From Prochlorococcus marinus XMU1406 (lineage in GTDB: Bacteria; Cyanobacteriota; Cyanobacteriia; PCC-6307; Cyanobiaceae): a stretch of DNA of 64,000 nucleotides. Position numbers and translations under genes: made by a program. Shown here piece after piece: positions 1 to 64,000 of the stretch (within the stretch, counting starts at the first letter, position 1; every line of letters begins with the position of its first letter). The stretch is taken from NCBI RefSeq assembly GCF_017696055.1, contig NZ_JAAORG010000001.1:620001-684000 (forward strand). The letters are read 5' to 3'. A model generated the notes under the pieces. It searched no databases. It saw only the letters and a program-made list of their open reading frames with translations, and was not told where the DNA came from.

Positions 1-305
1 CAATTAACATTTTGTTCTGCAGAGAGATCTTCTATTAATCTTAAATCCTGCCAAATAGTTGTTATTTTACTTTTCTGCTTTCTATCTAATTTCTCGAAAC
101 TTTTATTGAATAATTTAACCTCACCTTGAGTTGGCTTGATAGTGCCATTAAGTACTGATATAAGTGTAGTTTTCCCTGAACCACTTTTACCTAAAAGTGC
201 AATTTTTTCCCCAGAATTTATTTTTAAATTTATTTTATTTAGAATCAGATTATTTTTGTTTTTATAAGATATATTTTTTAATTCTAAGAGAGTATTATTA
301 TTCAT
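1..305 (-). CDS. phnC: Phosphonate/phosphite ABC transporter ATPase, partial
   Basis: ATP-hydrolysing subunit of a phosphonate-type importer; the gene runs off the left edge of the window. The visible N-terminal 101 codons start at ATG 305 and contain a Walker A motif (GKSGSGKTT, residues 39-47) and a Q-loop glutamine (IWQD, near residue 86). Its ATG overlaps the stop of the upstream binding-protein gene as ATGA, so the two are translationally coupled. Assignment to PhnC rather than another ABC ATPase comes from the PhnD-like neighbour. Confidence 0.8.
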   Translation of the reverse strand, partial: MNNNTLLELKNISYKNKNNLILNKINLKINSGEKIALLGKSGSGKTTLISVLNGTIKPTQGEVKLFNKSFEKLDRKQKSKITTIWQDLRLIEDLSAEQNVN

Positions 306-1195
306 CTAATTTTATTTAATTTCCTCCCGATATCCTCTATATTTTTATATTGTTTTGCTTCTGCATTTATAAATCTTTTTGCATTAAACATATCTAATAT
401 CTTTTTATGTGATTTTTGCTTTATATCTAAATTTAGAATTACTGATTTAAGTTCGTTTGTAAACCCTTCCCCGAATCTATTTTCAAGATCCCCTTGAGCT
501 ACCCAATGATAGTCAACATATTCTGGGGTGATCCAGAATAATTCTAAATTACTTGTTCTTTTGGGATTATTTTTACGATTGTTTTCCCAAACTTGTTTAT
601 TTAAAGCTCCAGCATCAAATGCCCCACTATTAACTAAAGCTATAGTGGTATCATGACTCCCACTAAAACCTGCTTTTTTCCCTTTAAAGTGTTTAATTTC
701 TACTCCCGCTTGATTTAAAAAATATTCTGGCATTAATCTTCCAGAAGTTGAGTTTTCAGAGCCAAAAGTAAATCTTAAATTCTTTAGATTTTTAAGTCCT
801 TTAATGTTTGAAATTGAGTTAAGTTCTAAATTTTTGTTTACTATAAAAACACTTTTAAATTCCTTATCAATATCTCTTTGAGCTATGACAATTGAATTAG
901 GAGTTTGTAATCTTGCTTGCACTCCTGATAACGCGCCAAACCAAACTAAATCTAGATCTTTAGTTCTAAATCCAGTTACTGCTGCAACATAATTAATAAC
1001 AGGAATGTATTTAACTTCTACATCAAGTTGTTTGGATAATTCTTTTGAAAATAAATTAAATCTTTTATCCAAAACATCTTGGTTTTGATCAGGTATTGCT
1101 CCAACTTTTAAAACTTTGGGATTTGAAAATACAGGTGATGAAAAAATAGAAAATAATAAAGATGAACTTAGTAGGATTTTTTTTAAATTGAACAT
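302..1195 (-). CDS. phnD: Phosphonate/phosphite-binding periplasmic protein PhnD
   Basis: Substrate-binding protein that delivers reduced phosphorus compounds to the PhnC/PhnE importer. The 297-residue protein opens with a Sec signal peptide (cut near FSNP, residues 24-25), then a type 2 periplasmic binding fold with family-typical stretches: DLVWFGALSG near residue 82, FTFGSENSTSGRL near 143, and GAFDAGALN near 190. It lies upstream of phnC in the same direction with a 4-bp overlap. Homologues in Prochlorococcus have been reported to bind phosphite and methylphosphonate; the ligand here is inferred. Confidence 0.88.
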   Translation of the reverse strand: MFNLKKILLSSSLLFSIFSSPVFSNPKVLKVGAIPDQNQDVLDKRFNLFSKELSKQLDVEVKYIPVINYVAAVTGFRTKDLDLVWFGALSGVQARLQTPNSIVIAQRDIDKEFKSVFIVNKNLELNSISNIKGLKNLKNLRFTFGSENSTSGRLMPEYFLNQAGVEIKHFKGKKAGFSGSHDTTIALVNSGAFDAGALNKQVWENNRKNNPKRTSNLELFWITPEYVDYHWVAQGDLENRFGEGFTNELKSVILNLDIKQKSHKKILDMFNAKRFINAEAKQYKNIEDIGRKLNKIR

Positions 1196-1222
1196 AATTG
1201 TTTTTAATCAATAATTTTTTAA

Positions 1223-2419
1223 TCAATAATATTTTGAAATTGCTTTCACAAGCCTTCCTATGCCATCTTTTATTTTAACCTCTGAAGCGGCACAAGAGAT
1301 TCTTATACATTCGTCAGCCCCAAAAGCTTTTCCAGGAACAACAACTAATCCATAATCTTGAAGAGCTTTGTTGCAGAAATCAACAGAAGTAATTGAGGAG
1401 TTAGGTAATTTTGGAAATGCGTAAAATGCTCCATTAGGCTCTTCAATATAAATACCATTTATATTCTTAAGGCCCTCATAGAGAAGACTTCTTCTTTGAT
1501 CATAATGGCTATTTATCATTGAGAAAAATTCATTATTAATTTTTAAAGCCTCTAAAGCACCTTTTTGAACAAAAGAGCAAACATTGCTTGTGCTTTGACT
1601 TTGTAATGCTGAGGATGCTTTGATTACATCTTTGGGACCTACTAAATAACCTATCCTCCAGCCAGTCATAGCCCATCCTTTCGCAAATCCATTTATTATA
1701 AAAATCCTATCTTTTAAGTCATTTGCTAATGAAGATATACTGTAGTGTTTAAATTCTTTTTTAAGGATTAGCTCGTAAATCTCATCAGAAAGAATATTGA
1801 TCTTTGGATTTTCTCTGGCTAAATCGGCAATTTGCAACAATTCTTCCTTTGACATAACTCTTCCAGTAGGGTTATTAGGAGAATTGATAATTATAAATTT
1901 AGTTTTAGAGGAGATTTTAGACTTTAAGTCTTTTATATTTATTTTAAATCCATCTTCAGCTGAAGAATTTGTAAAGATTGGCTTTCCACCAGCCAACCTA
2001 ACCATTTGGGGATAACTTAACCAGTATGGAGAAGGAATAATAACTTCATCACCAGTATTTAACAAAACTTGGAAAAGATTATATATTGCTTGCTTAGCAC
2101 CATTTGTGACCATTACATTTTCAAATTCATAATTTAAATTGTTTTGAATTTGAAGTTTATTTGCAATTGCTTTTCTGAGGTCTAAATTGCCTGCTGCGGG
2201 CCCGTACTTTGTAAATCCATCAAATATAGCTTTACTTGTAGCTTCTATAACTTCTTTTGGGGCATTAAAGTCAGGTTCTCCTGCACTTAAATTGCAAATA
2301 TCTACTCCTTCTGCAGATAATTGATTTGCTTTAGCACTTATCTGCAATGTAAGAGAAGGCTCAATTGAAAGTGCCCTTTCCGATAAATTAACTTGACTCA
2401 TTGAGTTATAACTTTTCAA
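1223..2419 (-). CDS. aspC: Aspartate aminotransferase (class I, PLP-dependent)
   Basis: Transfers the amino group between aspartate and 2-oxoglutarate in the cytoplasm. The 398-residue protein has the fold-type I aminotransferase pattern: NLSAGEPDF near the N-terminus, SPNNPTGR for the cofactor site, DEIYE, and the PLP-lysine segment NGFAKGWAMTGWRIGY. Length is normal for AspC group Ib. ATG 2419 is used; a second ATG at 2401 (MSQVNLSERAL) fits the family start equally well. It may also use prephenate, as several cyanobacterial members of this group do; sequence alone does not decide. Confidence 0.88.
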   Translation of the reverse strand: MKSYNSMSQVNLSERALSIEPSLTLQISAKANQLSAEGVDICNLSAGEPDFNAPKEVIEATSKAIFDGFTKYGPAAGNLDLRKAIANKLQIQNNLNYEFENVMVTNGAKQAIYNLFQVLLNTGDEVIIPSPYWLSYPQMVRLAGGKPIFTNSSAEDGFKINIKDLKSKISSKTKFIIINSPNNPTGRVMSKEELLQIADLARENPKINILSDEIYELILKKEFKHYSISSLANDLKDRIFIINGFAKGWAMTGWRIGYLVGPKDVIKASSALQSQSTSNVCSFVQKGALEALKINNEFFSMINSHYDQRRSLLYEGLKNINGIYIEEPNGAFYAFPKLPNSSITSVDFCNKALQDYGLVVVPGKAFGADECIRISCAASEVKIKDGIGRLVKAISKYY

Positions 2420-2562
2420 ATATGACTTTTAATAATGACAAATGCATAAATTAACAATAAGTAAAAGTATCACATAATGGTTTAATTTCGTTCATTTTCT
2501 TAATCTATTTTATTTTCCTATTTTGAGTTCTTAAGATAAAAATATATAAAGTTTTATTTTCG

Positions 2563-3066
2563 GTGAAAAGGTTAGTTATTGGGCGAGGAAGTGTATTTGC
2601 AGATTTGTTAATAATTGGTGAGGCACCTGGAGTACAGGAAGACTTAGAAGGAAAACCATATGTAGGTAAATCCGGTAAGTTATTAAACGAATTATTGATT
2701 AAAGCTGGGATTGACTATAAGGAGGATGTTTATTTTTGCAATGTAATTAAATGTCGTCCACCAAATAATAGAAAACCCACTGCTAGAGAAATTAATATTC
2801 ATAAACCTTGGTTATTACAGCAAATAAAGCTAGTTGATCCAAAATTTATATTACTTACTGGTTCAACTGCTATGAGAGCTATTTTAGAAATTAAAGATCC
2901 TATAAGTAATTTAAGAGGTCAATGGATTAAAAAAGATGGGAGAGAAATTATGGTAATTTTTCATCCATCTTATTTGTTGAGATTTCCTTCAAAAGAAATC
3001 AATAAACCTTACCATTTAACTCTGAAAGACTTAGAGAATGTAAGTAGTAAACTATATGCCTTATAA
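2563..3066 (+). CDS. Uracil-DNA glycosylase, family 4-like, lacking most Fe-S ligands
   Basis: Removes uracil from DNA as first step of base excision repair. Motif 1 GEAPG lies at residues 19-23, KCRPPNNR at 63-70 and motif 2 HPSYLLR at 134-140. The 167-residue protein starts at GTG 2563, with an in-frame stop a short way upstream, so the usual N-terminal CxxC pair of the 4Fe-4S cluster is absent. The fourth ligand position, in INIHKPWLLQQ, is also not cysteine; only Cys64 of the four remains. Fold and active-site motifs look intact, so a cluster-free enzyme is likely. Confidence 0.85.
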   Translation: MKRLVIGRGSVFADLLIIGEAPGVQEDLEGKPYVGKSGKLLNELLIKAGIDYKEDVYFCNVIKCRPPNNRKPTAREINIHKPWLLQQIKLVDPKFILLTGSTAMRAILEIKDPISNLRGQWIKKDGREIMVIFHPSYLLRFPSKEINKPYHLTLKDLENVSSKLYAL

Positions 3067-3100
3067 TTTAATGAACCCTTTTTGAATATCAAGAATTTTA

Positions 3101-4318
3101 ATGTCATTAACTCAATCAAAAGAGGTTAATAGTCTCTCCAAAAGATATTCAACTCATATTGAGAGAAGGATAACTAGAACAGTAATGGTTGGTGATGTAG
3201 CTATTGGAAGTGATTATCCAGTAAGAGTTCAATCGATGATAAATGAAGATACTATGGATGTCGAAAATGCTTACTTAGCTATCAAAAGACTTCATGATGT
3301 AGGTTGTGAAATAGTAAGATTAACTGTCCCTTCCTTAGCGCACGCAAAAGCAGTAGGAGATATTAAAGCAAAATTATTAGAAAATAGTATCAATACCCCT
3401 TTGGTAGCTGATGTTCACCATAATGGTATGAAAATTGCAATGGAGGTTGCAAAACATGTTGATAAAGTAAGAATTAATCCTGGATTGTTTGTGTTTGAAA
3501 AATCAGACCCTACAAGAACTGAATATACAGATGAGGAATTTGAAACTATTAAACAAACAATACTTAAAAGATTTACCCCTTTAGTTGAAGTTTTAAAGGC
3601 TGAAAACAAAGCTCTAAGAATTGGAGTTAATCATGGATCTCTATCTGAGAGGATGCTTTTTACTTATGGAGATACTCCATTAGGAATGACGGAATCTGCG
3701 ATGGAGTTCGTCAAAATTTGTGATGAGCTTGATTTTCATAACATAATTATTTCTATGAAAGCTTCAAGGGCTCCAGTTATGATGGCAGCTTACAGAATGA
3801 TTGCAGATAGGCTTGACTCTGAAGGATATAACTATCCCTTACATTTAGGAGTGACTGAAGCTGGAGATGGTGATTATGGAAGGATTAAAAGTACTGCTGG
3901 GATTGGAACGCTTTTAGCAGAGGGATTAGGGGATACCATCAGGGTTTCTTTAACAGAAGCTCCAGAAAAAGAAATACCAGTTTGCTATTCAATTTTGCAA
4001 TCTTTAGGACTAAGAAAAACAATGGTTGAATATATCAGTTGCCCTAGTTGTGGTAGAACACTTTTCAATTTAGAAGAAGTTGTAGATAAAGTTAGGAACG
4101 CCACTTCACATTTAACTGGTTTAGATATAGCAATAATGGGATGTATAGTAAATGGACCAGGAGAAATGGCAGACGCTGATTATGGTTATGTTGGTAAAGG
4201 CAAAGGAACTATTGCTTTATATAGAAGGAAAGAAGAGATAAAAAGAGTACCTGAAGATGAGGGGGTTAATGCTTTAATCCAACTTATTAAGGATGATGGC
4301 AAGTGGATTGATCCTTAA
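3101..4318 (+). CDS. ispG: 4-hydroxy-3-methylbut-2-enyl diphosphate synthase (IspG/GcpE)
   Basis: Converts ME-cPP to HMBPP in the MEP isoprenoid pathway, feeding chlorophyll, carotenoid and quinone synthesis. The 405-residue protein has the TIM-barrel start ([13 protein letters not shown]), the segment [16 protein letters not shown], and the C-terminal 4Fe-4S domain with CPSCGRT and [10 protein letters not shown], whose cysteines ligate the cluster. Length matches cyanobacterial GcpE. It starts 34 bp after the glycosylase gene in the same direction. Confidence 0.97.
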
Positions 4319-4381
4319 GGATTTGTCAAATTTTTGAAATTATAAATAAATTCTTTTTATAATAAAAAAATATAGAATTCT

Positions 4382-5716
4382 TTGAAGATAAGAAAATTGC
4401 TTAAAAAAAAATTTATAATTCTGTTTGCGACATCCTTTTCTGGGCTATTTTTAAATAATTTTGCAGAAGCTACAGTTTTAAATAATAGTTATAAAGAGGT
4501 AATTGATCATGTTTGGCAAATTGTATATAGAGATTTTCTTGATTCAAGCGGTAAATTTCAAAAGTCCAATTGGATTAACCTAAGAAAAGAAGTTTTATCA
4601 AAAACATATTCAGATAGCAATGAAGCATATGATGCGATTAGAGATATGCTTTCTAATTTAGATGATTCTTATACAAGATTTTTAGAACCTAAGGAATTTA
4701 ATCAAATGAGAATAGATACCTCTGGTGAATTAACTGGAGTTGGTATCCAAATAGTTAAAGATAAAGAATCTGATGATTTAATAATCATTTCTCCTATAGA
4801 GGGCACCCCTGCATTTGATGCTGGAATTAAAGCTAGAGATAAAATATTGTCTATAGATGATATTTCTACTGAAGGTATGAATATTGAGGAGGCTGTGAAA
4901 TTAATAAGAGGACAAAGAGGTACTAAAGTAAAGCTTGAAATTCTTAGAGGTTCTAAATCCTTTTTTAAAATTTTATCAAGAGAAAAAATTGAAATAAAAT
5001 CTGTATCAAGTAAAGTCAATCAAACCAAAAACGGCTTATTAATTGGCTATGTAAGGATTAAACAATTTAATGCAAATGCATCAAAAGAGACTAGAGATGC
5101 TATTAAGGATTTAGAAACAAAAAAAGTCGCAGGATATGTTCTTGATTTGAGAAGTAATCCAGGAGGTTTATTAGAATCAAGCATTGATATCTCAAGGCAT
5201 TTCATCAACAAAGGAGTAATAGTAAGTACAGTAAGTAAAGATGGTTTAAAAGAAACAAAAAAAGGAAACGGTCAAGCTCTTACACAAAAACCCTTAGTTG
5301 TCTTAGTTAATGAGGGTTCTGCTAGTGCTAGTGAAATAGTCTCAGGTGCAATAAAAGATAACAAAAGAGGAAAATTAGTTGGGAAGAAAACGTTTGGTAA
5401 AGGTTTAGTTCAATCTATGAGAACATTAGTTGATGGTTCAGGTCTAACTGTTACAGTCGCTAAGTATTTAACTCCGAACGGCACTGATATAAACAAATCT
5501 GGAATTATTCCAGACATAGAAGTAAAAATGAATATAAATCCTATTCTTCAAAGAGAAATTGGAACTAGAAAAGATAAACAATATAGAGCTGGTGAAAAAG
5601 AGCTAGTAAATACAATTAAAAGAAATAATCAGATAAGTGAATTTAATCCAAACACTAAAAACCTTAATGCATTCCTAAAAATTAATAAGGAAAATAAAGT
5701 ATTTGCATTAAATTAA
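4382..5716 (+). CDS. ctpA: Carboxyl-terminal processing protease CtpA
   Basis: Lumenal/periplasmic serine protease of family S41; the cyanobacterial member trims the C-terminus of the D1 protein of photosystem II. The 444-residue protein starts at TTG 4382 and has a signal peptide ending near FAEA, an N-terminal helical domain, a PDZ domain (TGVGIQIV to AVKLIRGQRGTKV) and the catalytic core with Ser in EGSASASEI and Lys in KTFGKGLVQS. It converges on nadA with a 4-bp overlap of stop codons. Which of several Ctp paralogues it is cannot be decided here. Confidence 0.93.
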   Translation: MKIRKLLKKKFIILFATSFSGLFLNNFAEATVLNNSYKEVIDHVWQIVYRDFLDSSGKFQKSNWINLRKEVLSKTYSDSNEAYDAIRDMLSNLDDSYTRFLEPKEFNQMRIDTSGELTGVGIQIVKDKESDDLIIISPIEGTPAFDAGIKARDKILSIDDISTEGMNIEEAVKLIRGQRGTKVKLEILRGSKSFFKILSREKIEIKSVSSKVNQTKNGLLIGYVRIKQFNANASKETRDAIKDLETKKVAGYVLDLRSNPGGLLESSIDISRHFINKGVIVSTVSKDGLKETKKGNGQALTQKPLVVLVNEGSASASEIVSGAIKDNKRGKLVGKKTFGKGLVQSMRTLVDGSGLTVTVAKYLTPNGTDINKSGIIPDIEVKMNINPILQREIGTRKDKQYRAGEKELVNTIKRNNQISEFNPNTKNLNAFLKINKENKVFALN

Positions 5717-6627
5717 TTACTCATATCCAGCATTCTCTTTATCGGTACATAGGCTCTTCTTATTATTTCTGGGTCAAGTTCGATAGATGGGGAATTATTT
5801 TTCAAACAATTAAGAATTTTTTCTAAGGTATTTAATTTCATATATGGACACTCGTTACATTTACAACCTTCTATGTCGGGGACTTCAATAAAAATTTTGT
5901 TAGGCTCTTTCTTCTTCATTTGGTGGATTATTCCGGGTTCAGTTAATACCATGTAAGTTTTAGATGGATCTTTACTTACGAAATCAAGGAGTTTACTTGT
6001 TGATCCAATAAAGTCCGAGAGAAGTAGTAAATTTTGACTACATTCAGGATGAGCAATTACTTTTGATCCTGGATTTTGGTATTTTAGTTTTAGTAGTGCT
6101 TCTTCACTAAATGATTCATGAACAATACAGCTGCCAGGCCATAATTTAAGATCTCTTCCTGAATTTTTCTCTACCCATCTCCCAAGGTTCTGATCTGGTG
6201 CAAATATGATCTTTTTATCTTCAGGTATCTTTTTAATTAATGAGACTGCATTACTGCTTGTACATATCAGATCACTTTGAGCTTTTACTTCTGCAGTACA
6301 GTTGATATAACTTACAACATAGTGATCTGGATTTTCTTCCCTGAACTTTTGAAATTTATCTGAGGGACAATCGTCTGCTAATGAGCATCCTGCGTCAATA
6401 TCTGGTAATAGGACTATTTTATTAGGGCTAAGTATTTTTGCGGTTTCGGCCATAAAGTGCACACCGCAAAAAATTATTATATCTGCATCATTATTCGCGG
6501 CTTTCCTAGATAGATCTAATGAATCGCCAATAAAATCTGCAATTTCCTGAATCTCTGGAGCTTGATAATAGTGCGCAAGAATAATTGCATTAGCTTTTTT
6601 GCAACGGTCCTTTATTTCAGAAATCAA
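5713..6627 (-). CDS. nadA: Quinolinate synthase NadA
   Basis: Makes quinolinate from iminoaspartate and dihydroxyacetone phosphate in NAD biosynthesis. The 304-residue protein starts at TTG 6627 and holds LAHYYQAPEIQEIADFIGDS, the cysteine in SYINCTAEVK, the HPECS motif and the C-terminal GCKCNECPYM, which together supply the three ligands of its oxygen-sensitive 4Fe-4S cluster. It has normal family length. Convergent with ctpA; the two stop codons overlap. Confidence 0.95.
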   Translation of the reverse strand: MISEIKDRCKKANAIILAHYYQAPEIQEIADFIGDSLDLSRKAANNDADIIIFCGVHFMAETAKILSPNKIVLLPDIDAGCSLADDCPSDKFQKFREENPDHYVVSYINCTAEVKAQSDLICTSSNAVSLIKKIPEDKKIIFAPDQNLGRWVEKNSGRDLKLWPGSCIVHESFSEEALLKLKYQNPGSKVIAHPECSQNLLLLSDFIGSTSKLLDFVSKDPSKTYMVLTEPGIIHQMKKKEPNKIFIEVPDIEGCKCNECPYMKLNTLEKILNCLKNNSPSIELDPEIIRRAYVPIKRMLDMSN

Positions 6628-6745
6628 ATCCTTTTCGTTTTGAACTGATTTCTGTTTTGCAGTAGAAGTTATACTGGTCAGGATTTAGAATATCTCTAAA
6701 TAGATTATATGCCTTTAAACAGAAAAAATTCTGACAAATTTAAAA

Positions 6746-7567
6746 ATTGCTATTGTTGGTGACTGTCATGGTCAATGGTCTGAATTAGACTTGAAAGTTT
6801 TATCGATTATCAAACCAAATATTGTTTTATTTGTTGGTGATATTTCTGATGGGAGTGTCAAAATAATTAAACAAATCAATGAGATCAAAATTCCTACTTT
6901 TGTGATTTTAGGAAATCATGATAGAGGGAAAGATTCTACAGGCGAAACTCTCTCAAAGCAGATTCGTGTTCTTGGCGAAAAATATTGTGCATGGGATTTG
7001 AAAGTTTTTAATAATCAAATAAATTTATTGTCTGCTAGACCATGTAGTTCTGGCGGCGGTTATTATCTTTCGAAAGAAGTTAAAGGTGTTTATGGACCTA
7101 TCACCGAACAAGATTCAATAAATAAAATTATCAAATGTTCGGAAAGGACTGTAGAAGATATACCTTTAATAATTATGTCTCATGCTGGCCCCTCGGGTTT
7201 AGGCTCAGAACCTAAAAGCATTTGCGGGAAAGACTGGAAATTACCCTCATTAGATTGGGGAGATAGAGATTTGTCTGTGGCTATTTCTCAAATACAAAAG
7301 AGAAGAAAAGTTGATCTTGTGATTTTTGGTCATATGCACAATCGGCTTAAAAGAAATCTTGGTTTAAGAGAGATGTTTAAAATGGATACCAAAGGAACAA
7401 TTTATTTCAACACTGCTGTGGTGCCACGATATAAAACTGATGAAGATGGGAAATTACTAATTAACTTTTCCTGGATTGAGTTTGAAAAAAAAGGATTAAG
7501 TCATGTTTCCCATCGATGGTATTCAGAGTCTGGTGAAATTTGTGAAGAAGATAAATTTTTTTTATGA
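6746..7567 (+). CDS. Calcineurin-like metallophosphoesterase, unusual start
   Basis: Cyanobacterial metallophosphoesterase; substrate unknown. Motifs in order are GDCHGQW, GDISDG, GNHDRG, SHAGPSGLG and GHMHN, together forming a two-metal site. The first usual start codon (TTG 6791) would cut off the essential GDCH motif, and the frame upstream to the stop at 6716 has no ATG, GTG or TTG. Where relatives would begin M-K-I-A, this sequence has TTA at 6740. The start given is ATT 6746; CTG 6731 is another option. The gene is functional only if a rare start codon is used. Confidence 0.75.
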   Translation: MAIVGDCHGQWSELDLKVLSIIKPNIVLFVGDISDGSVKIIKQINEIKIPTFVILGNHDRGKDSTGETLSKQIRVLGEKYCAWDLKVFNNQINLLSARPCSSGGGYYLSKEVKGVYGPITEQDSINKIIKCSERTVEDIPLIIMSHAGPSGLGSEPKSICGKDWKLPSLDWGDRDLSVAISQIQKRRKVDLVIFGHMHNRLKRNLGLREMFKMDTKGTIYFNTAVVPRYKTDEDGKLLINFSWIEFEKKGLSHVSHRWYSESGEICEEDKFFL

Positions 7568-7588
7568 TTAGATATTTTTGATCATATT

Positions 7589-8386
7589 TTAAGTATTTTT
7601 GGGCTTTTCATATCTTGAAAATAATGTTTGAGACAAGATATAACCCGCAATTCCTGCGGCTGTAAATGCTAAACCATTTTTAAATAGTGGTAATAAATCA
7701 TTTGTTCTGGATATTATAGGGGCCAAACCAAAAATTCCAAATAACATTCCCCATAAAGGAGAGAGAAGAGCTAAAAATCCAATTGATATGACTTGACCTT
7801 CTTTTCTTGGGGCAGAAGCGAAACCTGCTACTAAACCTCCAAGAATAGATGTACATAAAGTCCATATATATTGCTCTTTGGGTAGGCCAGGGACAACTTG
7901 ACACCCTCCTCTCTCAAGGCAAATCTTTACGGAATTAATTGCATCTAATACTGCGCCATCCTCACCATGATCTTTCACATAATATTGATTGCCAAATCTT
8001 GTTTGAAGTTCAACCCAAAATAACCTTGGCATAAAATTAAAATAAGCCTCTCCGACATTAAAGTTCAGTAAATTTCCTCCTCTAGGATCTGCAACTATCA
8101 ACAAACTTGTATCATCTAAATCCCAATAGTCCTTTATTGCACTACCAGGAGAACTCTCAAACTGAGATAAATATTTAATTTTCCACCCACTTTCAATTTC
8201 TAGATTGTTGAGCTTGTCCTCTAAAGATTTTTTCTGATTAGGGCTTAATGTTTTAGCTAAATCAATTACAGGTGTTTTTTCTTCTGGTAAGAGATTTGGA
8301 TTATTTATAGCGAAAACGGGTTTATGTGAAATTAAAACTAATATAGATAGAAATATTCCCAATAAATAGTTAATCTTTGAAGGCAT
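7589..8386 (-). CDS. TPM-domain protein, Psb32-like
   Basis: Membrane-anchored TPM-domain protein of the kind linked to photosystem II repair (Psb32) in cyanobacteria and plants. The 265-residue protein has a signal peptide (residues 1-26), a TPM domain from VIDLAKTLSPNQKKSLEDKL to the end of the segment with DTSLLIVADPRGG and FNVG, and two or three hydrophobic spans in the C-terminal third ending near SQTLFSRYEKP. Domain call is confident; the photosystem II role is transferred from the family. Confidence 0.75.
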   Translation of the reverse strand: MPSKINYLLGIFLSILVLISHKPVFAINNPNLLPEEKTPVIDLAKTLSPNQKKSLEDKLNNLEIESGWKIKYLSQFESSPGSAIKDYWDLDDTSLLIVADPRGGNLLNFNVGEAYFNFMPRLFWVELQTRFGNQYYVKDHGEDGAVLDAINSVKICLERGGCQVVPGLPKEQYIWTLCTSILGGLVAGFASAPRKEGQVISIGFLALLSPLWGMLFGIFGLAPIISRTNDLLPLFKNGLAFTAAGIAGYILSQTLFSRYEKPKNT

Positions 8387-8417
8387 AAATAAGTTTTGTC
8401 TCTTTATATTTTCGCCG

Positions 8418-9608
8418 ATGAATAGCTTACCCGCGAATAATACAGATTGGATAGTAAAAAAAATAATAAAAATGGGTGGGACTATAAGTTTTTATAACTT
8501 TATGAATTTTGCTTTAAATGATCCAATTAATGGTTATTACGGAAGTGGTAAAGCTGAGTTAGGCTTTCGAGGGGATTTCGTCACATCACCTTCTTTATCT
8601 GATGATTTTGCTTTTTTGGCTGGTAAACAAATAGAAGATTGGCTAATTCAGTTCAAAAGTAGTTTTTTATCTAATCAAAAATTAGCTGTAGTTGAATTTG
8701 GAGCTGGAGATGGAACCTTTATGAGCGGATTAATTAAATATTTTTTAGAAAATAACAAGAATTTTTTGGAAGGAGTTTCTTTTGTAATTATTGAACCTAA
8801 TCAAGGGATGGTAAAAAAACAAAAAAATAAATTGGAGGAATTTTTAAACTTAGGTATTGATATTTCATGGAAAGGTTTGGAAGAAGTAGAGGAAAATAAT
8901 ATAAATGGAATAGTTCTTGCAAATGAGGTTTTAGATGCTTTGCCAGTAGAGAGAATAACCTTCTCAAAAGGAAAATTACATCGACAAGCAGTTTCTGTAG
9001 ACAAAAAATCTCATAAATTATTTTTTGATGAAATGCCAATTACAAGTGAATTGAAAAAAAGTATTGAACTTGCTAAACGTGAGTTGGGAATCACTATTCC
9101 GCCTGAAGATGCCCTAGAAGGATGGACGACAGAATGGCATATAGAAAACTCAAAATGGTTAGAAGCTATTTATGGAAAAATTAATAATGGTATTTTATTG
9201 ATAATTGATTACGCTAAAGAAGCTAAAAAATACTACACCTCTAACAATTCTGATGGAATGATAGTTTCTTATGAAAATCAAAAAATGATGAATAATGTCC
9301 TAGATTCTCCTGGAAATTGCGATTTAACATCTCATGTTTGCATAGAAGCTTTAATTAATGATGCTGAGACTCTTGGATTTAATACAGTTGGAATAACTAA
9401 ACAGGGAGAGGCTTTGTTGGCACTTGGATTAGCAGAGAGACTTTATGGAATTCAGAAAGAATTTAAGGAGGATTTGTCAAATGCCCTTTTAAGAAGAGAG
9501 GCATTACTTAGACTCGTCGACCCTCTCTGTCTAGGTGATTTTAAGTGGTTTGTTTTTAATAAGTTTAAGGAGAAGGAAATGAATATAAATTCAACTTGTT
9601 TGCGTTAA
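8418..9608 (+). CDS. SAM-dependent methyltransferase, MidA/NDUFAF7 family (DUF185)
   Basis: Predicted class I methyltransferase; mitochondrial relatives methylate an arginine of a complex I subunit, so an NDH-1 assembly role is possible here. The 396-residue protein has the DPINGYYG start block of the family, the SAM-binding motif [27 protein letters not shown] and [14 protein letters not shown]. Length is normal. It overlaps the end of convergent aroB by four bases. Confidence 0.82.
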
Positions 9609-10696
9609 GAAAAAAACTTTAAAAATAATGAATCATCTACGTCATCATATATATCAACTGCACCAATTTCTCTCGGTAATATAAATCTTTTTTTGCCATT
9701 ACGAACTTTTTTATCGCCCATAAGTATTGTTAAAACGTCTTCTTTATTTATTATGGGGATCTCGGTAGGAAGATCGTAACTTTCTAAGAGAAGTTTCTGT
9801 CTCTCTAATTCTTCTTTAGACCATAACCCTTTCTCAATTGCTATTTTCCCAGCAATATCCATACCAATTGATATTGCCTCACCATGAAGAAATTTTCCGT
9901 ATCCACATAAATTTTCAATAACGTGACCAAAAGAATGACCATAATTCAATATTGCTCTAACACCATTTTCATGTTCGTCTTGAGAAACAATATGAGACTT
10001 TGTTTTAATTGAACTATTAATTATTTTAATAAGATATTCATTCTTGAGATTCATAAGTTCATTCTTGTTTTTTTCAATTTCTAAGTATTCGAAAAGTTCT
10101 TTATCTCTTATTACTCCGTATTTTATTACTTCGGCCATGCCTGCACTAAATTCTCTTTTAGGCAAACTTTTTAAAGTTTCTGGATCAATAAAAACTGCTT
10201 TAGGTTGATTGAAAGCTCCAATTAAATTTTTACCTTTAGGATGATTTACTCCTGTTTTCCCTCCCACAGATGAATCAACCATTGATAATAATGTTGTTGG
10301 AACCTGAATATATTCAATACCTCTCAGCCAAGTAGCAGCTGCAAAACCACTTACGTCTCCAACAATTCCTCCTCCAAGGGCAATAATTACTGAATTTCTG
10401 TCTAAACCAAATTCAAATGCAACATCATATATTTCACTTAAGGTTTTTAAGTTTTTATATGATTCTCCAGCCTTGATAAGGAACATTTTGGCCTGAAATT
10501 TATTATCTTTTAAATTGTTTAAGAATCTTTCACCATACAAAAGTGATATTTCTTCATTTGAAATTACAAGTATTTTTCTATTCTTTGTTATTCCAATTTT
10601 TAAAAGTTCTTCGCTGATATTATTCAGTATCCCTGCTTCTAGGATTACTTCGTATGACTTATCACCTAACGGGACTAATATTTTTCTCTTATTCAC
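9605..10696 (-). CDS. aroB: 3-dehydroquinate synthase
   Basis: Second step of the shikimate pathway, turning DAHP into 3-dehydroquinate with NAD and a divalent metal. The 363-residue protein shows the NAD-binding [38 protein letters not shown], the metal-site region GMAEVIKYG and GHSFGHVIE. Length and motif order are standard. Confidence 0.96.
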
Positions 10697-10821
10697 AATT
10701 GATTACCTAGTTAAAATTTATAAATATTTGGTATTAAATACTTTATATACTAGCAAAATCTAAGCTCTAGATACTTAAAAATTCAGTTGTTAAGAATTAG
10801 AAATGGTAATAAAATCATCCT

Positions 10822-12012
10822 ATGAGTCTTAAAAAAAATATAAACGGTATTAAGAAAAATTATTCCCTAGGAATAATTGGAGGCGGTCAACTGGCTTTGA
10901 TGTTGATTGAGGCAGCAAAAAAAAGAGATCTAGAAGTATGTGTGCAAACAAAATCTTGTGATGATCCTGCGGGTTTAAAAGCAGATCACGTCATAGAAGC
11001 TGATCCTTTAAAGATAAGAGGTAATAAATCATTAATTAATGAGTGTGAAAAAATAATTTTTGAAAATGAATGGATAAAAATTGATAAATTAAATTTAATT
11101 GGCAATAACGATATTTTTGTTCCAAGCCTTAATGCAATTAAGCCTTTAGTAGATAGGTTTTCTCAAAAAAAATTAATAGATAGGATGAATATCCCCTGTC
11201 CAAAATGGACAAGTATTGAGGATTTTAAAAATCTCCCTGATGAGGAAATCAATGATTGGACTTTTCCTCTAATGGCAAAATCAAATAAAGGTGGATATGA
11301 CGGTAAAGGGAACAAAAAAATAAAGACAAAAGAAGATTTAGATTCTTTTTTAATAGAGAATAATACTGATGAATGGTTACTAGAAGAATGGATAGAGTAT
11401 GAAAAAGAACTAGCTCTTGTTGGTTCGAGAGATAGAACAGGTAATATAAGATTCTTTCCAATCGTTGAGACATTCCAATCGAATCATGTTTGTGACTGGG
11501 TTCTTGCACCTGCGATAAATGAATATGATTTGAACTTATTTGCAATAAATATTTTCTCTTCAATAGTCAATGAACTTAATTACGTTGGAGTTTTGGCTAT
11601 TGAATTCTTCTATGGAGATAATGGGCTTTTAATTAACGAAATAGCTCCTAGAACACATAACTCAGCTCATTTCTCTATTGAAGCTTGTACTTCAAGTCAG
11701 TTTGATCAATATGTTTGCATTTCTTCTGGGATAAGACCACCTGAAATTAAAATGAACTGTGAAGGGGCAATTATGATAAATCTACTGGGGTTAAAAAAGA
11801 ATTTCCCAATTTCAATGGATACAAGAGTTAAAATGTTATCTGAAATTGAGGGTTCTAATATTCATTTTTATGGCAAATCTCGAGAAATTCTGGGAAGGAA
11901 AATGGCTCATATTACATTTTTATTAAATGGTAAAACGCATTCAGAAAGATATGATGAGGCACAAGTATTATTAACTATGGTAAGAGACATTTGGCCATCT
12001 CCAAATGCATAA
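10822..12012 (+). CDS. purK: 5-(carboxyamino)imidazole ribonucleotide synthase
   Basis: ATP-grasp enzyme that carboxylates AIR to N5-CAIR in purine synthesis. The 396-residue protein has LGIIGGGQLALML at the N-terminus, the ATP-grasp lid KSNKGGYDGKGN, EEWIEYEKELALV and NEIAPRTHNSAHFSIEAC. It is followed at once by the 6S RNA gene, an arrangement known from other cyanobacteria where purK and ssaA are neighbours. Confidence 0.95.
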   Translation: MSLKKNINGIKKNYSLGIIGGGQLALMLIEAAKKRDLEVCVQTKSCDDPAGLKADHVIEADPLKIRGNKSLINECEKIIFENEWIKIDKLNLIGNNDIFVPSLNAIKPLVDRFSQKKLIDRMNIPCPKWTSIEDFKNLPDEEINDWTFPLMAKSNKGGYDGKGNKKIKTKEDLDSFLIENNTDEWLLEEWIEYEKELALVGSRDRTGNIRFFPIVETFQSNHVCDWVLAPAINEYDLNLFAINIFSSIVNELNYVGVLAIEFFYGDNGLLINEIAPRTHNSAHFSIEACTSSQFDQYVCISSGIRPPEIKMNCEGAIMINLLGLKKNFPISMDTRVKMLSEIEGSNIHFYGKSREILGRKMAHITFLLNGKTHSERYDEAQVLLTMVRDIWPSPNA

Positions 12013-12030
12013 AAAAATAAGTTAGAGTTA

Positions 12031-12212
12031 AGTTGCTGGATCTTTGGTTAAGTTCTTCTTTATGTGCTCTGATCTGACTCTCTTTCGACATGAGGAGACT
12101 GTCGTGATGCGGTAGTAAACCGATCTTGTAATCGGAAACGAAAGCCCACTTTGAATCCTCTTCTGGCATTTCCAGGTCGATGCAGCAGAGAACTGACGGG
12201 GATCCGGTAATA
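12031..12212 (+). ncRNA. ssaA: 6S RNA (ssaA / Yfr7)
   Basis: Small RNA that mimics an open promoter and sequesters RNA polymerase holoenzyme. It is called from position (directly after purK, as in other cyanobacteria), length near 180 nt, and a closing stem: 12033-12042 (TTGCTGGATC) pairs with 12201-12210 (GATCCGGTAA) over ten positions with two G-U pairs. A strong terminator hairpin follows. An open reading frame on the opposite strand is a shadow. Ends are approximate. The 3' part from 12173 is duplicated at 15026, so the gene's end was replaced or restored by element integration. Confidence 0.8.
12173..12208 (+). repeat. attL-like direct repeat (3' end of 6S RNA)
   Basis: 36-bp sequence beginning CAGGTCGATGCAGC and ending GGGGATCCGGT, identical to 15026-15061. 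It forms the 3' end of the functional 6S RNA. Weaker similarity extends about 12 bp to the left in both copies (TTCTGGCATTTC against TTATGGCTTTTT), as expected where an attachment site imitates the gene. Confidence 0.9.
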
Positions 12213-12260
12213 CCTATCAAACTGCTTGTTATAACAGGCTTTTGATAGGTCTTTTTATTT
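12211..12260 (+). terminator. Terminator of 6S RNA
   Basis: Inverted repeat ACCTATCAAA (12212-12221) with TTTGATAGGT (12241-12250) followed by CTTTTTATTTT. Its loop has a small inner stem. A related but not identical terminator follows the second copy of the repeat at 15061. Confidence 0.85.
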
Positions 12261-12273
12261 TATGAATTTGGTG

Positions 12274-12322
12274 TGCAGGACCAAGGTGCAGGACCAAGTT
12301 GCAGTACCAGATGCAGGACCAT
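12274..12322. repeat. Four tandem TGCAGGACCA repeats (left arm)
   Basis: Copies start at 12274, 12287, 12300 (one mismatch, TGCAGTACCA) and 12312, so the period is 12-13 bp. They lie just inside the left att repeat. Further copies are at 12447-12457 (same orientation), 12505-12515 (inverted) and 14940-14963. Position and spacing fit arm-type binding sites of a tyrosine recombinase; this function is inferred. Confidence 0.8.
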
Positions 12323-12628
12323 ATTAGTGATTGCTAACAAAATAAAGCTATAACTAATGAAACAGATCGCTTTAGATAAAATTTTAAGTAATTTGATTCT
12401 ATATTTATCTATTTAATGGCTTTTCTTTTAAGAAAAAGTCAATGTATGCAGGACCAACATAATTGCTAGCAAAGATTAGCATGACTTAGTTCTGTTGAGC
12501 TTCTATGGTCCTGCGCTGGCTACTCGGTAAACATATATTTATACATAGTTTTTAATTTAAAACTTCTCTAGGAGCTACCTAGACCCCTTAGGGGTTAATT
12601 TGAATCCTTGCTATATCGATATGAGAGC
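12323..12628. other. Non-coding part of the element with two more TGCAGGACCA copies
   Basis: No convincing reading frame. It holds a TGCAGGACCAA copy at 12447-12457 and an inverted copy (ATGGTCCTGCG) at 12505-12515. Otherwise AT-rich sequence without clear structure. Confidence 0.6.
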
Positions 12629-12799
12629 TCAGAAATTTGTGTTGAAATTATCTGGATATAGTCTTTCAATAGCTTCTTTCTGTTCTAGCTTTTTGATCTC
12701 TTCAGTATCTAAAACAGGGCAGGTGTTTTGATTCAGTGATGAGAGGAAAGTGCTTTTATTGAATAGTTTGAAAAGTGGTGGGAGCAGAAATCTTTTCAT
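12629..12799 (-). CDS. Small element-encoded protein, unknown
   Basis: 56-residue frame starting at ATG 12799, whose ATGA overlaps the stop of the preceding small ORF. A longer start at 12832 would overlap that ORF fully. It opens MKRFLLPPLFKLF, much like the signal peptide of the 13019 ORF, but lacks a clear cleavage site and then turns polar (EEIKKLEQKEAIERLYPDN). No family recognised. Confidence 0.45.
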   Translation of the reverse strand: MKRFLLPPLFKLFNKSTFLSSLNQNTCPVLDTEEIKKLEQKEAIERLYPDNFNTNF

Positions 12800-12903
12800 T
12801 CTCTTGAATAGTCCGAACCTTCTAAACACCAATAAAGCATCCTAGTTTTACTAAGTTTTTTCTTGCTCATATATTTTTGACCAGAAGCTTCGCATTGTTT
12901 CAT
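12796..12903 (-). CDS. Small Cys-containing ORF, probable second half of a split gene
   Basis: 35 residues (MKQCEASGQKYMSKKK...MLYWCLEGSD) with two cysteines. Its ATG overlaps the TGA of the ORF at 12900-13019 as ATGA. The pattern xMKQCEASG...CLEG resembles the C-terminal half of small secreted Prochlorococcus proteins whose N-terminal half is a signal peptide followed by VWLV. It therefore reads as the frameshifted continuation of its neighbour, or as a coupled partner. Confidence 0.45.
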   Translation of the reverse strand: MKQCEASGQKYMSKKKLSKTRMLYWCLEGSDYSRE

Positions 12904-13019
12904 TGAATCGGTTGGTTACTTGTCATACCTTGATATCTCAGAACTAACCATACAGTTCCTGCATTAACAGCAGTAGGTAAAGCAAGTGCAGCTAGTAGTG
13001 GGATTAGGAAGCGTTTCAT
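12900..13019 (-). CDS. Small secreted protein, N-terminal half
   Basis: 39 residues: a clean signal peptide (MKRFLIPLLAALALPTAVNA) then GTVWLVLRYQG and a stop. It starts 3 bp after the protease stop, so it belongs to the same transcription unit. The protein ends abruptly after about 19 mature residues, and the homologous C-terminal half lies in the next frame, which suggests a frameshift between 12900 and 12916. Confidence 0.55.
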   Translation of the reverse strand: MKRFLIPLLAALALPTAVNAGTVWLVLRYQGMTSNQPIQ

Positions 13020-13022
13020 ATC

Positions 13023-14384
13023 TCAATTAAATTTATTTCCACAAGAGTTTAATTTCATATCAAATGAATCTAGTCCGCCTGGTCTTTTCACTTTTATTCG
13101 TTGAAGTAAATCGACTATTGATACAGCAAAATTTAAACCTTCACTAGAAGTTTTACCAAAAGTATTTACACCAATTACTTCACCATTCTCATTTAATAAG
13201 GGACCTCCACTATTTCCTGGATTTATTGCTGCATCAGTTTGAATTAAAGAGGAACCAGCCATAACAATAGAATCAAAATCATTTCCAGATCTTCTTACGG
13301 CACTTACTATTCCTCTGGTGACGGTATTTGATAAACCTAGAGGAGAGCCTAATGCAATGACATCTTCACCAGCCGTTGGGTAGTTTGAGTAACAAATAGG
13401 AAGAGCTTTTGGTAGGTTAGTTCCAGAAACACTAATAATTGCAAAGTCATCGTCTCTACTTACAAAAATTACCTTGCCTTTGTAACTTCTTCCGGAAACA
13501 GTCTCAATTAGGATTTCTTTGTTATAAGATCCGCTTACCACATGTCTATTTGTAATTAATTTCCCATCATCAGTAACAAAAAATCCAGTGCCTTGGCTAC
13601 TTCCTGCTTTTACTGTTACAACACTTGGAAGTGATCCCCCTGCTATTTCTCTAATTGAGGGTTTTTCTTTAATTGATTTAATAGCTATGTTTATTTTTGG
13701 AATTTTCCATTGCTTAATAGATTTTTTATAAAGAGCAGACATTTTTTCTACTGTTTCTTCTCCGATAGGAACTACTGTTTTATCTACTCTTATTGATAAG
13801 CCATCATATGATTTGGCATTTTTTACATCATTTACAAATGCATTCGGCAACATAAATATTCCATCATCTCCATATAAAGAATAAGTTTTACCTGCAAATT
13901 TAATTTCTAATGGAGATGGTATTTCTCCTCCCGCAGTCTCATATCCATAGGAACATGCTAATAATCCGCAACCTGCTTTTAATGACCATAATCCCCTTAC
14001 GTAGTCAGTACTCCATTTTGTAAAAACAGTTGATTCATAAGGGTAACTAAATTTGTAGTTCCTGTCATAAACTACATATTCAATAGATTTATCGAATCCA
14101 GAAACTAATTTTACAATTTGTCCGTAAGGAACTTTTCTTCTTTTTGGGACTCTATTCCATAAAATATCACTTTCCAGTTCAACAACTGATAATCCTGTAT
14201 CAGGATCAATAAGTTCTTTTCTTCTTGGATTGCCATCTTTATCAACGCAATCTTTATGCTTACCTCTATGTACTGGAGATTCGCAATTTATCTTAACGGC
14301 AGATATTTCTGGTGCGTAAGTTGAAGAGATTCCAATAAAAGCAAGATAAGAAAGAGAGATTAAAGTAGCTTTTATTCTTTTCAC
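13023..14384 (-). CDS. Secreted trypsin-like serine protease (S1C/HtrA-type core)
   Basis: Exported 453-residue protease, cargo of the element. It has a signal peptide (residues 1-29), a novel 220-residue N-terminal region with several cysteines (NCESPVHRGKHKDC, GCGLLAC) that I do not recognise, and a C-terminal trypsin-like domain with His281 (TNRHVV), Asp313 (DDDFAII) and Ser392 (NPGNSGGPL). No PDZ domain follows, so it is not a typical HtrA/Deg protein. The intact triad argues for an active enzyme. Target unknown. Confidence 0.85.
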   Translation of the reverse strand: MKRIKATLISLSYLAFIGISSTYAPEISAVKINCESPVHRGKHKDCVDKDGNPRRKELIDPDTGLSVVELESDILWNRVPKRRKVPYGQIVKLVSGFDKSIEYVVYDRNYKFSYPYESTVFTKWSTDYVRGLWSLKAGCGLLACSYGYETAGGEIPSPLEIKFAGKTYSLYGDDGIFMLPNAFVNDVKNAKSYDGLSIRVDKTVVPIGEETVEKMSALYKKSIKQWKIPKINIAIKSIKEKPSIREIAGGSLPSVVTVKAGSSQGTGFFVTDDGKLITNRHVVSGSYNKEILIETVSGRSYKGKVIFVSRDDDFAIISVSGTNLPKALPICYSNYPTAGEDVIALGSPLGLSNTVTRGIVSAVRRSGNDFDSIVMAGSSLIQTDAAINPGNSGGPLLNENGEVIGVNTFGKTSSEGLNFAVSIVDLLQRIKVKRPGGLDSFDMKLNSCGNKFN

Positions 14385-14444
14385 AAGACTATTAATTAAT
14401 TAACAAGTATGATAATGATTCTTTCTAATATCTTCAATCCTCTA

Positions 14445-14966
14445 TTAAGTTCTCTTAACCTTGGCTTGATTATCTTTCTTCCTTGTTTTAACTACTCCAC
14501 CATCAACATATAGTTCATTACCGAAGGCAGCTTGAAGTCCAGAATAATCATTTGTTTTCTTTCCTACTCTTTCTTGTTCTTCTTTGAATTGAAGTATTAT
14601 TTTGATTACCTCTTCAGGGTTAGTTGGTTTTCCTTCTTTATCAAAATTAATTTGATATATATCCTTTAGGATCTCTTTCTCCTCTTTTGGTAATTCAGAA
14701 AGATCATTCTTTCTATAATTCTCTTGAACTTCTTCTACTAGTGATAGTTGATTTATTTCCTTTCCAATTTGACGTTGTATTTCTGCTTCAACCTTTGACC
14801 TGTTCGCGAGTGCTTCTTTGTGAGTATTGCCTACTTTCTTCCTTATTGAGTTCCCAAGTTTAGCCCTCAAAGACTTTGGTGTCGCAACTGTTATGTAATA
14901 ACCAGTTCTACCTTTTCTTTGGTGGATACTAGACACTTGTGCAGGACCATTATGCAGGACCAACAT
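14445..14966 (-). CDS. Tyrosine recombinase N-terminal fragment, no catalytic domain
   Basis: 173 residues. Residues 12-70 (QRKGRTGYYITVATPKSLR..., then NTHKEALANRSKVEAEI) match the N-terminal DNA-binding block of phage-type integrases (DUF6538-like). The rest is a charged helical linker; the core-binding and R-H-R-Y catalytic domains are missing. Its first codons are written in two TGCAGGACCA repeats at 14940-14963, so binding there would cover the gene start; GTG at 14937 is an alternative start. It lies next to the right att repeat, the usual place for int. Remnant or stand-alone arm-binding protein. Confidence 0.6.
   Translation of the reverse strand: MLVLHNGPAQVSSIHQRKGRTGYYITVATPKSLRAKLGNSIRKKVGNTHKEALANRSKVEAEIQRQIGKEINQLSLVEEVQENYRKNDLSELPKEEKEILKDIYQINFDKEGKPTNPEEVIKIILQFKEEQERVGKKTNDYSGLQAAFGNELYVDGGVVKTRKKDNQAKVKRT
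14940..14963. repeat. Two tandem TGCAGGACCA repeats (right arm)
   Basis: Copies at 14940-14950 and 14953-14963, 13 bp apart, same period and orientation as the left cluster at 12274-12322. They overlap the start of the recombinase fragment and lie 63 bp inside the right att repeat. Confidence 0.8.
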
Positions 14967-15025
14967 AGCAATGAAAACCTAGTTATTCAAGCTATTATTA
15001 GAGTTCTATGAGTTTATGGCTTTTT

Positions 15026-15061
15026 CAGGTCGATGCAGCAGAGAACTGACGGGGATCCGGT
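15026..15061 (+). repeat. attR-like direct repeat (displaced 6S RNA 3' end)
   Basis: Second perfect copy of the 36-bp sequence at 12173-12208. Here it has no 5' RNA part and should be the 3' end displaced by integration. The following bases TTTT would pair less well with the 6S 5' strand than those after the left copy. Confidence 0.9.
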
Positions 15062-15065
15062 TTTA

Positions 15066-15112
15066 TCTATCAAAAGCTTGTTCAAATACGCTTTTGATAG
15101 GTATTTTATTTT
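15066..15112 (+). terminator. Terminator of the displaced 6S 3' end
   Basis: Inverted repeat CTATCAAAAGC (15067-15077) with GCTTTTGATAG (15090-15100) followed by GTATTTTATTTTTT. Same stem core as the terminator at 12211 but a different loop, consistent with one copy coming from the element and one from the chromosome. Confidence 0.8.
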
Positions 15113-15173
15113 TTAGGAATAGCTAGACTGTTTTTATTCTCTATCAGTTTCAATAATTCGCTCGCCATAATAC

Positions 15174-15221
15174 TTGACGATTCATTGCCAATGTATTTAT
15201 AGTAGTAGTACATATGTATTA
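15174..15221 (+). promoter_or_regulatory. Promoter and LexA-like operator of DUF1651 gene 1
   Basis: TTGACG (15174-15179), 18-bp spacer, TATAGT (15198-15203), then the near-palindrome TAGTACATATGTATTA (15206-15221). The 16-mer equals the operator at 17654-17669 except for its two central bases. It differs at one position from the LexA box reported for cyanobacteria (AGTACWNWTGTACT). Regulator identity is inferred. Confidence 0.65.
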
Positions 15222-15228
15222 CTAACTA

Positions 15229-15528
15229 ATGACTTTAGGAGGAGCTAATGTTTGGACTAATTTTTCTTACGGTTATCGTAATGAGTCCCCAAGTGGTTGG
15301 TTGCTTAGCCCAAGCCGCAGCAGATTAATTTTATTTACAAGGAATAAAAAATCTCCAAGAAATAATATGAGAATCTTTGCTCATACTTATTATGCAAATA
15401 ATCTTGGTGAGCCAATGGCAATTAAATCATCAACTCAAATGTATTTGGATAATGCTTGGGATAAATGGCATGACCTTCAATTAGAAGGTTGGACTTTTGA
15501 AGAACTTGAATTACCTGAATCAGTATGA
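15229..15528 (+). CDS. DUF1651 protein, copy 1
   Basis: 99-residue member of DUF1651, a family confined to marine picocyanobacteria, function unknown. Family marks are SGWLLSP near residue 22, RLILFTRN, YANNLGEPMAIK and the closing AWDKWHDLQLEGW. Its ATG 15229 has no Shine-Dalgarno sequence and would lie close to the predicted transcription start, whereas the overlapping frame at 15248 has AGGAGG. It is the first gene of a three-gene operon; its TGA overlaps the next ATG. A paralogue with the same promoter is at 17675. Confidence 0.75.
   Translation: MTLGGANVWTNFSYGYRNESPSGWLLSPSRSRLILFTRNKKSPRNNMRIFAHTYYANNLGEPMAIKSSTQMYLDNAWDKWHDLQLEGWTFEELELPESV
15248..15328 (+). CDS. Overlapping 26-codon hydrophobic frame, copy 1
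   Basis: Alternative frame inside the 5' end of the DUF1651 gene, starting at ATG 15248 five bases after AGGAGG. The peptide begins MFGLIF, is hydrophobic and has a lipobox-like VVGC ending at Cys19. A frame of equal length with conservative changes and LAGC at the same place overlaps copy 2 (17694-17774). It could be a leader peptide, a tiny lipoprotein or a coincidence of DNA-level conservation. Confidence 0.4.
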   Translation: MFGLIFLTVIVMSPQVVGCLAQAAAD

Positions 15529-15665
15529 CTAACTTAAATCCAATCAAAAAGAAACTATCAAAAGTAGATAGAAAGATATCTATTCAAGACTCATCAAAAT
15601 TATTAGCAGAATTTTTTAATGGTGTTGTCATTGAACTTGATGAAGAATATAGATATGACTCATAA
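15525..15665 (+). CDS. Small hypothetical protein
   Basis: 46 residues (MTNLNPIKKKLSKVDRK...KLLAEFFNGVVIELD). Start overlaps the DUF1651 stop as ATGA and the end overlaps the next gene by 11 bp, which supports a coupled operon. No family recognised. Confidence 0.55.
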   Translation: MTNLNPIKKKLSKVDRKISIQDSSKLLAEFFNGVVIELDEEYRYDS

Positions 15666-15807
15666 AGAATTGATAGAAGAAGTTTCCGCAAATTTATTTA
15701 AACAAAGCGGTAAGTTAGAAAGCAGAAGATCTTGGTTGGTAATGAGAAATTATCTCGAGCAATTAGATATGGAACAACTTAAATCCATGCTTAAGGACCA
15801 CGAATGA
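15655..15807 (+). CDS. Small hypothetical protein
   Basis: 50 residues, helical and charged (HKELIEEVSANLFKQ, NYLEQLDMEQLKSMLKDHE). ATG 15655 was preferred over an upstream in-frame ATG at 15619 because the latter lies deep inside the preceding gene. Last gene of the DUF1651 operon. No family recognised. Confidence 0.55.
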   Translation: MTHKELIEEVSANLFKQSGKLESRRSWLVMRNYLEQLDMEQLKSMLKDHE

Positions 15808-15930
15808 TTTAAAAACTTTATTTAGTTTTTATTTTTTTCTTAATTCTTAGAAAACCGTAAGTTGCAAAGCCAACCAAAAACATGTCCAAGTAAATATGCC
15901 AAGTAGGAAAAATCTGGTGTACTAATTCCA

Positions 15931-16680
15931 TCAACTTTTTATTGCCACTTGCCAATAAGGATAATCTAAATTTGATTTTTCTCTCATTAATTGCAATTTT
16001 CTAGAGTTTATCTTTACTACTATTCCATCTGTGGGATATTTCCTAAAAAGCTTCCCTTCTAGCCACATTTTTCTAAATACTTGAACTTGGCTCGTATAGT
16101 TACATGAAATATCCTGAGGGATCGTGAAGCCCAGCTCCGAAAGACTTTTTTTGGACTCATATTGGTTAAGTGTTGAATTTAGTATTTGAAATGCGCAGAA
16201 GCTAAGACTTTCAGAAAATCCTTCTTTAGCTCTTAGATATCCAGAAGCGAATCTCTGGGAAATATTTGGACATTGGTTGGGCGCAAATAATTCACCTCTA
16301 ACTTGAAGAACTCCTCGTAAAGGGAGATTAGTGGGAATGTCTTGGACTTTAATAAGTTTAATAGTAATGTCTGACCCTTTTCTTGATATTGCTTTCTCCA
16401 AGGTTCCATCTCTATATTGCAAAGCAACAGCACAACCATCAATTTTCGGTTCAATTAATAATCTGGTATCTACTAATAATCCTTTTAAAAAATCATCTAA
16501 TGAATCCTTTTCTAATGAAGGTAAAACTAGTTTATTTTTCTTTTTAAAGTAATCACAATTAGGGTTTGTTCTTAATAAATTCTTTTCAAGTTGGTCGAAC
16601 TGCTTATCAGAAATTAAAGCATTACCATTTCTATAATTATCGTCATACCATTCAATGCGTTCTTCTAAATAAGTCTTCAT
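15931..16680 (-). CDS. Minimal NAD-dependent DNA ligase: Ia plus adenylation domain only
   Basis: 249 residues against roughly 670 for LigA. Residues 1-40 match subdomain Ia, which binds NMN of NAD+ (WYDDNYRNGNALISDKQFDQL). Then come the adenylation motifs: nucleophile Lys79 in EPKIDG, RGELF at 128-132, DGIVVKIN at 218-225 and the final WQVAIK at 243-248, after which the protein ends. OB-fold, zinc finger, HhH and BRCT domains are absent. All nucleotidyltransferase motifs survive, so adenylation may work, but sealing without the OB-fold is doubtful. No separate full-length ligA lies in the window. Its ATG abuts the stop of the upstream small gene. Confidence 0.8.
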   Translation of the reverse strand: MKTYLEERIEWYDDNYRNGNALISDKQFDQLEKNLLRTNPNCDYFKKKNKLVLPSLEKDSLDDFLKGLLVDTRLLIEPKIDGCAVALQYRDGTLEKAISRKGSDITIKLIKVQDIPTNLPLRGVLQVRGELFAPNQCPNISQRFASGYLRAKEGFSESLSFCAFQILNSTLNQYESKKSLSELGFTIPQDISCNYTSQVQVFRKMWLEGKLFRKYPTDGIVVKINSRKLQLMREKSNLDYPYWQVAIKS

Positions 16681-16887
16681 TTAATACGATGGCTTAATTT
16701 TTTGGCTATGTATCCAACTTGGTTTATCTATGATCCATTTTTCTCTATCTTCATATTTAACAGTCCATAAAAGAAATGAAGAAATTTGTTTTAGGGATAT
16801 GCCAATCATATATCTTGTTTTTGGACTAATTGATATAAATCCAAATAATAATATTAATAAAAAAAGTTTAAATATAACCTTAATCAT
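16681..16887 (-). CDS. Small membrane protein, unknown
   Basis: 68 residues with one N-terminal hydrophobic span (VIFKLFLLILLFGFISI) and a basic polar tail. It ends directly before the start of the ligase fragment and is probably cotranscribed with it. Confidence 0.55.
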   Translation of the reverse strand: MIKVIFKLFLLILLFGFISISPKTRYMIGISLKQISSFLLWTVKYEDREKWIIDKPSWIHSQKIKPSY

Positions 16888-16918
16888 TTAAAAATTCAGC
16901 GTAAATTTTGCAAACTTT

Positions 16919-17176
16919 TTAATTAATGCAATTTTTATAACCTTCAATCTTCGCTAGTTCATCAATATTTAAACCTGTTTCTTCTAATAAAGTTTCGCCT
17001 ATATCGTCTTTATTAAATTTAGTTAATGCTCCCTTAGTAGAATACTTAATACATTGGTTTTTATATTTTGCTTCTTTTACAATAGGGAATAAATAAAAAC
17101 CAAACAAGATAATAAATGCTCCATAAGTTACAACTTTTCTATGGTTTTTCCACCATTCATAAAATTTATTAGACAC
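16919..17176 (-). CDS. Small single-span membrane protein, C...C family
   Basis: 85 residues: short cytoplasmic start, one span (VVTYGAFIILFGFYLFPIV), then KEAKYKNQCIKYS and a final Cys three residues from the end. Layout matches the proteins at 24600 and 44611: span, KxAKxKxxC, charged segment, second Cys near the end. Function unknown. Confidence 0.6.
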   Translation of the reverse strand: MSNKFYEWWKNHRKVVTYGAFIILFGFYLFPIVKEAKYKNQCIKYSTKGALTKFNKDDIGETLLEETGLNIDELAKIEGYKNCIN

Positions 17177-17246
17177 GAAAAATAAATAACTAATTTCTAT
17201 TTTAAATTGATTGTCAACAATATTACTTAAGTAATTGAAGGATTGA

Positions 17247-17483
17247 TTAATTTATTGTTTTTTCATTAATAGATTTAACCCAAGAATAATATCTTGATTT
17301 TCTAATTCTTTGCTCTTTCCAGACTAATCTATCGGCAGATTCTAAGAGTGATTCTCCTTTCTCAACTTTTGTTGTAATAGATATACCAAAACCTTTTGCT
17401 TCAATTTTTGCAATGCCACCCTCTAAAAAAAATAAAAAAGACCAACCTTTATTCCATCCTAAATAGAAGGGATTTCGATACAT
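17247..17483 (-). CDS. Small hypothetical protein
   Basis: 78 residues with an aromatic start (NPFYLGWNKGWSFLFFLEGG) and a basic C-terminal half. No cleavage site, no family recognised. Same direction as the neighbouring small genes and the ligase fragment. Confidence 0.5.
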   Translation of the reverse strand: MYRNPFYLGWNKGWSFLFFLEGGIAKIEAKGFGISITTKVEKGESLLESADRLVWKEQRIRKSRYYSWVKSINEKTIN

Positions 17484-17622
17484 TTTATGTTTTTGGATTT
17501 ACTCTTTAATGATATTTTCCTTTTGAAGGAGTTATTTGTATACCCTATTACCAAATAAGAAGTTTATGGCTGATTATCTCTGGAAAGAAATTTTGTAATT
17601 AAATAATTGTTTGGCGGAATAC

Positions 17623-17669
17623 TTGACGTCGGCAAGTAGTACATTTATATTAATAGTACAACTGTATTA
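17623..17669 (+). promoter_or_regulatory. Promoter and double LexA-like operator of DUF1651 gene 2
   Basis: TTGACG (17623-17628), 17-bp spacer, TATATT (17646-17651). TAGTACAACTGTATTA at 17654-17669 matches the copy-1 operator except for the two central bases. A second version with one mismatch outside the centre, TAGTACATTTATATTA, lies 17 bp upstream at 17637-17652 and overlaps the -10, a position suited to repression. Confidence 0.65.
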
Positions 17670-17674
17670 TCTTC

Positions 17675-17965
17675 ATGACTTCAGGAGTCGCTAATGTTCG
17701 GACTAATTTTTATCGTAGCAGCCTTATTGACCCCCCAACTGGCTGGCTGTTTAACCAAAAAAGTGGTTTATTAATTTTTTTTGAGAGTTATAAGAAATAT
17801 GTTTCTAATAACTTAAAAGTATATACTCACCTTTTCTATGCAAATGAATTAGGTGAACCAGCCCAACTTAAAAATTCAAGACTTCATTCTATTGAGTGTG
17901 CTTGTGAAACATGGAATGAATTAATTTCAGGAGGTTGGCAAATTGTTACTAATAAATTCCAGTAA
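17675..17965 (+). CDS. DUF1651 protein, copy 2
   Basis: 96-residue paralogue of the 15229 product. Shared blocks are the N-terminal ANVxTNF, PTGWLFN, GLLIFFES, FYANELGEPAQLK and the C-terminal TWNELISGGW. It carries the same promoter and operator as copy 1, and again the ATG lacks a ribosome-binding site while the overlapping frame has GGAG. Followed 2 bp later by a cysteine-rich small gene. Function unknown. Confidence 0.75.
   Translation: MTSGVANVRTNFYRSSLIDPPTGWLFNQKSGLLIFFESYKKYVSNNLKVYTHLFYANELGEPAQLKNSRLHSIECACETWNELISGGWQIVTNKFQ
17694..17774 (+). CDS. Overlapping 26-codon hydrophobic frame, copy 2
   Basis: Counterpart of 15248-15328: begins MFGLIF, has PQLAGC with Cys19 at the same position and exactly the same length. 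Between copies almost every difference in residues 7-17 swaps one small or hydrophobic residue for another, whereas the DUF1651 frame over the same bases changes freely. That bias points to selection on this frame. Confidence 0.4.
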   Translation: MFGLIFIVAALLTPQLAGCLTKKVVY

Positions 17966-17967
17966 AT

Positions 17968-18201
17968 ATGATCAAGGTAAATCCCGTAAACTGGGAATAT
18001 CTAAAAGAATCTACCTTAAAACGAAAACGAACAAAGATTTGTATTACCTGCAATCACTTTCGATACAGCACCACAGAAACTTTTGCTACTGTCTTGATCT
18101 GTCCAAGATATGAAAAACGCATACCACAGGGTGATCATTTACTTAAAGGTTGTGAATATTGGCAAGAAAATAGGACGATATTTTCTCCTGAATTATCTTA
18201 A
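17968..18201 (+). CDS. Small four-cysteine protein, probably zinc-binding
   Basis: 77 residues with CITCNHF near residue 25, then LICPRYE and LLKGCEYW. Four cysteines in this spacing suggest a zinc site. Two bases after DUF1651 copy 2, so likely cotranscribed. No named family recognised. Confidence 0.6.
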   Translation: MIKVNPVNWEYLKESTLKRKRTKICITCNHFRYSTTETFATVLICPRYEKRIPQGDHLLKGCEYWQENRTIFSPELS

Positions 18202-18301
18202 TTATTCTCTAATTAAAATTTTCTAAGTAGATATATTTAATTATGTAAACAAAGCATTATTTTATACAACTTAAAAAATTTCTTTTAAGTAATTTTGAAC
18301 C

Positions 18302-18403
18302 ATGATTCAATTTTACTTTTCAATATTTTTATTAGTTGTGCTTACATTTTTTGCACTTTTATTAGATGCACCAGAATTGGCTTCTTTAATACAAACATTT
18401 TAG
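18302..18403 (+). CDS. Tiny single-span membrane protein
   Basis: 33 residues, almost all one hydrophobic span (YFSIFLLVVLTFFALLL) followed by DAPELASL. Typical of the very small membrane proteins of Prochlorococcus; no function known. Confidence 0.45.
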   Translation: MIQFYFSIFLLVVLTFFALLLDAPELASLIQTF

Positions 18404-18488
18404 AAAATAATAAATCAGCATTTTTACTGATTTACTTTCTTAATAAGTAAGGCCTAGGTTTAACTTGTCGAGTAGGAGGGATCTAATG

Positions 18489-18590
18489 ATTGACAGTCCA
18501 CCAGAGGAGTTAGTTCATAAAATTTAAATCTAGATAAAACTAATGCTAAATCTGGAATGAATTTTCTTTTTGAGATTCATTCCTTTTTAA
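18489..18590 (+). other. Possible small RNA or 13-codon ORF with terminator
   Basis: GTAGGAGGGATCTA precedes ATG 18486, which opens only 13 codons (MIDSPPEELVHKI). A terminator follows: GGAATGAAT (18554-18562) pairs with ATTCATTCC (18575-18583), then five T. A ribosome-binding site this strong before so short a frame suggests a leader peptide or a small RNA. Confidence 0.3.
18554..18590 (+). terminator. Rho-independent terminator
   Basis: Nine-base perfect stem GGAATGAAT (18554-18562) with ATTCATTCC (18575-18583), 12-base loop, then TTTTTAATTATTTT. Ends transcription from the 18302-18525 stretch. Confidence 0.75.
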
Positions 18591-18695
18591 TTATTTTAAA
18601 AGGGACGAAATTATGAATATAAAATTATAAATGTAAAAAATTTGTTCATATTAAAATGATTTGAAGCCAAAGATAATTGTAGATAATGGTTAACT

Positions 18696-18878
18696 TTACC
18701 TGAACCCAAAACCAGTTTTTTGCCCTTCCTTTTCTTCCCATTCATTCATAATTAGTTTTAATAAACTTTTAACTTCTGAATTCGAAGCATCAGTATCTTT
18801 TTGAAGATTTATACAAATGTTTTTTATTTCCTCATAAGCATTATCAATTAATATTGTTTTTTGATCTGGATTAGCCAT
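18696..18878 (-). CDS. Small hypothetical protein
   Basis: 60 residues, acidic and helical (NAYEEIKNICINLQKDTD, LLKLIMNEWEEKEG). No family recognised; start ATG 18878 is 7 bp from the end of the next gene upstream on the same strand. Confidence 0.5.
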   Translation of the reverse strand: MANPDQKTILIDNAYEEIKNICINLQKDTDASNSEVKSLLKLIMNEWEEKEGQKTGFGFR

Positions 18879-18884
18879 AGAATT

Positions 18885-19082
18885 TTAAAATACTCCATTA
18901 CAGTTGAACCCACTGCAGTTAATAATCCTAAAAATATTCATTACAAAGATGTGGAATCTTTCATCATAAAAAAATGCCCAGGTTGTAAAAATAGCAAAAC
19001 CAGAGACAGCAAAAGCAGCATATTGAAGCCAATGTATTCCATAGCTGTCTAATCCATTTTTATCAAAATCAGAGTTACTCAA
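18885..19082 (-). CDS. Small membrane protein, unknown
   Basis: 65 residues with a central hydrophobic span (WLQYAAFAVSGFAIFTTWAFF) and aromatic C-terminal part. Upstream of and probably cotranscribed with the 18696 gene. Confidence 0.5.
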   Translation of the reverse strand: MSNSDFDKNGLDSYGIHWLQYAAFAVSGFAIFTTWAFFYDERFHIFVMNIFRIINCSGFNCNGVF

Positions 19083-19180
19083 TTGTTTTTTTTACTTATG
19101 ATAAAAATTTTTTTTTTAAAAGGAGAGTTTGTTTTGATCGAGAGATTAATTTCTCTTTAAGACTTTATTCTATCTTTAGT

Positions 19181-19435
19181 TTAAATAAAACCAGGTATTA
19201 TCCAGCCAAAAAAACCGTAGTTTATTATTAAAGCTAAAAAACCAATCATAGCTAATCTCCCATTTGTTATTTCGGCATTTTTCCAAAATTTACCCATGTA
19301 GTTTTTAATTTTTATCGAATTTTTATCTATCAAATAATTTGGTTCTAAAGGTTCCTGCAACCTTTTGATGGCGTATAAAGAAAATTGAATTGTGATTGCA
19401 ATGATAACAACTATAAAACTAGTAAGAGCATCCAT
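19181..19435 (-). CDS. hli: High-light-inducible protein (HLIP / one-helix CAB-like)
   Basis: Thylakoid chlorophyll/carotenoid-binding protein that protects photosystems during stress. The 84-residue protein ends with the HLIP helix NAEITNGRLAMIGF (residues 53-66), containing the chlorophyll-binding E-x-x-N-G-R pattern, followed by a hydrophobic stretch. An additional N-terminal hydrophobic segment (residues 5-22) makes it longer than the commonest HLIPs. It lies among stress-island small genes. Confidence 0.9.
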   Translation of the reverse strand: MDALTSFIVVIIAITIQFSLYAIKRLQEPLEPNYLIDKNSIKIKNYMGKFWKNAEITNGRLAMIGFLALIINYGFFGWIIPGFI

Positions 19436-19792
19436 TTTTAGATTTGATATGTGATCAATTAGTAAGCCAAAGAGTAAATGATAATTTTATGTATCAAACA
19501 TTTCCTTATTTCTGCTTTATTGACAGAGGAAACCTTAACTTGAATTATTAAAGAATGTAACATATTTTAAAAAAAATAGTATGAATTCTTACTTTTTCTT
19601 TCTGTTTCACATTTTTGAGGGCTAAAATGTTACAATTATGTGTCAGTTATATCCTAAGTGTTGTCTTAATTAAATTACAGAATTAGCTTTAAAGTCTTGT
19701 TTCTCCAAATTAGATAAAGTATTGATAAGTTCTAAATAAGAATATATTTTCAATGTTATTTATTTAAAATATTTTTTAAAAACTTGAAATTA
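19436..19792. other. Intergenic stretch, nothing recognised
   Basis: About 350 bp of AT-rich sequence upstream of the HLIP gene; presumably carries its promoter. I see no ORF, hairpin or repeat that stands out. Confidence 0.5.
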
Positions 19793-19912
19793 TTACTTTT
19801 GTTTGATTTCCGGAAGGTAAAATTTATTACCTAATGTATAACCAATTGCCATGAGTACGAACCCAATAAGTTGAGGTAAATGAGAATTTGCTAGAGAGAT
19901 TTTTTCAATCAT
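19793..19912 (-). CDS. Tiny single-span membrane protein
   Basis: 39 residues, MIEKISLANSHLPQ then a span (LIGFVLMAIGYTLGNKFYL) and a basic tail. Clean ATG and stop; no family recognised. Confidence 0.5.
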   Translation of the reverse strand: MIEKISLANSHLPQLIGFVLMAIGYTLGNKFYLPEIKQK

Positions 19913-19963
19913 TTATTAACCTATAAATAAATATAATAATAAAAAATTTTTAATACTGTAAGT

Positions 19964-20146
19964 CTATTTTCTTTTTGATTCTTTAATTTCCCCAGATTTT
20001 TTTAGTGAATTAACAAGTCTTTCATTTTCTGTTTTTAAATTTTCTAATGCAGATTTTGTGAATTGTTCTTTAGCCTCAAATTTTGCTGAACTTATAATTT
20101 TTTTATTAGGGAGTTTTTTCTTCGGTTCTGGCTTCATATTAAGCAA
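19964..20146 (-). CDS. Small lysine-rich protein, unknown
   Basis: 60 residues, very basic (KPEPKKKLPNKK at the start), helical C-terminus with TENERLVNSLKKSG. The same ending pattern (TNENDFLVKNLKKAG) occurs in the 23940 ORF, so the two are probably paralogues. Confidence 0.5.
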   Translation of the reverse strand: MLNMKPEPKKKLPNKKIISSAKFEAKEQFTKSALENLKTENERLVNSLKKSGEIKESKRK

Positions 20147-20235
20147 CTTTTTAGAAATTTTAGAAGTTATTTTTTTTGTATTAGGTATTATTTTTTACAT
20201 TTTTCTGGTTAATAATATTTGTTTACAAAAACAAA

Positions 20236-20448
20236 TTAATCTTTATCTTTTGGGAGCCTTAACCATCCAGAAGTCCATTCTGATTTTAGTTTTGTCCATG
20301 AGATCCTTTTAATATCTTTTTTATTTTTGGTAGGAAAAATATCAACCCATCTATCTTCATTTTTACCACCATAAGCTTTAACTTGAAAATGCCTATTACC
20401 ATTAATATTTTTTGGTGCTGTCCAACAAAGAGTAGGAGGCCATTTCAT
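20236..20448 (-). CDS. Trp-rich conserved protein (TIGR02450 family)
   Basis: 70 residues. The pattern CWTAPKNINGNRHFQV, then RISWTKLKSEWTSGWLRLP, with six tryptophans, matches the TIGR02450 Trp-rich family of cyanobacteria and proteobacteria. Function unknown. Confidence 0.7.
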   Translation of the reverse strand: MKWPPTLCWTAPKNINGNRHFQVKAYGGKNEDRWVDIFPTKNKKDIKRISWTKLKSEWTSGWLRLPKDKD

Positions 20449-20473
20449 GAGAAATTTTTAAGAGCTAAAAAAA

Positions 20474-20560
20474 CTAAAGCTTGCTTTGCCCAGTCAAAAC
20501 TAAACCATAATATGCAATAGTACCAAGAATAAGTACGATACCTAGTATTCTAATAATCAT
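20474..20560 (-). CDS. Tiny single-span membrane protein
   Basis: 28 residues, one span (IIRILGIVLILGTIAYYGLV) with a short tail LTGQSKL. No function known. Confidence 0.45.
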   Translation of the reverse strand: MIIRILGIVLILGTIAYYGLVLTGQSKL

Positions 20561-20630
20561 GATTTAGTATTTTTAAATTCAAGTTATATTAAAGAAGATT
20601 TATAAATTTGAGTTGAAGATTTAATATTTT

Positions 20631-20840
20631 CTAATTTTTCCTTTTTTTATTTCTAACTATGGAGTGGCAAGATTCAGGATGCCATTCATTCTGAATTTTG
20701 CCAACAAAATCATAAATAAATGAATCGGGGCATCCAGTTTCTCTTTGAAGTTCTGAAAGTTCTTCTTTAATGAATTCATAAACACTCGTTATTACCCCTA
20801 AATTTTCTTCTTGGGAGGGAGCCCATTTTTTATTCTCCAT
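20631..20840 (-). CDS. Small hypothetical protein
   Basis: 69 residues, acidic helical middle (VYEFIKEELSELQRETG), FIYDFVGKIQNEW and a basic tail. Its start overlaps the end of the upstream gene by 11 bp. The ending NEW also occurs in the 18696 product, but similarity is slight. Confidence 0.5.
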   Translation of the reverse strand: MENKKWAPSQEENLGVITSVYEFIKEELSELQRETGCPDSFIYDFVGKIQNEWHPESCHSIVRNKKRKN

Positions 20841-21021
20841 TAATATTTTTTAAATTATTTTCCACAATATCGTAATAGGTTATGTCTACATAATCAGCAT
20901 CTGAACAACATAAATCTCCATATAGTTCCTCTAACAAATCGTATGCATCTGAATACTTATCAAAACTTTGAACGGTTAATTCGTCATCCTTTCCATCAAT
21001 TCTAATTATTTTGTAGGTCAT
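20830..21021 (-). CDS. Small acidic protein, unknown
   Basis: 63 residues, strongly acidic (YSDAYDLLEELYGDLCCSDADYVDITYYD). It overlaps the downstream small gene by 11 bp and is likely cotranscribed. Confidence 0.5.
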   Translation of the reverse strand: MTYKIIRIDGKDDELTVQSFDKYSDAYDLLEELYGDLCCSDADYVDITYYDIVENNLKNINGE

Positions 21022-21087
21022 ATTTTACTTAGATGAAAAAAAGTATATTTTTTTTTGATTCATTAAATCATCTTATAAATAAAAATC

Positions 21088-21294
21088 TTATTTAGAAGTA
21101 TTAGTTGGGTAAAGCTTCTGAATTTTATTTTTCTGAATTTCTATTTTTCTTCGTTCAAATTTTTTTGCCATTATTTTTCTGATAAATAATTGTGGGATAA
21201 GCCAAACTAATGCAATAGCTATAGCCATGAAAGCTGGATTTCTCCACGTTAAGCTAATAAGCTGTTGTATAAATTCTTGATTGGAAATTTCCAT
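21088..21294 (-). CDS. Small single-span membrane protein
   Basis: 68 residues, central span (AFMAIAIALVWLIPQLFI) then a long basic helix (RKIMAKKFERRKIEIQKNK). No family recognised. Confidence 0.5.
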   Translation of the reverse strand: MEISNQEFIQQLISLTWRNPAFMAIAIALVWLIPQLFIRKIMAKKFERRKIEIQKNKIQKLYPTNTSK

Positions 21295-21466
21295 ACATTA
21301 AATTTTGATGATAAAAATATCTTTATTTTCTTTTTATAAAATCTTTTAAATATTAAAATTTATTATAACCTTAAAAAATTTTATAAGGAATTTTATAAAT
21401 TTTTTCTTTTTCTAGTTTCCTTTTTTTATTTTTGGATTTAGATTATTTTTATTTTTTAGTTCAGAG

Positions 21467-22132
21467 ATGTCGACTTATCTAATTACAGGATCAAATAGGG
21501 GGATTGGATTAGAACTTTGTAGGCAAATTCATAAGAGGGGAGAAAATGTAATTGCAACTTGTAGGAAAGCTTCAAAAGAACTTAAAGATTTAGGAGTGAG
21601 AATCGAAGAGAATATAGAAATTTCTTCTGATGAGTCGATAACAAATTTGTGTAAAAAACTATCTGGCGTTAAATTAGATTGCTTAATTCATAATGCAGGA
21701 ATTTATGAATTTAATTCTTTCGAAAACTTAGATAAAAAAAGTATTTTGCGGCAATTTGAAGTCAATGCATTGAGCCCAATATGTATGACTCAATCTCTTA
21801 AACATCTTTTAAAAAGATCTTCTAAAGTTGCTTTTATCACAAGTAGAATGGGATCTATTGAAGATAATACATCTGGAAGTTCTTATGGTTACAGGATGTC
21901 TAAGGTAGCCTTGTCCATGGCAGCAAAATCACTTTCCATGGATTTATCAAGAGAAGATATTTATGTAGCTATTTTGCATCCTGGATTAGTAAGTACAAGA
22001 ATGACTGGCTTTACAAGAAATGGAATTAGTCCTGAAGAATCAGTAAATGGCCTTTTAAAACGTATTGATTCTCTAAATAAAAATAACTCGGGCACGTTTT
22101 GGCATGCCAACGGAGAAGTTTTGCCTTGGTAA
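21467..22132 (+). CDS. Short-chain dehydrogenase/reductase
   Basis: NAD(P)-dependent oxidoreductase of 221 residues. The cofactor motif TGSNRGIGLE lies at residues 7-16, NAG at about 75, the catalytic Ser in FITSRMGS and the Tyr-x-x-x-Lys motif as YRMSK. HPGLVSTRM follows. Closest in style to the csgA/carbonyl-reductase group of SDRs. Substrate unknown; stands alone between small genes. Confidence 0.88.
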   Translation: MSTYLITGSNRGIGLELCRQIHKRGENVIATCRKASKELKDLGVRIEENIEISSDESITNLCKKLSGVKLDCLIHNAGIYEFNSFENLDKKSILRQFEVNALSPICMTQSLKHLLKRSSKVAFITSRMGSIEDNTSGSSYGYRMSKVALSMAAKSLSMDLSREDIYVAILHPGLVSTRMTGFTRNGISPEESVNGLLKRIDSLNKNNSGTFWHANGEVLPW

Positions 22133-22250
22133 TATCTATATTTTTATTTTTAAGAGATTTATATATTAGATTTGTTAAAAAACTTTTAAATTTTTAACAT
22201 ATTTCTTTCCTTGTTTCATTCTTTTAGTTATCTTTAAAAAAACATTAGTA

Positions 22251-22347
22251 AAGGAGGTGATTCATTGTCGTATCTACCGAAAAATGCGGTTATCAAAGGG
22301 ACCGTGAATTCAGTATCTTCATCACATTCATCGGTCTCTTTTTCTTT
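22251..22347 (+). ncRNA. Candidate RNA with perfect anti-SD complement and terminator hairpin
   Basis: AAAGGAGGTGAT at 22250-22261 complements the 3' end of 16S rRNA over its whole anti-Shine-Dalgarno segment. About 35 bases later AAAGGGACCG (22295-22304) pairs with CGGTCTCTTT (22332-22341), followed by TTCTTT. TTG 22265 would open 40 codons (ending 22387) but the hairpin lies inside that frame. Either a small RNA or a very short gene under an extreme ribosome-binding site. Confidence 0.35.
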
Positions 22348-22405
22348 GATAAAGAAAAAAGGTTTTATAATCAATAGATTTATATAAATCAGTCACTTCA
22401 TAATT

Positions 22406-22446
22406 AAAAGCTCTGCTTCTCAAGGAGTTGCAGAGTTTTTTTTATG
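22406..22446 (+). terminator. Rho-independent terminator
   Basis: CTCTGC (22411-22416) pairs with GCAGAG (22430-22435), extended by A-T pairs into eight T. It would end transcription coming from the SDR gene or from the RNA candidate before it. Confidence 0.7.
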
Positions 22447-22473
22447 AATTTCAATAATCTTTCAAGGTGTATG

Positions 22474-22575
22474 CTATCTTTTTTGGCCAAAATATATTAA
22501 GGCTAAAAAAGATATAGTGCTCACCAAAGCGATTAAATACCACCCAGTTGAGGAGTTGCTAGTTACTTCTGTCAT
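22474..22575 (-). CDS. Tiny single-span membrane protein
   Basis: 33 residues (MTEVTSNSSTGWYL, then span LIALVSTISFLALIYFG). Its ATG overlaps the stop of the upstream gene, placing it in a row of four coupled small membrane genes from 23149 down to 22474. Confidence 0.5.
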   Translation of the reverse strand: MTEVTSNSSTGWYLIALVSTISFLALIYFGQKR

Positions 22576-22667
22576 TTATTCTGATTTTTGTCGGAGGCAT
22601 TTATTATTTGAGTGAAAATCACAATTGAGATCATTAAAAAAACTAAAAGTATGTAAGTTACGTTCAT
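22572..22667 (-). CDS. Tiny single-span membrane protein
   Basis: 31 residues, mostly one span (VTYILLVFLMISIVIFTQII) with a polar tail. Starts directly at the stop of the 22668 gene and ends overlapping the next start, so translation is coupled. Confidence 0.5.
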   Translation of the reverse strand: MNVTYILLVFLMISIVIFTQIINASDKNQNK

Positions 22668-22922
22668 TTATAGAAAAATGCTAATTACTAAAAAGATTAT
22701 TCCTAGAACTACCGTAACAATTGCTCCATCAACTAATAAGTCTTTCCATGTATAACTTTTAAGCATCTTTTTTTTATCTTCTTCGCTCATAAGGTTCTTC
22801 AACCACGTCCAATCTAAAAGCTGCGTCAATGCAACACCAAAGATTAAATGACCAATCAAAATACCAAACAGATCAATTCTAGAAATATCTTTAGTGAGTC
22901 TTGTAATAATAAAAAAGTCCAC
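22668..22922 (-). CDS. Small two-span membrane protein
   Basis: 84 residues with hydrophobic segments LFGILIGHLIFGVALTQLL and AIVTVVLGIIFLVISIFL around a charged loop (MSEEDKKKMLKSYTWKD). Overlaps its upstream neighbour by one base. Unknown function. Confidence 0.55.
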   Translation of the reverse strand: MDFFIITRLTKDISRIDLFGILIGHLIFGVALTQLLDWTWLKNLMSEEDKKKMLKSYTWKDLLVDGAIVTVVLGIIFLVISIFL

Positions 22923-23149
22923 TAGCTTTTGTCTTTATTAGATAAGGCTCCACCTTCTTCTTTATATTTTTCCCAAGCTTCACTTATTTTTGCTTTAGAG
23001 AAGTTTTGTTTGCCCTTAGAGAATTGATTTTTGAGATTATTAAAACTATTTATCAGCTCTTTTTTTGTTGGTTCATCAAGAAAGTTTGATGTTAATTTCC
23101 ATAAGTACCAGCTACTAGCTAGTAAAAGAATTAATCCCAGTAATTGCAT
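22922..23149 (-). CDS. Small membrane-anchored protein
   Basis: 75 residues, N-terminal anchor (LLGLILLLASSWYLWKL) then a long charged helical region (FNNLKNQFSKGKQNFSKAKI). First of four tightly packed small membrane genes. Confidence 0.55.
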   Translation of the reverse strand: MQLLGLILLLASSWYLWKLTSNFLDEPTKKELINSFNNLKNQFSKGKQNFSKAKISEAWEKYKEEGGALSNKDKS

Positions 23150-23241
23150 ATTGGTTTTTTACTATGCTACAACTTTTTAAATGGTTTCGATAAATTAATT
23201 TATTTAATACCTATAGAATTTTTTTTGATGTTAAATCAAAA

Positions 23242-23397
23242 TTAAAACTTTAACCAGTGGAAAAATATTCTATCCAGCAACCATATAGTTAATCCTCCTT
23301 CCAAGAAAGCTAGCCAGTACATACCATAATCTGAAAAACCCATTTGTTCTTTGACTGTTTTAATTAATTTTTTATGAGCTTGAATGAGATCTTTCAT
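23242..23397 (-). CDS. Small hypothetical membrane protein
   Basis: 51 residues: basic helix (DLIQAHKKLIKTVKEQMG) followed by GMYWLAFLEGGLTIWLLDRIFF, a membrane-like segment. Clean ATG start; no family recognised. Confidence 0.5.
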   Translation of the reverse strand: MKDLIQAHKKLIKTVKEQMGFSDYGMYWLAFLEGGLTIWLLDRIFFHWLKF

Positions 23398-23413
23398 TAA
23401 TAAAAAAAATGTT

Positions 23414-23665
23414 CTAAAGCTCAGGTATTTCTTGAACTAAAAAACCCTTTCCATAGCAAGATAGACACGTTTTAGTCTCATCTAATGAAATTCTTAGAAA
23501 ACCTGCTCCATTACATCTGAAGCAATTTACTTTAGAAGTTGAGTATAGTTTTGACTGGATTTTAGCAGCTCGATTTAAATAAGAAACAGTTTCTTTTCGA
23601 CCGTTTGCTTTAGCAGCTTTGTTTAAAAGCTTTTTGTAGTTGACTTTAAGTTCTTGGGTATTCAT
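23414..23665 (-). CDS. Small DnaJ-type zinc-finger protein
   Basis: 83 residues. A basic helical N-terminal half precedes two CxxCxGxGF motifs, CFRCNGAGF and CLSCYGKGF, the paired zinc ligands of DnaJ central domains. A stand-alone zinc-finger protein of this kind may act in redox folding or assembly; no J-domain is present. Confidence 0.65.
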   Translation of the reverse strand: MNTQELKVNYKKLLNKAAKANGRKETVSYLNRAAKIQSKLYSTSKVNCFRCNGAGFLRISLDETKTCLSCYGKGFLVQEIPEL

Positions 23666-23939
23666 CTTTTAAATGAAACTAGTTTTCAAATATTGGTAAA
23701 AAGAAGCAATAAATAATTAAAATAAGCCCTATAAATTTACCGTTTATATTTCTAATCTGATCTCATGTTGAGATTTAACTAATATAACGGATATTTTTTT
23801 TTAATGTTTATTGTAGGAGTAATATTTTTTTATTTTTAATAGAAAATTTATATTTGATGAATTCATTTGAAATATCTAAAAACAAACTATAAATTAAAAA
23901 GATTGCTTGAAAAAATATAATTTTGGTGAATCTAGGAGA

Positions 23940-24065
23940 CTATCCAGCTTTTTTTAAATTTTTAACTAAAAAATCATTTTCGTTAGTAAGTACATCAAAC
24001 TTTGATTTCTTAAATTTTTCTTTGATTTCAATAGTCGGATTTTTTTTAATTTTATTAGTATTCAT
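23940..24065 (-). CDS. Small lysine-rich protein, unknown
   Basis: 41 residues, basic start (NTNKIKKNPTIEIKEKFKK) and the ending TNENDFLVKNLKKAG shared with the 19964 product. Probably paralogues of one short family. Confidence 0.45.
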   Translation of the reverse strand: MNTNKIKKNPTIEIKEKFKKSKFDVLTNENDFLVKNLKKAG

Positions 24066-24599
24066 AATTTTAAAAGTCAATCAAAAAAAAAAGACAATTT
24101 AAATCCTACTGATCGTCAAAACAAAATGTGGATATTTTTTTTAAAAAAGAGAAAATATTTTATTTTGCACATAGAAGATTTAATTCAATCAACATATTGT
24201 GGAAAACCCTGTTGAAAAACACTAAAAAAGTGGATAACTCTCGGGGAGCATGATCAAAACAAGCTTTTCTGGAATAATTTTTAAGTATTAATACTTCATC
24301 AAGAAAAGTTTAAATATAGTTTAAGATGCTTCATAATCTATTGTTATAACTGTGGGATCATTACTTTTATATTGATAAAAAGGATTTTTACTAGAAACTA
24401 GTGTTGAGAAAAAATTAAAAAATTTATTTTTGAATGATGTATCAAATTGACAATTAAAGTTAAGAAAAACAAAAGGAAACTTGAATTTTTGAAATTTTGT
24501 CTCATCTGTTTAAATTAAGTCTTGATTCGGTTTTCTCTATGGCAACACTTCCCAAACGCAAGATTAATCAAATAGGTTTGTATGAGTTAAATATTTAAA
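24066..24599. other. Long intergenic stretch with DnaA-box-like sites and a possible gene remnant
   Basis: Three DnaA-box-like 9-mers on one strand: TGTGGATAT (24127-24135), TGTGGAAAA (24198-24206) and AGTGGATAA (24229-24237). On the minus strand an open frame ending at 24321 reads NPFYQYKSNDPTVITIDYEAS without any standard start codon upstream, so it may be a decayed gene. Nothing else recognised. Confidence 0.35.
24127..24237. promoter_or_regulatory. Cluster of three DnaA-box-like 9-mers
   Basis: TGTGGATAT (24127-24135), TGTGGAAAA (24198-24206) and AGTGGATAA (24229-24237), all in the same orientation. Each differs by one base from TGTGGATAA or equals the cyanobacterial variant TGTGGAAAA. 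In such AT-rich DNA some matches arise by chance. Confidence 0.3.
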
Positions 24600-24836
24600 A
24601 TGACAGAAGAAAAAAAGGATTCAAAAAAATGTTCTGGGAAGAAAAACATTATGTTTGCCTATGGTTTTATACAACTTGGTTCTAGTTTCGTATCTGCACT
24701 AGCTTTAGCTGCTATTGCTTTTGGATTCTGTTCAGTAAAAAAAGAGTCTAAACTTTTTAATAAATGTGTTGACGAAATTATTGAAGATGGTGGTACTAAT
24801 TCAGAGGCGGTAAGGTATTGCAATGGGGGCATTTAA
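24600..24836 (+). CDS. Small single-span protein with C...CNGG tail
   Basis: 78 residues: lysine-rich start, one span (FIQLGSSFVSALALAAIAFGF), then SVKKESKLFNKCVDEI and a final CNGGI. The layout resembles the proteins at 16919 and 44611. Function unknown. Confidence 0.6.
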   Translation: MTEEKKDSKKCSGKKNIMFAYGFIQLGSSFVSALALAAIAFGFCSVKKESKLFNKCVDEIIEDGGTNSEAVRYCNGGI

Positions 24837-24858
24837 AAGTCTTTAACAGAAAAATTAA

Positions 24859-25101
24859 ATGGATTCGACAAGTGATTTGATAATTGACTCTTTAAAAGAG
24901 GAGCCAATTGGTGAAACTGATCACTTTATTTGGTTTATAACAGATATTGGTATTGTTGCCCTATTTAAAAAAGATGAGAACTTTGAAACTTATAGTTCGA
25001 ACGTCGAAATTGAGGCAAATAAAATTGCTTTGGATATAAGCAAAGAAGAAAAAGATTATCTCAAAATAAAAGAGAGACAGCTTTTCTTGTTTTATTCATA
25101 A
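24859..25101 (+). CDS. Small acidic hypothetical protein
   Basis: 80 residues, acidic, with a hydrophobic middle (DHFIWFITDIGIVALFKKD). Follows the 24600 gene by 22 bp in the same direction. No family recognised. Confidence 0.5.
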   Translation: MDSTSDLIIDSLKEEPIGETDHFIWFITDIGIVALFKKDENFETYSSNVEIEANKIALDISKEEKDYLKIKERQLFLFYS

Positions 25102-25121
25102 TCTAGGATTTAGTTCTTGAT

Positions 25122-25316
25122 TTAGTAAGATGGCTCAAGGTTAAAGGCCGTCTCAGTAATATTGTTTTCACTAATTAATTCGTAGGTTAGCTCTTTATTT
25201 AGGGCATTTATATAAGATGTATAAAGTTTCCCCCAAACAAATTCAAATTCATCTTTACTTAAATTCTTGAAAAGAATTTCTCCTTTGAAGTAAATGTGAT
25301 AAGAATCATTCATCAT
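25122..25316 (-). CDS. Small hypothetical protein
   Basis: 64 residues (YHIYFKGEILFKNLSKDEFEF..., then LNKELTYELISENN). Appears soluble; no family recognised. Confidence 0.5.
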   Translation of the reverse strand: MMNDSYHIYFKGEILFKNLSKDEFEFVWGKLYTSYINALNKELTYELISENNITETAFNLEPSY

Positions 25317-25411
25317 GGAAAATTAATCTTATCCTTTTTAACGCAGTGAAATATGTATGTAGTATAAGGCGCTACTAAAAAAAAATTTATATTTAGAAGT
25401 TAGAAATACTT

Positions 25412-25723
25412 TTAGACTATCCGTGTATTCATTTTTTGTTTTTTGAATAATCCGACTGTCTCATCAAGATCCATACAAGGCTGAATACTTATATCCATTA
25501 ACCTTCTCCAGGGATGCCATTGCTTCCAAATTGTCTCAAGAGAATCTGCACTCACTACAGAATGTCCAATCCCATTTTGAACCATAAAAATCCAAGAATG
25601 AACCTCATAGTTTTCAGGTCTGTTTTGGGGACCACCTGATTCGTACCAATTAATTAGCATTTCTGCCCCTTCTTCTTGATCCTCGCCATCTGTAAATTCG
25701 TAGGAAATCAAATACCTTTGCAT
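25412..25723 (-). CDS. DUF3303-family protein
   Basis: 103 residues. The pattern RYLISYEFTDG, then ALINWYESGGPQNRPE-like segment, HSWIFMVQNGIGHSVV and WKQWHPWRRLMDISIQP matches DUF3303, small cyanobacterial proteins with a ferredoxin-like fold and unknown function. Confidence 0.7.
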   Translation of the reverse strand: MQRYLISYEFTDGEDQEEGAEMLINWYESGGPQNRPENYEVHSWIFMVQNGIGHSVVSADSLETIWKQWHPWRRLMDISIQPCMDLDETVGLFKKQKMNTRIV

Positions 25724-26006
25724 ATAGATTATTGTTAAAATCTCTAAACCATTTTAACTCTAGATTTAGATATTGCCTCCCAATTTAATTAATGCTATGA
25801 AGTTTATAGAAGTGATTGTTTTAAATGACCGAAAAATTTGGGAAAATTAAAAAGAATATTTTGACTAATTTATCTTTTATAAATAAGACAATCTTGAAGT
25901 ATTTTCAAAACCATGATCTGTTCGTATAGCTCCAGTTAACAGATAAAATTTGATACTTTTTAAAATACCTTAAATTAGTTACCATATTTGTACTGTATAG
26001 ATACCA

Positions 26007-26390
26007 ATGATAAATAAAAAGGATCAAAGTGATCCAATTGATAATTTAGAGTATGAAAAAGTTCTAGAAGAAGAAATAATTAATTCGTACGAAAGTAAAT
26101 TTCAGAAAGATACTGAAGAAGATATTAAAAAGATTAAATTCTACAGACTCAAAAGAACTCCATTAGAAATATTAAATAGGTCATTTTTCTTTTTCTTTAT
26201 TGGAAGTTTTCTTTTCTCATTGTTTTTAGCTTATTCAGAAAGTAAGTTATGGTTCATACTTTATGTAATAAGTGCATTGTCATGTGTTTTCTATACTCCT
26301 AACAGAAAGGCACTTAAAGAATTAATAGCAGCTTGGCCAAATATAGAGGATCTCATTAAAGGGAGGAGTTTGTGGAGAAAAGGTAAGTAA
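26007..26390 (+). CDS. Two-span membrane protein, unknown
   Basis: 127 residues: acidic N-terminal half (EKVLEEEIINSYESKFQKDTE), then two hydrophobic segments (FFFFFIGSFLFSLFLAY, LWFILYVISALSCVFY) and a basic tail. First of three closely spaced plus-strand genes. Confidence 0.55.
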   Translation: MINKKDQSDPIDNLEYEKVLEEEIINSYESKFQKDTEEDIKKIKFYRLKRTPLEILNRSFFFFFIGSFLFSLFLAYSESKLWFILYVISALSCVFYTPNRKALKELIAAWPNIEDLIKGRSLWRKGK

Positions 26391-26397
26391 AAAGATT

Positions 26398-26490
26398 ATG
26401 AAACCGTTAAATTCATTTAAAAAGTGGTTATTAAATATTCTTGTGCCATACATTGAGGGCACCAACAAGAAGAAAGAGGATAAAAAATGA
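26398..26490 (+). CDS. Tiny hypothetical protein
   Basis: 30 residues (MKPLNSFKKWLLNILVPYIE, then a lysine-rich tail). Seven bases after the 26007 gene; its stop overlaps the next ATG as ATGA. Confidence 0.4.
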   Translation: MKPLNSFKKWLLNILVPYIEGTNKKKEDKK

Positions 26491-26624
26491 GTCTAATAAA
26501 GGTTGGAATTATTGTTGAAATTTTTTTGTTTGTGGGAGTTTTTTTATGGGTTAGGAAACTAACTAGTAATAAAGGTAGACAACCATCTCTATCAAAAAAA
26601 ACAATTAAAAATCTCAAATTTTAG
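26487..26624 (+). CDS. Tiny single-span membrane protein
   Basis: 45 residues, span KVGIIVEIFLFVGVFLW followed by a basic tail (RKLTSNKGRQPSLSKKT). Coupled to the preceding ORF by ATGA. Confidence 0.45.
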   Translation: MSLIKVGIIVEIFLFVGVFLWVRKLTSNKGRQPSLSKKTIKNLKF

Positions 26625-26744
26625 AATTTTGATCAAAAAATAAGGAATCTTTATAAAGAGATTAAATTTATGGGGAATTTATTTACTTTTTTCTCTCACT
26701 TTGTGTATGCAATCGGTTAGAACATCTATATCTTTCTTAAAAAT

Positions 26745-27098
26745 ATGGTTTCCTCCATTCAAGGTCTTGCTCCAATAACCAATCCATTAAATAGTGTCTT
26801 AGTAGAAAAGAAACTAATAAATGTTGATCAAAAGTTTATTCAACTTGTTTCTCTGGCAGAAGGTTTACCTCGTACAGAAGTTATTGAAAGTGGAAGGAAT
26901 TATTGGAGAGGTGTTTGTAGGAGCTTGATTTTTAGATTTCCTGATGACCTTGAAATTTTAAAGCTTGATGTAAGAAGTTATGTAGATAGATCTAAAGGAA
27001 TCATTCAGATAAGATCTGCAGCCAGATTAGGTCAATCAGATTTAGGCGTTAATCTAAGAAGAGTGGAATACTTGTTTAATCAATTAGAGCAATTTTAA
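26745..27098 (+). CDS. DUF1499-like protein
   Basis: 117 residues. The C-terminal half RFPDDLEILKLDVRS, DRSKGIIQIRSAARLGQSDLG and NLRRVEYLFNQL carries the DUF1499 signature (IxxRSxSRxGxSDxGxNxxR), with Ala in one Ser position. Family function unknown; shorter than most members. Confidence 0.7.
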   Translation: MVSSIQGLAPITNPLNSVLVEKKLINVDQKFIQLVSLAEGLPRTEVIESGRNYWRGVCRSLIFRFPDDLEILKLDVRSYVDRSKGIIQIRSAARLGQSDLGVNLRRVEYLFNQLEQF

Positions 27099-27175
27099 TT
27101 AATCTGTTTTTTATAAATTTAAGGTTCTTTTTACTAAATAGGTGTGCTTTAATTCATAAGAATATTTGAATTGCC

Positions 27176-27307
27176 ATGGTAAAGATAATCTTAGTTGGAA
27201 TTATTGTCGCACTTGTATATTCTCAACCTGACCTTCGTCTTACCGTCGCTGATTGGTTAAAAGCAGCTTCTGATTTTCTTATTGAATCAGTACAAGTAAA
27301 ACCTTGA
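27176..27307 (+). CDS. Tiny membrane or secreted protein
   Basis: 43 residues, hydrophobic start (VKIILVGIIVALVYS) then LRLTVADWLKAASDFLIESVQVKP. ATG 27176. No family recognised. Confidence 0.5.
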   Translation: MVKIILVGIIVALVYSQPDLRLTVADWLKAASDFLIESVQVKP

Positions 27308-27490
27308 ATTAATTTTTAATGAAGCATTAAAAGAGACCTGAGACAGTAATCATTTGTTTAATGCATACAGCTACGAAAATAAATATTATTATCCTGCTTA
27401 ATATGTATTTCACTTCAACAAATAAATAGTTTTAGGAACATAATAGAAAATTTTTTTGAAATTTTTGAATAGTTAACGATAATAAGGGAT

Positions 27491-28546
27491 ATGAAGCTTA
27501 GATTATTTGAGTTCTATTTTATTAAAGACTATTTAAGGCCTTGGTTTGGTCTTATTTATTCTTTATTCTTTCTGTTTTTTTTAGGTGCAATTGGCTATCG
27601 AATAACAGAGGGGTGGGAATGGAGTGATTGCTTATGGATGGTTCTAATCACAATAACCACTATTGGTTTTGGAGAAGTTCAACCTTTAAGTCCTGAAGGC
27701 AGAATCGTAACTGTTTTAGTAATCGTTGGCGGATTGATCTTTATTCAATTTACCTTTCAAAAAGCTGTTAGATTATTCGAATCTGGCTATTTTCAAAGAG
27801 TAAACGAATTACGTTTTAAAAGACTTCTTAGAAAAATGGAAAATCATGTAATTTTGTGCGGATATGGGAGGGTAGGTCAGGAAATATCTAACCAAATAAA
27901 AACGCAAAATATTCCAATTATTGTGGTTGAGAGCGATGAAGATAGAAAAAAGATTGCGGAAGAAAATGGTTTAGAAGTTCTTTGTGCTGATGCAACTCTT
28001 GACGAGACTTTAAAACTAGCAGGATTAGAAAAATGCAAAAGTTTGGTTGTTACCTTACCTAATGATGCGGCTAATTTATATGTCGTTTTAAGCGCCAAAG
28101 GAATAAGAAGTTCTATAAGAGTAATTGCAAGAGCTGGAACTGAAGAAGCTGCAAGTAAGTTGAGATTAGCTGGTGCAAGTATAGTTGTAAGTCCTTATAT
28201 CGCAGCTGGAAGAGCAATGGCATCCATGGCATTAAGACCTATTGCTATTGACTTTCTAGATCTTCTTGCTGGAAGTGAATGTGAAATTGAAGAATTTGAA
28301 TTAAGTAATGATATTAGTCTTTTTGAAACTGCAGAGAAAAGATCACTTTCTGAACTTGGAATAGGTAAAAAAAGCGGTGCAAAAATTTTAGCTATTAAAG
28401 AAAATGAAAAGTTGTTCACTAATCCTGGTGGTAACTTTATACTTCAGCCAGGTCAGGTATTAATAGCATTTGGTAGTAAAGAACAACTAAATATTTTGAA
28501 CGGATTATTAGGAAATCTTGTCGTAGCGGTAGAGCTATTAAAATAG
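27491..28546 (+). CDS. RCK-regulated potassium channel
   Basis: MthK-like two-transmembrane K+ channel. Two N-terminal spans flank a pore helix and the selectivity filter TTIGFGE (residues 56-62). A cytoplasmic RCK domain follows with the Rossmann motif GYGRVG (124-129), acidic residue at VVESDED, and a C-terminal TrkA-C module ending ILQPGQVLIAFGS. 351 residues, complete. Nucleotide or ion gating is inferred from the family. Confidence 0.9.
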   Translation: MKLRLFEFYFIKDYLRPWFGLIYSLFFLFFLGAIGYRITEGWEWSDCLWMVLITITTIGFGEVQPLSPEGRIVTVLVIVGGLIFIQFTFQKAVRLFESGYFQRVNELRFKRLLRKMENHVILCGYGRVGQEISNQIKTQNIPIIVVESDEDRKKIAEENGLEVLCADATLDETLKLAGLEKCKSLVVTLPNDAANLYVVLSAKGIRSSIRVIARAGTEEAASKLRLAGASIVVSPYIAAGRAMASMALRPIAIDFLDLLAGSECEIEEFELSNDISLFETAEKRSLSELGIGKKSGAKILAIKENEKLFTNPGGNFILQPGQVLIAFGSKEQLNILNGLLGNLVVAVELLK

Positions 28547-28645
28547 ATATATCAAAATAATTTGATATATAAATCTTTCAATTTTTTAATTTATTAAAGG
28601 CTGTAAATTATCTTTATAAATATCAAACCTAGTTCTCATTACATA

Positions 28646-29617
28646 GTGGGCATTTTCAAAAAAACACTCATTTTATCTTCTGTAATTTCATTAATACTTT
28701 CTCCATCTGCGATGGCTTCAAAAAGATTGAGTGGAGCTGGTGCAACATTTCCTTCAAAAATTTATACAAGATGGTTTTTTGACTTAGCTAAAGCTGGAGG
28801 CCCTAGAGTTAATTATCAAGCAGTAGGTTCTGGATCTGGAAGAAAAGCCTTTATAGACGAAACTGTAAATTTTGGTGCATCAGATGAGCCTATGAAAGAT
28901 TCTGATATAGAGAAAGTTACAAGAGGACTTGTTCAAATACCGATGGTAGGCGGAACAATTGCGTTTGGATATAACTATGATTGCGACTTGAAACTAACTC
29001 AAGAGCAGGCTGTTCAAGTAGCAATGGGAATGATAAAAGATTGGAAGGAATTAGGATGTAAATCAGGAAAATTAACTTGGACGCATCGTTCCGATGGTTC
29101 AGGCACGACTAAAGCTTTTACTAATTCTATGGAAGCTTTCTCTAAAAGTTGGAATTTAGGTACTGGTAAATCTGTTAAATGGCCTTCGGGAGTTGGAGCA
29201 AAAGGTAATTCTGGTGTTGCGGGTGTTATACAAAATACTCCCGGAGCAATTGGTTATGTCAATCAATCATATATAAAAGGGAAGGTAAGAGCTGCAGCTT
29301 TACAAAATCTTTCTGACGAATTCGTTACTCCGAATACTGAAGCAGGAGCAATAGCTTTAAATGGAATAAATCTTGATAAGAACTTGGCTGGTAAAAATGC
29401 AAACCCTACTGCTAAAGGAGCTTATCCAATAGCAACCCTAACTTGGATACTCGCTTATGAAAAAGGTAATGGTAGGAATACCAATGCAATTCAAGATACA
29501 TTCTATAAATTGCTCAGCGATGAATACCAATCAAAAGCTCCTGCCTTAGGTTTCGTTCCCTTGAAAGGAGAAATTTTAAAAAAATCAAGAGCCGCCGTAA
29601 AAAAAATAGGTAGATAA
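28646..29617 (+). CDS. pstS: Phosphate ABC transporter substrate-binding protein
   Basis: Periplasmic high-affinity phosphate receptor. Start is GTG 28646. Signal peptide ends near AMASK, followed by the PstS landmarks LSGAGATFPSKIY, FGASDEPM, THRSDGSGTTKAF and PSGVGAKGNSGV, which line the phosphate site. 323 residues. It heads the pstS-C-A-B cluster. A short inverted repeat (TATATCAAA/TTTGATATA) lies near 28547-28570 between it and the channel gene. Confidence 0.96.
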   Translation: MGIFKKTLILSSVISLILSPSAMASKRLSGAGATFPSKIYTRWFFDLAKAGGPRVNYQAVGSGSGRKAFIDETVNFGASDEPMKDSDIEKVTRGLVQIPMVGGTIAFGYNYDCDLKLTQEQAVQVAMGMIKDWKELGCKSGKLTWTHRSDGSGTTKAFTNSMEAFSKSWNLGTGKSVKWPSGVGAKGNSGVAGVIQNTPGAIGYVNQSYIKGKVRAAALQNLSDEFVTPNTEAGAIALNGINLDKNLAGKNANPTAKGAYPIATLTWILAYEKGNGRNTNAIQDTFYKLLSDEYQSKAPALGFVPLKGEILKKSRAAVKKIGR

Positions 29618-29722
29618 ATTTTTCAATCCATGTCAAATTATCATGACTTTCATATACCTTTAACCCCTCTTAAAGTCTTTTACAACATTTAGTAGTAGAT
29701 TTATAGAGATATTCTTTTTTTA

Positions 29723-30670
29723 ATGGAAGAGAAATTAACTCTTTTCAAGAATCGTAAAAGATTCGGTATCGAAAAAAATATAGATATTATCTTCAAGAAT
29801 ACTGCTCTAGTCTTGTCTAGTTTCGTAGCAATAATACTTTTAGGAATTATTTTAGTAGTCTTTTTTCAGTCATTTGAATCCTTTTCAAGGTATGGCTTGA
29901 AGTTTCTCGTAACCTCTGAATGGAATCCAGTAAAAGATGAATATGGAGCTTTTACTGCAATATATGGCACATTAGTAACTTCATTCCTGTCGCTATTAAT
30001 AACTATCCCTTTGGGAGTTGGAACTGCAATATTTATTACCGAAGACTTTGTGCCTAAAGTTGTTAGAGAAATAATAGGTTCTTTTGTTGAATTATTAGCA
30101 GCTATTCCATCAGTTGTATTAGGACTTTGGGCAATATTTGTTATGGAACCTTTTTTTAGAGCATTTTTTGTCTTTTTACATAATTTCTTTGGTTGGATAC
30201 CTTTATTCAGTACTGAACCTACAGGTAGGAATTCTTTGCTAGCAATATTAATTTTAGTCGTGATGCTTTTGCCAATTGTGACCTCCATTGCAAGAGATTC
30301 ACTCAATCAGGTTCCTAAAAAGCTTAGAAATGCAGCATATGGAATTGGAGCAAGTAGATGGAAAACAATATTTTCAGTAATCTTGCCAGCAGGGTTATCA
30401 GGAATTATGGCAGGTGTTTTATTAGCTTTAGGCAGAGCGATGGGAGAAACTATGGCTGTGACAATGATTATTGGTAATTCCAATGCATTTAGTTGGTCTC
30501 TATTATCTCCTGGATATACCATTTCTTCCATGCTTGCAAACCAGTTTGGCGAGGCTGATGGAAGTCAGGTTTCATCACTCTTTTATGCAGCTTTTGTACT
30601 GATGATCCTATCTTTAGTTGTTAATATCTTTGCGCAATGGCTAGTTAAGAAATTTAGTCTCAAATATTAG
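29723..30670 (+). CDS. pstC: Phosphate ABC transporter permease PstC
   Basis: Inner-membrane permease of 315 residues with about six spans. Family marks are EYGAFTAIYGTLVTSFLS, PSVVLGLWAIFV, and the EAA loop NAAYGIGASRWKTIFSVILP that contacts PstB. Separated from pstS by 105 bp that include T/C-rich TTTAAC-like words, possibly a degenerate Pho box. Confidence 0.95.
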   Translation: MEEKLTLFKNRKRFGIEKNIDIIFKNTALVLSSFVAIILLGIILVVFFQSFESFSRYGLKFLVTSEWNPVKDEYGAFTAIYGTLVTSFLSLLITIPLGVGTAIFITEDFVPKVVREIIGSFVELLAAIPSVVLGLWAIFVMEPFFRAFFVFLHNFFGWIPLFSTEPTGRNSLLAILILVVMLLPIVTSIARDSLNQVPKKLRNAAYGIGASRWKTIFSVILPAGLSGIMAGVLLALGRAMGETMAVTMIIGNSNAFSWSLLSPGYTISSMLANQFGEADGSQVSSLFYAAFVLMILSLVVNIFAQWLVKKFSLKY

Positions 30671-30676
30671 ATAATT

Positions 30677-31570
30677 ATGAATTCTCTTTATTACCAGAAA
30701 AGATTATCAAGAAATATAGGAGATAAATTCTTTACTTCTTTATCAGTAATTTGTGCATTGATCGCAATACTACCTTTGATTTTTCTGGTCACTTATATTC
30801 TCATCAAAGGTGGATCCCAAATCACACCAGAACTATTTACTTTAGAACCAAATCCCCCTGGAGATGATTTAGATGCAGGTGGTATTAATCCTGCATTGAT
30901 CGGAACATTAATAATAACTACCATTGCTTCAATTATCGCTATACCAGTAGGTGTTGGTGGTGGAATATATCTAGCTGAATACTCCAAAGGTGGAGCTTTT
31001 TCAAGATTTATCAGATTCGGGGTAAATGTTTTAGCTGGAGTCCCTTCAATTATTGCTGGAGTATTTATTTATGCCTTAATTGTTTCAACAAAGATCTTAT
31101 TTGGAAGTATGTACAGTGGCTTGGCCGGAGGTATGGCACTTTCAATATTAATGTTGCCTACTGTGATTAAAACGACTGATGAAGGTTTAAAGCTGGTGCC
31201 TAATGAGTTGAGATATGCGTCTCTTGGCGTTGGAGCAAGTATGTGTACAACCATATTAAAAGTTACACTACCTTCCGCATTTAGATCTATTGCTACTGGC
31301 GTTGTACTTGGTATCGCAAGAGCTGCAGGTGAAACAGCACCTTTGATATTTACGGCTTTATTCTCTTACTACTACATAACAGGCTTTGGAGACTTGTTTT
31401 ATGAGATGGGTTCTTTGGCTGTATTGATATACAACTTTGCCCTTGAACCTTACGATGCCCAGAATAAACTAGCTTGGGCAGCTTCCTTTATTCTTGTTTT
31501 ATCGATACTATCAGTAAATATATTTTCAAGGATATTAGCCGCTTTTACTGAGAAAACTAAGAGGGTATAA
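30677..31570 (+). CDS. pstA: Phosphate ABC transporter permease PstA
   Basis: Partner permease to PstC, 297 residues. Contains GGINPALIGTLIITTIASI, GVPSIIAGVFIYAL and the EAA loop YASLGVGASMCTTILKVTLP. It starts 6 bp after pstC and ends directly before pstB, so the three form one operon. Confidence 0.95.
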   Translation: MNSLYYQKRLSRNIGDKFFTSLSVICALIAILPLIFLVTYILIKGGSQITPELFTLEPNPPGDDLDAGGINPALIGTLIITTIASIIAIPVGVGGGIYLAEYSKGGAFSRFIRFGVNVLAGVPSIIAGVFIYALIVSTKILFGSMYSGLAGGMALSILMLPTVIKTTDEGLKLVPNELRYASLGVGASMCTTILKVTLPSAFRSIATGVVLGIARAAGETAPLIFTALFSYYYITGFGDLFYEMGSLAVLIYNFALEPYDAQNKLAWAASFILVLSILSVNIFSRILAAFTEKTKRV

Positions 31571-32380
31571 ATGATTAAAACTAATAAAAAAATTCCAAAA
31601 AATATCATTTTATCCCTTGAGAATGTCTCTATTAGCTATGGAACTTTTGAAGCCGTAAGAAATGTTTTTTGTAACTTTAAAAAAGGGAATATTACCTCCC
31701 TTATTGGACCTTCAGGTTGTGGTAAATCAACTATTCTTAGATCTCTAAACAGAATGAACGATTTAATTCCTAATTGCTCATTAAAAGGGACTGTCCTGTT
31801 TGATGGAACTAATATTTACGATAAAAGAGTAGATCCAGTTGAAGTGAGAAGAAGAATAGGAATGGTCTTTCAACAACCTAATCCTTTTCCTAAATCTATC
31901 TATGAAAATATTGCGTTTGGAGCAAGAATTAATGGCTTTACTGGAGATATGGATGAATTAGTGGAGAGCTCACTTAGAAAAGCAGCTTTATGGGACGAAT
32001 GTAAGGATAAATTGAATGATAGTGGTTACTCTTTATCTGGTGGACAACAACAAAGATTATGTATCGCTAGAACCATTGCAATTGAACCTGAAATAATTCT
32101 CATGGATGAGCCTTGTTCAGCATTAGATCCAATCTCGACTTTAAAAATAGAAGAGACGATGCATGAACTTAAGAAGAATTACACAATAATAATCGTTACC
32201 CATAATATGCAACAGGCATTAAGAGTTAGTGATATGACTGCATTTTTTAATGCTATTGAATATGAAGACGGCGATGGAGGTAAAGTCGGATATCTTGCAG
32301 AATTTAATTCTACTAAGAAAATTTTTAATTCTCCCAAAGAAAAGACTACTCAGGAATACATATCAGGTAAATTTGGTTGA
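31571..32380 (+). CDS. pstB: Phosphate ABC transporter ATPase PstB
   Basis: ATPase driving phosphate uptake, 269 residues. Walker A is GPSGCGKST, signature [13 protein letters not shown], Walker [13 protein letters not shown], followed by VTHNM. The motif [18 protein letters not shown] is typical of PstB. Last gene of the operon; phoB, phoR and phoU are not nearby. Confidence 0.97.
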
Positions 32381-32488
32381 TGTTTAATTTTTACTTTTAA
32401 AAGAAAAATTTTTACCTTAAACAGGGGCTAGGGGTAGACAAACAGTATAAATACCTATATAGTTATTTCGAATTAATAAAGTTTATCT

Positions 32489-32578
32489 TTGAAAAACTAC
32501 CCTTTTCTACCTTTCTTGATTTTTGCAGGAGCTCTCATAACAACTGCAACAATAGGATTGCCCGTATTTACTTCATAA
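32489..32578 (+). CDS. Tiny single-span membrane protein
   Basis: 29 residues from TTG 32489: one span (FLPFLIFAGALITTATIGL) with PVFTS at the end. The TTG start is weakly supported; no ribosome-binding site is clear. Confidence 0.4.
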   Translation: MKNYPFLPFLIFAGALITTATIGLPVFTS

Positions 32579-32608
32579 TTTAAGAGTATTTCTTTTTCAG
32601 GTAATCTT

Positions 32609-32764
32609 ATGGTTTCAATATTAAATAAAGAATTAATTGGAAGTCCTCATAAAACCTTAATAAAGGGAAATTTATTTGACTTTATAAAAAAAAGAGAGAA
32701 TATGAATCTGTGTGGGAGTGAAAAATCTGTATTAAAACCATTTTTAAAAGTGGTTAATTTCTAA
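32609..32764 (+). CDS. Small hypothetical protein
   Basis: 51 residues, mixed basic (NKELIGSPHKTLIKGNLFDF...). Clean ATG and stop; no family recognised. Confidence 0.35.
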   Translation: MVSILNKELIGSPHKTLIKGNLFDFIKKRENMNLCGSEKSVLKPFLKVVNF

Positions 32765-32774
32765 TTTATTTATC

Positions 32775-32921
32775 ATGGATAAAACTAAAGAACAGTTAGA
32801 AAAATTAAGAGAAGTAGCAGAAGCATCTCTAACAAAAACGGATGAACTTCAAAAAGTTCTTGCTCAAATCGAAGCTTTAATGTCTAGAGAAGAATCACAA
32901 ACATTATCAAAGAAGAAGTAA
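32775..32921 (+). CDS. Small coiled-coil protein
   Basis: 48 residues, helical throughout (KEQLEKLREVAEASLTKTDE, VLAQIEALMSREES). Heptad-like spacing of leucines suggests a short coiled coil. Starts 10 bp after the previous ORF. Confidence 0.45.
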   Translation: MDKTKEQLEKLREVAEASLTKTDELQKVLAQIEALMSREESQTLSKKK

Positions 32922-33031
32922 TTATTTAAAAAATAATTTTAGGTTTTGTACTTTTAATTACACCTCTACAAATCCATTGTAGTTATTAATTGGTTATGCA
33001 GAACCCGTTCCAAAGTTTTCTGTTAGGTCTC

Positions 33032-33068
33032 GAGGTCTTACCTTCTTTAAGTAAAAGACCTCTTTAAA
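33032..33068 (+). terminator. Hairpin, possible terminator
   Basis: GAGGTCTT (33032-33039) pairs with AAGACCTC (33055-33062), followed by TTTAAATT. T-tract is short, so efficiency is uncertain; it separates the plus-strand small genes from the minus-strand gene at 33105. Confidence 0.45.
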
Positions 33069-33104
33069 TTGTATGTTTTTATTATATTTTTATAACCTGC
33101 TTAT

Positions 33105-33407
33105 TTAGTTGATTACTTTATAGATTTCTTTCAAGCAGACATTTACATCGAAAGATTCAGTATTTACAACTTCTAATCCTGTTTTTTGTGTAACTTCAAC
33201 AGTGGCATTGCATTCGTCTTGTTTAAGAGCCATGTAACTTGGCTTTTTATTTTCCATGTCTAGTTCAAGACTTGATTCAGTTTCTTCCTTGTATTGCTCC
33301 ATTACTAGTGTAAGTGCTTCTATTTCAACGGAAAAATTATCATTTGCTTTTGCCCCAAATGGCATGAAAAGAAATGGAAATAAAATCAAGGCTATTAATT
33401 TTTTCAT
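33105..33407 (-). CDS. Small secreted protein, unknown
   Basis: 100 residues with a clear signal peptide (KKLIALILFPFLFMPFGAKA, cut before NDN) and an acidic mature part with two cysteines (DECNAT, VNVCLKE) that could form a disulfide. No family recognised. Confidence 0.6.
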   Translation of the reverse strand: MKKLIALILFPFLFMPFGAKANDNFSVEIEALTLVMEQYKEETESSLELDMENKKPSYMALKQDECNATVEVTQKTGLEVVNTESFDVNVCLKEIYKVIN

Positions 33408-33611
33408 TTCTATAAAATGTGTTTATTTTTTTTATAACGTGGATTGTCTGCTAAAGAAAGGGTCATTAGCTGTATAAATTTTTTATTATCTATTTCTACT
33501 AGTAGAAATAGATTAATAGACACAAATTAGTAGATAAATAAAATAAACGAGACTTTTAAGTATAAATTGGTATATCTAAATGAAAAATTTAAGTCACTTC
33601 AATAGGTTTTT

Positions 33612-34262
33612 TTAAGATTTTATTTCGATAATTTCTTCTTCCGAAACAATTGCCCATTTTTTAAATGACTTTTTGCAGGGATATCCGCCTGTTAAGTCTC
33701 CAAATGCAGGAATATATAAAACATTTTTATTCATATCCATTGCAAAGCACCTAAATGATAATTTATCTCCATTGTTTTTTATATAGATTTTTGGATGATA
33801 ATGTCCACAAATATTCAAGGTATTTTTGTTCTCTGATTTAACTGGCTCATGACTAAAAGTAATATTTTTAGTTTTTCTAATATCAAAAATTTTTATATTT
33901 TTAATATCACAACCTACATCGTGATTACCGAGGATAAGTTCAACATTAGTTTTTAGTAGCTCAGGAAGATCTTCAACTTTTTTTTGAAGAGTTTTATCTA
34001 TTGAATATTTGCTGTGGAATAAATCTCCCAATATTATTAACTTTTCAGGACTATATTTTTTTACTATTTTTTTTATTCTTGCGAAATTATTTTTATCTGA
34101 ATTATTAGTAAGAGGTATACCATTTTGCTGAAAATACTCAGCTTTCCCAAGATGAATATCGCATATTAACAACTCTTTTGTTTCTGGTAGAAATAACGCT
34201 CTTGAAGGAAGCATCTCTAACAATGTATCTTCCCAACAAAATTTAAAAGAACTTTTTTTCAT
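33612..34262 (-). CDS. pdeM: Ligase-associated DNA damage response phosphoesterase PdeM
   Basis: Metallo-phosphoesterase/endonuclease of a four-gene repair cluster. The 216-residue protein shows ICDIHLGK, LGDLFHS, LGNHDVG, FSHEPV and CGHYHP, the metal ligands in order. It follows the helicase gene with no gap, as in other genomes carrying this cluster. Nuclease activity is inferred from family and context. Confidence 0.85.
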   Translation of the reverse strand: MKKSSFKFCWEDTLLEMLPSRALFLPETKELLICDIHLGKAEYFQQNGIPLTNNSDKNNFARIKKIVKKYSPEKLIILGDLFHSKYSIDKTLQKKVEDLPELLKTNVELILGNHDVGCDIKNIKIFDIRKTKNITFSHEPVKSENKNTLNICGHYHPKIYIKNNGDKLSFRCFAMDMNKNVLYIPAFGDLTGGYPCKKSFKKWAIVSEEEIIEIKS

Positions 34263-36749
34263 TTAATCACTATATTTTTTTATAAGTTTTTCTACTCTTT
34301 TTTCTATTGGTTCATTGCTTAAAGTATTTTTAAGTCTTTCAACTAATAAAGGGAAAGCAAAAGGCGTTGGAGTTTTTATCTCGTTTAATATAATTTTTAA
34401 ATTTTTTAATCTTTCTAATGATCTAGATATTCTTTTATTTTCTAATTGATATTCTTTAACTTCTTGATGCGATTGTTTTATCAAAAGATGGTCTTCTTCA
34501 TATTTAGTAAAGACATCGTAGAAAAGACTTGAACTTATTTGAAGTTGAGAGGAGGTTTTTGTTTTTGTTGGATTATTTTGATTTACAAGTCCACTTATTT
34601 GGGCAATATTTTTAAATCTTCGTTTTGTTAATTCTGAAAAATTAATTGCATTTTCTAGATCTTCTTCTAATTTTTTGTTATTCAAAAAGTAATCAGCTTC
34701 TTTTTTTATTATGGAAAAATCATAATCTTCTGCGGTAGTTAAGCTGAATCCAAAATCATTAGCAGTAATGCTAAATGTAGATTGTTTTAATTTTGCCAAT
34801 CTCAAAGCCCATAAAAATGCAATTCCTTCATTTACAAATTTGCCATCAAGTGTAAAAACAAAAAGATTTGATAAATCTTTGGTTTTATATATTTCTATGA
34901 GGAATTCATCTTTCTTTGGAATATTTGAAAGAACTTTTTGTTTCTTCAATATTGGTCGTAATGAATTGAGTTCAGGATTTAAGTAATCATAATTTTCTAG
35001 TTCATTGCATATATCTATTTCATTTCTCAAACTCTCACAAAGTAGATCAGAAATTGCCATTTGACCTCCAACCCATGCAGGAATTAGAGAACTTTTTTTT
35101 GTTGATTTTTTAACGTATAAGATCATATCTCTTATCCTTACAAATTGAAGCATTTTGCCAGCAAAGTAAAATGTATCTCCAGGATTTAATTTTGAAGCAA
35201 AATTCTCCTCTAAATTACCTAAAGATTTACCTTTCATATATTTGACATTCACAAATTTGTCACTTGTAATAGTCCCAATATTGAACTTATGCATTCTTAT
35301 TAAAGATTTGTCTTTTACAAAATACTTAAATTTTTCATTATTATTTTGTAATTCTTCTTTAACTATCTTTTTATATTTTGGGTATGCTTTAAGACATTTT
35401 CCTCCATATTCTAAAAAGTCAAGACACCAATTCCAATCTTGATCTTTTAAGTTTCTATAACTCCAGCAATTTTTAATTCTTTCTTTCTCAATTTTCGGAT
35501 CAAAGCCATTTCCACATGCCAAACTTATTAGATGTTGTAGAAGTACATCATAAGATAATTCAGGAATTCTAATTTCCTCAGATATACCACTTTTTATTAT
35601 TCTTCTCATTGCACTAATCTCTAATAACTCTAAAGAATTAGTAGGCATAAAAATTATTTTTGATTTTCCACCTGGTCTATGAGCACTTCTTCCCGCTCTT
35701 TGGATTAGTCTAGCTAAATTCTTTGCACTACCAATTTGAACTATTTGATCTACAGGTTGGAAGTCAACTCCCAAATCTAACGAGCTGGTGCAGACTACCC
35801 ATTTTATTAATCCGTCTTTAACCCCTTCTTCAACTCTTTTTCTATCTTCTTTATCCAGGGAGCCGTGATGTAGTGCAATTTTGTCTTCCATATCTGGGAG
35901 AAAAAATTTAAGACATTGATACCATCTTTCAGATTGATTTCTCGTATTGGTGAACAATAAGGTGCTTTTATTTTTATCTAGGATTTTTAATAGTGAAGAA
36001 TGACTTCTAATCCCAAGATGCCCACTCCATGGAAAGGTAGTTTCCTCCTCTGGTAAAACACTTATAATTTCGATCTCTTTTTGAATATTTGTACTTATAA
36101 TTTTGGGTTTAATAGCGCTCATCCCAACTATTACTCTTGCTGCTTCTTCAATATTCCCAATAGTTGCAGACATTGCCCAAATTTGTAAATTTTTTATATT
36201 ACCTCTTAGCCAACTTAAAGATAACTCGCACTGGTTTCCTCTTTTACTACCCATCAATTCATGCCATTCATCAATAATTATTGATGACAACTCCTTGAAT
36301 AGATTATTAGATTCTTTATTAGAAAGTAAAAGAGATAAAGACTCTGGAGTGGTAATAAGAATATTAGGTGGTTTAGCTATTTGCTTTTTCTTTTCATATG
36401 GGGTTGTATCTCCGTTCCTAATCTCAACAGTGATTTCTTTATTAAAATGTAAAGCTGCTAATTGGATGGAATTTTTTAGATCTCTACTTAGTGCTTTTAA
36501 AGGGGTAATTAACAATATATTCACACTTTTATTATTTTTGGGATCTTCTATCTTTGATAGAGGTCCCATTAATGCAGCATAAGTTTTGCCGCATCCAGTA
36601 GGAACTTGTATTATTCCACTCTCTCCATTTAAAAATGCTTCCCAAGATTTGATCTGATAGGTTAGTGGCTCCCATCCATTTGTGGAGAAAAACTTTTTAA
36701 TTTTAGAAATTAAATTATTTTGCTTATTATTTTTCGTAATATTTTTCAT
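34263..36749 (-). CDS. lhr: Ligase-associated Lhr-like DEXH helicase
   Basis: Large SF2 helicase of 828 residues acting with the adjacent ligase and nucleases. Walker A is VPTGCGKTYAA, DEXH box IIDEWHELMGSKRG, motif III MSATIGN, motif VI RLIQRAGRSAHRPGG. The long C-terminal region matches Lhr-type accessory domains and ends in a helical segment. Overlaps the ligase stop by 4 bp. Confidence 0.92.
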   Translation of the reverse strand: MKNITKNNKQNNLISKIKKFFSTNGWEPLTYQIKSWEAFLNGESGIIQVPTGCGKTYAALMGPLSKIEDPKNNKSVNILLITPLKALSRDLKNSIQLAALHFNKEITVEIRNGDTTPYEKKKQIAKPPNILITTPESLSLLLSNKESNNLFKELSSIIIDEWHELMGSKRGNQCELSLSWLRGNIKNLQIWAMSATIGNIEEAARVIVGMSAIKPKIISTNIQKEIEIISVLPEEETTFPWSGHLGIRSHSSLLKILDKNKSTLLFTNTRNQSERWYQCLKFFLPDMEDKIALHHGSLDKEDRKRVEEGVKDGLIKWVVCTSSLDLGVDFQPVDQIVQIGSAKNLARLIQRAGRSAHRPGGKSKIIFMPTNSLELLEISAMRRIIKSGISEEIRIPELSYDVLLQHLISLACGNGFDPKIEKERIKNCWSYRNLKDQDWNWCLDFLEYGGKCLKAYPKYKKIVKEELQNNNEKFKYFVKDKSLIRMHKFNIGTITSDKFVNVKYMKGKSLGNLEENFASKLNPGDTFYFAGKMLQFVRIRDMILYVKKSTKKSSLIPAWVGGQMAISDLLCESLRNEIDICNELENYDYLNPELNSLRPILKKQKVLSNIPKKDEFLIEIYKTKDLSNLFVFTLDGKFVNEGIAFLWALRLAKLKQSTFSITANDFGFSLTTAEDYDFSIIKKEADYFLNNKKLEEDLENAINFSELTKRRFKNIAQISGLVNQNNPTKTKTSSQLQISSSLFYDVFTKYEEDHLLIKQSHQEVKEYQLENKRISRSLERLKNLKIILNEIKTPTPFAFPLLVERLKNTLSNEPIEKRVEKLIKKYSD

Positions 36750-38386
36750 GATATTTTTTTCATTAGTTCATAAGCATTCTCTAGGCTATCTGCATCATTA
36801 ATTTTTTTATCTTTTCTCCATTTTGTTATTCTTGGAAATCGTACTGCTATGCCTGACTTATGACGTTTAGAAATTTGTATTTTCTCAAAAGATATTTCGA
36901 ATACCATTTCTGGTTTTAACGATCGAACAGGACCAAATTTTTCTATTGTATTTTTTCTTATCCATTTATCTAGCTCTTTAATCTCAATATTCGTTAAACC
37001 AGAATATGCACTTGCAAATTTAATTAATTCTTTGTCTTTCCATAATGCAAAACTGTAATCTGTATACAGACCAGCTCTTCTACCGCTACCGCCCTTAGCG
37101 TAAATTAGAACAGCATCCAGTTGCATAGGATCAACTTTATATTTCCACCAAATACCTTTCTTTCTACCAGGGGAGTATATAGAAGTCTTTTTCTTGATTA
37201 TTAATCCTTCAGTATTATTTTCTCGAGATTTTTCTTTATAATTTAAAGCGTCAGGCCAATCTTTAGGAAAGATTAAATCACATATTTTGAAAATATCAGT
37301 GATATTATTCTCAGTTTTAATTTGCCATTTTGAAAAATATTTTTCTAACTCAATTCTTCTATTTTCTAATTTAATTTCTCTTATATCTCTCCCATTAATC
37401 TCTAAAAGATCATAAGCAATAAAAATAATAGGATATTTTATTTGGATTGATCTAGTAGGCGATTTTCTATTTATTCTTTTTTGAAGTAAAGAAAAATCAA
37501 AGGCAATTTGTTCTTTAAAATTCCAAACTAATAATTCCCCATCAAGAACAAAATCATCTTTTATATGTGACATTTTATCTACTAATTCTGGGAAAGATTC
37601 ATTTACTAATTCTTGCCCTCTTGTCCATAACGAAACATTGCCTGATCTTTTAATTAATTGCATCCTTATACCATCGTATTTCCATTCAAATTGAAAGTGA
37701 TTTGTTGGATTTTTGAAGATTTTATCTTCAATAGTATTTGCTAGAAGAAATGGAAATGGTTTGGAATTTAACTCTTGAAGATTGATATTCTTGTTAATTA
37801 AAAATTTATATGAATCAATTGAAGGTTTAAAATCACCCATCAACCTATGAGAAATAATCTCTTCCTCAATATTAATTAGTTTTGATATTGATTTTGTGAT
37901 TAATCCGATAGAGACTCCTACTCTAAAAGTTCCTGTAAGAATTTTATTAAAAATTAGATGGTTATCTTCAGGTAATGTTTCCCAAAGATTTTTAATTTCT
38001 AAATTTTTCTCCTGCTCATTAAGTATTGATAATGCAGGTATTGTTTCGCTTAGTAATTCATTGAGACTTATATTTGATAATTTCTTTTTTCTAGAATTAG
38101 TTTTATTTTTAAGTAATAATGTTATTACCTCAGCAGAATCACCAACTTTTAAATAACATGTATCAATTAACCATTGAGGATATTCATATATTTGAGAAAA
38201 AAGATTTTTTAAATATCTTCCACTAATAAATCTCTTATTACTTTTTCCAGTTAGTAAATATATTGCCCATGAATTATCTATTGGATCATTAGATAAAAAA
38301 TAATTCTTTAAAACTTCAATTTTATTATTTGTACTATTAAATGAATCTAGATCGCAAAATAATTCTGAAAACTTTTTTAAGCTCAT
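36746..38386 (-). CDS. ATP-dependent DNA ligase, ligase-associated DNA damage response type
   Basis: 546 residues. An N-terminal DNA-binding domain precedes the adenylation domain with nucleophile Lys in FEWKYDGIR, the segment DGELLVW, EGLIIKKKTS, and WWKYKVDP, followed by an OB-fold ending in FEISFEKIQIS and VRFPRI. It is the archaeal/eukaryotic-type enzyme, distinct from the NAD-type fragment at 15931. Operon: nuclease 2 bp upstream, helicase overlapping downstream. Confidence 0.92.
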   Translation of the reverse strand: MSLKKFSELFCDLDSFNSTNNKIEVLKNYFLSNDPIDNSWAIYLLTGKSNKRFISGRYLKNLFSQIYEYPQWLIDTCYLKVGDSAEVITLLLKNKTNSRKKKLSNISLNELLSETIPALSILNEQEKNLEIKNLWETLPEDNHLIFNKILTGTFRVGVSIGLITKSISKLINIEEEIISHRLMGDFKPSIDSYKFLINKNINLQELNSKPFPFLLANTIEDKIFKNPTNHFQFEWKYDGIRMQLIKRSGNVSLWTRGQELVNESFPELVDKMSHIKDDFVLDGELLVWNFKEQIAFDFSLLQKRINRKSPTRSIQIKYPIIFIAYDLLEINGRDIREIKLENRRIELEKYFSKWQIKTENNITDIFKICDLIFPKDWPDALNYKEKSRENNTEGLIIKKKTSIYSPGRKKGIWWKYKVDPMQLDAVLIYAKGGSGRRAGLYTDYSFALWKDKELIKFASAYSGLTNIEIKELDKWIRKNTIEKFGPVRSLKPEMVFEISFEKIQISKRHKSGIAVRFPRITKWRKDKKINDADSLENAYELMKKIS

Positions 38387-38388
38387 AT

Positions 38389-39375
38389 TTATTTACCGAA
38401 TAAAAGGACATTTATTGATTCATTTTCAACTAAATATTTACTTAAGGCTTCACTATCTCCATGATGAAAAAATACATTTTTTGCTTCAGACTTTTTTACT
38501 ACTTCCAGAATTCCATCCCAATCCGCATGATCAGAGATTGCAAATCCTTTATCATATCCTGATCTTTTTCTGAGAGCTCTTATTGACATCCATCCACTCG
38601 CGAAAGCTGTCTGAATGTTTTTGAAATTTTTTAAATAAGAACCCTTACTTAAAGATGGCGGTAATAATACAAGACTCCCTTTAAGCTCATCTATCTTTTT
38701 TTTATTTTCAATTTTTATAGTATCCTTAATATCAATTCCAAGTTCCCTATAACTATTGTTCATTTTGTGAATACTGCCATGAGAATAAATATTGCCCTTA
38801 AAATTTGTTTGACTAATTTCGTTTAACAATCTCTGAGCTTTTCCAAGTGAATAGCAGAAAAGTAAAGAAGTTTTTTCTGGTGAATTAGTTATCCATTTTG
38901 AAATATCATTTGCTATTTTATTTGATTCATCCCACTTAAATATTGGCAACCCAAAAGTACATTCGCTTATTAAATAATCAGTTTTTACTATTTCATATTT
39001 TTTGCAAGTCTGATCTTTTTGAAGCTTAAAGTCTCCTGAAATTAGCCATTTTTCTTCAGCAAAAATAAACCTTATTTGACTAGATCCAAGGATGTGACCG
39101 GATGGATGAAAAGAAATATTAATGCCATTTATCTTAAATTCTTCTCCATATTCAAAAGTCTTAATTTTGATATTATCTCCAACTCTTTCTTTAAGAAGTA
39201 TCGCAGTTTCCTTAGTAGAAATGTATTCTTCACAGCCAAATGTAAAGTGATCAAAATGTGCATGAGTTATTAATGCCTTTTTTACTGGCTTGCTTGGATC
39301 AATCCAAATATCAGCAAGTTGACAATAAAGATTTCCATCTTTATATCTAATTAAATATTCTTGTTTAGTTCTCAA
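38389..39375 (-). CDS. Ligase-associated MBL-fold exonuclease
   Basis: 328-residue metallo-beta-lactamase-fold nuclease of the SNM1/Artemis-like group. Motif 2 is THAHFDH, followed by HPSGHILGSSQI, ISGDFK and the C-terminal ISDHADWDG and FFHHGDSE that complete the metal site. First gene of the repair operon 39375 to 33612. Confidence 0.88.
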   Translation of the reverse strand: MRTKQEYLIRYKDGNLYCQLADIWIDPSKPVKKALITHAHFDHFTFGCEEYISTKETAILLKERVGDNIKIKTFEYGEEFKINGINISFHPSGHILGSSQIRFIFAEEKWLISGDFKLQKDQTCKKYEIVKTDYLISECTFGLPIFKWDESNKIANDISKWITNSPEKTSLLFCYSLGKAQRLLNEISQTNFKGNIYSHGSIHKMNNSYRELGIDIKDTIKIENKKKIDELKGSLVLLPPSLSKGSYLKNFKNIQTAFASGWMSIRALRKRSGYDKGFAISDHADWDGILEVVKKSEAKNVFFHHGDSEALSKYLVENESINVLLFGK

Positions 39376-39410
39376 AACTACATCTCTTACAATGAAGTTA
39401 ATTTAGCTAA

Positions 39411-39824
39411 TTATGCCCACGCTTGTTTTGATAAAGCTATAGCTGAAATTGTTATTAAAGCAATAACTACAAATTTGTTACTCCAATTAATCATGAATGA
39501 ACTAACTTTGTTGAAAGAAACTCTATTAGATGGCATAATCTTTTTTTTATTCATAATGTGATGATTTTCATTATTTTCTAAGTAATTTAAATTTTTAATC
39601 TCATTTATTAATTTAGACTCGCAAGTTGAGAGTTTCTCTACTTGATTTAATAATTCAATATCTTCTGGTCTTAATAAAGAATTTAATTCTTTAATTTGTC
39701 TTTCGTTTTTTATAAGAAATTCATTAACTATCTCGTCTGTCCCAAAACCCTTTTTTATATTTGAAAGAATATCATTTCTTTCCCAGGATTTTTCAAGAGA
39801 ATTTAAAATTTGGCTTATGCTCAT
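39411..39824 (-). CDS. C-terminally anchored hypothetical protein
   Basis: 137 residues, helical and polar, with a coiled-coil-like middle (LLNQVEKLSTCESKLINEIK) and one hydrophobic segment at the end (FVVIALITISAIAL). Orientation suggests a tail-anchored cytoplasmic protein. No family recognised. Confidence 0.6.
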   Translation of the reverse strand: MSISQILNSLEKSWERNDILSNIKKGFGTDEIVNEFLIKNERQIKELNSLLRPEDIELLNQVEKLSTCESKLINEIKNLNYLENNENHHIMNKKKIMPSNRVSFNKVSSFMINWSNKFVVIALITISAIALSKQAWA

Positions 39825-39907
39825 TTTAAGTATTTTTACTTATGATAAATTATTATTTTTTTCTTCTGTGGCTTATTCCTTTAAGTAATTAAAAAAATTA
39901 TTTTTAT

Positions 39908-40189
39908 TTAAGATTTACGAATAAGTCTGTTAGCAAAATATTTTATCTTTACCTTTTCTTCAATTTTTTTTGAACTACTTTTAGTTTTAACTTTATTTAA
40001 ATTGATCACTTCATCTGACACATTTTTGCCCGTTTTAAAATAACTTTTAATTTTTTCTAATTCTTCTTTATTTAATCTTTTTGTAGCACCTTTTGCGTTG
40101 ATTCCAAGTTTCTTGCAGGCTAGTAATATTCTATTACTTTCGACATTAAGATCTTTGGCAATACTAAAAATAGGAGTGTTGATAGTCAT
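39908..40189 (-). CDS. Stand-alone IF2 N-terminal-like domain protein
   Basis: 93 residues. Residues 5-50 (TPIFSIAKDLNVESNRILL...LGINAKGATKRLNKEELEKI) match the IF2_N helical domain found at the start of translation factor IF-2. The rest is a lysine-rich tail. Such a separate domain could bind the ribosome or fMet-tRNA machinery; role unknown. Confidence 0.6.
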   Translation of the reverse strand: MTINTPIFSIAKDLNVESNRILLACKKLGINAKGATKRLNKEELEKIKSYFKTGKNVSDEVINLNKVKTKSSSKKIEEKVKIKYFANRLIRKS

Positions 40190-40285
40190 TATTTTCTTTA
40201 CTAAGTAATTTATTATTTATAGTATATTTATAAATTAGAAATTAAATATATTTTTAACTATTTTTAATTTCAAAAACTTTTTTAA

Positions 40286-41605
40286 TTAGGCTACTTCATC
40301 TTCGAAATTATTTAAATCATTAAACTTCTTCTTCATGGTTGGATTATTTTTAGTTAATTTCTTTACTGTCAAATCTTGAGACTTGCTGTCAGCAGATAAA
40401 AGATGTTTTTTTGAGAGAACTAAAGCCTCCTTAGTTTTTTGTAAATGGGTTATTGATTTATCAATTTCTGAAATTGCATCATTAAATCTATCTTGAGCAA
40501 GAGAAACATTTTTCCCAACTGCATTTTTGAATTGCTCAAGAGTACTTTCAAAATTAGTTATGTCAAAATTCTCACGTTTCATTAAATCAATTTGTGATTT
40601 GTATTTTAAGGTTTCCATAGATGCATTTCTTAGCAGAGAAATAATGGGCAAGAAAAATTGAGGTCTTATGACATACATTTTTGGGAATCTATGAGAAACA
40701 TCTACTATGCCAGCATTATATAGTTCACTATCTGGTTCTAGAAGGGATACGAGAACTGCATATTCACAAGATTTTTGTCTTCTATCTTTATCTAATTCTT
40801 TTAAAAAATCTTCGTTTTTTCTTTTATTAGTTCCATTTAAACTTTCATTCTTCATCTCGAACATTATAGATACCACTTCAGTTTTATTTTCATCAAATTC
40901 TCTAAATATATAGTCACCTTTACTCCCAGAAGTGGCATCATTATCCTTTTCGAAATATGAGTTTTTAAACGCAGAGGCACGATTCAGATTAAATTGGGTT
41001 TCGCAATGGATTTCTAATGTTTCTCCTATCATCTTTGTAGATAATCTGGATTTCATTTCTCTTAACTCCTGAATAGTCAGGTCCCTTTCACTAATTTTGC
41101 TTTTAAACTTTTCTTCAATTAATTTTTCATTAATTGAATGTTCAAGTCTCATCTTTTCAATGGAATTTGTTAATGATGAGTTTTCTTTTTCTAAATTAGT
41201 AACAGCTTCACTAACTTTGTTTTTTAAAGATAATTCTGAAATTAAAGACTGGTTTTTAATTTCATCCTTTAGCTTGATTAATTCATTATTCAGTAAATTA
41301 ATTTTATTTGTTGCTTGATTTTTTAAATCATTAAGAGCATTTGTTTTCTTTTCTTCAGTTATTTTTAATTTAGATTCAAGAGTTTGGATCTCAGACTCTT
41401 TAATACGATTTTGCTCTATTAACTGTATTTTTAACTCTCGTTTTAAAATTTCCAAAGCTTTTTTATTATCTTCTTCAGCCAGAATAAGTCTTTCTTTTAT
41501 TTGTTTGTTAAATTCCTCGTCTTTTATCTGAAGAAGTATTTCTTCAAAGCTGCTGGGATCAATTCGGAAGGTTTTGCCGCATGAAGGACATTTAATATCT
41601 TTCAT
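40286..41605 (-). CDS. DUF2130-family coiled-coil protein
   Basis: 439 residues. It begins with a half zinc ribbon (IKCPSCGKTFRID), followed by a long coiled coil (about residues 25-190) and the DUF2130 domain with MIGETLEIHCE, GSKGDYIFRE, SIMFEMKNE and YAVLVSLLEPDSELYNAGI. The conserved acidic/Lys pattern there looks like a nuclease-type PD-(D/E)xK fold, which is my inference. Confidence 0.82.
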   Translation of the reverse strand: MKDIKCPSCGKTFRIDPSSFEEILLQIKDEEFNKQIKERLILAEEDNKKALEILKRELKIQLIEQNRIKESEIQTLESKLKITEEKKTNALNDLKNQATNKINLLNNELIKLKDEIKNQSLISELSLKNKVSEAVTNLEKENSSLTNSIEKMRLEHSINEKLIEEKFKSKISERDLTIQELREMKSRLSTKMIGETLEIHCETQFNLNRASAFKNSYFEKDNDATSGSKGDYIFREFDENKTEVVSIMFEMKNESLNGTNKRKNEDFLKELDKDRRQKSCEYAVLVSLLEPDSELYNAGIVDVSHRFPKMYVIRPQFFLPIISLLRNASMETLKYKSQIDLMKRENFDITNFESTLEQFKNAVGKNVSLAQDRFNDAISEIDKSITHLQKTKEALVLSKKHLLSADSKSQDLTVKKLTKNNPTMKKKFNDLNNFEDEVA

Positions 41606-41737
41606 TTTTTTATTTACAAAATTAATATTAGAAAGGATTTAATATTCGAATTATGTAAAAAGAATATTATTCTTGATTAAGAATAAACAATGATTCAATG
41701 TTATGCATTAAAAAATAAAAAAATTACTCAATAAAAG

Positions 41738-42106
41738 TTATATTAATCCTGATTCCTTAAGAATATTTATTTTATTTGCTAATTCAATATCTGCAGAAGA
41801 TATTGAACGGTCTAAAGTTTTGTGAGTTGAAACTGTGTATCCACTATCGTCAACAAATTCGTCTTCAGTATCTTTTAAGTGGGCATTCTCATTATGGAGA
41901 TCTTTAAAATTATCCGACTTGTATTTATTTGACTTACTGATATTACTATATCCAAAATTCGCAATTCCTCTGGCATCTAATGCTTCCTCAACTAATATTC
42001 CAACTACCTTAGATCTACTTATAGATTCGCTTTTAGATATTTCATCAATAATTTCAAGTACTCTTTTTCTAGGGAGATATCCTATTCTTTTAACTTTATT
42101 TTCCAT
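41738..42106 (-). CDS. Ribbon-helix-helix-like protein
   Basis: 122 residues. Residues 5-48 (KRIGYLPRKRVLEIIDEISK...SRSKVVGILVEEALDARG) have the strand-helix-helix pattern of CopG/Arc DNA-binding proteins. The remainder is polar and acidic. No toxin gene is apparent next to it. Confidence 0.5.
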   Translation of the reverse strand: MENKVKRIGYLPRKRVLEIIDEISKSESISRSKVVGILVEEALDARGIANFGYSNISKSNKYKSDNFKDLHNENAHLKDTEDEFVDDSGYTVSTHKTLDRSISSADIELANKINILKESGLI

Positions 42107-42193
42107 GAGCCTTTACATATGCCAATATTGTAACACTTCTGTCAAATGTAATTAGATTTTGATTAAAAGCACTTTTATGTATAAATTTAAATA

Positions 42194-42325
42194 ATGAGAT
42201 TAAAGTATAATTTTAAAGAATACTCATACAATGTTATTTCTCAAACAGTCATTAGGATAGCTTTAGATGCTTTTTCTAATTACTCTCTCAGATTGGGTCG
42301 GATTTCTGAAATTTTCTTAATTTAA
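42194..42325 (+). CDS. Doubtful small ORF
   Basis: 43 codons (MRLKYNFKEYSYNVISQTVI...). Composition is ordinary but there is no ribosome-binding site or family match. It may be intergenic sequence. Confidence 0.2.
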   Translation: MRLKYNFKEYSYNVISQTVIRIALDAFSNYSLRLGRISEIFLI

Positions 42326-42337
42326 ATTCCAAATATT

Positions 42338-42541
42338 ATGAAAGATAAACTATATGATAATGCTGATAGCTTTGCAATGTCATTTGATGAGGCATGGGAA
42401 AATATTGATTGTAATGATTTATCATTAAAGATAGATAAGGTATTTGAACTTTTATCAGACCACCCTTTTTTAATATCTAATCCAGAAAATGCTAAAAAAA
42501 TTGCAGAATTTAGAATATTTTCATTAAAAAAATTTCAATAA
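42338..42541 (+). CDS. Small acidic hypothetical protein
   Basis: 67 residues, acidic start (YDNADSFAMSFDEAWENIDC) and a helical basic end (NAKKIAEFRIFSLKKF). No family recognised. Confidence 0.45.
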   Translation: MKDKLYDNADSFAMSFDEAWENIDCNDLSLKIDKVFELLSDHPFLISNPENAKKIAEFRIFSLKKFQ

Positions 42542-42592
42542 TTATTTTTAAATTATATTAATTTTTTAATAATAATCTTAACTACTTAAGAT

Positions 42593-42766
42593 TTAAATAG
42601 TTGGTGAATTAAAAAATCCTTTACTGTACAAAAATATTATTATGCCAATAATTGGACCTATCCCGAAAACAAACAGTACTAATTTTGCAGAATTTTTTGT
42701 TTGACCTAATTTTTGATCTTTTAAATTTGAATTGGTTTGATTTTTTTTTGATTTTTTCTTTTTCAT
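42593..42766 (-). CDS. Small lysine-rich single-span protein
   Basis: 57 residues: lysine-rich N-terminus (MKKKKSKKNQ), one span (KLVLFVFGIGPIIGIIIFLY), short tail KGFFNSPTI. Orientation by the positive-inside rule: N-terminus cytoplasmic. Unknown. Confidence 0.5.
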   Translation of the reverse strand: MKKKKSKKNQTNSNLKDQKLGQTKNSAKLVLFVFGIGPIIGIIIFLYSKGFFNSPTI

Positions 42767-42902
42767 GAAGGAAATATTACTACAAAGCGACTTTAAAAGA
42801 TTTTGATATGTTACCGGGGTTGAAATAACTTTTCAATTTAACAAAATTGATATGGGATTCAAAAAAGATAATATTGTATAATATAAAGAATATAAAGGAA
42901 AT

Positions 42903-43100
42903 ATGAGTGCAACTAAGAGAGAGGAAGTATGTTCTCACCTTAGATATATAAGGTTAGAGCTCAGAGAAATGCATCAAATGCTTATCAAAGAAGATTTGTT
43001 GCCAGATCTTAATGAAGCAAAGGAGGTACTTGCACAGCTTGATGCTTTATTGGATTTATTGTCTGAAAAAAGAGTGACGAAGATAAAAAACCAATTTTAA
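42903..43100 (+). CDS. Small helical protein, unknown
   Basis: 65 residues, charged helices (SHLRYIRLELREMHQMLIKE, EAKEVLAQLDALLDLLSEK). Preceded by AAAGGAAAT. No family recognised. Confidence 0.5.
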   Translation: MSATKREEVCSHLRYIRLELREMHQMLIKEDLLPDLNEAKEVLAQLDALLDLLSEKRVTKIKNQF

Positions 43101-43125
43101 AAACTTTCGGTTAATACGAATATAT

Positions 43126-43320
43126 TTAAAGATAATTTGTAGCTGATTCTATTTTTTTTCTTTTATCGTGCATCTGTTCTAATTTATTGTAAATTTCTTT
43201 GATTTGGATTTGTATTAGATCTGTAGAATTTATATTACTTAACGCATCTAATGTTGATAGAAGACTTTCTTTGGCATCAATTAAATGTCTACATTCTTTA
43301 CTGCCTGCTTCGTATGACAT
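43126..43320 (-). CDS. Small helical protein, unknown
   Basis: 64 residues, coiled-coil-like (HLIDAKESLLSTLDALSNI, IQIKEIYNKLEQMHDKRKK). No family recognised. Confidence 0.5.
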   Translation of the reverse strand: MSYEAGSKECRHLIDAKESLLSTLDALSNINSTDLIQIQIKEIYNKLEQMHDKRKKIESATNYL

Positions 43321-43463
43321 GGGATTTTTATAAACATAATTATTATCCTAAATATATTAAAAATTCTTCCGTATTGTTTGATACTCTTATTAAATCAACG
43401 TTTATTATTGTAATTTTCAATACAGAATAAGGAATTATTTTTACTAGTATTTAATAAAAACTT

Positions 43464-43646
43464 ATGAAAGAAAACTCTAATGATTATAAATTCTGTATTA
43501 AGTTAGCCTTAGATAATGCAAAAAAAAGAATTAATCTACTAGATAATTCTGATAAAAAGTGTGTCCAAGAAGAATATAAGGAATGGATTAATGGTGGTTT
43601 AAATAAGCATACAGTTTTACTACTAAGAGATGATCCTATCATTTGA
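43464..43646 (+). CDS. Small hypothetical protein
   Basis: 60 residues with FCIKLALDNAKKRINLLDNS and EEYKEWINGGLNKHTVLLLR. Soluble, no family recognised. Confidence 0.45.
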   Translation: MKENSNDYKFCIKLALDNAKKRINLLDNSDKKCVQEEYKEWINGGLNKHTVLLLRDDPII

Positions 43647-43666
43647 GTATGAAGTAAAAATATTTT

Positions 43667-43762
43667 CTAATTCTTTTTACTAGAAGTAACCCTAAATAAA
43701 AGATAAAGACTTATAATAAAAATTATTGACAGAATAACAGTTAATGAAGAAAAACTATACAT
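43667..43762 (-). CDS. Tiny single-span membrane protein
   Basis: 31 residues, mostly one span (SLTVILSIIFIISLYLLF) with a basic tail RVTSSKKN. No function known. Confidence 0.4.
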   Translation of the reverse strand: MYSFSSLTVILSIIFIISLYLLFRVTSSKKN

Positions 43763-43857
43763 ATCTTTTTTAATCAAAAAATATATTTAACTATAGCAGT
43801 TAACTTAAATAAGTCCTTGAATCAGTTCTCTTTGAAAAGTGAAAGAATAAATTTATT

Positions 43858-43950
43858 CAAACTTTCTTTTTCTAAAAATACTTTTTTATTCTCATAGGTT
43901 TTTAATTTATTAAAAATTAAATCAACTAAGTGTTCTGATTTTGTAGTCAT
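43858..43950 (-). CDS. Doubtful small ORF
   Basis: 30 codons (MTTKSEHLVDLIFNKLKTYE, lysine-rich end). Directly upstream on the same strand as other small genes; no family. Confidence 0.25.
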
Positions 43951-43959
43951 ATATTAAAT

Positions 43960-44310
43960 TTATTTTTCCAATAAATAGATTTTCTCTTCACCTATTTTAT
44001 CTGGCTTTGTTATTTTACATCCTTTATCTTTTTCCATATTGCAATCTTTTGTGGCAGGAACAGATTTCCAGGTGCAAATTTTTTCTTGGGAATCTTCTTT
44101 TAAAATATTCCATCCATCATCTAAGTATTCTGAAATACCATCGTCTCCACAAGAAAACTTTATTTCCATTCTTTTCTTTTCTGAATAAGGATTCTCATCA
44201 ATATTTTTTTCCAAATTATTAATGGGATACTCTTTATTGGTTGATGTCCTACAAGAAATTAAGAAAATTGCAATTAGAATTATCAGTGGAAATTGTTTTA
44301 TTATTTTCAT
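43960..44310 (-). CDS. Small lipoprotein, unknown
   Basis: 116 residues. Signal peptide with lipobox (IAIFLISC, Cys20), then an acidic mature part with four further cysteines (KFSCGDDG, KICTWKS, KDCNME, KGCKIT), likely two disulfides. Periplasmic, membrane-anchored. No family recognised. Confidence 0.65.
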   Translation of the reverse strand: MKIIKQFPLIILIAIFLISCRTSTNKEYPINNLEKNIDENPYSEKKRMEIKFSCGDDGISEYLDDGWNILKEDSQEKICTWKSVPATKDCNMEKDKGCKITKPDKIGEEKIYLLEK

Positions 44311-44350
44311 TTTTTAACGATTGACGATTCTAAATTATTTAAATTATAGT

Positions 44351-44527
44351 TTATTTTGATTCTATTAATTTTAATAGTTTATCCATTTTATTCATCAAGT
44401 CTTTTACCTCACCAGGCTTTGGTAATATTAATTCTTCAGTAACTTCTAAATGCATTTTCTTTAAGTTTTGCCTCAAATCTTTTAAATGCATTTTTACGTT
44501 TTCTTTCTTTTGTTTTATATCAGTCAT
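44351..44527 (-). CDS. Small helical protein, unknown
   Basis: 58 residues, basic and helical (KENVKMHLKDLRQNLKKMHL, EVKDLMNKMDKLLKLIESK). The wording resembles the 42903 product in style (short helices, M-H-L pattern) but homology is not clear. Confidence 0.45.
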   Translation of the reverse strand: MTDIKQKKENVKMHLKDLRQNLKKMHLEVTEELILPKPGEVKDLMNKMDKLLKLIESK

Positions 44528-44610
44528 AGGAATAAAATTTAAAACTTTATTAAATTTAAAGTTACTATCATAATATTGAGGAGCTTAATTTATAGAGAAT
44601 AATTCAAAAT

Positions 44611-45048
44611 TTAATTTTTTAAATTTTCTATTTCATAGATTTCTTCGCCACCATAACAAAAATTTGTAGATATCATTTTTATCTCCCTATTGTTAATTCC
44701 ATTTATATTTTTATTTTTAATAATATAATTTTTAGCAATTGCTTCACAATCTAATTTGTTTTTTGCATGTTTAATAACTGGATAAAAATATGCCAATGTA
44801 GTAATTACAAATAAAAATATTATTAATGATTTTTTATCATTTTTAATAAATTCTTTAGAATATTTTTTGACGTTTAATATTTTTATTAGTAATTTATCTG
44901 GTAATCCTATCTGAACAAATAATAACTCTACCCACCAAGGAAGATCCTTATCTTTCTTTTTCTTTAAGTTTTCGGCAGTATTCATGTTCTTGGCTTCATA
45001 GTTTTGGTTTCTAACCTCTTTAGGATTAGTTGTTTGTTTTTTACTCAT
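44611..45048 (-). CDS. Single-span protein with C...CYGG tail
   Basis: 145 residues: a basic cytoplasmic N-terminal region of about 75 residues, one span (LIIFLFVITTLAYFYPVI), then KHAKNKLDCEAIAK and FCYGGEE. It shares the P-x-x-K-x-A-K-x-K-x-x-C junction with the 16919 protein and the C-x-G-G tail with the 24600 protein. Confidence 0.55.
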   Translation of the reverse strand: MSKKQTTNPKEVRNQNYEAKNMNTAENLKKKKDKDLPWWVELLFVQIGLPDKLLIKILNVKKYSKEFIKNDKKSLIIFLFVITTLAYFYPVIKHAKNKLDCEAIAKNYIIKNKNINGINNREIKMISTNFCYGGEEIYEIENLKN

Positions 45049-45176
45049 ATCATCGAATGATTTATATGGAATGTAGAGGTTTTATTTTGATTTGGTAACT
45101 ATATTTTTATTTTATAAGTTTTAATTTAATTTATCTATGAATTTGAGTATTGTTAATCTGTATTTAGAAATTTTAA

Positions 45177-45446
45177 ATGGCAAAAAAAAGAAGGAAGTTA
45201 AATAAAGATTTTGAGAGAAAAATATATTCATCAAAAAAAAATGTCGAATTAGTACTGGCAAAAATCTATGATATCAATGATGAAGATATACAAAAAGAAT
45301 ATATGAGTGCCTTTAACAAAGTGGTGTACTTATATGATGAATTAAAAGAAGATTACGATCGACAAGGATTTTCTGATAATTCTGAAGAACTTCTCACAAG
45401 CTATAAAGATGCTTTTAATCTTTTCGAATCAGAATTTGAAATTTAA
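45177..45446 (+). CDS. Small acidic hypothetical protein
   Basis: 89 residues: very basic start (MAKKRRKLNKDFERK) then an acidic helical body (YDINDEDIQKEYMSAFNKVV). No family recognised. Confidence 0.5.
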   Translation: MAKKRRKLNKDFERKIYSSKKNVELVLAKIYDINDEDIQKEYMSAFNKVVYLYDELKEDYDRQGFSDNSEELLTSYKDAFNLFESEFEI

Positions 45447-45459
45447 ATTCAATTTCCAA

Positions 45460-45678
45460 TTACCGTTTGTAAGGTCTTACAGGGATTTCAATTAGGTTTC
45501 CTTTCTGGAGGTCAGATCTTTTCTCTTGTAAATTTTTGATGCATAAAGATACCTTTTTCTCCTTTGCGCAAAATCTTTTTATTTGGTGGTCAGTGAGTGA
45601 GAATGATTCATTACTAAATGAAAAAAAGGCCAATAAAAACATTGAAAAATTCAATACAAATTTCATTTGTTCTCTCAT
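45460..45678 (-). CDS. Small secreted protein, unknown
   Basis: 72 residues; signal peptide (FVLNFSMFLLAFFSFSNESFS) and a basic mature part with two cysteines (RFCAKEKKVSLCIKN) and the end LIEIPVRPYKR. No family recognised. M5 could also be the start. Confidence 0.5.
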   Translation of the reverse strand: MREQMKFVLNFSMFLLAFFSFSNESFSLTDHQIKRFCAKEKKVSLCIKNLQEKRSDLQKGNLIEIPVRPYKR

Positions 45679-45706
45679 GACTATTTTCTAATTCTCTTTA
45701 ATTTAA

Positions 45707-45985
45707 TTACTTTTTATTATAAGTATCTATAATTTCTTTTAATTCATCCTTACTTAAGTCTGTTGAAATAAAAACTTCTTGGGCTGTTTTACCCTTTCTT
45801 GCTATTGCTTTATATCCGTTTATAGTTTTCACTGATAATCTAATTATCAATTTAGAAGATCTTCCCCTGGCTCTTGAAATAGCAGCTGGAGTAATTGTTT
45901 TGATATTAATATCCAGTGCTAATTTTTGGAGTATTGGAATTAGACCTTCTATATTTGTACTATGATTTAAAACTAACCTTCCCAA
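45707..45985 (-). CDS. DUF2103 protein (predicted metal-binding)
   Basis: 92 residues. GRLVLNHSTNIEGLIPILQK, TITPAAISRARG and GYKAIARKGKTAQEVFIST match the DUF2103 family of small cyanobacterial and archaeal proteins. Family function unknown; usually annotated as putative metal-binding. Confidence 0.7.
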   Translation of the reverse strand: MGRLVLNHSTNIEGLIPILQKLALDINIKTITPAAISRARGRSSKLIIRLSVKTINGYKAIARKGKTAQEVFISTDLSKDELKEIIDTYNKK

Positions 45986-46110
45986 TTTAGATTTATCACT
46001 ATTCTATTGAGAAAATTTTGTTTCTGAGAAATTAACTTTAGCTTTAAAAATGATTAAAAGTTTTGAAGTTCTGTTATATTTATAGTAGTAATATTAGCGA
46101 TTTAAATTTA

Positions 46111-46212
46111 ATGATCTTTCAAATAGGTTGGGCAGCATTGGCTGCAATTTTTACTTTTTCAATTGCTATGGTTGTTTGGGGAAGAAATGGTGATGGTTCC
46201 ATTGATATATGA
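46111..46212 (+). CDS. petN: Cytochrome b6-f complex subunit VIII
   Basis: Small subunit stabilising the dimeric cytochrome b6-f complex in thylakoids. The 33-residue protein is a single span with the diagnostic [21 protein letters not shown], against [14 protein letters not shown] in other cyanobacteria. Its stop overlaps the following small ORF. Confidence 0.92.
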
Positions 46213-46349
46213 TTTCATTTTTAACTAATGAATTCTATTTAAATAATTTTCTCATCCTAACATCGTTTGTTTTACTTATATTTATAACATTAGCTGTAAT
46301 TTATATATCCTATGTCTCTTGGAAAGATAAAAAAAGATTAAAAAAATAG
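46209..46349 (+). CDS. Small single-span membrane protein
   Basis: 46 residues, span [20 protein letters not shown] and basic tail ([10 protein letters not shown]). Its ATG overlaps the petN TGA (ATATGA), so it is likely cotranslated with petN. Function unknown. Confidence 0.5.
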
Positions 46350-46351
46350 GT

Positions 46352-47008
46352 TTATTGTTTTTGTTCTTTTTTCTTTTCTTTATTCCTGAGCTCTGCAATT
46401 AATTCTTTTGCTTGTTCCATTTTTGAAATACTACTTTTATAAATTCCAATATCTTTTTCTGCTTTATTAGCAGATAAGTTTAATTTTTCAAAAATATCAG
46501 AAATCATCTTATTTGTCTCTGCTTCATCTTTCTCTTTAAGGTCATGGGCGTTTGAAATTAATATATATATAGCTAAGTTCAAAATCCTTGAAGGATAAAG
46601 TTTAGAATTGCTTTTTTCTATTAGTAATTTCAAAATATCGTTAGATGATTTATTCTTGAATTCCTTTTGAGATTTTTGAGATATTTCATTAATGTCCTTC
46701 GCTTCAAAATTTGTAGAACTGCATAAAGATTCAAAAAGAAGATCTAAATGTTTCTCAGGTTTGTATCCTTTCGTTAATTCTTTAAATGTTTCGGTGAGAC
46801 CGACACAAAATAGATAATCTTCCTTAAAATCATTTTGATGGTTCAGAAGATTAAGTTCGACAAGCATTTCATCAACTATTCTCTTATATAAACCTGGAAT
46901 CACGTAAGGAAATTTTTCATGAAATAACTTTTTGCTATCTGAAACAGTCAATTTTTCTTTCAATTTTTTATATGTAAACCTTAATAAGGTTAGCGTATGT
47001 TGACTCAA
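46352..47008 (-). CDS. psb29: Photosystem II biogenesis protein Psb29 / Thf1
   Basis: Protein involved in photosystem II assembly and thylakoid formation, reported elsewhere to stabilise FtsH. The 218-residue protein has the family landmarks [23 protein letters not shown]-like block (residues 33-56), [16 protein letters not shown] and a lysine-rich coiled-coil end. It sits beside clpP and near ftsH, consistent with a proteostasis neighbourhood. Diverges from clpP. Confidence 0.88.
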
Positions 47009-47043
47009 TATCGTTAATATCTAATAAACAGATAAATATTATT

Positions 47044-47631
47044 ATGATCCCTTTAGTTTTAGAAGAATCTGGCGGTAGTGAAAGAGTCTTTGATATTTAT
47101 TCGAGACTATTAAGAGAAAGAATAATCTTTTTGGGAGAACAAGTTACCAGTGAAACTGCTAATAGAATTGTTGCTCAGTTATTGTTCCTTGAAGCAGAGG
47201 ATCCAGATAAGGACATTTATATGTACATAAATTCACCAGGAGGATCCGTATATGATGGATTGGGTATCTTTGACACAATGCAACATGTTAAGCCTGATAT
47301 TCATACAGTTTGTGTAGGCTTAGCAGCTAGTATGGGCGCATTTTTGCTTGCCGCAGGCACTAAAGGTAAAAGAAGCAGCCTTAGACATTCAAGAATAATG
47401 ATTCATCAACCACTTGGAGGCGCTAGAGGACAAGCCAGTGATATAAGGATTCAAGCAGATGAAATTTTGTTTCTTAAAGAGCGACTAAATACTGAATTGT
47501 CAGAAAGAACAGGGAAGGATTATGACACTATCAAAGAAGATACTGATAGAGATTTTTATATGTCCCCAAACGAAGCAGTTGAGTACGGTTTAATTGATCT
47601 GGTATTAGATAAGAAACCTAATAAATTCTAA
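47044..47631 (+). CDS. clpP: ATP-dependent Clp protease proteolytic subunit
   Basis: Serine peptidase subunit of the Clp complex, 195 residues. Catalytic Ser96 ([14 protein letters not shown]), His121 (MIHQPLGG) and an Asp in the C-terminal part ([21 protein letters not shown]) are present, so it is a ClpP rather than the inactive ClpR. Cyanobacteria carry several; which one this is cannot be fixed by eye. Ends overlapping the ftsH stop on the other strand. Confidence 0.95.
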
Positions 47632-49541
47632 TTTAATAGTTGAGGTGTTCTTTCTTTCTCAGGAATTTTTGTGAATTTGGAGAGAATACTTACAAATTCA
47701 TCACCATCTAATGTTTCTTTTTCTATTAATAGATCAACAATCTTATCCATAGCTTTTCTATTTTTGTTCACTATATCGTAGGTTTCTTTATAACATTCTT
47801 TTACCATTACTCTTACACTTTCATCTATTTGTTTAGAGATTGAATCTGAAACTTCACTTCTAGTCATTAAATCTCTACCAACAAATACTTCTTGATTTCC
47901 ACTTTCTAAAGCTATGGGACCTAAATTACTCATTCCAAATCTAGTAACCATTTGACGTGCCATAGAAGCAACTTGTTGGAAATCACCTCCTGCTCCTGTT
48001 GTAATCTCACCTTTTCCGAAAACTACATCTTCCGCAGCTCTTCCTCCCAATGCACCCATTATTCTTGCTTTTAGTTGAGCCCTGCTAACAAGGGTTTGTT
48101 CATCGTCTGGAGTAAACCAAGTTAATCCTTTAGCCTGACCTCTTGGAATGACGGTCACTTTTTGAACAGGATCGTGTGCTTTTACTAATGAACCTATTAG
48201 AGCATGGCCAACTTCATGATAAGCAATTAACCTCTTACTTCTACCATCTGTTAATGGTGAACCTTCCATTCCTGCAACAATCCTATCTACAGAATCATCA
48301 ATTTCTGAAATACTGATAGAGTCTTTTCTTCTCCTAGCAGTTAATATGGCAGCCTCATTTAATAAATTTGCTAGATCTGCCCCAGTAAATCCTGGTGTTC
48401 TTCTTGCGATACTTTCAAGTGTTAAATCCTCTTGAAGTTTCTTATTTCTTGCATGAACTTCCAATATTGATAGTCTTCCCTTGATATCAGGAGCGTCAAC
48501 GGTGACCTGTCTATCAAATCTGCCAGGTCTCATTAGAGCTGAGTCTAGAACATCAGGCCTATTTGTGGCTGCAATTATTATTATGCCACTATTACCTTCG
48601 AAGCCATCCATTTCAGTAAGCAATTGGTTAAGAGTTTGTTCTCTCTCATCATTACCTCCACCAATACCTGCACCTCTTTGCCTTCCGACAGCATCTATTT
48701 CATCAATAAAAATTAAACAAGGACTATTCTCTTTAGCTCTTTTGAAAAGGTCTCTAACTCTACTAGCACCAACACCAACAAACATTTCAACAAATTCAGA
48801 ACCCGATAATGAGAAGAATGGTACACCTGCTTCACCTGCGATAGCTTTTGCTAAAAGAGTTTTACCAGTTCCAGGAGGTCCTACCAATAGAACACCCTTT
48901 GGAATCCTTGCTCCCACAGAAGTAAATTTTTCTGGTTTTTTCAGAAAAGTTACGACTTCTTGCAAATCCTGCTTGGCTTCATTGACGCCTGCAACATCAT
49001 CAAAAACAACTCCTGTTTCAGCTTCCATTGCAAATCTTGCCTTTGTTTTCCCAAATTGCATGGCTTGCCCAGGGCCACCAGGCATACCATTTGAACGCCT
49101 AGCCAAAAGAATTAAACCTCCAATCAAAATAGCTGGGAAAAGTAAATTACCCAAAATTCCTAATGCAGGAGGGGCTGTTTTAACTGGATGCACATCAAAA
49201 CTGATTCCCTCATTTTTTAAAATGTTTATAAGTTCAGGTGTTAAGCCTGGAAGATCTACACGCAACCTTTGAACTTTATTATCTAAATCCGAATCTATTG
49301 TCTCTATAACTGCATTTCTTCCTCCATCAAAAATATCAACAGATGTAACCCTTCCTGAATTAATATAATCTAAAAATCTGCCATAACTAACTCTTGCTAC
49401 CGCAGAATTTCTTGGTGCAACAGTAGTCCCATTAGATTTAAGTGAATCAACATTGCTTGAAGATAAAAATTGGTAGGAAAGCGCAATTACTAAAAGTATA
49501 GGTAAAGCCCATAAAATTATTGTTTTAAATTTCTGATTCAT
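47628..49541 (-). CDS. ftsH: ATP-dependent zinc metalloprotease FtsH
   Basis: Membrane-bound AAA+ protease, 637 residues; cyanobacterial members degrade damaged D1. Two N-terminal spans flank a lumenal domain. Walker A is GPPGTGKT, Walker [29 protein letters not shown], and zinc motif HEVGH near residue 440. Near psb29, whose product works with FtsH in other species. Confidence 0.96.
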
Positions 49542-49649
49542 TAATTTGTATGAAGAATGATTATAAGATTGTAGGATGAATCAATGCATTTCGTTGGTAT
49601 TTTATCTAACTTTATGCTTATACTACCCTTGAATGTATCTAATTTATAA

Positions 49650-49859
49650 ATGAAATTTGAGGTCAAGGATAAGGTTAAGTTGATTGCGCCAGTCTCTTAC
49701 TTGAAGACTTCAGATAATATGCCGATGTTAAGACCACCTGATTTAGTGGCAATTGATGAAATTGGGGAAATCCTATCAATCAAATCTCCAGATACTGTTG
49801 AAGTAAAGTTTAGAAGAGGTTCGTTTTTAATTGATATTGATAAGATTGAGAAAAACTAA
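49650..49859 (+). CDS. sipA: SipA-like SH3-fold protein (DUF3148)
   Basis: 69 residues, a small SH3-like barrel. VKLIAPVSYLKTSDNMPMLRPPD and KFRRGSFLIDIDKIE match the DUF3148/SipA family. In other cyanobacteria SipA interacts with the histidine kinase NblS; plant relatives have been linked to NDH assembly. Role here is transferred from family. Confidence 0.75.
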   Translation: MKFEVKDKVKLIAPVSYLKTSDNMPMLRPPDLVAIDEIGEILSIKSPDTVEVKFRRGSFLIDIDKIEKN

Positions 49860-49860
49860 C

Positions 49861-51078
49861 TTAAAAGTTTTTCTTCCACCTATTAGAAATTTCTAAACAT
49901 ATTTTTTCATTGCCCGAAATACTCAGAAAAGGTTTTGAAAAATACTTATAAGTTAATTTAAGAATATCTAACGAAGATATTTCTTCTATTTTTGAATTTA
50001 AATCGATCTCAGAAATTGGTGAAATACCATAACTAATTAATTGTATCTTTCTCTGCAAAATTTCATCTAGTGATTGATTTCCTAAGAGAAAAGAACCTTT
50101 TAGTTTTTCTTTCGCTAAAAATATTTCAGCATTAGTCAAAGGATTAAAAAGTAAATTTTTCCATAGTTTTGATAAAAGCTCAAAAGCAAAAAGGGCTTGC
50201 TTATTAGATACTGATAAATAAATTAAAAATGGTGCATTCCCACTCCTTATAGGATAATAAACACCTAAATCGTAAGTGATACCATGTTTTTCTCTAAAAA
50301 GTTTAAATAAAGCAGCGCTCATTCCATAAGATAAATATGACTCCAAAACCTTAAGTGGCAAATAGTCACTACTTCTTCGCGAGCAAGTTTGGTCCCCCAT
50401 CATTATTATTGTTTGATTTGAATCATTATTAATGTAATCAAATCTATTCATAGTACTTAAATTATGATTTACACGTCCTGATTTCTCTCTAGGGATTTTT
50501 TTTTCTAATGTGCCAAAATTTTCTCCATTTATTTCGGGATTATTTGAAATTAAGAACTTTTCTCTATTTTTAAAATTTTTAAACTCAAGCAAAACATCTT
50601 CATAGGTAATCTTTGAGACATCAGCTGCATTGCCAATTGTGTTAAAAGCATAAGGATGATTTGAGTAAACAATTTTTCTCCATTTTTCAAAACAGATATT
50701 GAATGGATTCTCTTTATCTTTTTTTATAAAATTAATTGAGGATTTTTTTACTTTTTGAAATTCAATTTCTAAGAGAGTTGGTTTATTAATTATTAAATCT
50801 AATACAGGGAATAATTTGCTGAAATGTTCATTTAGGGATTTAATGCTTATTGAAATACCATCTTCAAGTACTTCTTGATTTAATTCTGCTCCATAGGACT
50901 CAATATACTCAGAAAGAGTGAAATTATTAAAACCCTCACATCCTCTGGTAAGTAATGAACTGAGAATCTTGTTTATACCTTTTTTGCCAACACTATCTAC
51001 ATCACTCCCCCCTTTAATCCAAATTGAAGCAGTTGAAAAATTTCTTTTTTTATTTTTTAAAAAATATCTTTTCAACAT
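49861..51078 (-). CDS. M16-family peptidase-like subunit, no zinc motif
   Basis: 405 residues with the M16 fold but no HxxEH; the corresponding N-terminal region reads INKILSSLLTRGCEGFN. The C-terminal half keeps EKHGITYDLGVYYP, the substrate-binding R/Y region. It overlaps the active-type M16 gene just upstream by 7 bp. The pair resembles bacterial M16B heterodimers of one active and one inactive subunit. Confidence 0.8.
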   Translation of the reverse strand: MLKRYFLKNKKRNFSTASIWIKGGSDVDSVGKKGINKILSSLLTRGCEGFNNFTLSEYIESYGAELNQEVLEDGISISIKSLNEHFSKLFPVLDLIINKPTLLEIEFQKVKKSSINFIKKDKENPFNICFEKWRKIVYSNHPYAFNTIGNAADVSKITYEDVLLEFKNFKNREKFLISNNPEINGENFGTLEKKIPREKSGRVNHNLSTMNRFDYINNDSNQTIIMMGDQTCSRRSSDYLPLKVLESYLSYGMSAALFKLFREKHGITYDLGVYYPIRSGNAPFLIYLSVSNKQALFAFELLSKLWKNLLFNPLTNAEIFLAKEKLKGSFLLGNQSLDEILQRKIQLISYGISPISEIDLNSKIEEISSLDILKLTYKYFSKPFLSISGNEKICLEISNRWKKNF

Positions 51079-52325
51079 TTATCAGGGGAAGCAACTAAAG
51101 TGAATTTTTCTCCAAGGATATATTCTGTGATCTCTTTGAAATTATCCAAATCATTCCAATAATTTAAATGAATTTCTAAATTATTAATTGAAGATTTTCT
51201 CCCCCAAAGAAGTTCATTTCCAAAGAATGAAGAAAGTTGTGTAGATGTCTCTAAGTTAAATATATAATTACTTTTCACTATATTTATTGCTTTTTTTATT
51301 TCATCCAAAGTCAAGGCTTTACAATTTAGGATCTCATCTATTGTTTTATTAATTTGCTTTTCTACTAAATCAATATCTTTGCACTCACAACTCGCTTCTA
51401 TTATAAATAATCCACCTAATTCTCCAGCATTTACATCTACATATACCGATTCAACAAGATTTCTATCTTCTTTTAAAGTTTTAACTAATCTGCTGTTTCT
51501 TCCTACAGAAAGTATTGATGCTAATATCTCTAGTCCAATAATATTTTTTTGATCATTGAGGTTTGGGATAAACCAAGCCATAAATATTCTTGAAAACTCT
51601 AAATTATCAAACTTAATTAACTCTCTCCCATTCCTAATTTTTAAAGAAGGTTTATTTTTTGTTGGATTTATTAAATTTGGACTTTCTTTTATGCCAGATA
51701 GATCACTTTTTTCAAAAATTTTATAAATTTCTTCAGAAAGATTCCCCGCAATTGCAATACAAATTTTTTCGGTAGTGTAATGTTTGCTATGAAATTTCAC
51801 AAGGTCATTTATCTCTAAGTTTTTAATACTACGTTCAGTTCCCAGAATCGCATTGGCATAATTCGGACTTAACCAAACCCTTTTCAAAAAATAATTAAAT
51901 AGTCTTTCTTCAGGCTGATCATTTTGTTGTTTTATTTCATCAATAACTACCCCTTTTTCTTTTATAAATTCATCAGGATTAAAATCTGGAGCAACGACAA
52001 TATTTGTCAAAAGAGCAAGTGATTCTTTAAAGTTACTGGGTGGAACTAAGACATGGTAATGTACATCATCATAACCAGTTGAAGCGTTACTTAATCCGCC
52101 TAGGGATTCAATTTTATGGTCAAACTCACCTGGCATTATTTTGTTAGATCCTTTAAAAATCATATGTTCTAGAAAATGAGCAGTGCCGTTTTTATCAACA
52201 TCCTCAAATGAAGAACCTGCTTTGCACCAAATATCAATGCTTAAAAGCGGCAATTCTTTATTATCCACAAACACACATCTAGTTTTGCTTGAATGGGTGT
52301 AGTAGTTAACATCTCCTACTTTCAT
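51072..52325 (-). CDS. M16-family zinc peptidase
   Basis: 417 residues. Inverted zinc motif HFLEH at residues 50-54, followed by the downstream glutamates in the segment GVVIDEIKQQNDQPEERLF. Likely the catalytic partner of the adjacent gene. Cytosolic, no signal peptide. Substrate unknown; relatives process peptides. Confidence 0.87.
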   Translation of the reverse strand: MKVGDVNYYTHSSKTRCVFVDNKELPLLSIDIWCKAGSSFEDVDKNGTAHFLEHMIFKGSNKIMPGEFDHKIESLGGLSNASTGYDDVHYHVLVPPSNFKESLALLTNIVVAPDFNPDEFIKEKGVVIDEIKQQNDQPEERLFNYFLKRVWLSPNYANAILGTERSIKNLEINDLVKFHSKHYTTEKICIAIAGNLSEEIYKIFEKSDLSGIKESPNLINPTKNKPSLKIRNGRELIKFDNLEFSRIFMAWFIPNLNDQKNIIGLEILASILSVGRNSRLVKTLKEDRNLVESVYVDVNAGELGGLFIIEASCECKDIDLVEKQINKTIDEILNCKALTLDEIKKAINIVKSNYIFNLETSTQLSSFFGNELLWGRKSSINNLEIHLNYWNDLDNFKEITEYILGEKFTLVASPDKC

Positions 52326-52342
52326 TTAGGTTCTCTCTTTAA

Positions 52343-53091
<749 letters not shown>

Positions 53092-53092
<1 letters not shown>

Positions 53093-54006
53093 TGAAATTG
53101 AAAATATTAAAAAATTTATTTATTTATTTTTTATTATTTACACCAATATCTCTTGGTGTTATTTCCTGTTCTGGAAATAATAAATCTAGTTCAAAATTTA
53201 AAGAGGAAATAACTTCAGATTTTATACCTCCTATTACAGCTGTTGCAGCACTTGGTCAACTTTCTCCTTCGGGAGAGATTAGACAATTGGCAGCTCCAAT
53301 AAGTCAGTTTGGCTCTTCCCCCCGAATTGTCGAAATTTTAGTAAATGAAGGAGATTTCGTAAAAAAAGGTGATATACTCGCAACCTTTGAAAATGGAGAA
53401 AAATTAATTGCTGATCTTGAAAGAAACGAAAATCTAATTAATACTATCAACAAAGAAATTATCCTAAAGAAAGATCAAATTCAAAGGTATGAGTTAGCTT
53501 TGAGCAAAGATGTATATTCTTTTGTAGATTTTTCACAGAGAAAAGATGAACTTTTAAAATTGCAAAAACAGAAAATAAACCTTATCGGAGATCAAAAAAA
53601 TATCAAGATAGATCTATTTAATTCAAAACTAAGGAGTCCAATCGATGGTTTTATCCTTGGAATAAACACGAGAGTTGGTGAAAGGCCTCAAAATGAAGGG
53701 ATTTTGGATATTGGTTCTAGTCAAAAAATGGAAGCTTTGATAGAGGTTTATGAATCTGACATCGATAGAGTCTTTATCTCTCAGAATGTTGAATTGAGCA
53801 GTGAGAATGGAGGTTTCCAAAAAAATCTTAAGGGAAAAGTGATTAGGATTAGTCCTCAGGTAAAACAAAGAAAAGTTCTATCGACTGATCCAACGGGGGA
53901 TGCTGATTCACGAATTATTGAGGTACTAGTAAAACTAGATAAAGATTCTATAGATATTGTTCAAAACTACGCAGGAATGAAAGTGATTGCAAAATTTATT
54001 CCCTAA
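53092..54006 (+). CDS. devB: DevB-like membrane-fusion protein (HlyD family)
   Basis: 304 residues. N-terminal lipobox-like ISLGVISC suggests lipid anchoring. A biotinyl-lipoyl domain (IVEILVNEGDFVKKGDILATF), a coiled-coil hairpin (LERNENLINTINKEI...) and a barrel domain (LRSPIDGFILGINTRVGE) follow. It links the DevC/DevA exporter to the cell exterior. Overlaps devC by one base. Confidence 0.88.
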
Positions 54007-55178
54007 TGATTTTTTCTTTTTTAAAATTTAGAAAAATACCATTAGCTTGGTTGTTATTAACTAGGCAACCATTAAGGCTAGCAGTTGCCATAGCTGGAAT
54101 CAGTTTTGCAGGAATTTTGATGTTTATGCAATTAGGTTTTAGAGATGGTTTATTTGACACGAGCGTAACTATTCATAAACTTCTAGATGCCGATCTTGTT
54201 TTGATAAGTCCCAGATCAAAAAGTTCTATAAGCATGAGTGGATTCCCAAAAAGAAGATTAATTCAAACTCTCGCAGTAGAAGATGTTGAAAAAACTGCTC
54301 CCGTTAATCTAAATTATTTACTTTGGAGAAATCCTGAAAACCTTAAAACTAGATCAATACTTGCATTAGGTTTCAATCCCTCCGATTCACTTCTTTTAGA
54401 TAAGGGATTCTCAAAGAAAGCTTATAAATTGAGAAATCCATCAAGAGTTCTTTTTGACAAACTATCTAGACCTGAATTTGGACCGATTGAAGAATGGTTC
54501 TTATCTGAAAAAAAAGTTGAGACTGAGGTTGCTGGGAAAAGAGTAATTGTTGAGGGCCTTGTGGAGTTGGGACCATCTTTTGGTGCAGATGGTAATTTGA
54601 TAACTAGTCGAGAAACCTTCTTAAGACTTTTTCCTGCTAATCCTCCTGGCAGTATAGAAATTGGTTTGGTAAAGCTAAAAAAAGGATCTGATCCTGAATT
54701 GATTTCAAGGATATTAAATAACTCACTCCCAAATGATGTTAGGGTTCTTACAAAAAATCAATTTATAGAATTTGAGAAGAATTATTGGAAAAATAGTACT
54801 GCAATAGGTTTTATATTTAGTTTGGGAGCATTGATGGGTTTCGTTGTAGGGTGTGTGGTTGTTTATCAAATTCTTTATAGTGACGTTACAGATCACCTCC
54901 CAGAGTACGCCACCTTATTGGCAATGGGGTATAGACTTAAGTCCCTTTTCTTTGTTGTAGCTAGAGAGGGGGTTTTGTTGGCATTGTTTGGTTATTTACC
55001 TGCTTATTTCTCTGGTCAAATACTTTATTCAGTTATAAGAAGTTCTACTAAACTCCCAATAATAATGGACGCAGATAAAACTATTTTAATTTTCGTATTA
55101 GTTTTAGTTATGTGTATGGGGTCCGCCGCTGTTGCGATGCGTAAATTAGTTGACGCTGATCCTGCCGAAATTTTTTAA
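54006..55178 (+). CDS. devC: DevC-like ABC exporter permease (FtsX/MacB type)
   Basis: 390 residues with four spans: one after LLTRQPLRLAVAIAGISF, a large periplasmic loop, and three in the C-terminal third ending ADPAEIF. Family DevC. Works with DevB and DevA; in heterocyst formers this exporter moves glycolipids, but the substrate here is unknown. Confidence 0.9.
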   Translation: MIFSFLKFRKIPLAWLLLTRQPLRLAVAIAGISFAGILMFMQLGFRDGLFDTSVTIHKLLDADLVLISPRSKSSISMSGFPKRRLIQTLAVEDVEKTAPVNLNYLLWRNPENLKTRSILALGFNPSDSLLLDKGFSKKAYKLRNPSRVLFDKLSRPEFGPIEEWFLSEKKVETEVAGKRVIVEGLVELGPSFGADGNLITSRETFLRLFPANPPGSIEIGLVKLKKGSDPELISRILNNSLPNDVRVLTKNQFIEFEKNYWKNSTAIGFIFSLGALMGFVVGCVVVYQILYSDVTDHLPEYATLLAMGYRLKSLFFVVAREGVLLALFGYLPAYFSGQILYSVIRSSTKLPIIMDADKTILIFVLVLVMCMGSAAVAMRKLVDADPAEIF

Positions 55179-55191
55179 CAATTGAAGATAA

Positions 55192-55920
55192 ATGGTTAAA
55201 GCTAATAAATCAAAAAATAATGTTAAAAACTTTAAAACAGTCTCAATAAATAATTTGAGTCACTTTTATGGAAAAAATGAGAATAAAAAAAAAGTTCTTA
55301 ATGACGTAAATTTAAATATTGATAAAGGAGAGTTGGTTCTTTTGAAAGGACCTTCTGGATGTGGTAAAACTACTCTTTTAACATTAATTGGTGCCTTGAG
55401 AACCTGTCAAAGTGGAGATTTAACTGTATTAAATAATCAGTTAAATGGAGCATCAAGGAAAACTCGTCAGATTCTTAGAAGAAGTATTGGAATGATTTTT
55501 CAAGGTCACAATCTTCTGAGATGTTTAACAGCAGAACAAAATGTCCAGATGGGCGCCGATTTAATAAAAGGTTTAACGTATTTGCAAAGACGTGAAATAG
55601 CACGGAATTGGTTGTCAGCAGTAGGATTAGAAGAACATCATAAAAAGTTGCCAAATGACTTATCTGGTGGACAGAAACAGAGAGTAGCAATTGCTCGAGC
55701 TTTATCTGCTAACCCAAAACTTTTATTAGCTGATGAGCCCACTTCTGCTTTAGATAGCGTCACAGGAAGAGAAATAGTAACCCTTTTAAGGAAACTAGCA
55801 AAAGAGCAAAATTGTTCTGTACTTATGGTGACGCATGATCCAAGAATTTCTGATATGGCTGATAGGATATTAAATATGGAAGATGGTAAAATATATAGTG
55901 CTCATAGTGAGCTAATATAA
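55192..55920 (+). CDS. devA: DevA-like ABC exporter ATPase
   Basis: 242 residues. Walker A GPSGCGKTT, Q-loop FQGHNLL, signature LSGGQKQRVAIARAL, Walker B LLLADEPTSALD and H-loop VTHDPR. Third gene of the devBCA operon, 13 bp after devC. Confidence 0.93.
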   Translation: MVKANKSKNNVKNFKTVSINNLSHFYGKNENKKKVLNDVNLNIDKGELVLLKGPSGCGKTTLLTLIGALRTCQSGDLTVLNNQLNGASRKTRQILRRSIGMIFQGHNLLRCLTAEQNVQMGADLIKGLTYLQRREIARNWLSAVGLEEHHKKLPNDLSGGQKQRVAIARALSANPKLLLADEPTSALDSVTGREIVTLLRKLAKEQNCSVLMVTHDPRISDMADRILNMEDGKIYSAHSELI

Positions 55921-55938
55921 TTAAAAGTTAAAAATTTT

Positions 55939-56088
55939 ATGTCTAAGAGAAGGAATCTAAAAAAAGAAAAGCAGGAACGTAATAGAGCCTATGCTAGAAA
56001 ATTCAAAAAAAGGAAATTAAGAACAGATGGAAGACCTGATGGTGGAAACGTTACAGGTACAGCAAATAATGGCGGTGCAGCTGATTAG
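55939..56088 (+). CDS. Small basic conserved protein
   Basis: 49 residues: strongly basic start (MSKRRNLKKEKQERNRAYAR) and a glycine/asparagine tail (GGNVTGTANNGGAAD). Composition suggests an RNA- or ribosome-associated protein; no family name recalled. 18 bp after devA. Confidence 0.6.
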   Translation: MSKRRNLKKEKQERNRAYARKFKKRKLRTDGRPDGGNVTGTANNGGAAD

Positions 56089-56148
56089 GGAATATTTTTA
56101 TTTTTATCTTTTGGATTTCAATATTTTATGCATATTTAAGACATAATC

Positions 56149-57060
56149 ATGAATGTAAGTATTGTTATACCGACTTACAATAGATTACCTATATTAGAGA
56201 AATGTCTATTTGCGCTTGAGAATCAAAAATTAAATACAAATATCAGTAATTATGAAGTAATAGTAGTTGATGATGGATCTACTGATGGGACAACCTCATG
56301 GATAAATAAAAACAAAGCTAATCTCCCACACGTTATTCTATTTCAGCAAAAACATGGAGGGCCTGCACTTGGAAGAAATCTGGGAGTAATTAAATCAAAA
56401 TATGAAATTATTATATTTATTGATAGTGATCTTATTGTTTTAGACAATTTTATAAATTGCCACCTAGAAAAATTACTTGCCTCTTGGAGAAAAAATGATA
56501 AAAAATGTTTTACCTATGGCTCGGTAGTCAATACATCTAATTTTTTAAATCCTCAGAGTGAAAAACATAAAATAATGGACACTTCTTTTGCATACTTTGC
56601 TACTGGGAATGTAGCGATATCAAAAGAATTGATTTTAAGTGTGGGATTATTTGATACTTCTTTTAGTCTTTACGGTTGGGAGGATTTAGAACTTGGAGAA
56701 AGACTAAAAAAAATTGGGACAAAATTAATTAAATGCCCAAATGCAGTAGGTTTTCATTGGCATCCGCCATTTAATTGCGAACAAATAGATTCATTAATAG
56801 CTCAAGAAAAAGAGAGAGCAAAAATGGCTTTAGTGTTTTACAAGAAACACCCAAATTTAAGGGTTAGATTTATGATTCAATTAACTCCTCTCCATAATTT
56901 ACTTTGGCAAATTCTTTGCTTGGGAGGACTAATCAGTGTTGATAGAATCCTTCCTTTATTGAGATTCTTAGTACATATAAGAAGAAATAGACTTGCACTT
57001 GAGATACTTAGGATCCCTTTAAATATGATTTACATTAAACAATTAACCAAATCAAGATAA
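56149..57060 (+). CDS. Family 2 glycosyltransferase
   Basis: 303 residues. GT-A fold start VSIVIPTYNRLPILEKCL, VVDDGSTDGT, the DSD metal motif in IIFIDSDLIV, and FSLYGWEDLELGERLKK for acceptor binding. No transmembrane segment is clear. Acceptor unknown. Confidence 0.9.
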   Translation: MNVSIVIPTYNRLPILEKCLFALENQKLNTNISNYEVIVVDDGSTDGTTSWINKNKANLPHVILFQQKHGGPALGRNLGVIKSKYEIIIFIDSDLIVLDNFINCHLEKLLASWRKNDKKCFTYGSVVNTSNFLNPQSEKHKIMDTSFAYFATGNVAISKELILSVGLFDTSFSLYGWEDLELGERLKKIGTKLIKCPNAVGFHWHPPFNCEQIDSLIAQEKERAKMALVFYKKHPNLRVRFMIQLTPLHNLLWQILCLGGLISVDRILPLLRFLVHIRRNRLALEILRIPLNMIYIKQLTKSR

Positions 57061-57112
57061 AAAACTTTTAGAAATACACATCACTTGCTAAGATAGTTGA
57101 AATAAATTTCAC

Positions 57113-57180
57113 ATATCTGACAGTTTCGGGTGAATTATTAATATTAATTCCCCGTCAGATAGAGGCTAACCCGAAACCCT
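57113..57180 (+). promoter_or_regulatory. rpsB leader with interleaved stems (possible pseudoknot)
   Basis: ATCTGAC (57115-57121) pairs with GTCAGAT (57154-57160), and GTTTCGGGT (57123-57131) pairs with ACCCGAAAC (57169-57177). The order is 5'A-5'B-3'A-3'B, so both stems together form a pseudoknot. GAATTA/TAATTC (57132-57150) makes a further hairpin inside. CCTTTTT follows 13 bp before the rpsB ATG. Fits an autoregulatory ribosomal-protein leader; not proven. Confidence 0.55.
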
Positions 57181-57189
57181 TTTTAAATT

Positions 57190-57894
57190 ATGGCTGTTGT
57201 ATCACTATCAGAAATGATGGAAGCTGGTGCTCATTTTGGGCATCAAACTAGACGTTGGAATCCCAAGATGTCTAAGTATATATATTGCGCTAGAAATGGA
57301 GTTCATATTATTGATCTTGTAAAAACAGCATTGTGTATGAACAATGCATATAAATGGACGAGAAACGCTGCAAAAAGCGGTAAACGTTTCCTATTTGTCG
57401 GGACAAAAAAACAAGCTTCAGATGTAGTCGCTCAGGAAGCTTCACGCTGTGGAGCTGCATATGTAAATCAAAGATGGCTTGGAGGGATGTTGACTAATTG
57501 GACAACAATGAAGGCTAGGATTGAAAGATTAAAGGATCTAGAAAGAATGGAAAGTAGTGGTTCAATAGCAATGAGGCCTAAAAAAGAAGCTGCAGTATTA
57601 AGGAGAGAACTTGAAAGATTACAAAAATACTTAGGTGGACTTAAGGGTATGAGAAGATTACCAGATGTAGTTGTATTGGTTGATCAGAGAAGAGAATCTA
57701 ATGCAGTATTAGAAGCTAGAAAATTAGATATCTCATTAGTATCAATGTTAGATACAAATTGCGATCCGGATTTGTGTGAAGTTCCAATTCCTTGTAACGA
57801 TGATGCCGTTAGATCTGTGCAACTTATTTTAGGAAGACTTGCAGATGCCATAAATGAGGGTAGAAAGGGCTCTAATGCCGAAAGAAAAAATTAA
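57190..57894 (+). CDS. rpsB: 30S ribosomal protein S2
   Basis: 234 residues. [41 protein letters not shown] and [18 protein letters not shown] are textbook S2 blocks. Followed by tsf, the standard bacterial order. Preceded by a structured leader. Confidence 0.98.
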
Positions 57895-57902
57895 ATTCTA
57901 AT

Positions 57903-57942
57903 TTAAAACTTACTATTCACTATTAAAACTTACTATTCACTA
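57903..57942. repeat. Two tandem 20-bp repeats between rpsB and tsf
   Basis: TTAAAACTTACTATTCACTA occurs twice without gap (57903-57922, 57923-57942), then a T run. Probably replication slippage in the spacer; a T-rich end gives little hairpin potential. Confidence 0.85.
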
Positions 57943-57958
57943 TTTTTTATTACTTCAA

Positions 57959-58615
57959 ATGGGAAACATTACAGCAAAACTTGTAAAAGATCTTAGAGAC
58001 AAAACTGGCGCAGGAATGATGGACTGCAAAAAAGCACTTAACGAAACTGAAGGAAATCTAGATAAAGCTTTGGAATGGTTAAGAAAGAAAGGCATAGCTA
58101 GTGCTGAAAAGAAATCGGGAAGAGTAGCGGCCGAAGGGTCAATTGGTAGTTATATACATACTGGATCAAGAGTCGGAGTTTTACTAGAGTTAAATTGTGA
58201 AACTGATTTCGTTGCTAGAGGTGATATATTCCAATCTCTATTGAAAGATGTCTCAATGCAAGTAGCAGCATGCCCAAATGTTGAATATGTATCAATTGAT
58301 GAAATACCAGAAGATGTTGTGGAAAAAGAAAAGCAGATTGAAATGGGTAGGGATGATTTATCTGGAAAACCAGAACAAATTAAAGAAAAAATAGTTGGAG
58401 GGAGAATAGCAAAAAGGCTTAATGAGCTTGTTTTGCTTTCACAACCCTACATTAAAGATAGTTCTCTAACAGTTGAGGATCTTGTTAAACAAGCAGCTGC
58501 AAAAATTGGGGAAAATATCAAAGTAAGACGCTTTACAAGATATACATTGGGTGAAGGTATTGAAAAAAATCAGATGGACTTTGCTGAAGAGGTCGCATCA
58601 ATGCAAACAAACTAG
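57959..58615 (+). CDS. tsf: Translation elongation factor Ts
   Basis: 218 residues, guanine-nucleotide exchange factor for EF-Tu. [16 protein letters not shown], the EF-Tu contact TDFVARGD and the shortened C-terminal domain typical of cyanobacterial EF-Ts are present. ATG 57961 region: start at 57961 codes [12 protein letters not shown]. Confidence 0.97.
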
Positions 58616-58619
58616 TCAC

Positions 58620-59705
58620 TTGAATGATTTGAATAATTTCAATAATTACACAGATATAGATAAAATTAATTCTCAATTAGAGAGAGCAGACATACAAAAA
58701 AGAATATTAACTAGAAATATCTATAGGGAATATGAACTTTATCTTAATCTAGTAAGAGATCTACTTTTCATCTCTGTAGAAAAAGGCCTTAATCAAATAT
58801 ATAGTTATCCAACAATTAATGATAATTTCTTAAATGAAAATGAATTCTATATTCTTTTTGAAGAAAAAATAAGTAAATTAATATTTACGAATCTGCCCTT
58901 TTTAACAGTAGAACAATTAAAGATAAATGAAATTGAAAAAAATATAAATAATGAAATTAATTTTACTATTTTTGATAGTTCCACAAAAATAAAGGATGAT
59001 CAAAAAGAAAAATTTCAATATGAAGATGGTTTTCAATTAAAAGAACCCACTCATTTCGAGATTACTGAAGACTTTGCAAATACTTCTGAATATTATCAAG
59101 CTCATAATTATGAGAGATTCGTATCACTTGATTTAGATAATAACCACCATAATAATTATTTATCTAAAAACAATATTTTTGAAAATCTAGGAGTTGAAAA
59201 AAAATTTATTTCCTCCTTACTTGAATTAATAGGAGAAGAAAAGGTGGAAAACCCAAGATATCAAGAAAAAGAAAATATCAATCAAATAGATAATTTACCA
59301 AAAAACCAGATTCTTAATAATTTTGATTTAATAGATAAGTCATTGGAAAATTTACTATTGAATCTTTCATATAAGATCAACCAAGAATTATTCAAGGCAA
59401 ATCTAATAAAAAAGATGATATCTAAAGATTCCTTTGATTACTTAGTAGGCAAAAATTTTATGATAAAACATCCATATCCTTTTGTTATTAATTTCGAATT
59501 AAACTTAAATCGGTCATCATTAATCGGCAATAATTTTCCAAGCATTATTTTCTTCAATATATCTACTGTTGAGTTAGAGTTTAAAAATTTAAATCTTTCT
59601 ATTCAAAGGAACAAAATAAATGAGCTAAAAAATCAATTTCAGCGTTTGATTAAAAAAGAGACATATTGGAGGCAAAAAGAAATAACTTTGAATAAGATAC
59701 GTTGA
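58620..59705 (+). CDS. Conserved hypothetical protein between tsf and recG
   Basis: 361 residues counted from TTG 58620, 4 bp after the tsf stop; an earlier ATG at 58551 would lie inside tsf. Asparagine-rich and acidic, with a DUF-like C-terminal part (PYPFVINFELNLNRSSLIG, NQFQRLIKKETYWRQKEI). Conserved position in picocyanobacteria as I recall; function unknown. Confidence 0.7.
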   Translation: MNDLNNFNNYTDIDKINSQLERADIQKRILTRNIYREYELYLNLVRDLLFISVEKGLNQIYSYPTINDNFLNENEFYILFEEKISKLIFTNLPFLTVEQLKINEIEKNINNEINFTIFDSSTKIKDDQKEKFQYEDGFQLKEPTHFEITEDFANTSEYYQAHNYERFVSLDLDNNHHNNYLSKNNIFENLGVEKKFISSLLELIGEEKVENPRYQEKENINQIDNLPKNQILNNFDLIDKSLENLLLNLSYKINQELFKANLIKKMISKDSFDYLVGKNFMIKHPYPFVINFELNLNRSSLIGNNFPSIIFFNISTVELEFKNLNLSIQRNKINELKNQFQRLIKKETYWRQKEITLNKIR

Positions 59706-59727
59706 AAAAATAACTCTTTTTTCAAAT

Positions 59728-62184
59728 GTGACTATTAGCGAGAATAATAATAAATTAATTAAAGATTGGATAAGACCTCTTCAAAAATCTCTTACTATTG
59801 AAACTGAAAACAAATTTATTAATACTTTAGGAAGAGAAAAATATTTTAATGATTATTTGCATGAATCATTAAAAAAACTAGATAATCTAAATCTCTCAGA
59901 CGAATATTTAAGTATATTTTATGAATTTTCTAAAAAATATAATGAATATAATAAATTAGATGAAAATCAAAGAAAAAGATTAATTATAGATACGAGAAAA
60001 AATCTTTATAAACTAGGTAAAACTCTAGAAATAGAAAGTTCTGATAATATTTCTAATAATGTTTTTCTGAATAAAGCTGATTCAAGTTTGTCAATTGATG
60101 CAGATATTTCATTAATAAAAAATGTAGGAAAAGTTTATAAAAATAAGCTTAATGAATTAGGGATATTTCATATAAAAGATCTAATTAATTATTTCCCACG
60201 AACATATCTAGACTATACGAATAGAGTCAAGATAATAAATTTAAAACCAGATAATTTATACACGTGCATCGCAAACGTTAAAAGATTTTATATTCATAAG
60301 AGTAAAAAAAATAGTAATTTATCAATAATGAATATTGTAGTTTCTGATGAAACGTCTTCAATAAAGGTTACAAAATTTTTTTTAGGAAGAAGATTTAGAT
60401 CTTACTCCTTCTTCACATCTCAAAAATCTTTGTATACTCCGGGTACCAAATTAGCTATTTCGGGTAAGGTTAAATTGACAGAGTATGGCAAAACTTTTGT
60501 AGATCCGCAGATTGAAATTCTTAAGGATAACAATGATAATTTTAATTTCTCAGGCAAAATATTACCCTTGTATTCATTAGGTGAAGCATTATCAAATATG
60601 AGTTTTATAAAACTTATGAAAAAGGTACTAATTTATGCAAAGCAATATCCAGAAATTTTAAATAAAAAGCAACTTGATTCATTATCTTTATTATCAAAAG
60701 GAGAGTCATTGATTAATATTCATTTTCCACCAACTCAACAGGCACTTATTGAGTCAAAAAAACGTTTGGTTTTTGATGAGTTATTCCTACTTCAAATAAA
60801 GTTCCTACTTAGAAAAAGAAAGACGAATAAAAATGTAACTTCCAAACAATTACCTCAAAAGAAATCTTTATTAAAAGAATTTTTAAATACTTTTCCTTTT
60901 GAATTAACAAAATCTCAAGATAATGTTTTAAATGAAATTAAGAAAGATTTATCTAACCCCGTACCAATGTCTAGATTGCTTCAGGGAGATGTGGGAAGCG
61001 GTAAAACCATAATTGCAATAGCGTCTCTTTTACTTGTCATTGAAAAAAACCTGCAAGGTGCATTTATGGTCCCAACTGAGGTATTGGCAGAACAGCATTA
61101 TAAAAACTTATTAAAATATTTGAACCCCCTTTTAGTTTCTGTTGAACTACTTACTGGGAATACTCCTCAAAAAAAGAGAAAAGAAATTATCTCTAATTTG
61201 AACAATGGATTAGTTGATATCCTCGTAGGTACTCATGCATTATTTGAGGATAAAGTTATCTTTAATGCATTAGGGATGGTCGTAATTGATGAACAACATA
61301 GATTTGGAGTTACTCAAAGAAATAGATTACTGAACAAAGGAGAAAATACTAACTTGTTATCAATGACAGCAACACCAATTCCAAGAACTCTTGCGCTTTC
61401 TATTTATGGTGATTTAGATGTGAGTCAAATTTCAGAACTCCCTCCTGGGAGAGTTCCTATAACAACAAAAATAATTTCAGAAGATGATTTAACTAACTTG
61501 TTTAAGATTGTTGAAGATGAGATTAATAAGGGAAAGCAAGCTTATGTCATTTTGCCACTTATAGAAGATTCAGAAAAAATGAATTTAAGTTCTGCAAAGA
61601 AAACATTCAAACATTTATCAGAAGAGGTCTTTTTTAACAAAAAAGTTGGATTATTACATGGCAAACTAAGTTCACAAGAAAAGAATGAAGTAATTAATTC
61701 TTTTTTAAAGAATGAAATTAATATATTGGTTTCAACCACAGTAATTGAGGTTGGCATTGATGTGCCTAACGCCACAATTATGATTATTTATAATTCGGAC
61801 AGATTTGGATTGTCCCAGCTACATCAATTAAGGGGGAGAGTTGGTAGAGGATCAACAAAATCTTTTTGTTATCTGGTAACCCCCGATAAAAATGGATTAG
61901 AAAATAAACGACTTTGTGTTTTGCAAAAATCTAATGATGGCTTTTATATTGCTGAAAAAGACTTGGAGCTTAGAGGACCAGGCCAGATTTTAGGATATAG
62001 ACAATCCGGATTGCCTGATTTTGTACTGGACAATTTACCTAACAATAAGTTTCTTATTGATAAGGCTCGTGAAGAGGCTATTAAGATCGTTAGTGATGAT
62101 CCTGATTTAAAAGAAAATATTGTTTTAAGGAATATACTTATTGATAATTCTGATAATAAATTCATTCATGATTTCTTAAATTGA
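59728..62184 (+). CDS. recG: ATP-dependent DNA helicase RecG
   Basis: 818 residues from GTG 59728. Helix-rich N-terminal extension, then the wedge/OB domain (LYTCIANVKRFYI), Walker A LQGDVGSGKT, DEQH box VIDEQHRFGVTQR, SMTATPIPRTLALS and QLRGRVGRG. Remodels stalled replication forks and Holliday junctions. The N-terminal extension is usual for cyanobacterial RecG. Confidence 0.96.
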   Translation: MTISENNNKLIKDWIRPLQKSLTIETENKFINTLGREKYFNDYLHESLKKLDNLNLSDEYLSIFYEFSKKYNEYNKLDENQRKRLIIDTRKNLYKLGKTLEIESSDNISNNVFLNKADSSLSIDADISLIKNVGKVYKNKLNELGIFHIKDLINYFPRTYLDYTNRVKIINLKPDNLYTCIANVKRFYIHKSKKNSNLSIMNIVVSDETSSIKVTKFFLGRRFRSYSFFTSQKSLYTPGTKLAISGKVKLTEYGKTFVDPQIEILKDNNDNFNFSGKILPLYSLGEALSNMSFIKLMKKVLIYAKQYPEILNKKQLDSLSLLSKGESLINIHFPPTQQALIESKKRLVFDELFLLQIKFLLRKRKTNKNVTSKQLPQKKSLLKEFLNTFPFELTKSQDNVLNEIKKDLSNPVPMSRLLQGDVGSGKTIIAIASLLLVIEKNLQGAFMVPTEVLAEQHYKNLLKYLNPLLVSVELLTGNTPQKKRKEIISNLNNGLVDILVGTHALFEDKVIFNALGMVVIDEQHRFGVTQRNRLLNKGENTNLLSMTATPIPRTLALSIYGDLDVSQISELPPGRVPITTKIISEDDLTNLFKIVEDEINKGKQAYVILPLIEDSEKMNLSSAKKTFKHLSEEVFFNKKVGLLHGKLSSQEKNEVINSFLKNEINILVSTTVIEVGIDVPNATIMIIYNSDRFGLSQLHQLRGRVGRGSTKSFCYLVTPDKNGLENKRLCVLQKSNDGFYIAEKDLELRGPGQILGYRQSGLPDFVLDNLPNNKFLIDKAREEAIKIVSDDPDLKENIVLRNILIDNSDNKFIHDFLN

Positions 62185-62241
62185 AAACTATCATTGTAAT
62201 TTTTGATATATATGCCACTATAAATCAATTGCAAATTTCAA

Positions 62242-62925
62242 TTGAAAATTTGGAATAAAATACCAATCAAAGATAATGGAGATAAATTAATAGCTATACC
62301 TAGCTGCCTAAAGTTTTTAGATCCCCACCCTTACTTTCATTTAGGAGCACCTTACAAAGATAAAACTTCAATTTGGAAATTAAGAGAGGAGGTAGTAAAT
62401 AGATTAGTAAAAGTAAATGATAATTTGGTATCAAAGAGTAGTTTTAACCTTTTAATTTATGACAGTTGGCGACCTTTAGAAGTCCAGGAATTTATGTTTA
62501 AAAGAGCATTTTTATTAGAGTGTGAAAAATCCGATATTGATATTTCTTTTGAAAATATAAAATCTTATCCATCCATTATAAAAAAAGTTGAAAAATTTTG
62601 GGCATATCCTTCTTATGACACTAGGTGTCCTCCCCCTCATTCAACTGGGGGTGCATTAGATGTTTGTTTATCAGATAAAGAAGGAAATCTTGTTGAAATG
62701 GGAAGTATGGTTGATCAAATGGATGAGACCTCAAATCCATATTTTTATGCAAACATAAAGAATAAAGAAGCAATTATTTGGAATAGTAGAAGAAATTTAT
62801 TAAGGGAAATTATGACTAAATTCGGATTTGCTCAACATCCTAATGAATGGTGGCATTTTAGTTATGGTGATCAATTATGGGCTTGGAAAAATAAAAAAGC
62901 AAATGCCCTTTATGGAAAAATTTAA
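62242..62925 (+). CDS. D-alanyl-D-alanine dipeptidase (VanX/DdpX-like)
   Basis: 227 residues from TTG 62242. Zinc and catalytic residues lie in YDSWRPLEVQEF, PPHSTGGALDV (SxHxxGxAxD) and NEWWHFSYG (ExxxH). No signal peptide, so cytoplasmic; probably recycles D-Ala-D-Ala from peptidoglycan rather than giving glycopeptide resistance. Confidence 0.9.
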   Translation: MKIWNKIPIKDNGDKLIAIPSCLKFLDPHPYFHLGAPYKDKTSIWKLREEVVNRLVKVNDNLVSKSSFNLLIYDSWRPLEVQEFMFKRAFLLECEKSDIDISFENIKSYPSIIKKVEKFWAYPSYDTRCPPPHSTGGALDVCLSDKEGNLVEMGSMVDQMDETSNPYFYANIKNKEAIIWNSRRNLLREIMTKFGFAQHPNEWWHFSYGDQLWAWKNKKANALYGKI

Positions 62926-62928
62926 ATT

Positions 62929-64000
62929 CTATTGATTTTTATTTAGTAAATTCAATATATAAATTTCATCTTGAGTATTTATAAAATCTCCGAACTCCAA
63001 ATCCAAATTACTCTTCCAATTATCAAATAATGGTTTAAGAGTTTTTTCTAAATCATTAAGTTCCATTCTTTGTAAAAATGGTTTAGCAAGCCTTTGTAGA
63101 TTTTTACTTCCCCCCAACCATAATTGGTATTTGTTTTGCCCACTTCCAACAAGTGCTAATTCGGCCATATAAGGCCTGGTACATCCATTCGGACATCCTG
63201 TCATTCTGAATAATATTGTCTTTTGTATATTTAGATCTAAAAGTAAATTTTCAATCCTTTTTAATACATCAGGTAATATTCTTTCAGCTTCAGTCATTGC
63301 AAGACCACAAAGTGGTAAAGCAGGACAAGCTAAAGCGTGTCTTTGTATTTCATTAATGTTTTCTAAATTTTCGTATCCAATTTTTGATAGAGATTTTTGA
63401 ATTGCACCTTTGTTTTTATTGGCGATATTACAAAGTAAAATATCTTGATTAGGTGTGAGTCTTAAATCTAAATTATATTTTTTAACAATACTTGTGATGG
63501 TATTCTTCTTCTCTCCAGATAATCTCCCTGATAATAATGGTAAACCTACGAAATAGGAGGTTTTATTTTGTTTATGCCAACCTAGGTAATCAATAAGAAC
63601 CTTATCAGGTTCTTTTCTGATTTTTTTAATTTCTTTTTTGAAATACTTATCAGAAAGTATCTTTTTGAACCATTTAATACCTTTTCTATGAAGAAGATAT
63701 TTCATTCTCGAATTTTTTCTTGATTTTCTATCGCCATAATCTCTTTGAACAGCCACAATGCTTTGTATCAATTCATAAACATCAGGTTCTTCAACATATC
63801 CAAGTGGATCCGCAATTCTGGCAAAGGTCTCTTCATTATTATGTGTTCGCCCCATACCACCTCCAACATAGAAGTTGCACCCTTCTAAGTTTCCATCTTT
63901 AGAGGTAAAGGCTACTATTCCAATGTCATTGGTAAGAAGATCAACAGAATTGTCCCCGGGAACTGTAACAGCACATTTGAATTTTCTCGGTAAATAAGTT
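62929..64000 (-). CDS. sir: Ferredoxin-sulfite reductase, 3' part
   Basis: Reduces sulfite to sulfide in sulfur assimilation; the N-terminal part lies beyond the right edge. The visible 357 codons include CAVTVPGDNSVDLLTNDIG, GGGMGRTHNNEETF, LRLTPNQDILL and the siroheme/4Fe-4S cysteines in ACPALPLCGLA and TGCPNGCTRPY. An internal Met at 63855 is not the start. Confidence 0.93.
   Translation of the reverse strand, partial: TYLPRKFKCAVTVPGDNSVDLLTNDIGIVAFTSKDGNLEGCNFYVGGGMGRTHNNEETFARIADPLGYVEEPDVYELIQSIVAVQRDYGDRKSRKNSRMKYLLHRKGIKWFKKILSDKYFKKEIKKIRKEPDKVLIDYLGWHKQNKTSYFVGLPLLSGRLSGEKKNTITSIVKKYNLDLRLTPNQDILLCNIANKNKGAIQKSLSKIGYENLENINEIQRHALACPALPLCGLAMTEAERILPDVLKRIENLLLDLNIQKTILFRMTGCPNGCTRPYMAELALVGSGQNKYQLWLGGSKNLQRLAKPFLQRMELNDLEKTLKPLFDNWKSNLDLEFGDFINTQDEIYILNLLNKNQ

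Follow-up and report, generated by a model that had tools for sequence, protein, structure and literature searches.

Integrase islands usually target tRNA or tmRNA genes (Islander, PMC4383910). In Prochlorococcus, tycheposons are described, in the sections of the paper available to us, as 4-200 kb cargo elements with a tyrosine recombinase, and the sites described for them there are 7 tRNA genes (PMC10872708). Other picocyanobacterial tyrosine integrases, found with variable islands, have been linked to tRNA-Phe or tRNA-Cys (PMC10187409, in the part available), and the siphovirus P-SS2 is described as having a putative site-specific attachment in Prochlorococcus, its putative site being a match of 53 bp that is partly identical to a tRNA; 6S RNA is unmentioned in the portion of that text that was searched (PMC2784084). 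A literature search likewise returned no naming of 6S RNA as an integration site in the titles and abstract beginnings among the matches listed. As for the locus itself, yfr7, the 6S RNA gene, lies between purK and PMM0684 in strain MED4 (PMC1242208), and PMM0684-0686 have been placed in genomic island 2 (PMC2518516).

We analyzed a window of Prochlorococcus marinus DNA (the whole stretch of 64,000 nucleotides) for which an earlier note had proposed that a mobile element is integrated at the 3' end of the 6S RNA gene. That proposal is supported by empty and filled sites, by continuity of the flanking DNA and by intact integrases in relatives. We consider it highly probable (about 0.93) that 2,853 bp of the window derive by deletion from an integrative element whose tyrosine integrase recombines the element's core with the host 6S 3' end. 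In mechanism, these are ordinary integrase islands. With those that use tRNA or tmRNA genes, the elements share an encoded tyrosine integrase (PF00589 above cut-off in relatives; the window keeps residues 1-120), catalytic-residue motifs in relatives' full-length integrases, a target that would be restored at one end by element sequence with a displaced fragment at the other, and empty sites in close relatives. Unlike those islands, the target here is the 6S RNA gene: ARAGORN found no tRNA or tmRNA in the window, and none in any of the 12 stretches with an integrase or 6S that were taken from relatives. Tycheposons resemble these elements in their Prochlorococcus host group, tyrosine recombinase and variable cargo including nutrient genes, and the tRNA-Phe- and tRNA-Cys-linked integrases resemble them in enzyme type, variable islands and hosts; both are set apart from the present elements by the targets described for them. 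P-SS2 is alike in its putative site-specific attachment. The 6S target and a dedicated lineage seem to be new, and tycheposon or integration-site papers or their supplements may list a 6S site.

The repeated 6S RNA 3' end and its terminators

The locus contains the following features.

10822-12012, plus strand: purK, the conserved left neighbour of 6S (Pfam ATP-grasp and PurK_C; upstream of 6S in loci of the genus)
12030-12214, plus strand: 6S RNA (Yfr7/SsaA), complete, the target gene (Rfam RF00013, 92.7 bits, model positions 1-187)
12173-12208, plus strand: attL, the left core copy, 6S RNA 3' end (36-bp direct repeat)
12212-12250, plus strand: left-junction terminator hairpin, probably element-borne (-19.1 kcal/mol; loci L074 and L108 share 50 bases after the core)
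15026-15061, plus strand: attR, the right core copy, displaced 6S RNA 3' end (36-bp direct repeat)
15064-15103, plus strand: right-end terminator hairpin, probably the host 6S gene's own (-17.5 kcal/mol; 15062-15229 aligns behind 6S at empty sites)
15229-15528, plus strand: DUF1651 gene, the conserved right neighbour (PF07864, 2e-10)

Comparison of the two core copies within the window shows that they are identical at 36 of 36 bases, start 2,853 bp apart and are embedded in a 61-bp block with 90% identity between left and right. When the genome of 1,651,015 bases was scanned for the core with up to 3 mismatches, only these two sites were found, and the reversed pattern gave 0 sites in the same genome. 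The full identity of the copies, the lack of a third copy genome-wide and the empty control rule out a chance origin of the repeat. The RF00013 match spans the whole model, and the right core copy gives no match to RF00013 at the gathering threshold. The 187 nucleotides ending with the left copy fold with a z-score of -2.4 (1 of 200 shuffles as good), and those ending with the right copy with a z-score of 0.45 (131 of 200). The complete 6S RNA thus includes the left copy only, and the right copy is a displaced 3' end.

Behind each copy lies a hairpin followed by a T-rich stretch (z -5.2 on the left and -6.1 on the right, with 0 of 200 shuffles as good in either case), and the two hairpins are alike in the outer stem and different in the loop. 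The earlier note had described a perfect repeat of the 6S 3' end, a left copy that completes the 6S RNA, a right copy with no 5' partner and a separate terminator hairpin behind each, and all of this is borne out by the base comparison, the Rfam match and the folding statistics. We argue for an exchange of terminators because of the position of the hairpins and because the 50-mer behind the core is identical at L074, L094 and L108. Clustering as proof of the exchange was considered and dropped, since the left junctions of arm-bearing sites (mean terminator identity 0.86) are no more alike than they are to empty-site terminators (0.85).

Empty and filled 6S loci in relatives

We compared 60 6S loci, an even draw across the family, many of the genomes being drafts, and sought the next conserved gene at a minimum of 60% identity in the stretch fetched. 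The earlier note had named a 2.9-kb segment universal in related genomes as the finding that would count against it; instead, 40 of the 60 loci are empty, the distance from the core to the next conserved gene being 188-227 bp, and 13 are filled, with that gene 440 bp to 10.1 kb away and inserts that vary in length and content. The other 7 are undecidable, the next gene having no match at that identity within the fetched stretch. In the window the corresponding distance is 3,053 bp, which is 200 bp plus 2,853 bp. The 168 bp outside the right copy (15062-15229) align directly behind the 6S core at the empty sites L070 and L077 with 84% identity, so that single-copy sites have the uninterrupted structure predicted for them. 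Each occupied locus retains one complete 6S RNA in 6 of 6 genomes examined (89-94 bits), as compared with 91-93 bits in 2 empty genomes.

The region downstream of 6S is variable across the genus. At several filled loci (for example L038, L068, L074, L058 and L076) an alignment search did not find a second core, and the pair of motifs described below at offsets -89 and -76 is absent from 8 of 16 displaced 6S ends fetched; these absences suggest that some of the inserts have decayed or belong to other types.

Integrases, putative arm sites and the proposed exchange

The features below lie between the core copies; offsets on the left are counted from the start of the 30-base core (12176 for the left copy).

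12274-12321, plus strand: four putative arm sites (12274, 12287, 12300 and 12312; offsets +98, +111, +124 and +136), from the motif
12447-12456, plus strand: putative arm site (offset +271), from the motif
12506-12515, minus strand: putative inverted arm site (offset +330), from the motif
13023-14384, minus strand: cargo, an HtrA-like trypsin-type serine protease of 453 aa (Pfam PF13365, 2.7e-29; NCBIfam HtrA models below cut-offs)
14445-14966, minus strand: truncated integrase that keeps residues 1-120 of 432 aa and ends in the tail of a small ORF of the element (about 14445-14609), from comparison with relatives
14940-14962, plus strand: two putative arm sites (-89 and -76 from the right core) overlapping the first int codons, from the motif

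No Pfam model matches the open reading frame at 14445-14966 above a cut-off. Over approximately its first 120 residues, this frame shares 95% identity with the beginning of the relatives' 432-aa tyrosine integrase, and the remainder is the tail of another small ORF. By this comparison it is a truncated, fused integrase gene that keeps about 120 of 432 codons, and the recombinase-type features that the earlier note placed between the copies can now be given this more specific identity. The catalytic motifs of tyrosine recombinases are absent from this copy. Intact integrases are present in relatives: the 432-aa protein of L108 and a 435-aa relative in L110 match PF00589 and PF13102 above cut-off, and the intact genes lie just inside the right core copy, 53-61 bp away from it. 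The catalytic set of tyrosine recombinases is R-K-H-R-H-Y. Read by eye, the full-length integrases carry ACRKG, HDLRR, RHKIP and MMYNRPT motifs or variants of them, such as RQKM in place of RHKI at L148. Solved structures gave a single weak match, the XerC-like 4a8e (E 0.00025). Three elements have both core copies and an intact int on one contig (7,712, 8,028 and 15,329 bp). The left boundary of the repeat is identical in most element pairs compared, only the 6S 3' end being duplicated; differences between left and right cores are uninformative about the crossover base, whose position is not placeable.

The 10-bp motif TGCAGGACCA occurs 9 times in the window, as compared with 1.19 expected, and 8 of the 9 occurrences are inside the element. 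The spaced motif pair is found in 24 of 266 genomes of the genus (control 0), and the -89 and -76 offsets are kept at 8 of the 16 displaced 6S ends. The motifs keep a constant spacing from the core to its left and to its right, in the manner of integrase arm sites, a function that we assign to them only putatively. In phage lambda, the core of the attachment site is flanked on either side by repeated arm sites, and int is next to the core. The present element is similar: its core is central, with putative arm sites to the left and right, and int adjoins the core, with putative arm sites over the first int codons.

In the exchange that we propose, the tyrosine integrase would recombine the element-borne core with the same sequence at the host 6S 3' end. 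After integration the left side would hold a complete 6S gene whose bases past the crossover and whose terminator come from the element, and the 6S tail and terminator of the host would be found at the right end. Genome comparison suggests that such elements move; they may also excise, and the copy in the window could still move with integrase supplied in trans.

The integrase clade and competing readings

Among 19 integrases that form a clade, 15, from 8 genera, adjoin a 6S 3' end (the match at L210 being weak), 3 lack such a neighbour and 1 is interrupted where its contig stops, whereas 0 of 7 integrases outside the clade adjoin one; the clade therefore looks like a 6S-targeting lineage. In other genera, related integrases adjoin a 6S 3' end copy of different sequence. 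The tree took in 7 low-scoring integrases, including L195, whose 6S-end score of 28 against a shuffle maximum of 24 was counted as none. It left out fragment matches (G000, G321, G331, G021, G276, G378, G374, G384 and G359), long ORFs (mostly about 716-750 aa) that match by their N-terminal part only, and other low-scoring matches (for example G090, G279 and G180).

The variable region downstream of 6S and the broken integrase of the window would also fit an origin by local duplication or homologous recombination, in which the second 6S end arose without site-specific integration and the DNA between is an ordinary island. This we regard as very improbable, given that the repeat is limited to the 3' end and shares its left boundary in most pairs, that intact integrases adjoin the displaced 6S end in several genomes, that arm motifs stand at fixed offsets and that other genera show the same pattern with different 6S ends. 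That the elements are prophages or phage satellites with 6S as an incidental site is also improbable, if less so. The intact integrases do match PHROG 1, and a review lists tycheposons as proposed phage satellites (PMC11389934, in the part available), but no structural phage gene was found among the element proteins searched (part of the ORFs only). Blastn of the window element against phages returned 10 records, with no match above 3% of the query. When viral_contigs was scanned with the core, arm-motif and integrase-fragment queries, two of them gave 0 matches and the third gave 3 candidate stretches, none confirmed; with no relative among these contigs, a phage origin in the databases was dropped.

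It is possible, though we think it unlikely, that what we describe are tycheposons as published, which would then use 6S in addition to tRNA genes and would form no separate lineage. Shared hosts, a tyrosine recombinase and nutrient cargo such as a phosphonate-type transporter speak for this, as does the published size and cargo of tycheposons; the seven described tRNA sites and the tRNA-free ARAGORN results speak against it. We lean slightly toward an old integrase lineage of marine picocyanobacteria, specialized on the 6S 3' end, its core changing with the host 6S. Insertions by such a lineage would swap the last bases and terminator, gain and loss of the island could tune 6S output, and 6S would be the founding edge of genomic island 2.

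Integration at 6S would offer a mechanism for the variable DNA beside this gene in Prochlorococcus, and a conserved integrase clade on a global transcription regulator would widen the set of RNA genes that serve as targets. Filled and empty sites, putatively element-borne terminators and fixed arm sites make for a clean comparative system. In two genomes an additional phosphonate-type ABC transporter is part of the cargo, and the movement of nutrient genes among streamlined ocean bacteria may therefore be due in part to such elements. A small ORF of 57-72 aa hints at an excisionase candidate. Two members searched against Pfam gave no match, and one strong match, in G362, is far from 6S. The ORF is present in 21 of the 266 genomes of the genus, 9 of which are among the 24 with arm sites (about 1.9 expected by simple arithmetic).

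The 6S RNA locus and its repeated 3' end

The gene order in the window is purK, 6S RNA (Yfr7/SsaA), 2.85 kb of intervening DNA, and a second copy of the 36-base core that ends 6S RNA.

12030-12214: 6S RNA (RF00013, 92.7 bits)
14445-14966, minus strand: truncated tyrosine integrase ORF, a 95% match to residues 1-120 of a 432-aa protein
15026-15061: right core copy, an exact repeat of the 36 bases ending 6S RNA

The earlier note was right that the 6S 3' end is repeated downstream, and a search allowing up to 3 mismatches found no third repeat-like site in the genome. Folding places a terminator-like hairpin directly behind each core copy, in agreement with the claim that each has its own terminator, and an Rfam search together with folding finds a full 6S RNA at the left copy only, in line with the right copy having no 5' partner. 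The reading built on these features, a mobile element at the 3' end of 6S RNA, holds, with comparison of genomes pointing to movement. The window also contains a Yfr17 RNA 12 kb downstream of 6S (24095-24354, plus strand; RF02365, 96.7 bits) and, downstream of the site, a short conserved ORF (15931-16680, minus strand) with an NAD-dependent DNA ligase adenylation domain only.

Empty and occupied sites

Among 400 genomes sampled evenly across the family, 60, all from one genus, contain the core pattern. From these 60 genomes 62 loci were fetched, with 60 complete copies of 6S and 6 displaced ends, meaning 6S 3' ends without the rest of 6S. The DUF1651 gene, the conserved right neighbour, starts 188-227 bp past the core in 40 of the 60, indicating that the 2.9 kb is not common to all relatives; in 13 the interval is between 440 bp and 10.1 kb, and in 7 the gene has no match at 60% identity or more within the fetched stretch. 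In the window this distance is 3,053 bp, the sum of 200 bp and the 2,853 bp that separate the two repeats. At empty sites the 6S core runs straight into sequence that aligns with the 168 bp beyond the right copy, the single-copy structure that had been predicted, so taking out the insert and one copy would give the empty form. One complete 6S RNA is found at the left junction in 6/6 occupied genomes tested (89-94 bits, Rfam; loci L094, L108, L109, L105/L106, L033 and L035), and two empty loci (L070, L077) score 91-93 bits. This argues that insertion spares the 6S gene, with the 6S 3' end and terminator lying at the element junction.

Two further kinds of terminator occur right after the 6S core, the AAGGCTTAGA... 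type (L038, L046, L068, L114, L135) and the AACCTCTCAAAAG... type (L034, L045, L058, L133), mostly without the TGCAGGACCA array described below; they suggest that other element types may use the same site. At L108 (oriented, from 13156), L103 and L113, a right end is followed by the terminator of another element type, which looks like tandem insertion. At L108 a 60-aa ORF comes after that terminator, and the same ORF stands directly behind 6S in L034. In genome G374 the 6S 3' end recurs, with one mismatch, 613 kb from the 6S gene (L039, core at 4714), and L133 (genome G569) has 6S-end copies at 2495 and 2830, 335 bp apart, a minimal insert.

Integrase, putative arm sites and cargo

The N-terminal part of the integrase is matched in 8 of 121 genus genomes searched, the window's genome included. 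MIT 9314 (G321) retains 249 residues at 92% identity, AG-349-I11 has a relative at 60%, and the gene is full-length in AG-418-D13, AG-402-K22, AG-388-F11, AG-402-K16 and AG-426-D16, which we take to be single-cell genomes. Phage_integrase and SAM-like core-binding domains score above Pfam cut-offs in both full-length proteins tested. All five full-length copies and the 60% relative read into the element, with start codons 56-61 bp and 53 bp, respectively, from the matched core. Three genomes have both core copies and an intact integrase on one contig, at spacings of 7,712, 8,028 and 15,329 bp. Past residue 120, the window ORF continues as the end of another small ORF, which in intact elements is separated from the integrase by several kb; the window copy thus arose by internal deletion. 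This small conserved ORF (57-72 aa; window 14445-14609, minus strand, fused to the integrase start) recurs in L105, L108, L109 and L038 and might encode an accessory or excision factor.

The motif TGCAGGACCA, a putative arm site, occurs nine times in the window at up to one mismatch (1.19 expected), eight of them within the element. Counted from the left core (+) or before the right core (-), the offsets are +98, +111, +124, +136, +271, -89 and -76, with an inverted site at +330, and the same offsets return in other elements. The -89/-76 pair, which overlaps the first integrase codons, is exact at 8 of the 16 displaced ends fetched and absent at the other 8. The first site is at +98 in most motif-bearing left junctions; offsets are shifted by 1-3 bp in L115 and L129, and L054 and L076 have later sites only. 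Of 266 genomes of the genus, 24 have the spaced pair, against 0 for the control.

Cargo differs among the inserts compared. The window element carries an HtrA-like protease, and G321 and G417 share a phosphonate-type ABC transporter set, whose binding protein is 98-100% identical in these two of six genomes tested and has only 26-30% relatives in the other four. The G380 insert contains a glutamine-II riboswitch (L035, 3638-3700, plus strand). In G374 the insert encodes a SUFU-domain protein of 1,224 aa (L038, 5044-8718, plus strand).

Other genera and the probable MED4 site

6S RNA could be located in 89 of 91 genomes of the family, and its own end is repeated downstream in 2 of 40 loci of other genera, L152 (7,271 bp) and L164 (3,410 bp, with an integrase remnant). 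Related integrases, at 57-58% identity, are present in L152 and in L148, whose contig stops short of the right end; the motif arrays of these two loci are unlike TGCAGGACCA in sequence but similar in layout, with 13-bp steps from about +104, and L152 also has a motif pair ahead of the right core. A profile of these integrases matched 61 of 400 family genomes (E <= 1e-10), many through the N-terminal part alone, and neighbourhoods were fetched for the best matches. Among 19 integrases of at least 200 bits, 15 have a 6S-end copy nearby, at 39-116 bp except in L209 (418 bp, ORF without a start); the match in L210, one of the 15, is weaker (score 34 vs a shuffle maximum of 20). One more is cut off by the contig end, and no 6S-end copy lies beside three (L214, L215, L217) or beside any of seven integrases of 72-100 bits. 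In a tree the 19 form one side with full support, and the 6S label requires 3 changes vs a mean of 8.1 for shuffled labels (0/500 as low, a number helped by near-copies).

Outside the window's genus, a full 6S is paired with a displaced end in G086 and G021 and in six further genomes. For these six, distances computed from coordinates are 9.7 kb in G092, about 6.3 kb in G165, 40.4 kb in G023, about 10.5 kb in G273, about 15.6 kb in G156 and about 22 kb in G198. In the 40-kb stretch of G023 (L222-L223) several ORFs, 340 and 516 aa long, are repeated, as though IS elements had piled up. That the arrangement recurs in several genera, with a core that varies along with 6S, suggests a dedicated integrase lineage. 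The mechanism is a familiar one; 6S RNA is not named as an integration target in the portions of the literature available to us.

The core match of G152 (652766-652795) falls within the published coordinates of MED4 yfr7 (652625-652844; PMC1242208), so this genome is very likely MED4. The site there appears unoccupied, and a DUF1651-like gene (49% identity) follows after 178 bp. PMM0684 adjoins yfr7 in MED4 (PMC1242208), and PMM0684 and PMM0685-0686 are placed in island 2 (PMC2518516); combining the available portions of these two papers, our own reading is that 6S forms the edge of island 2.
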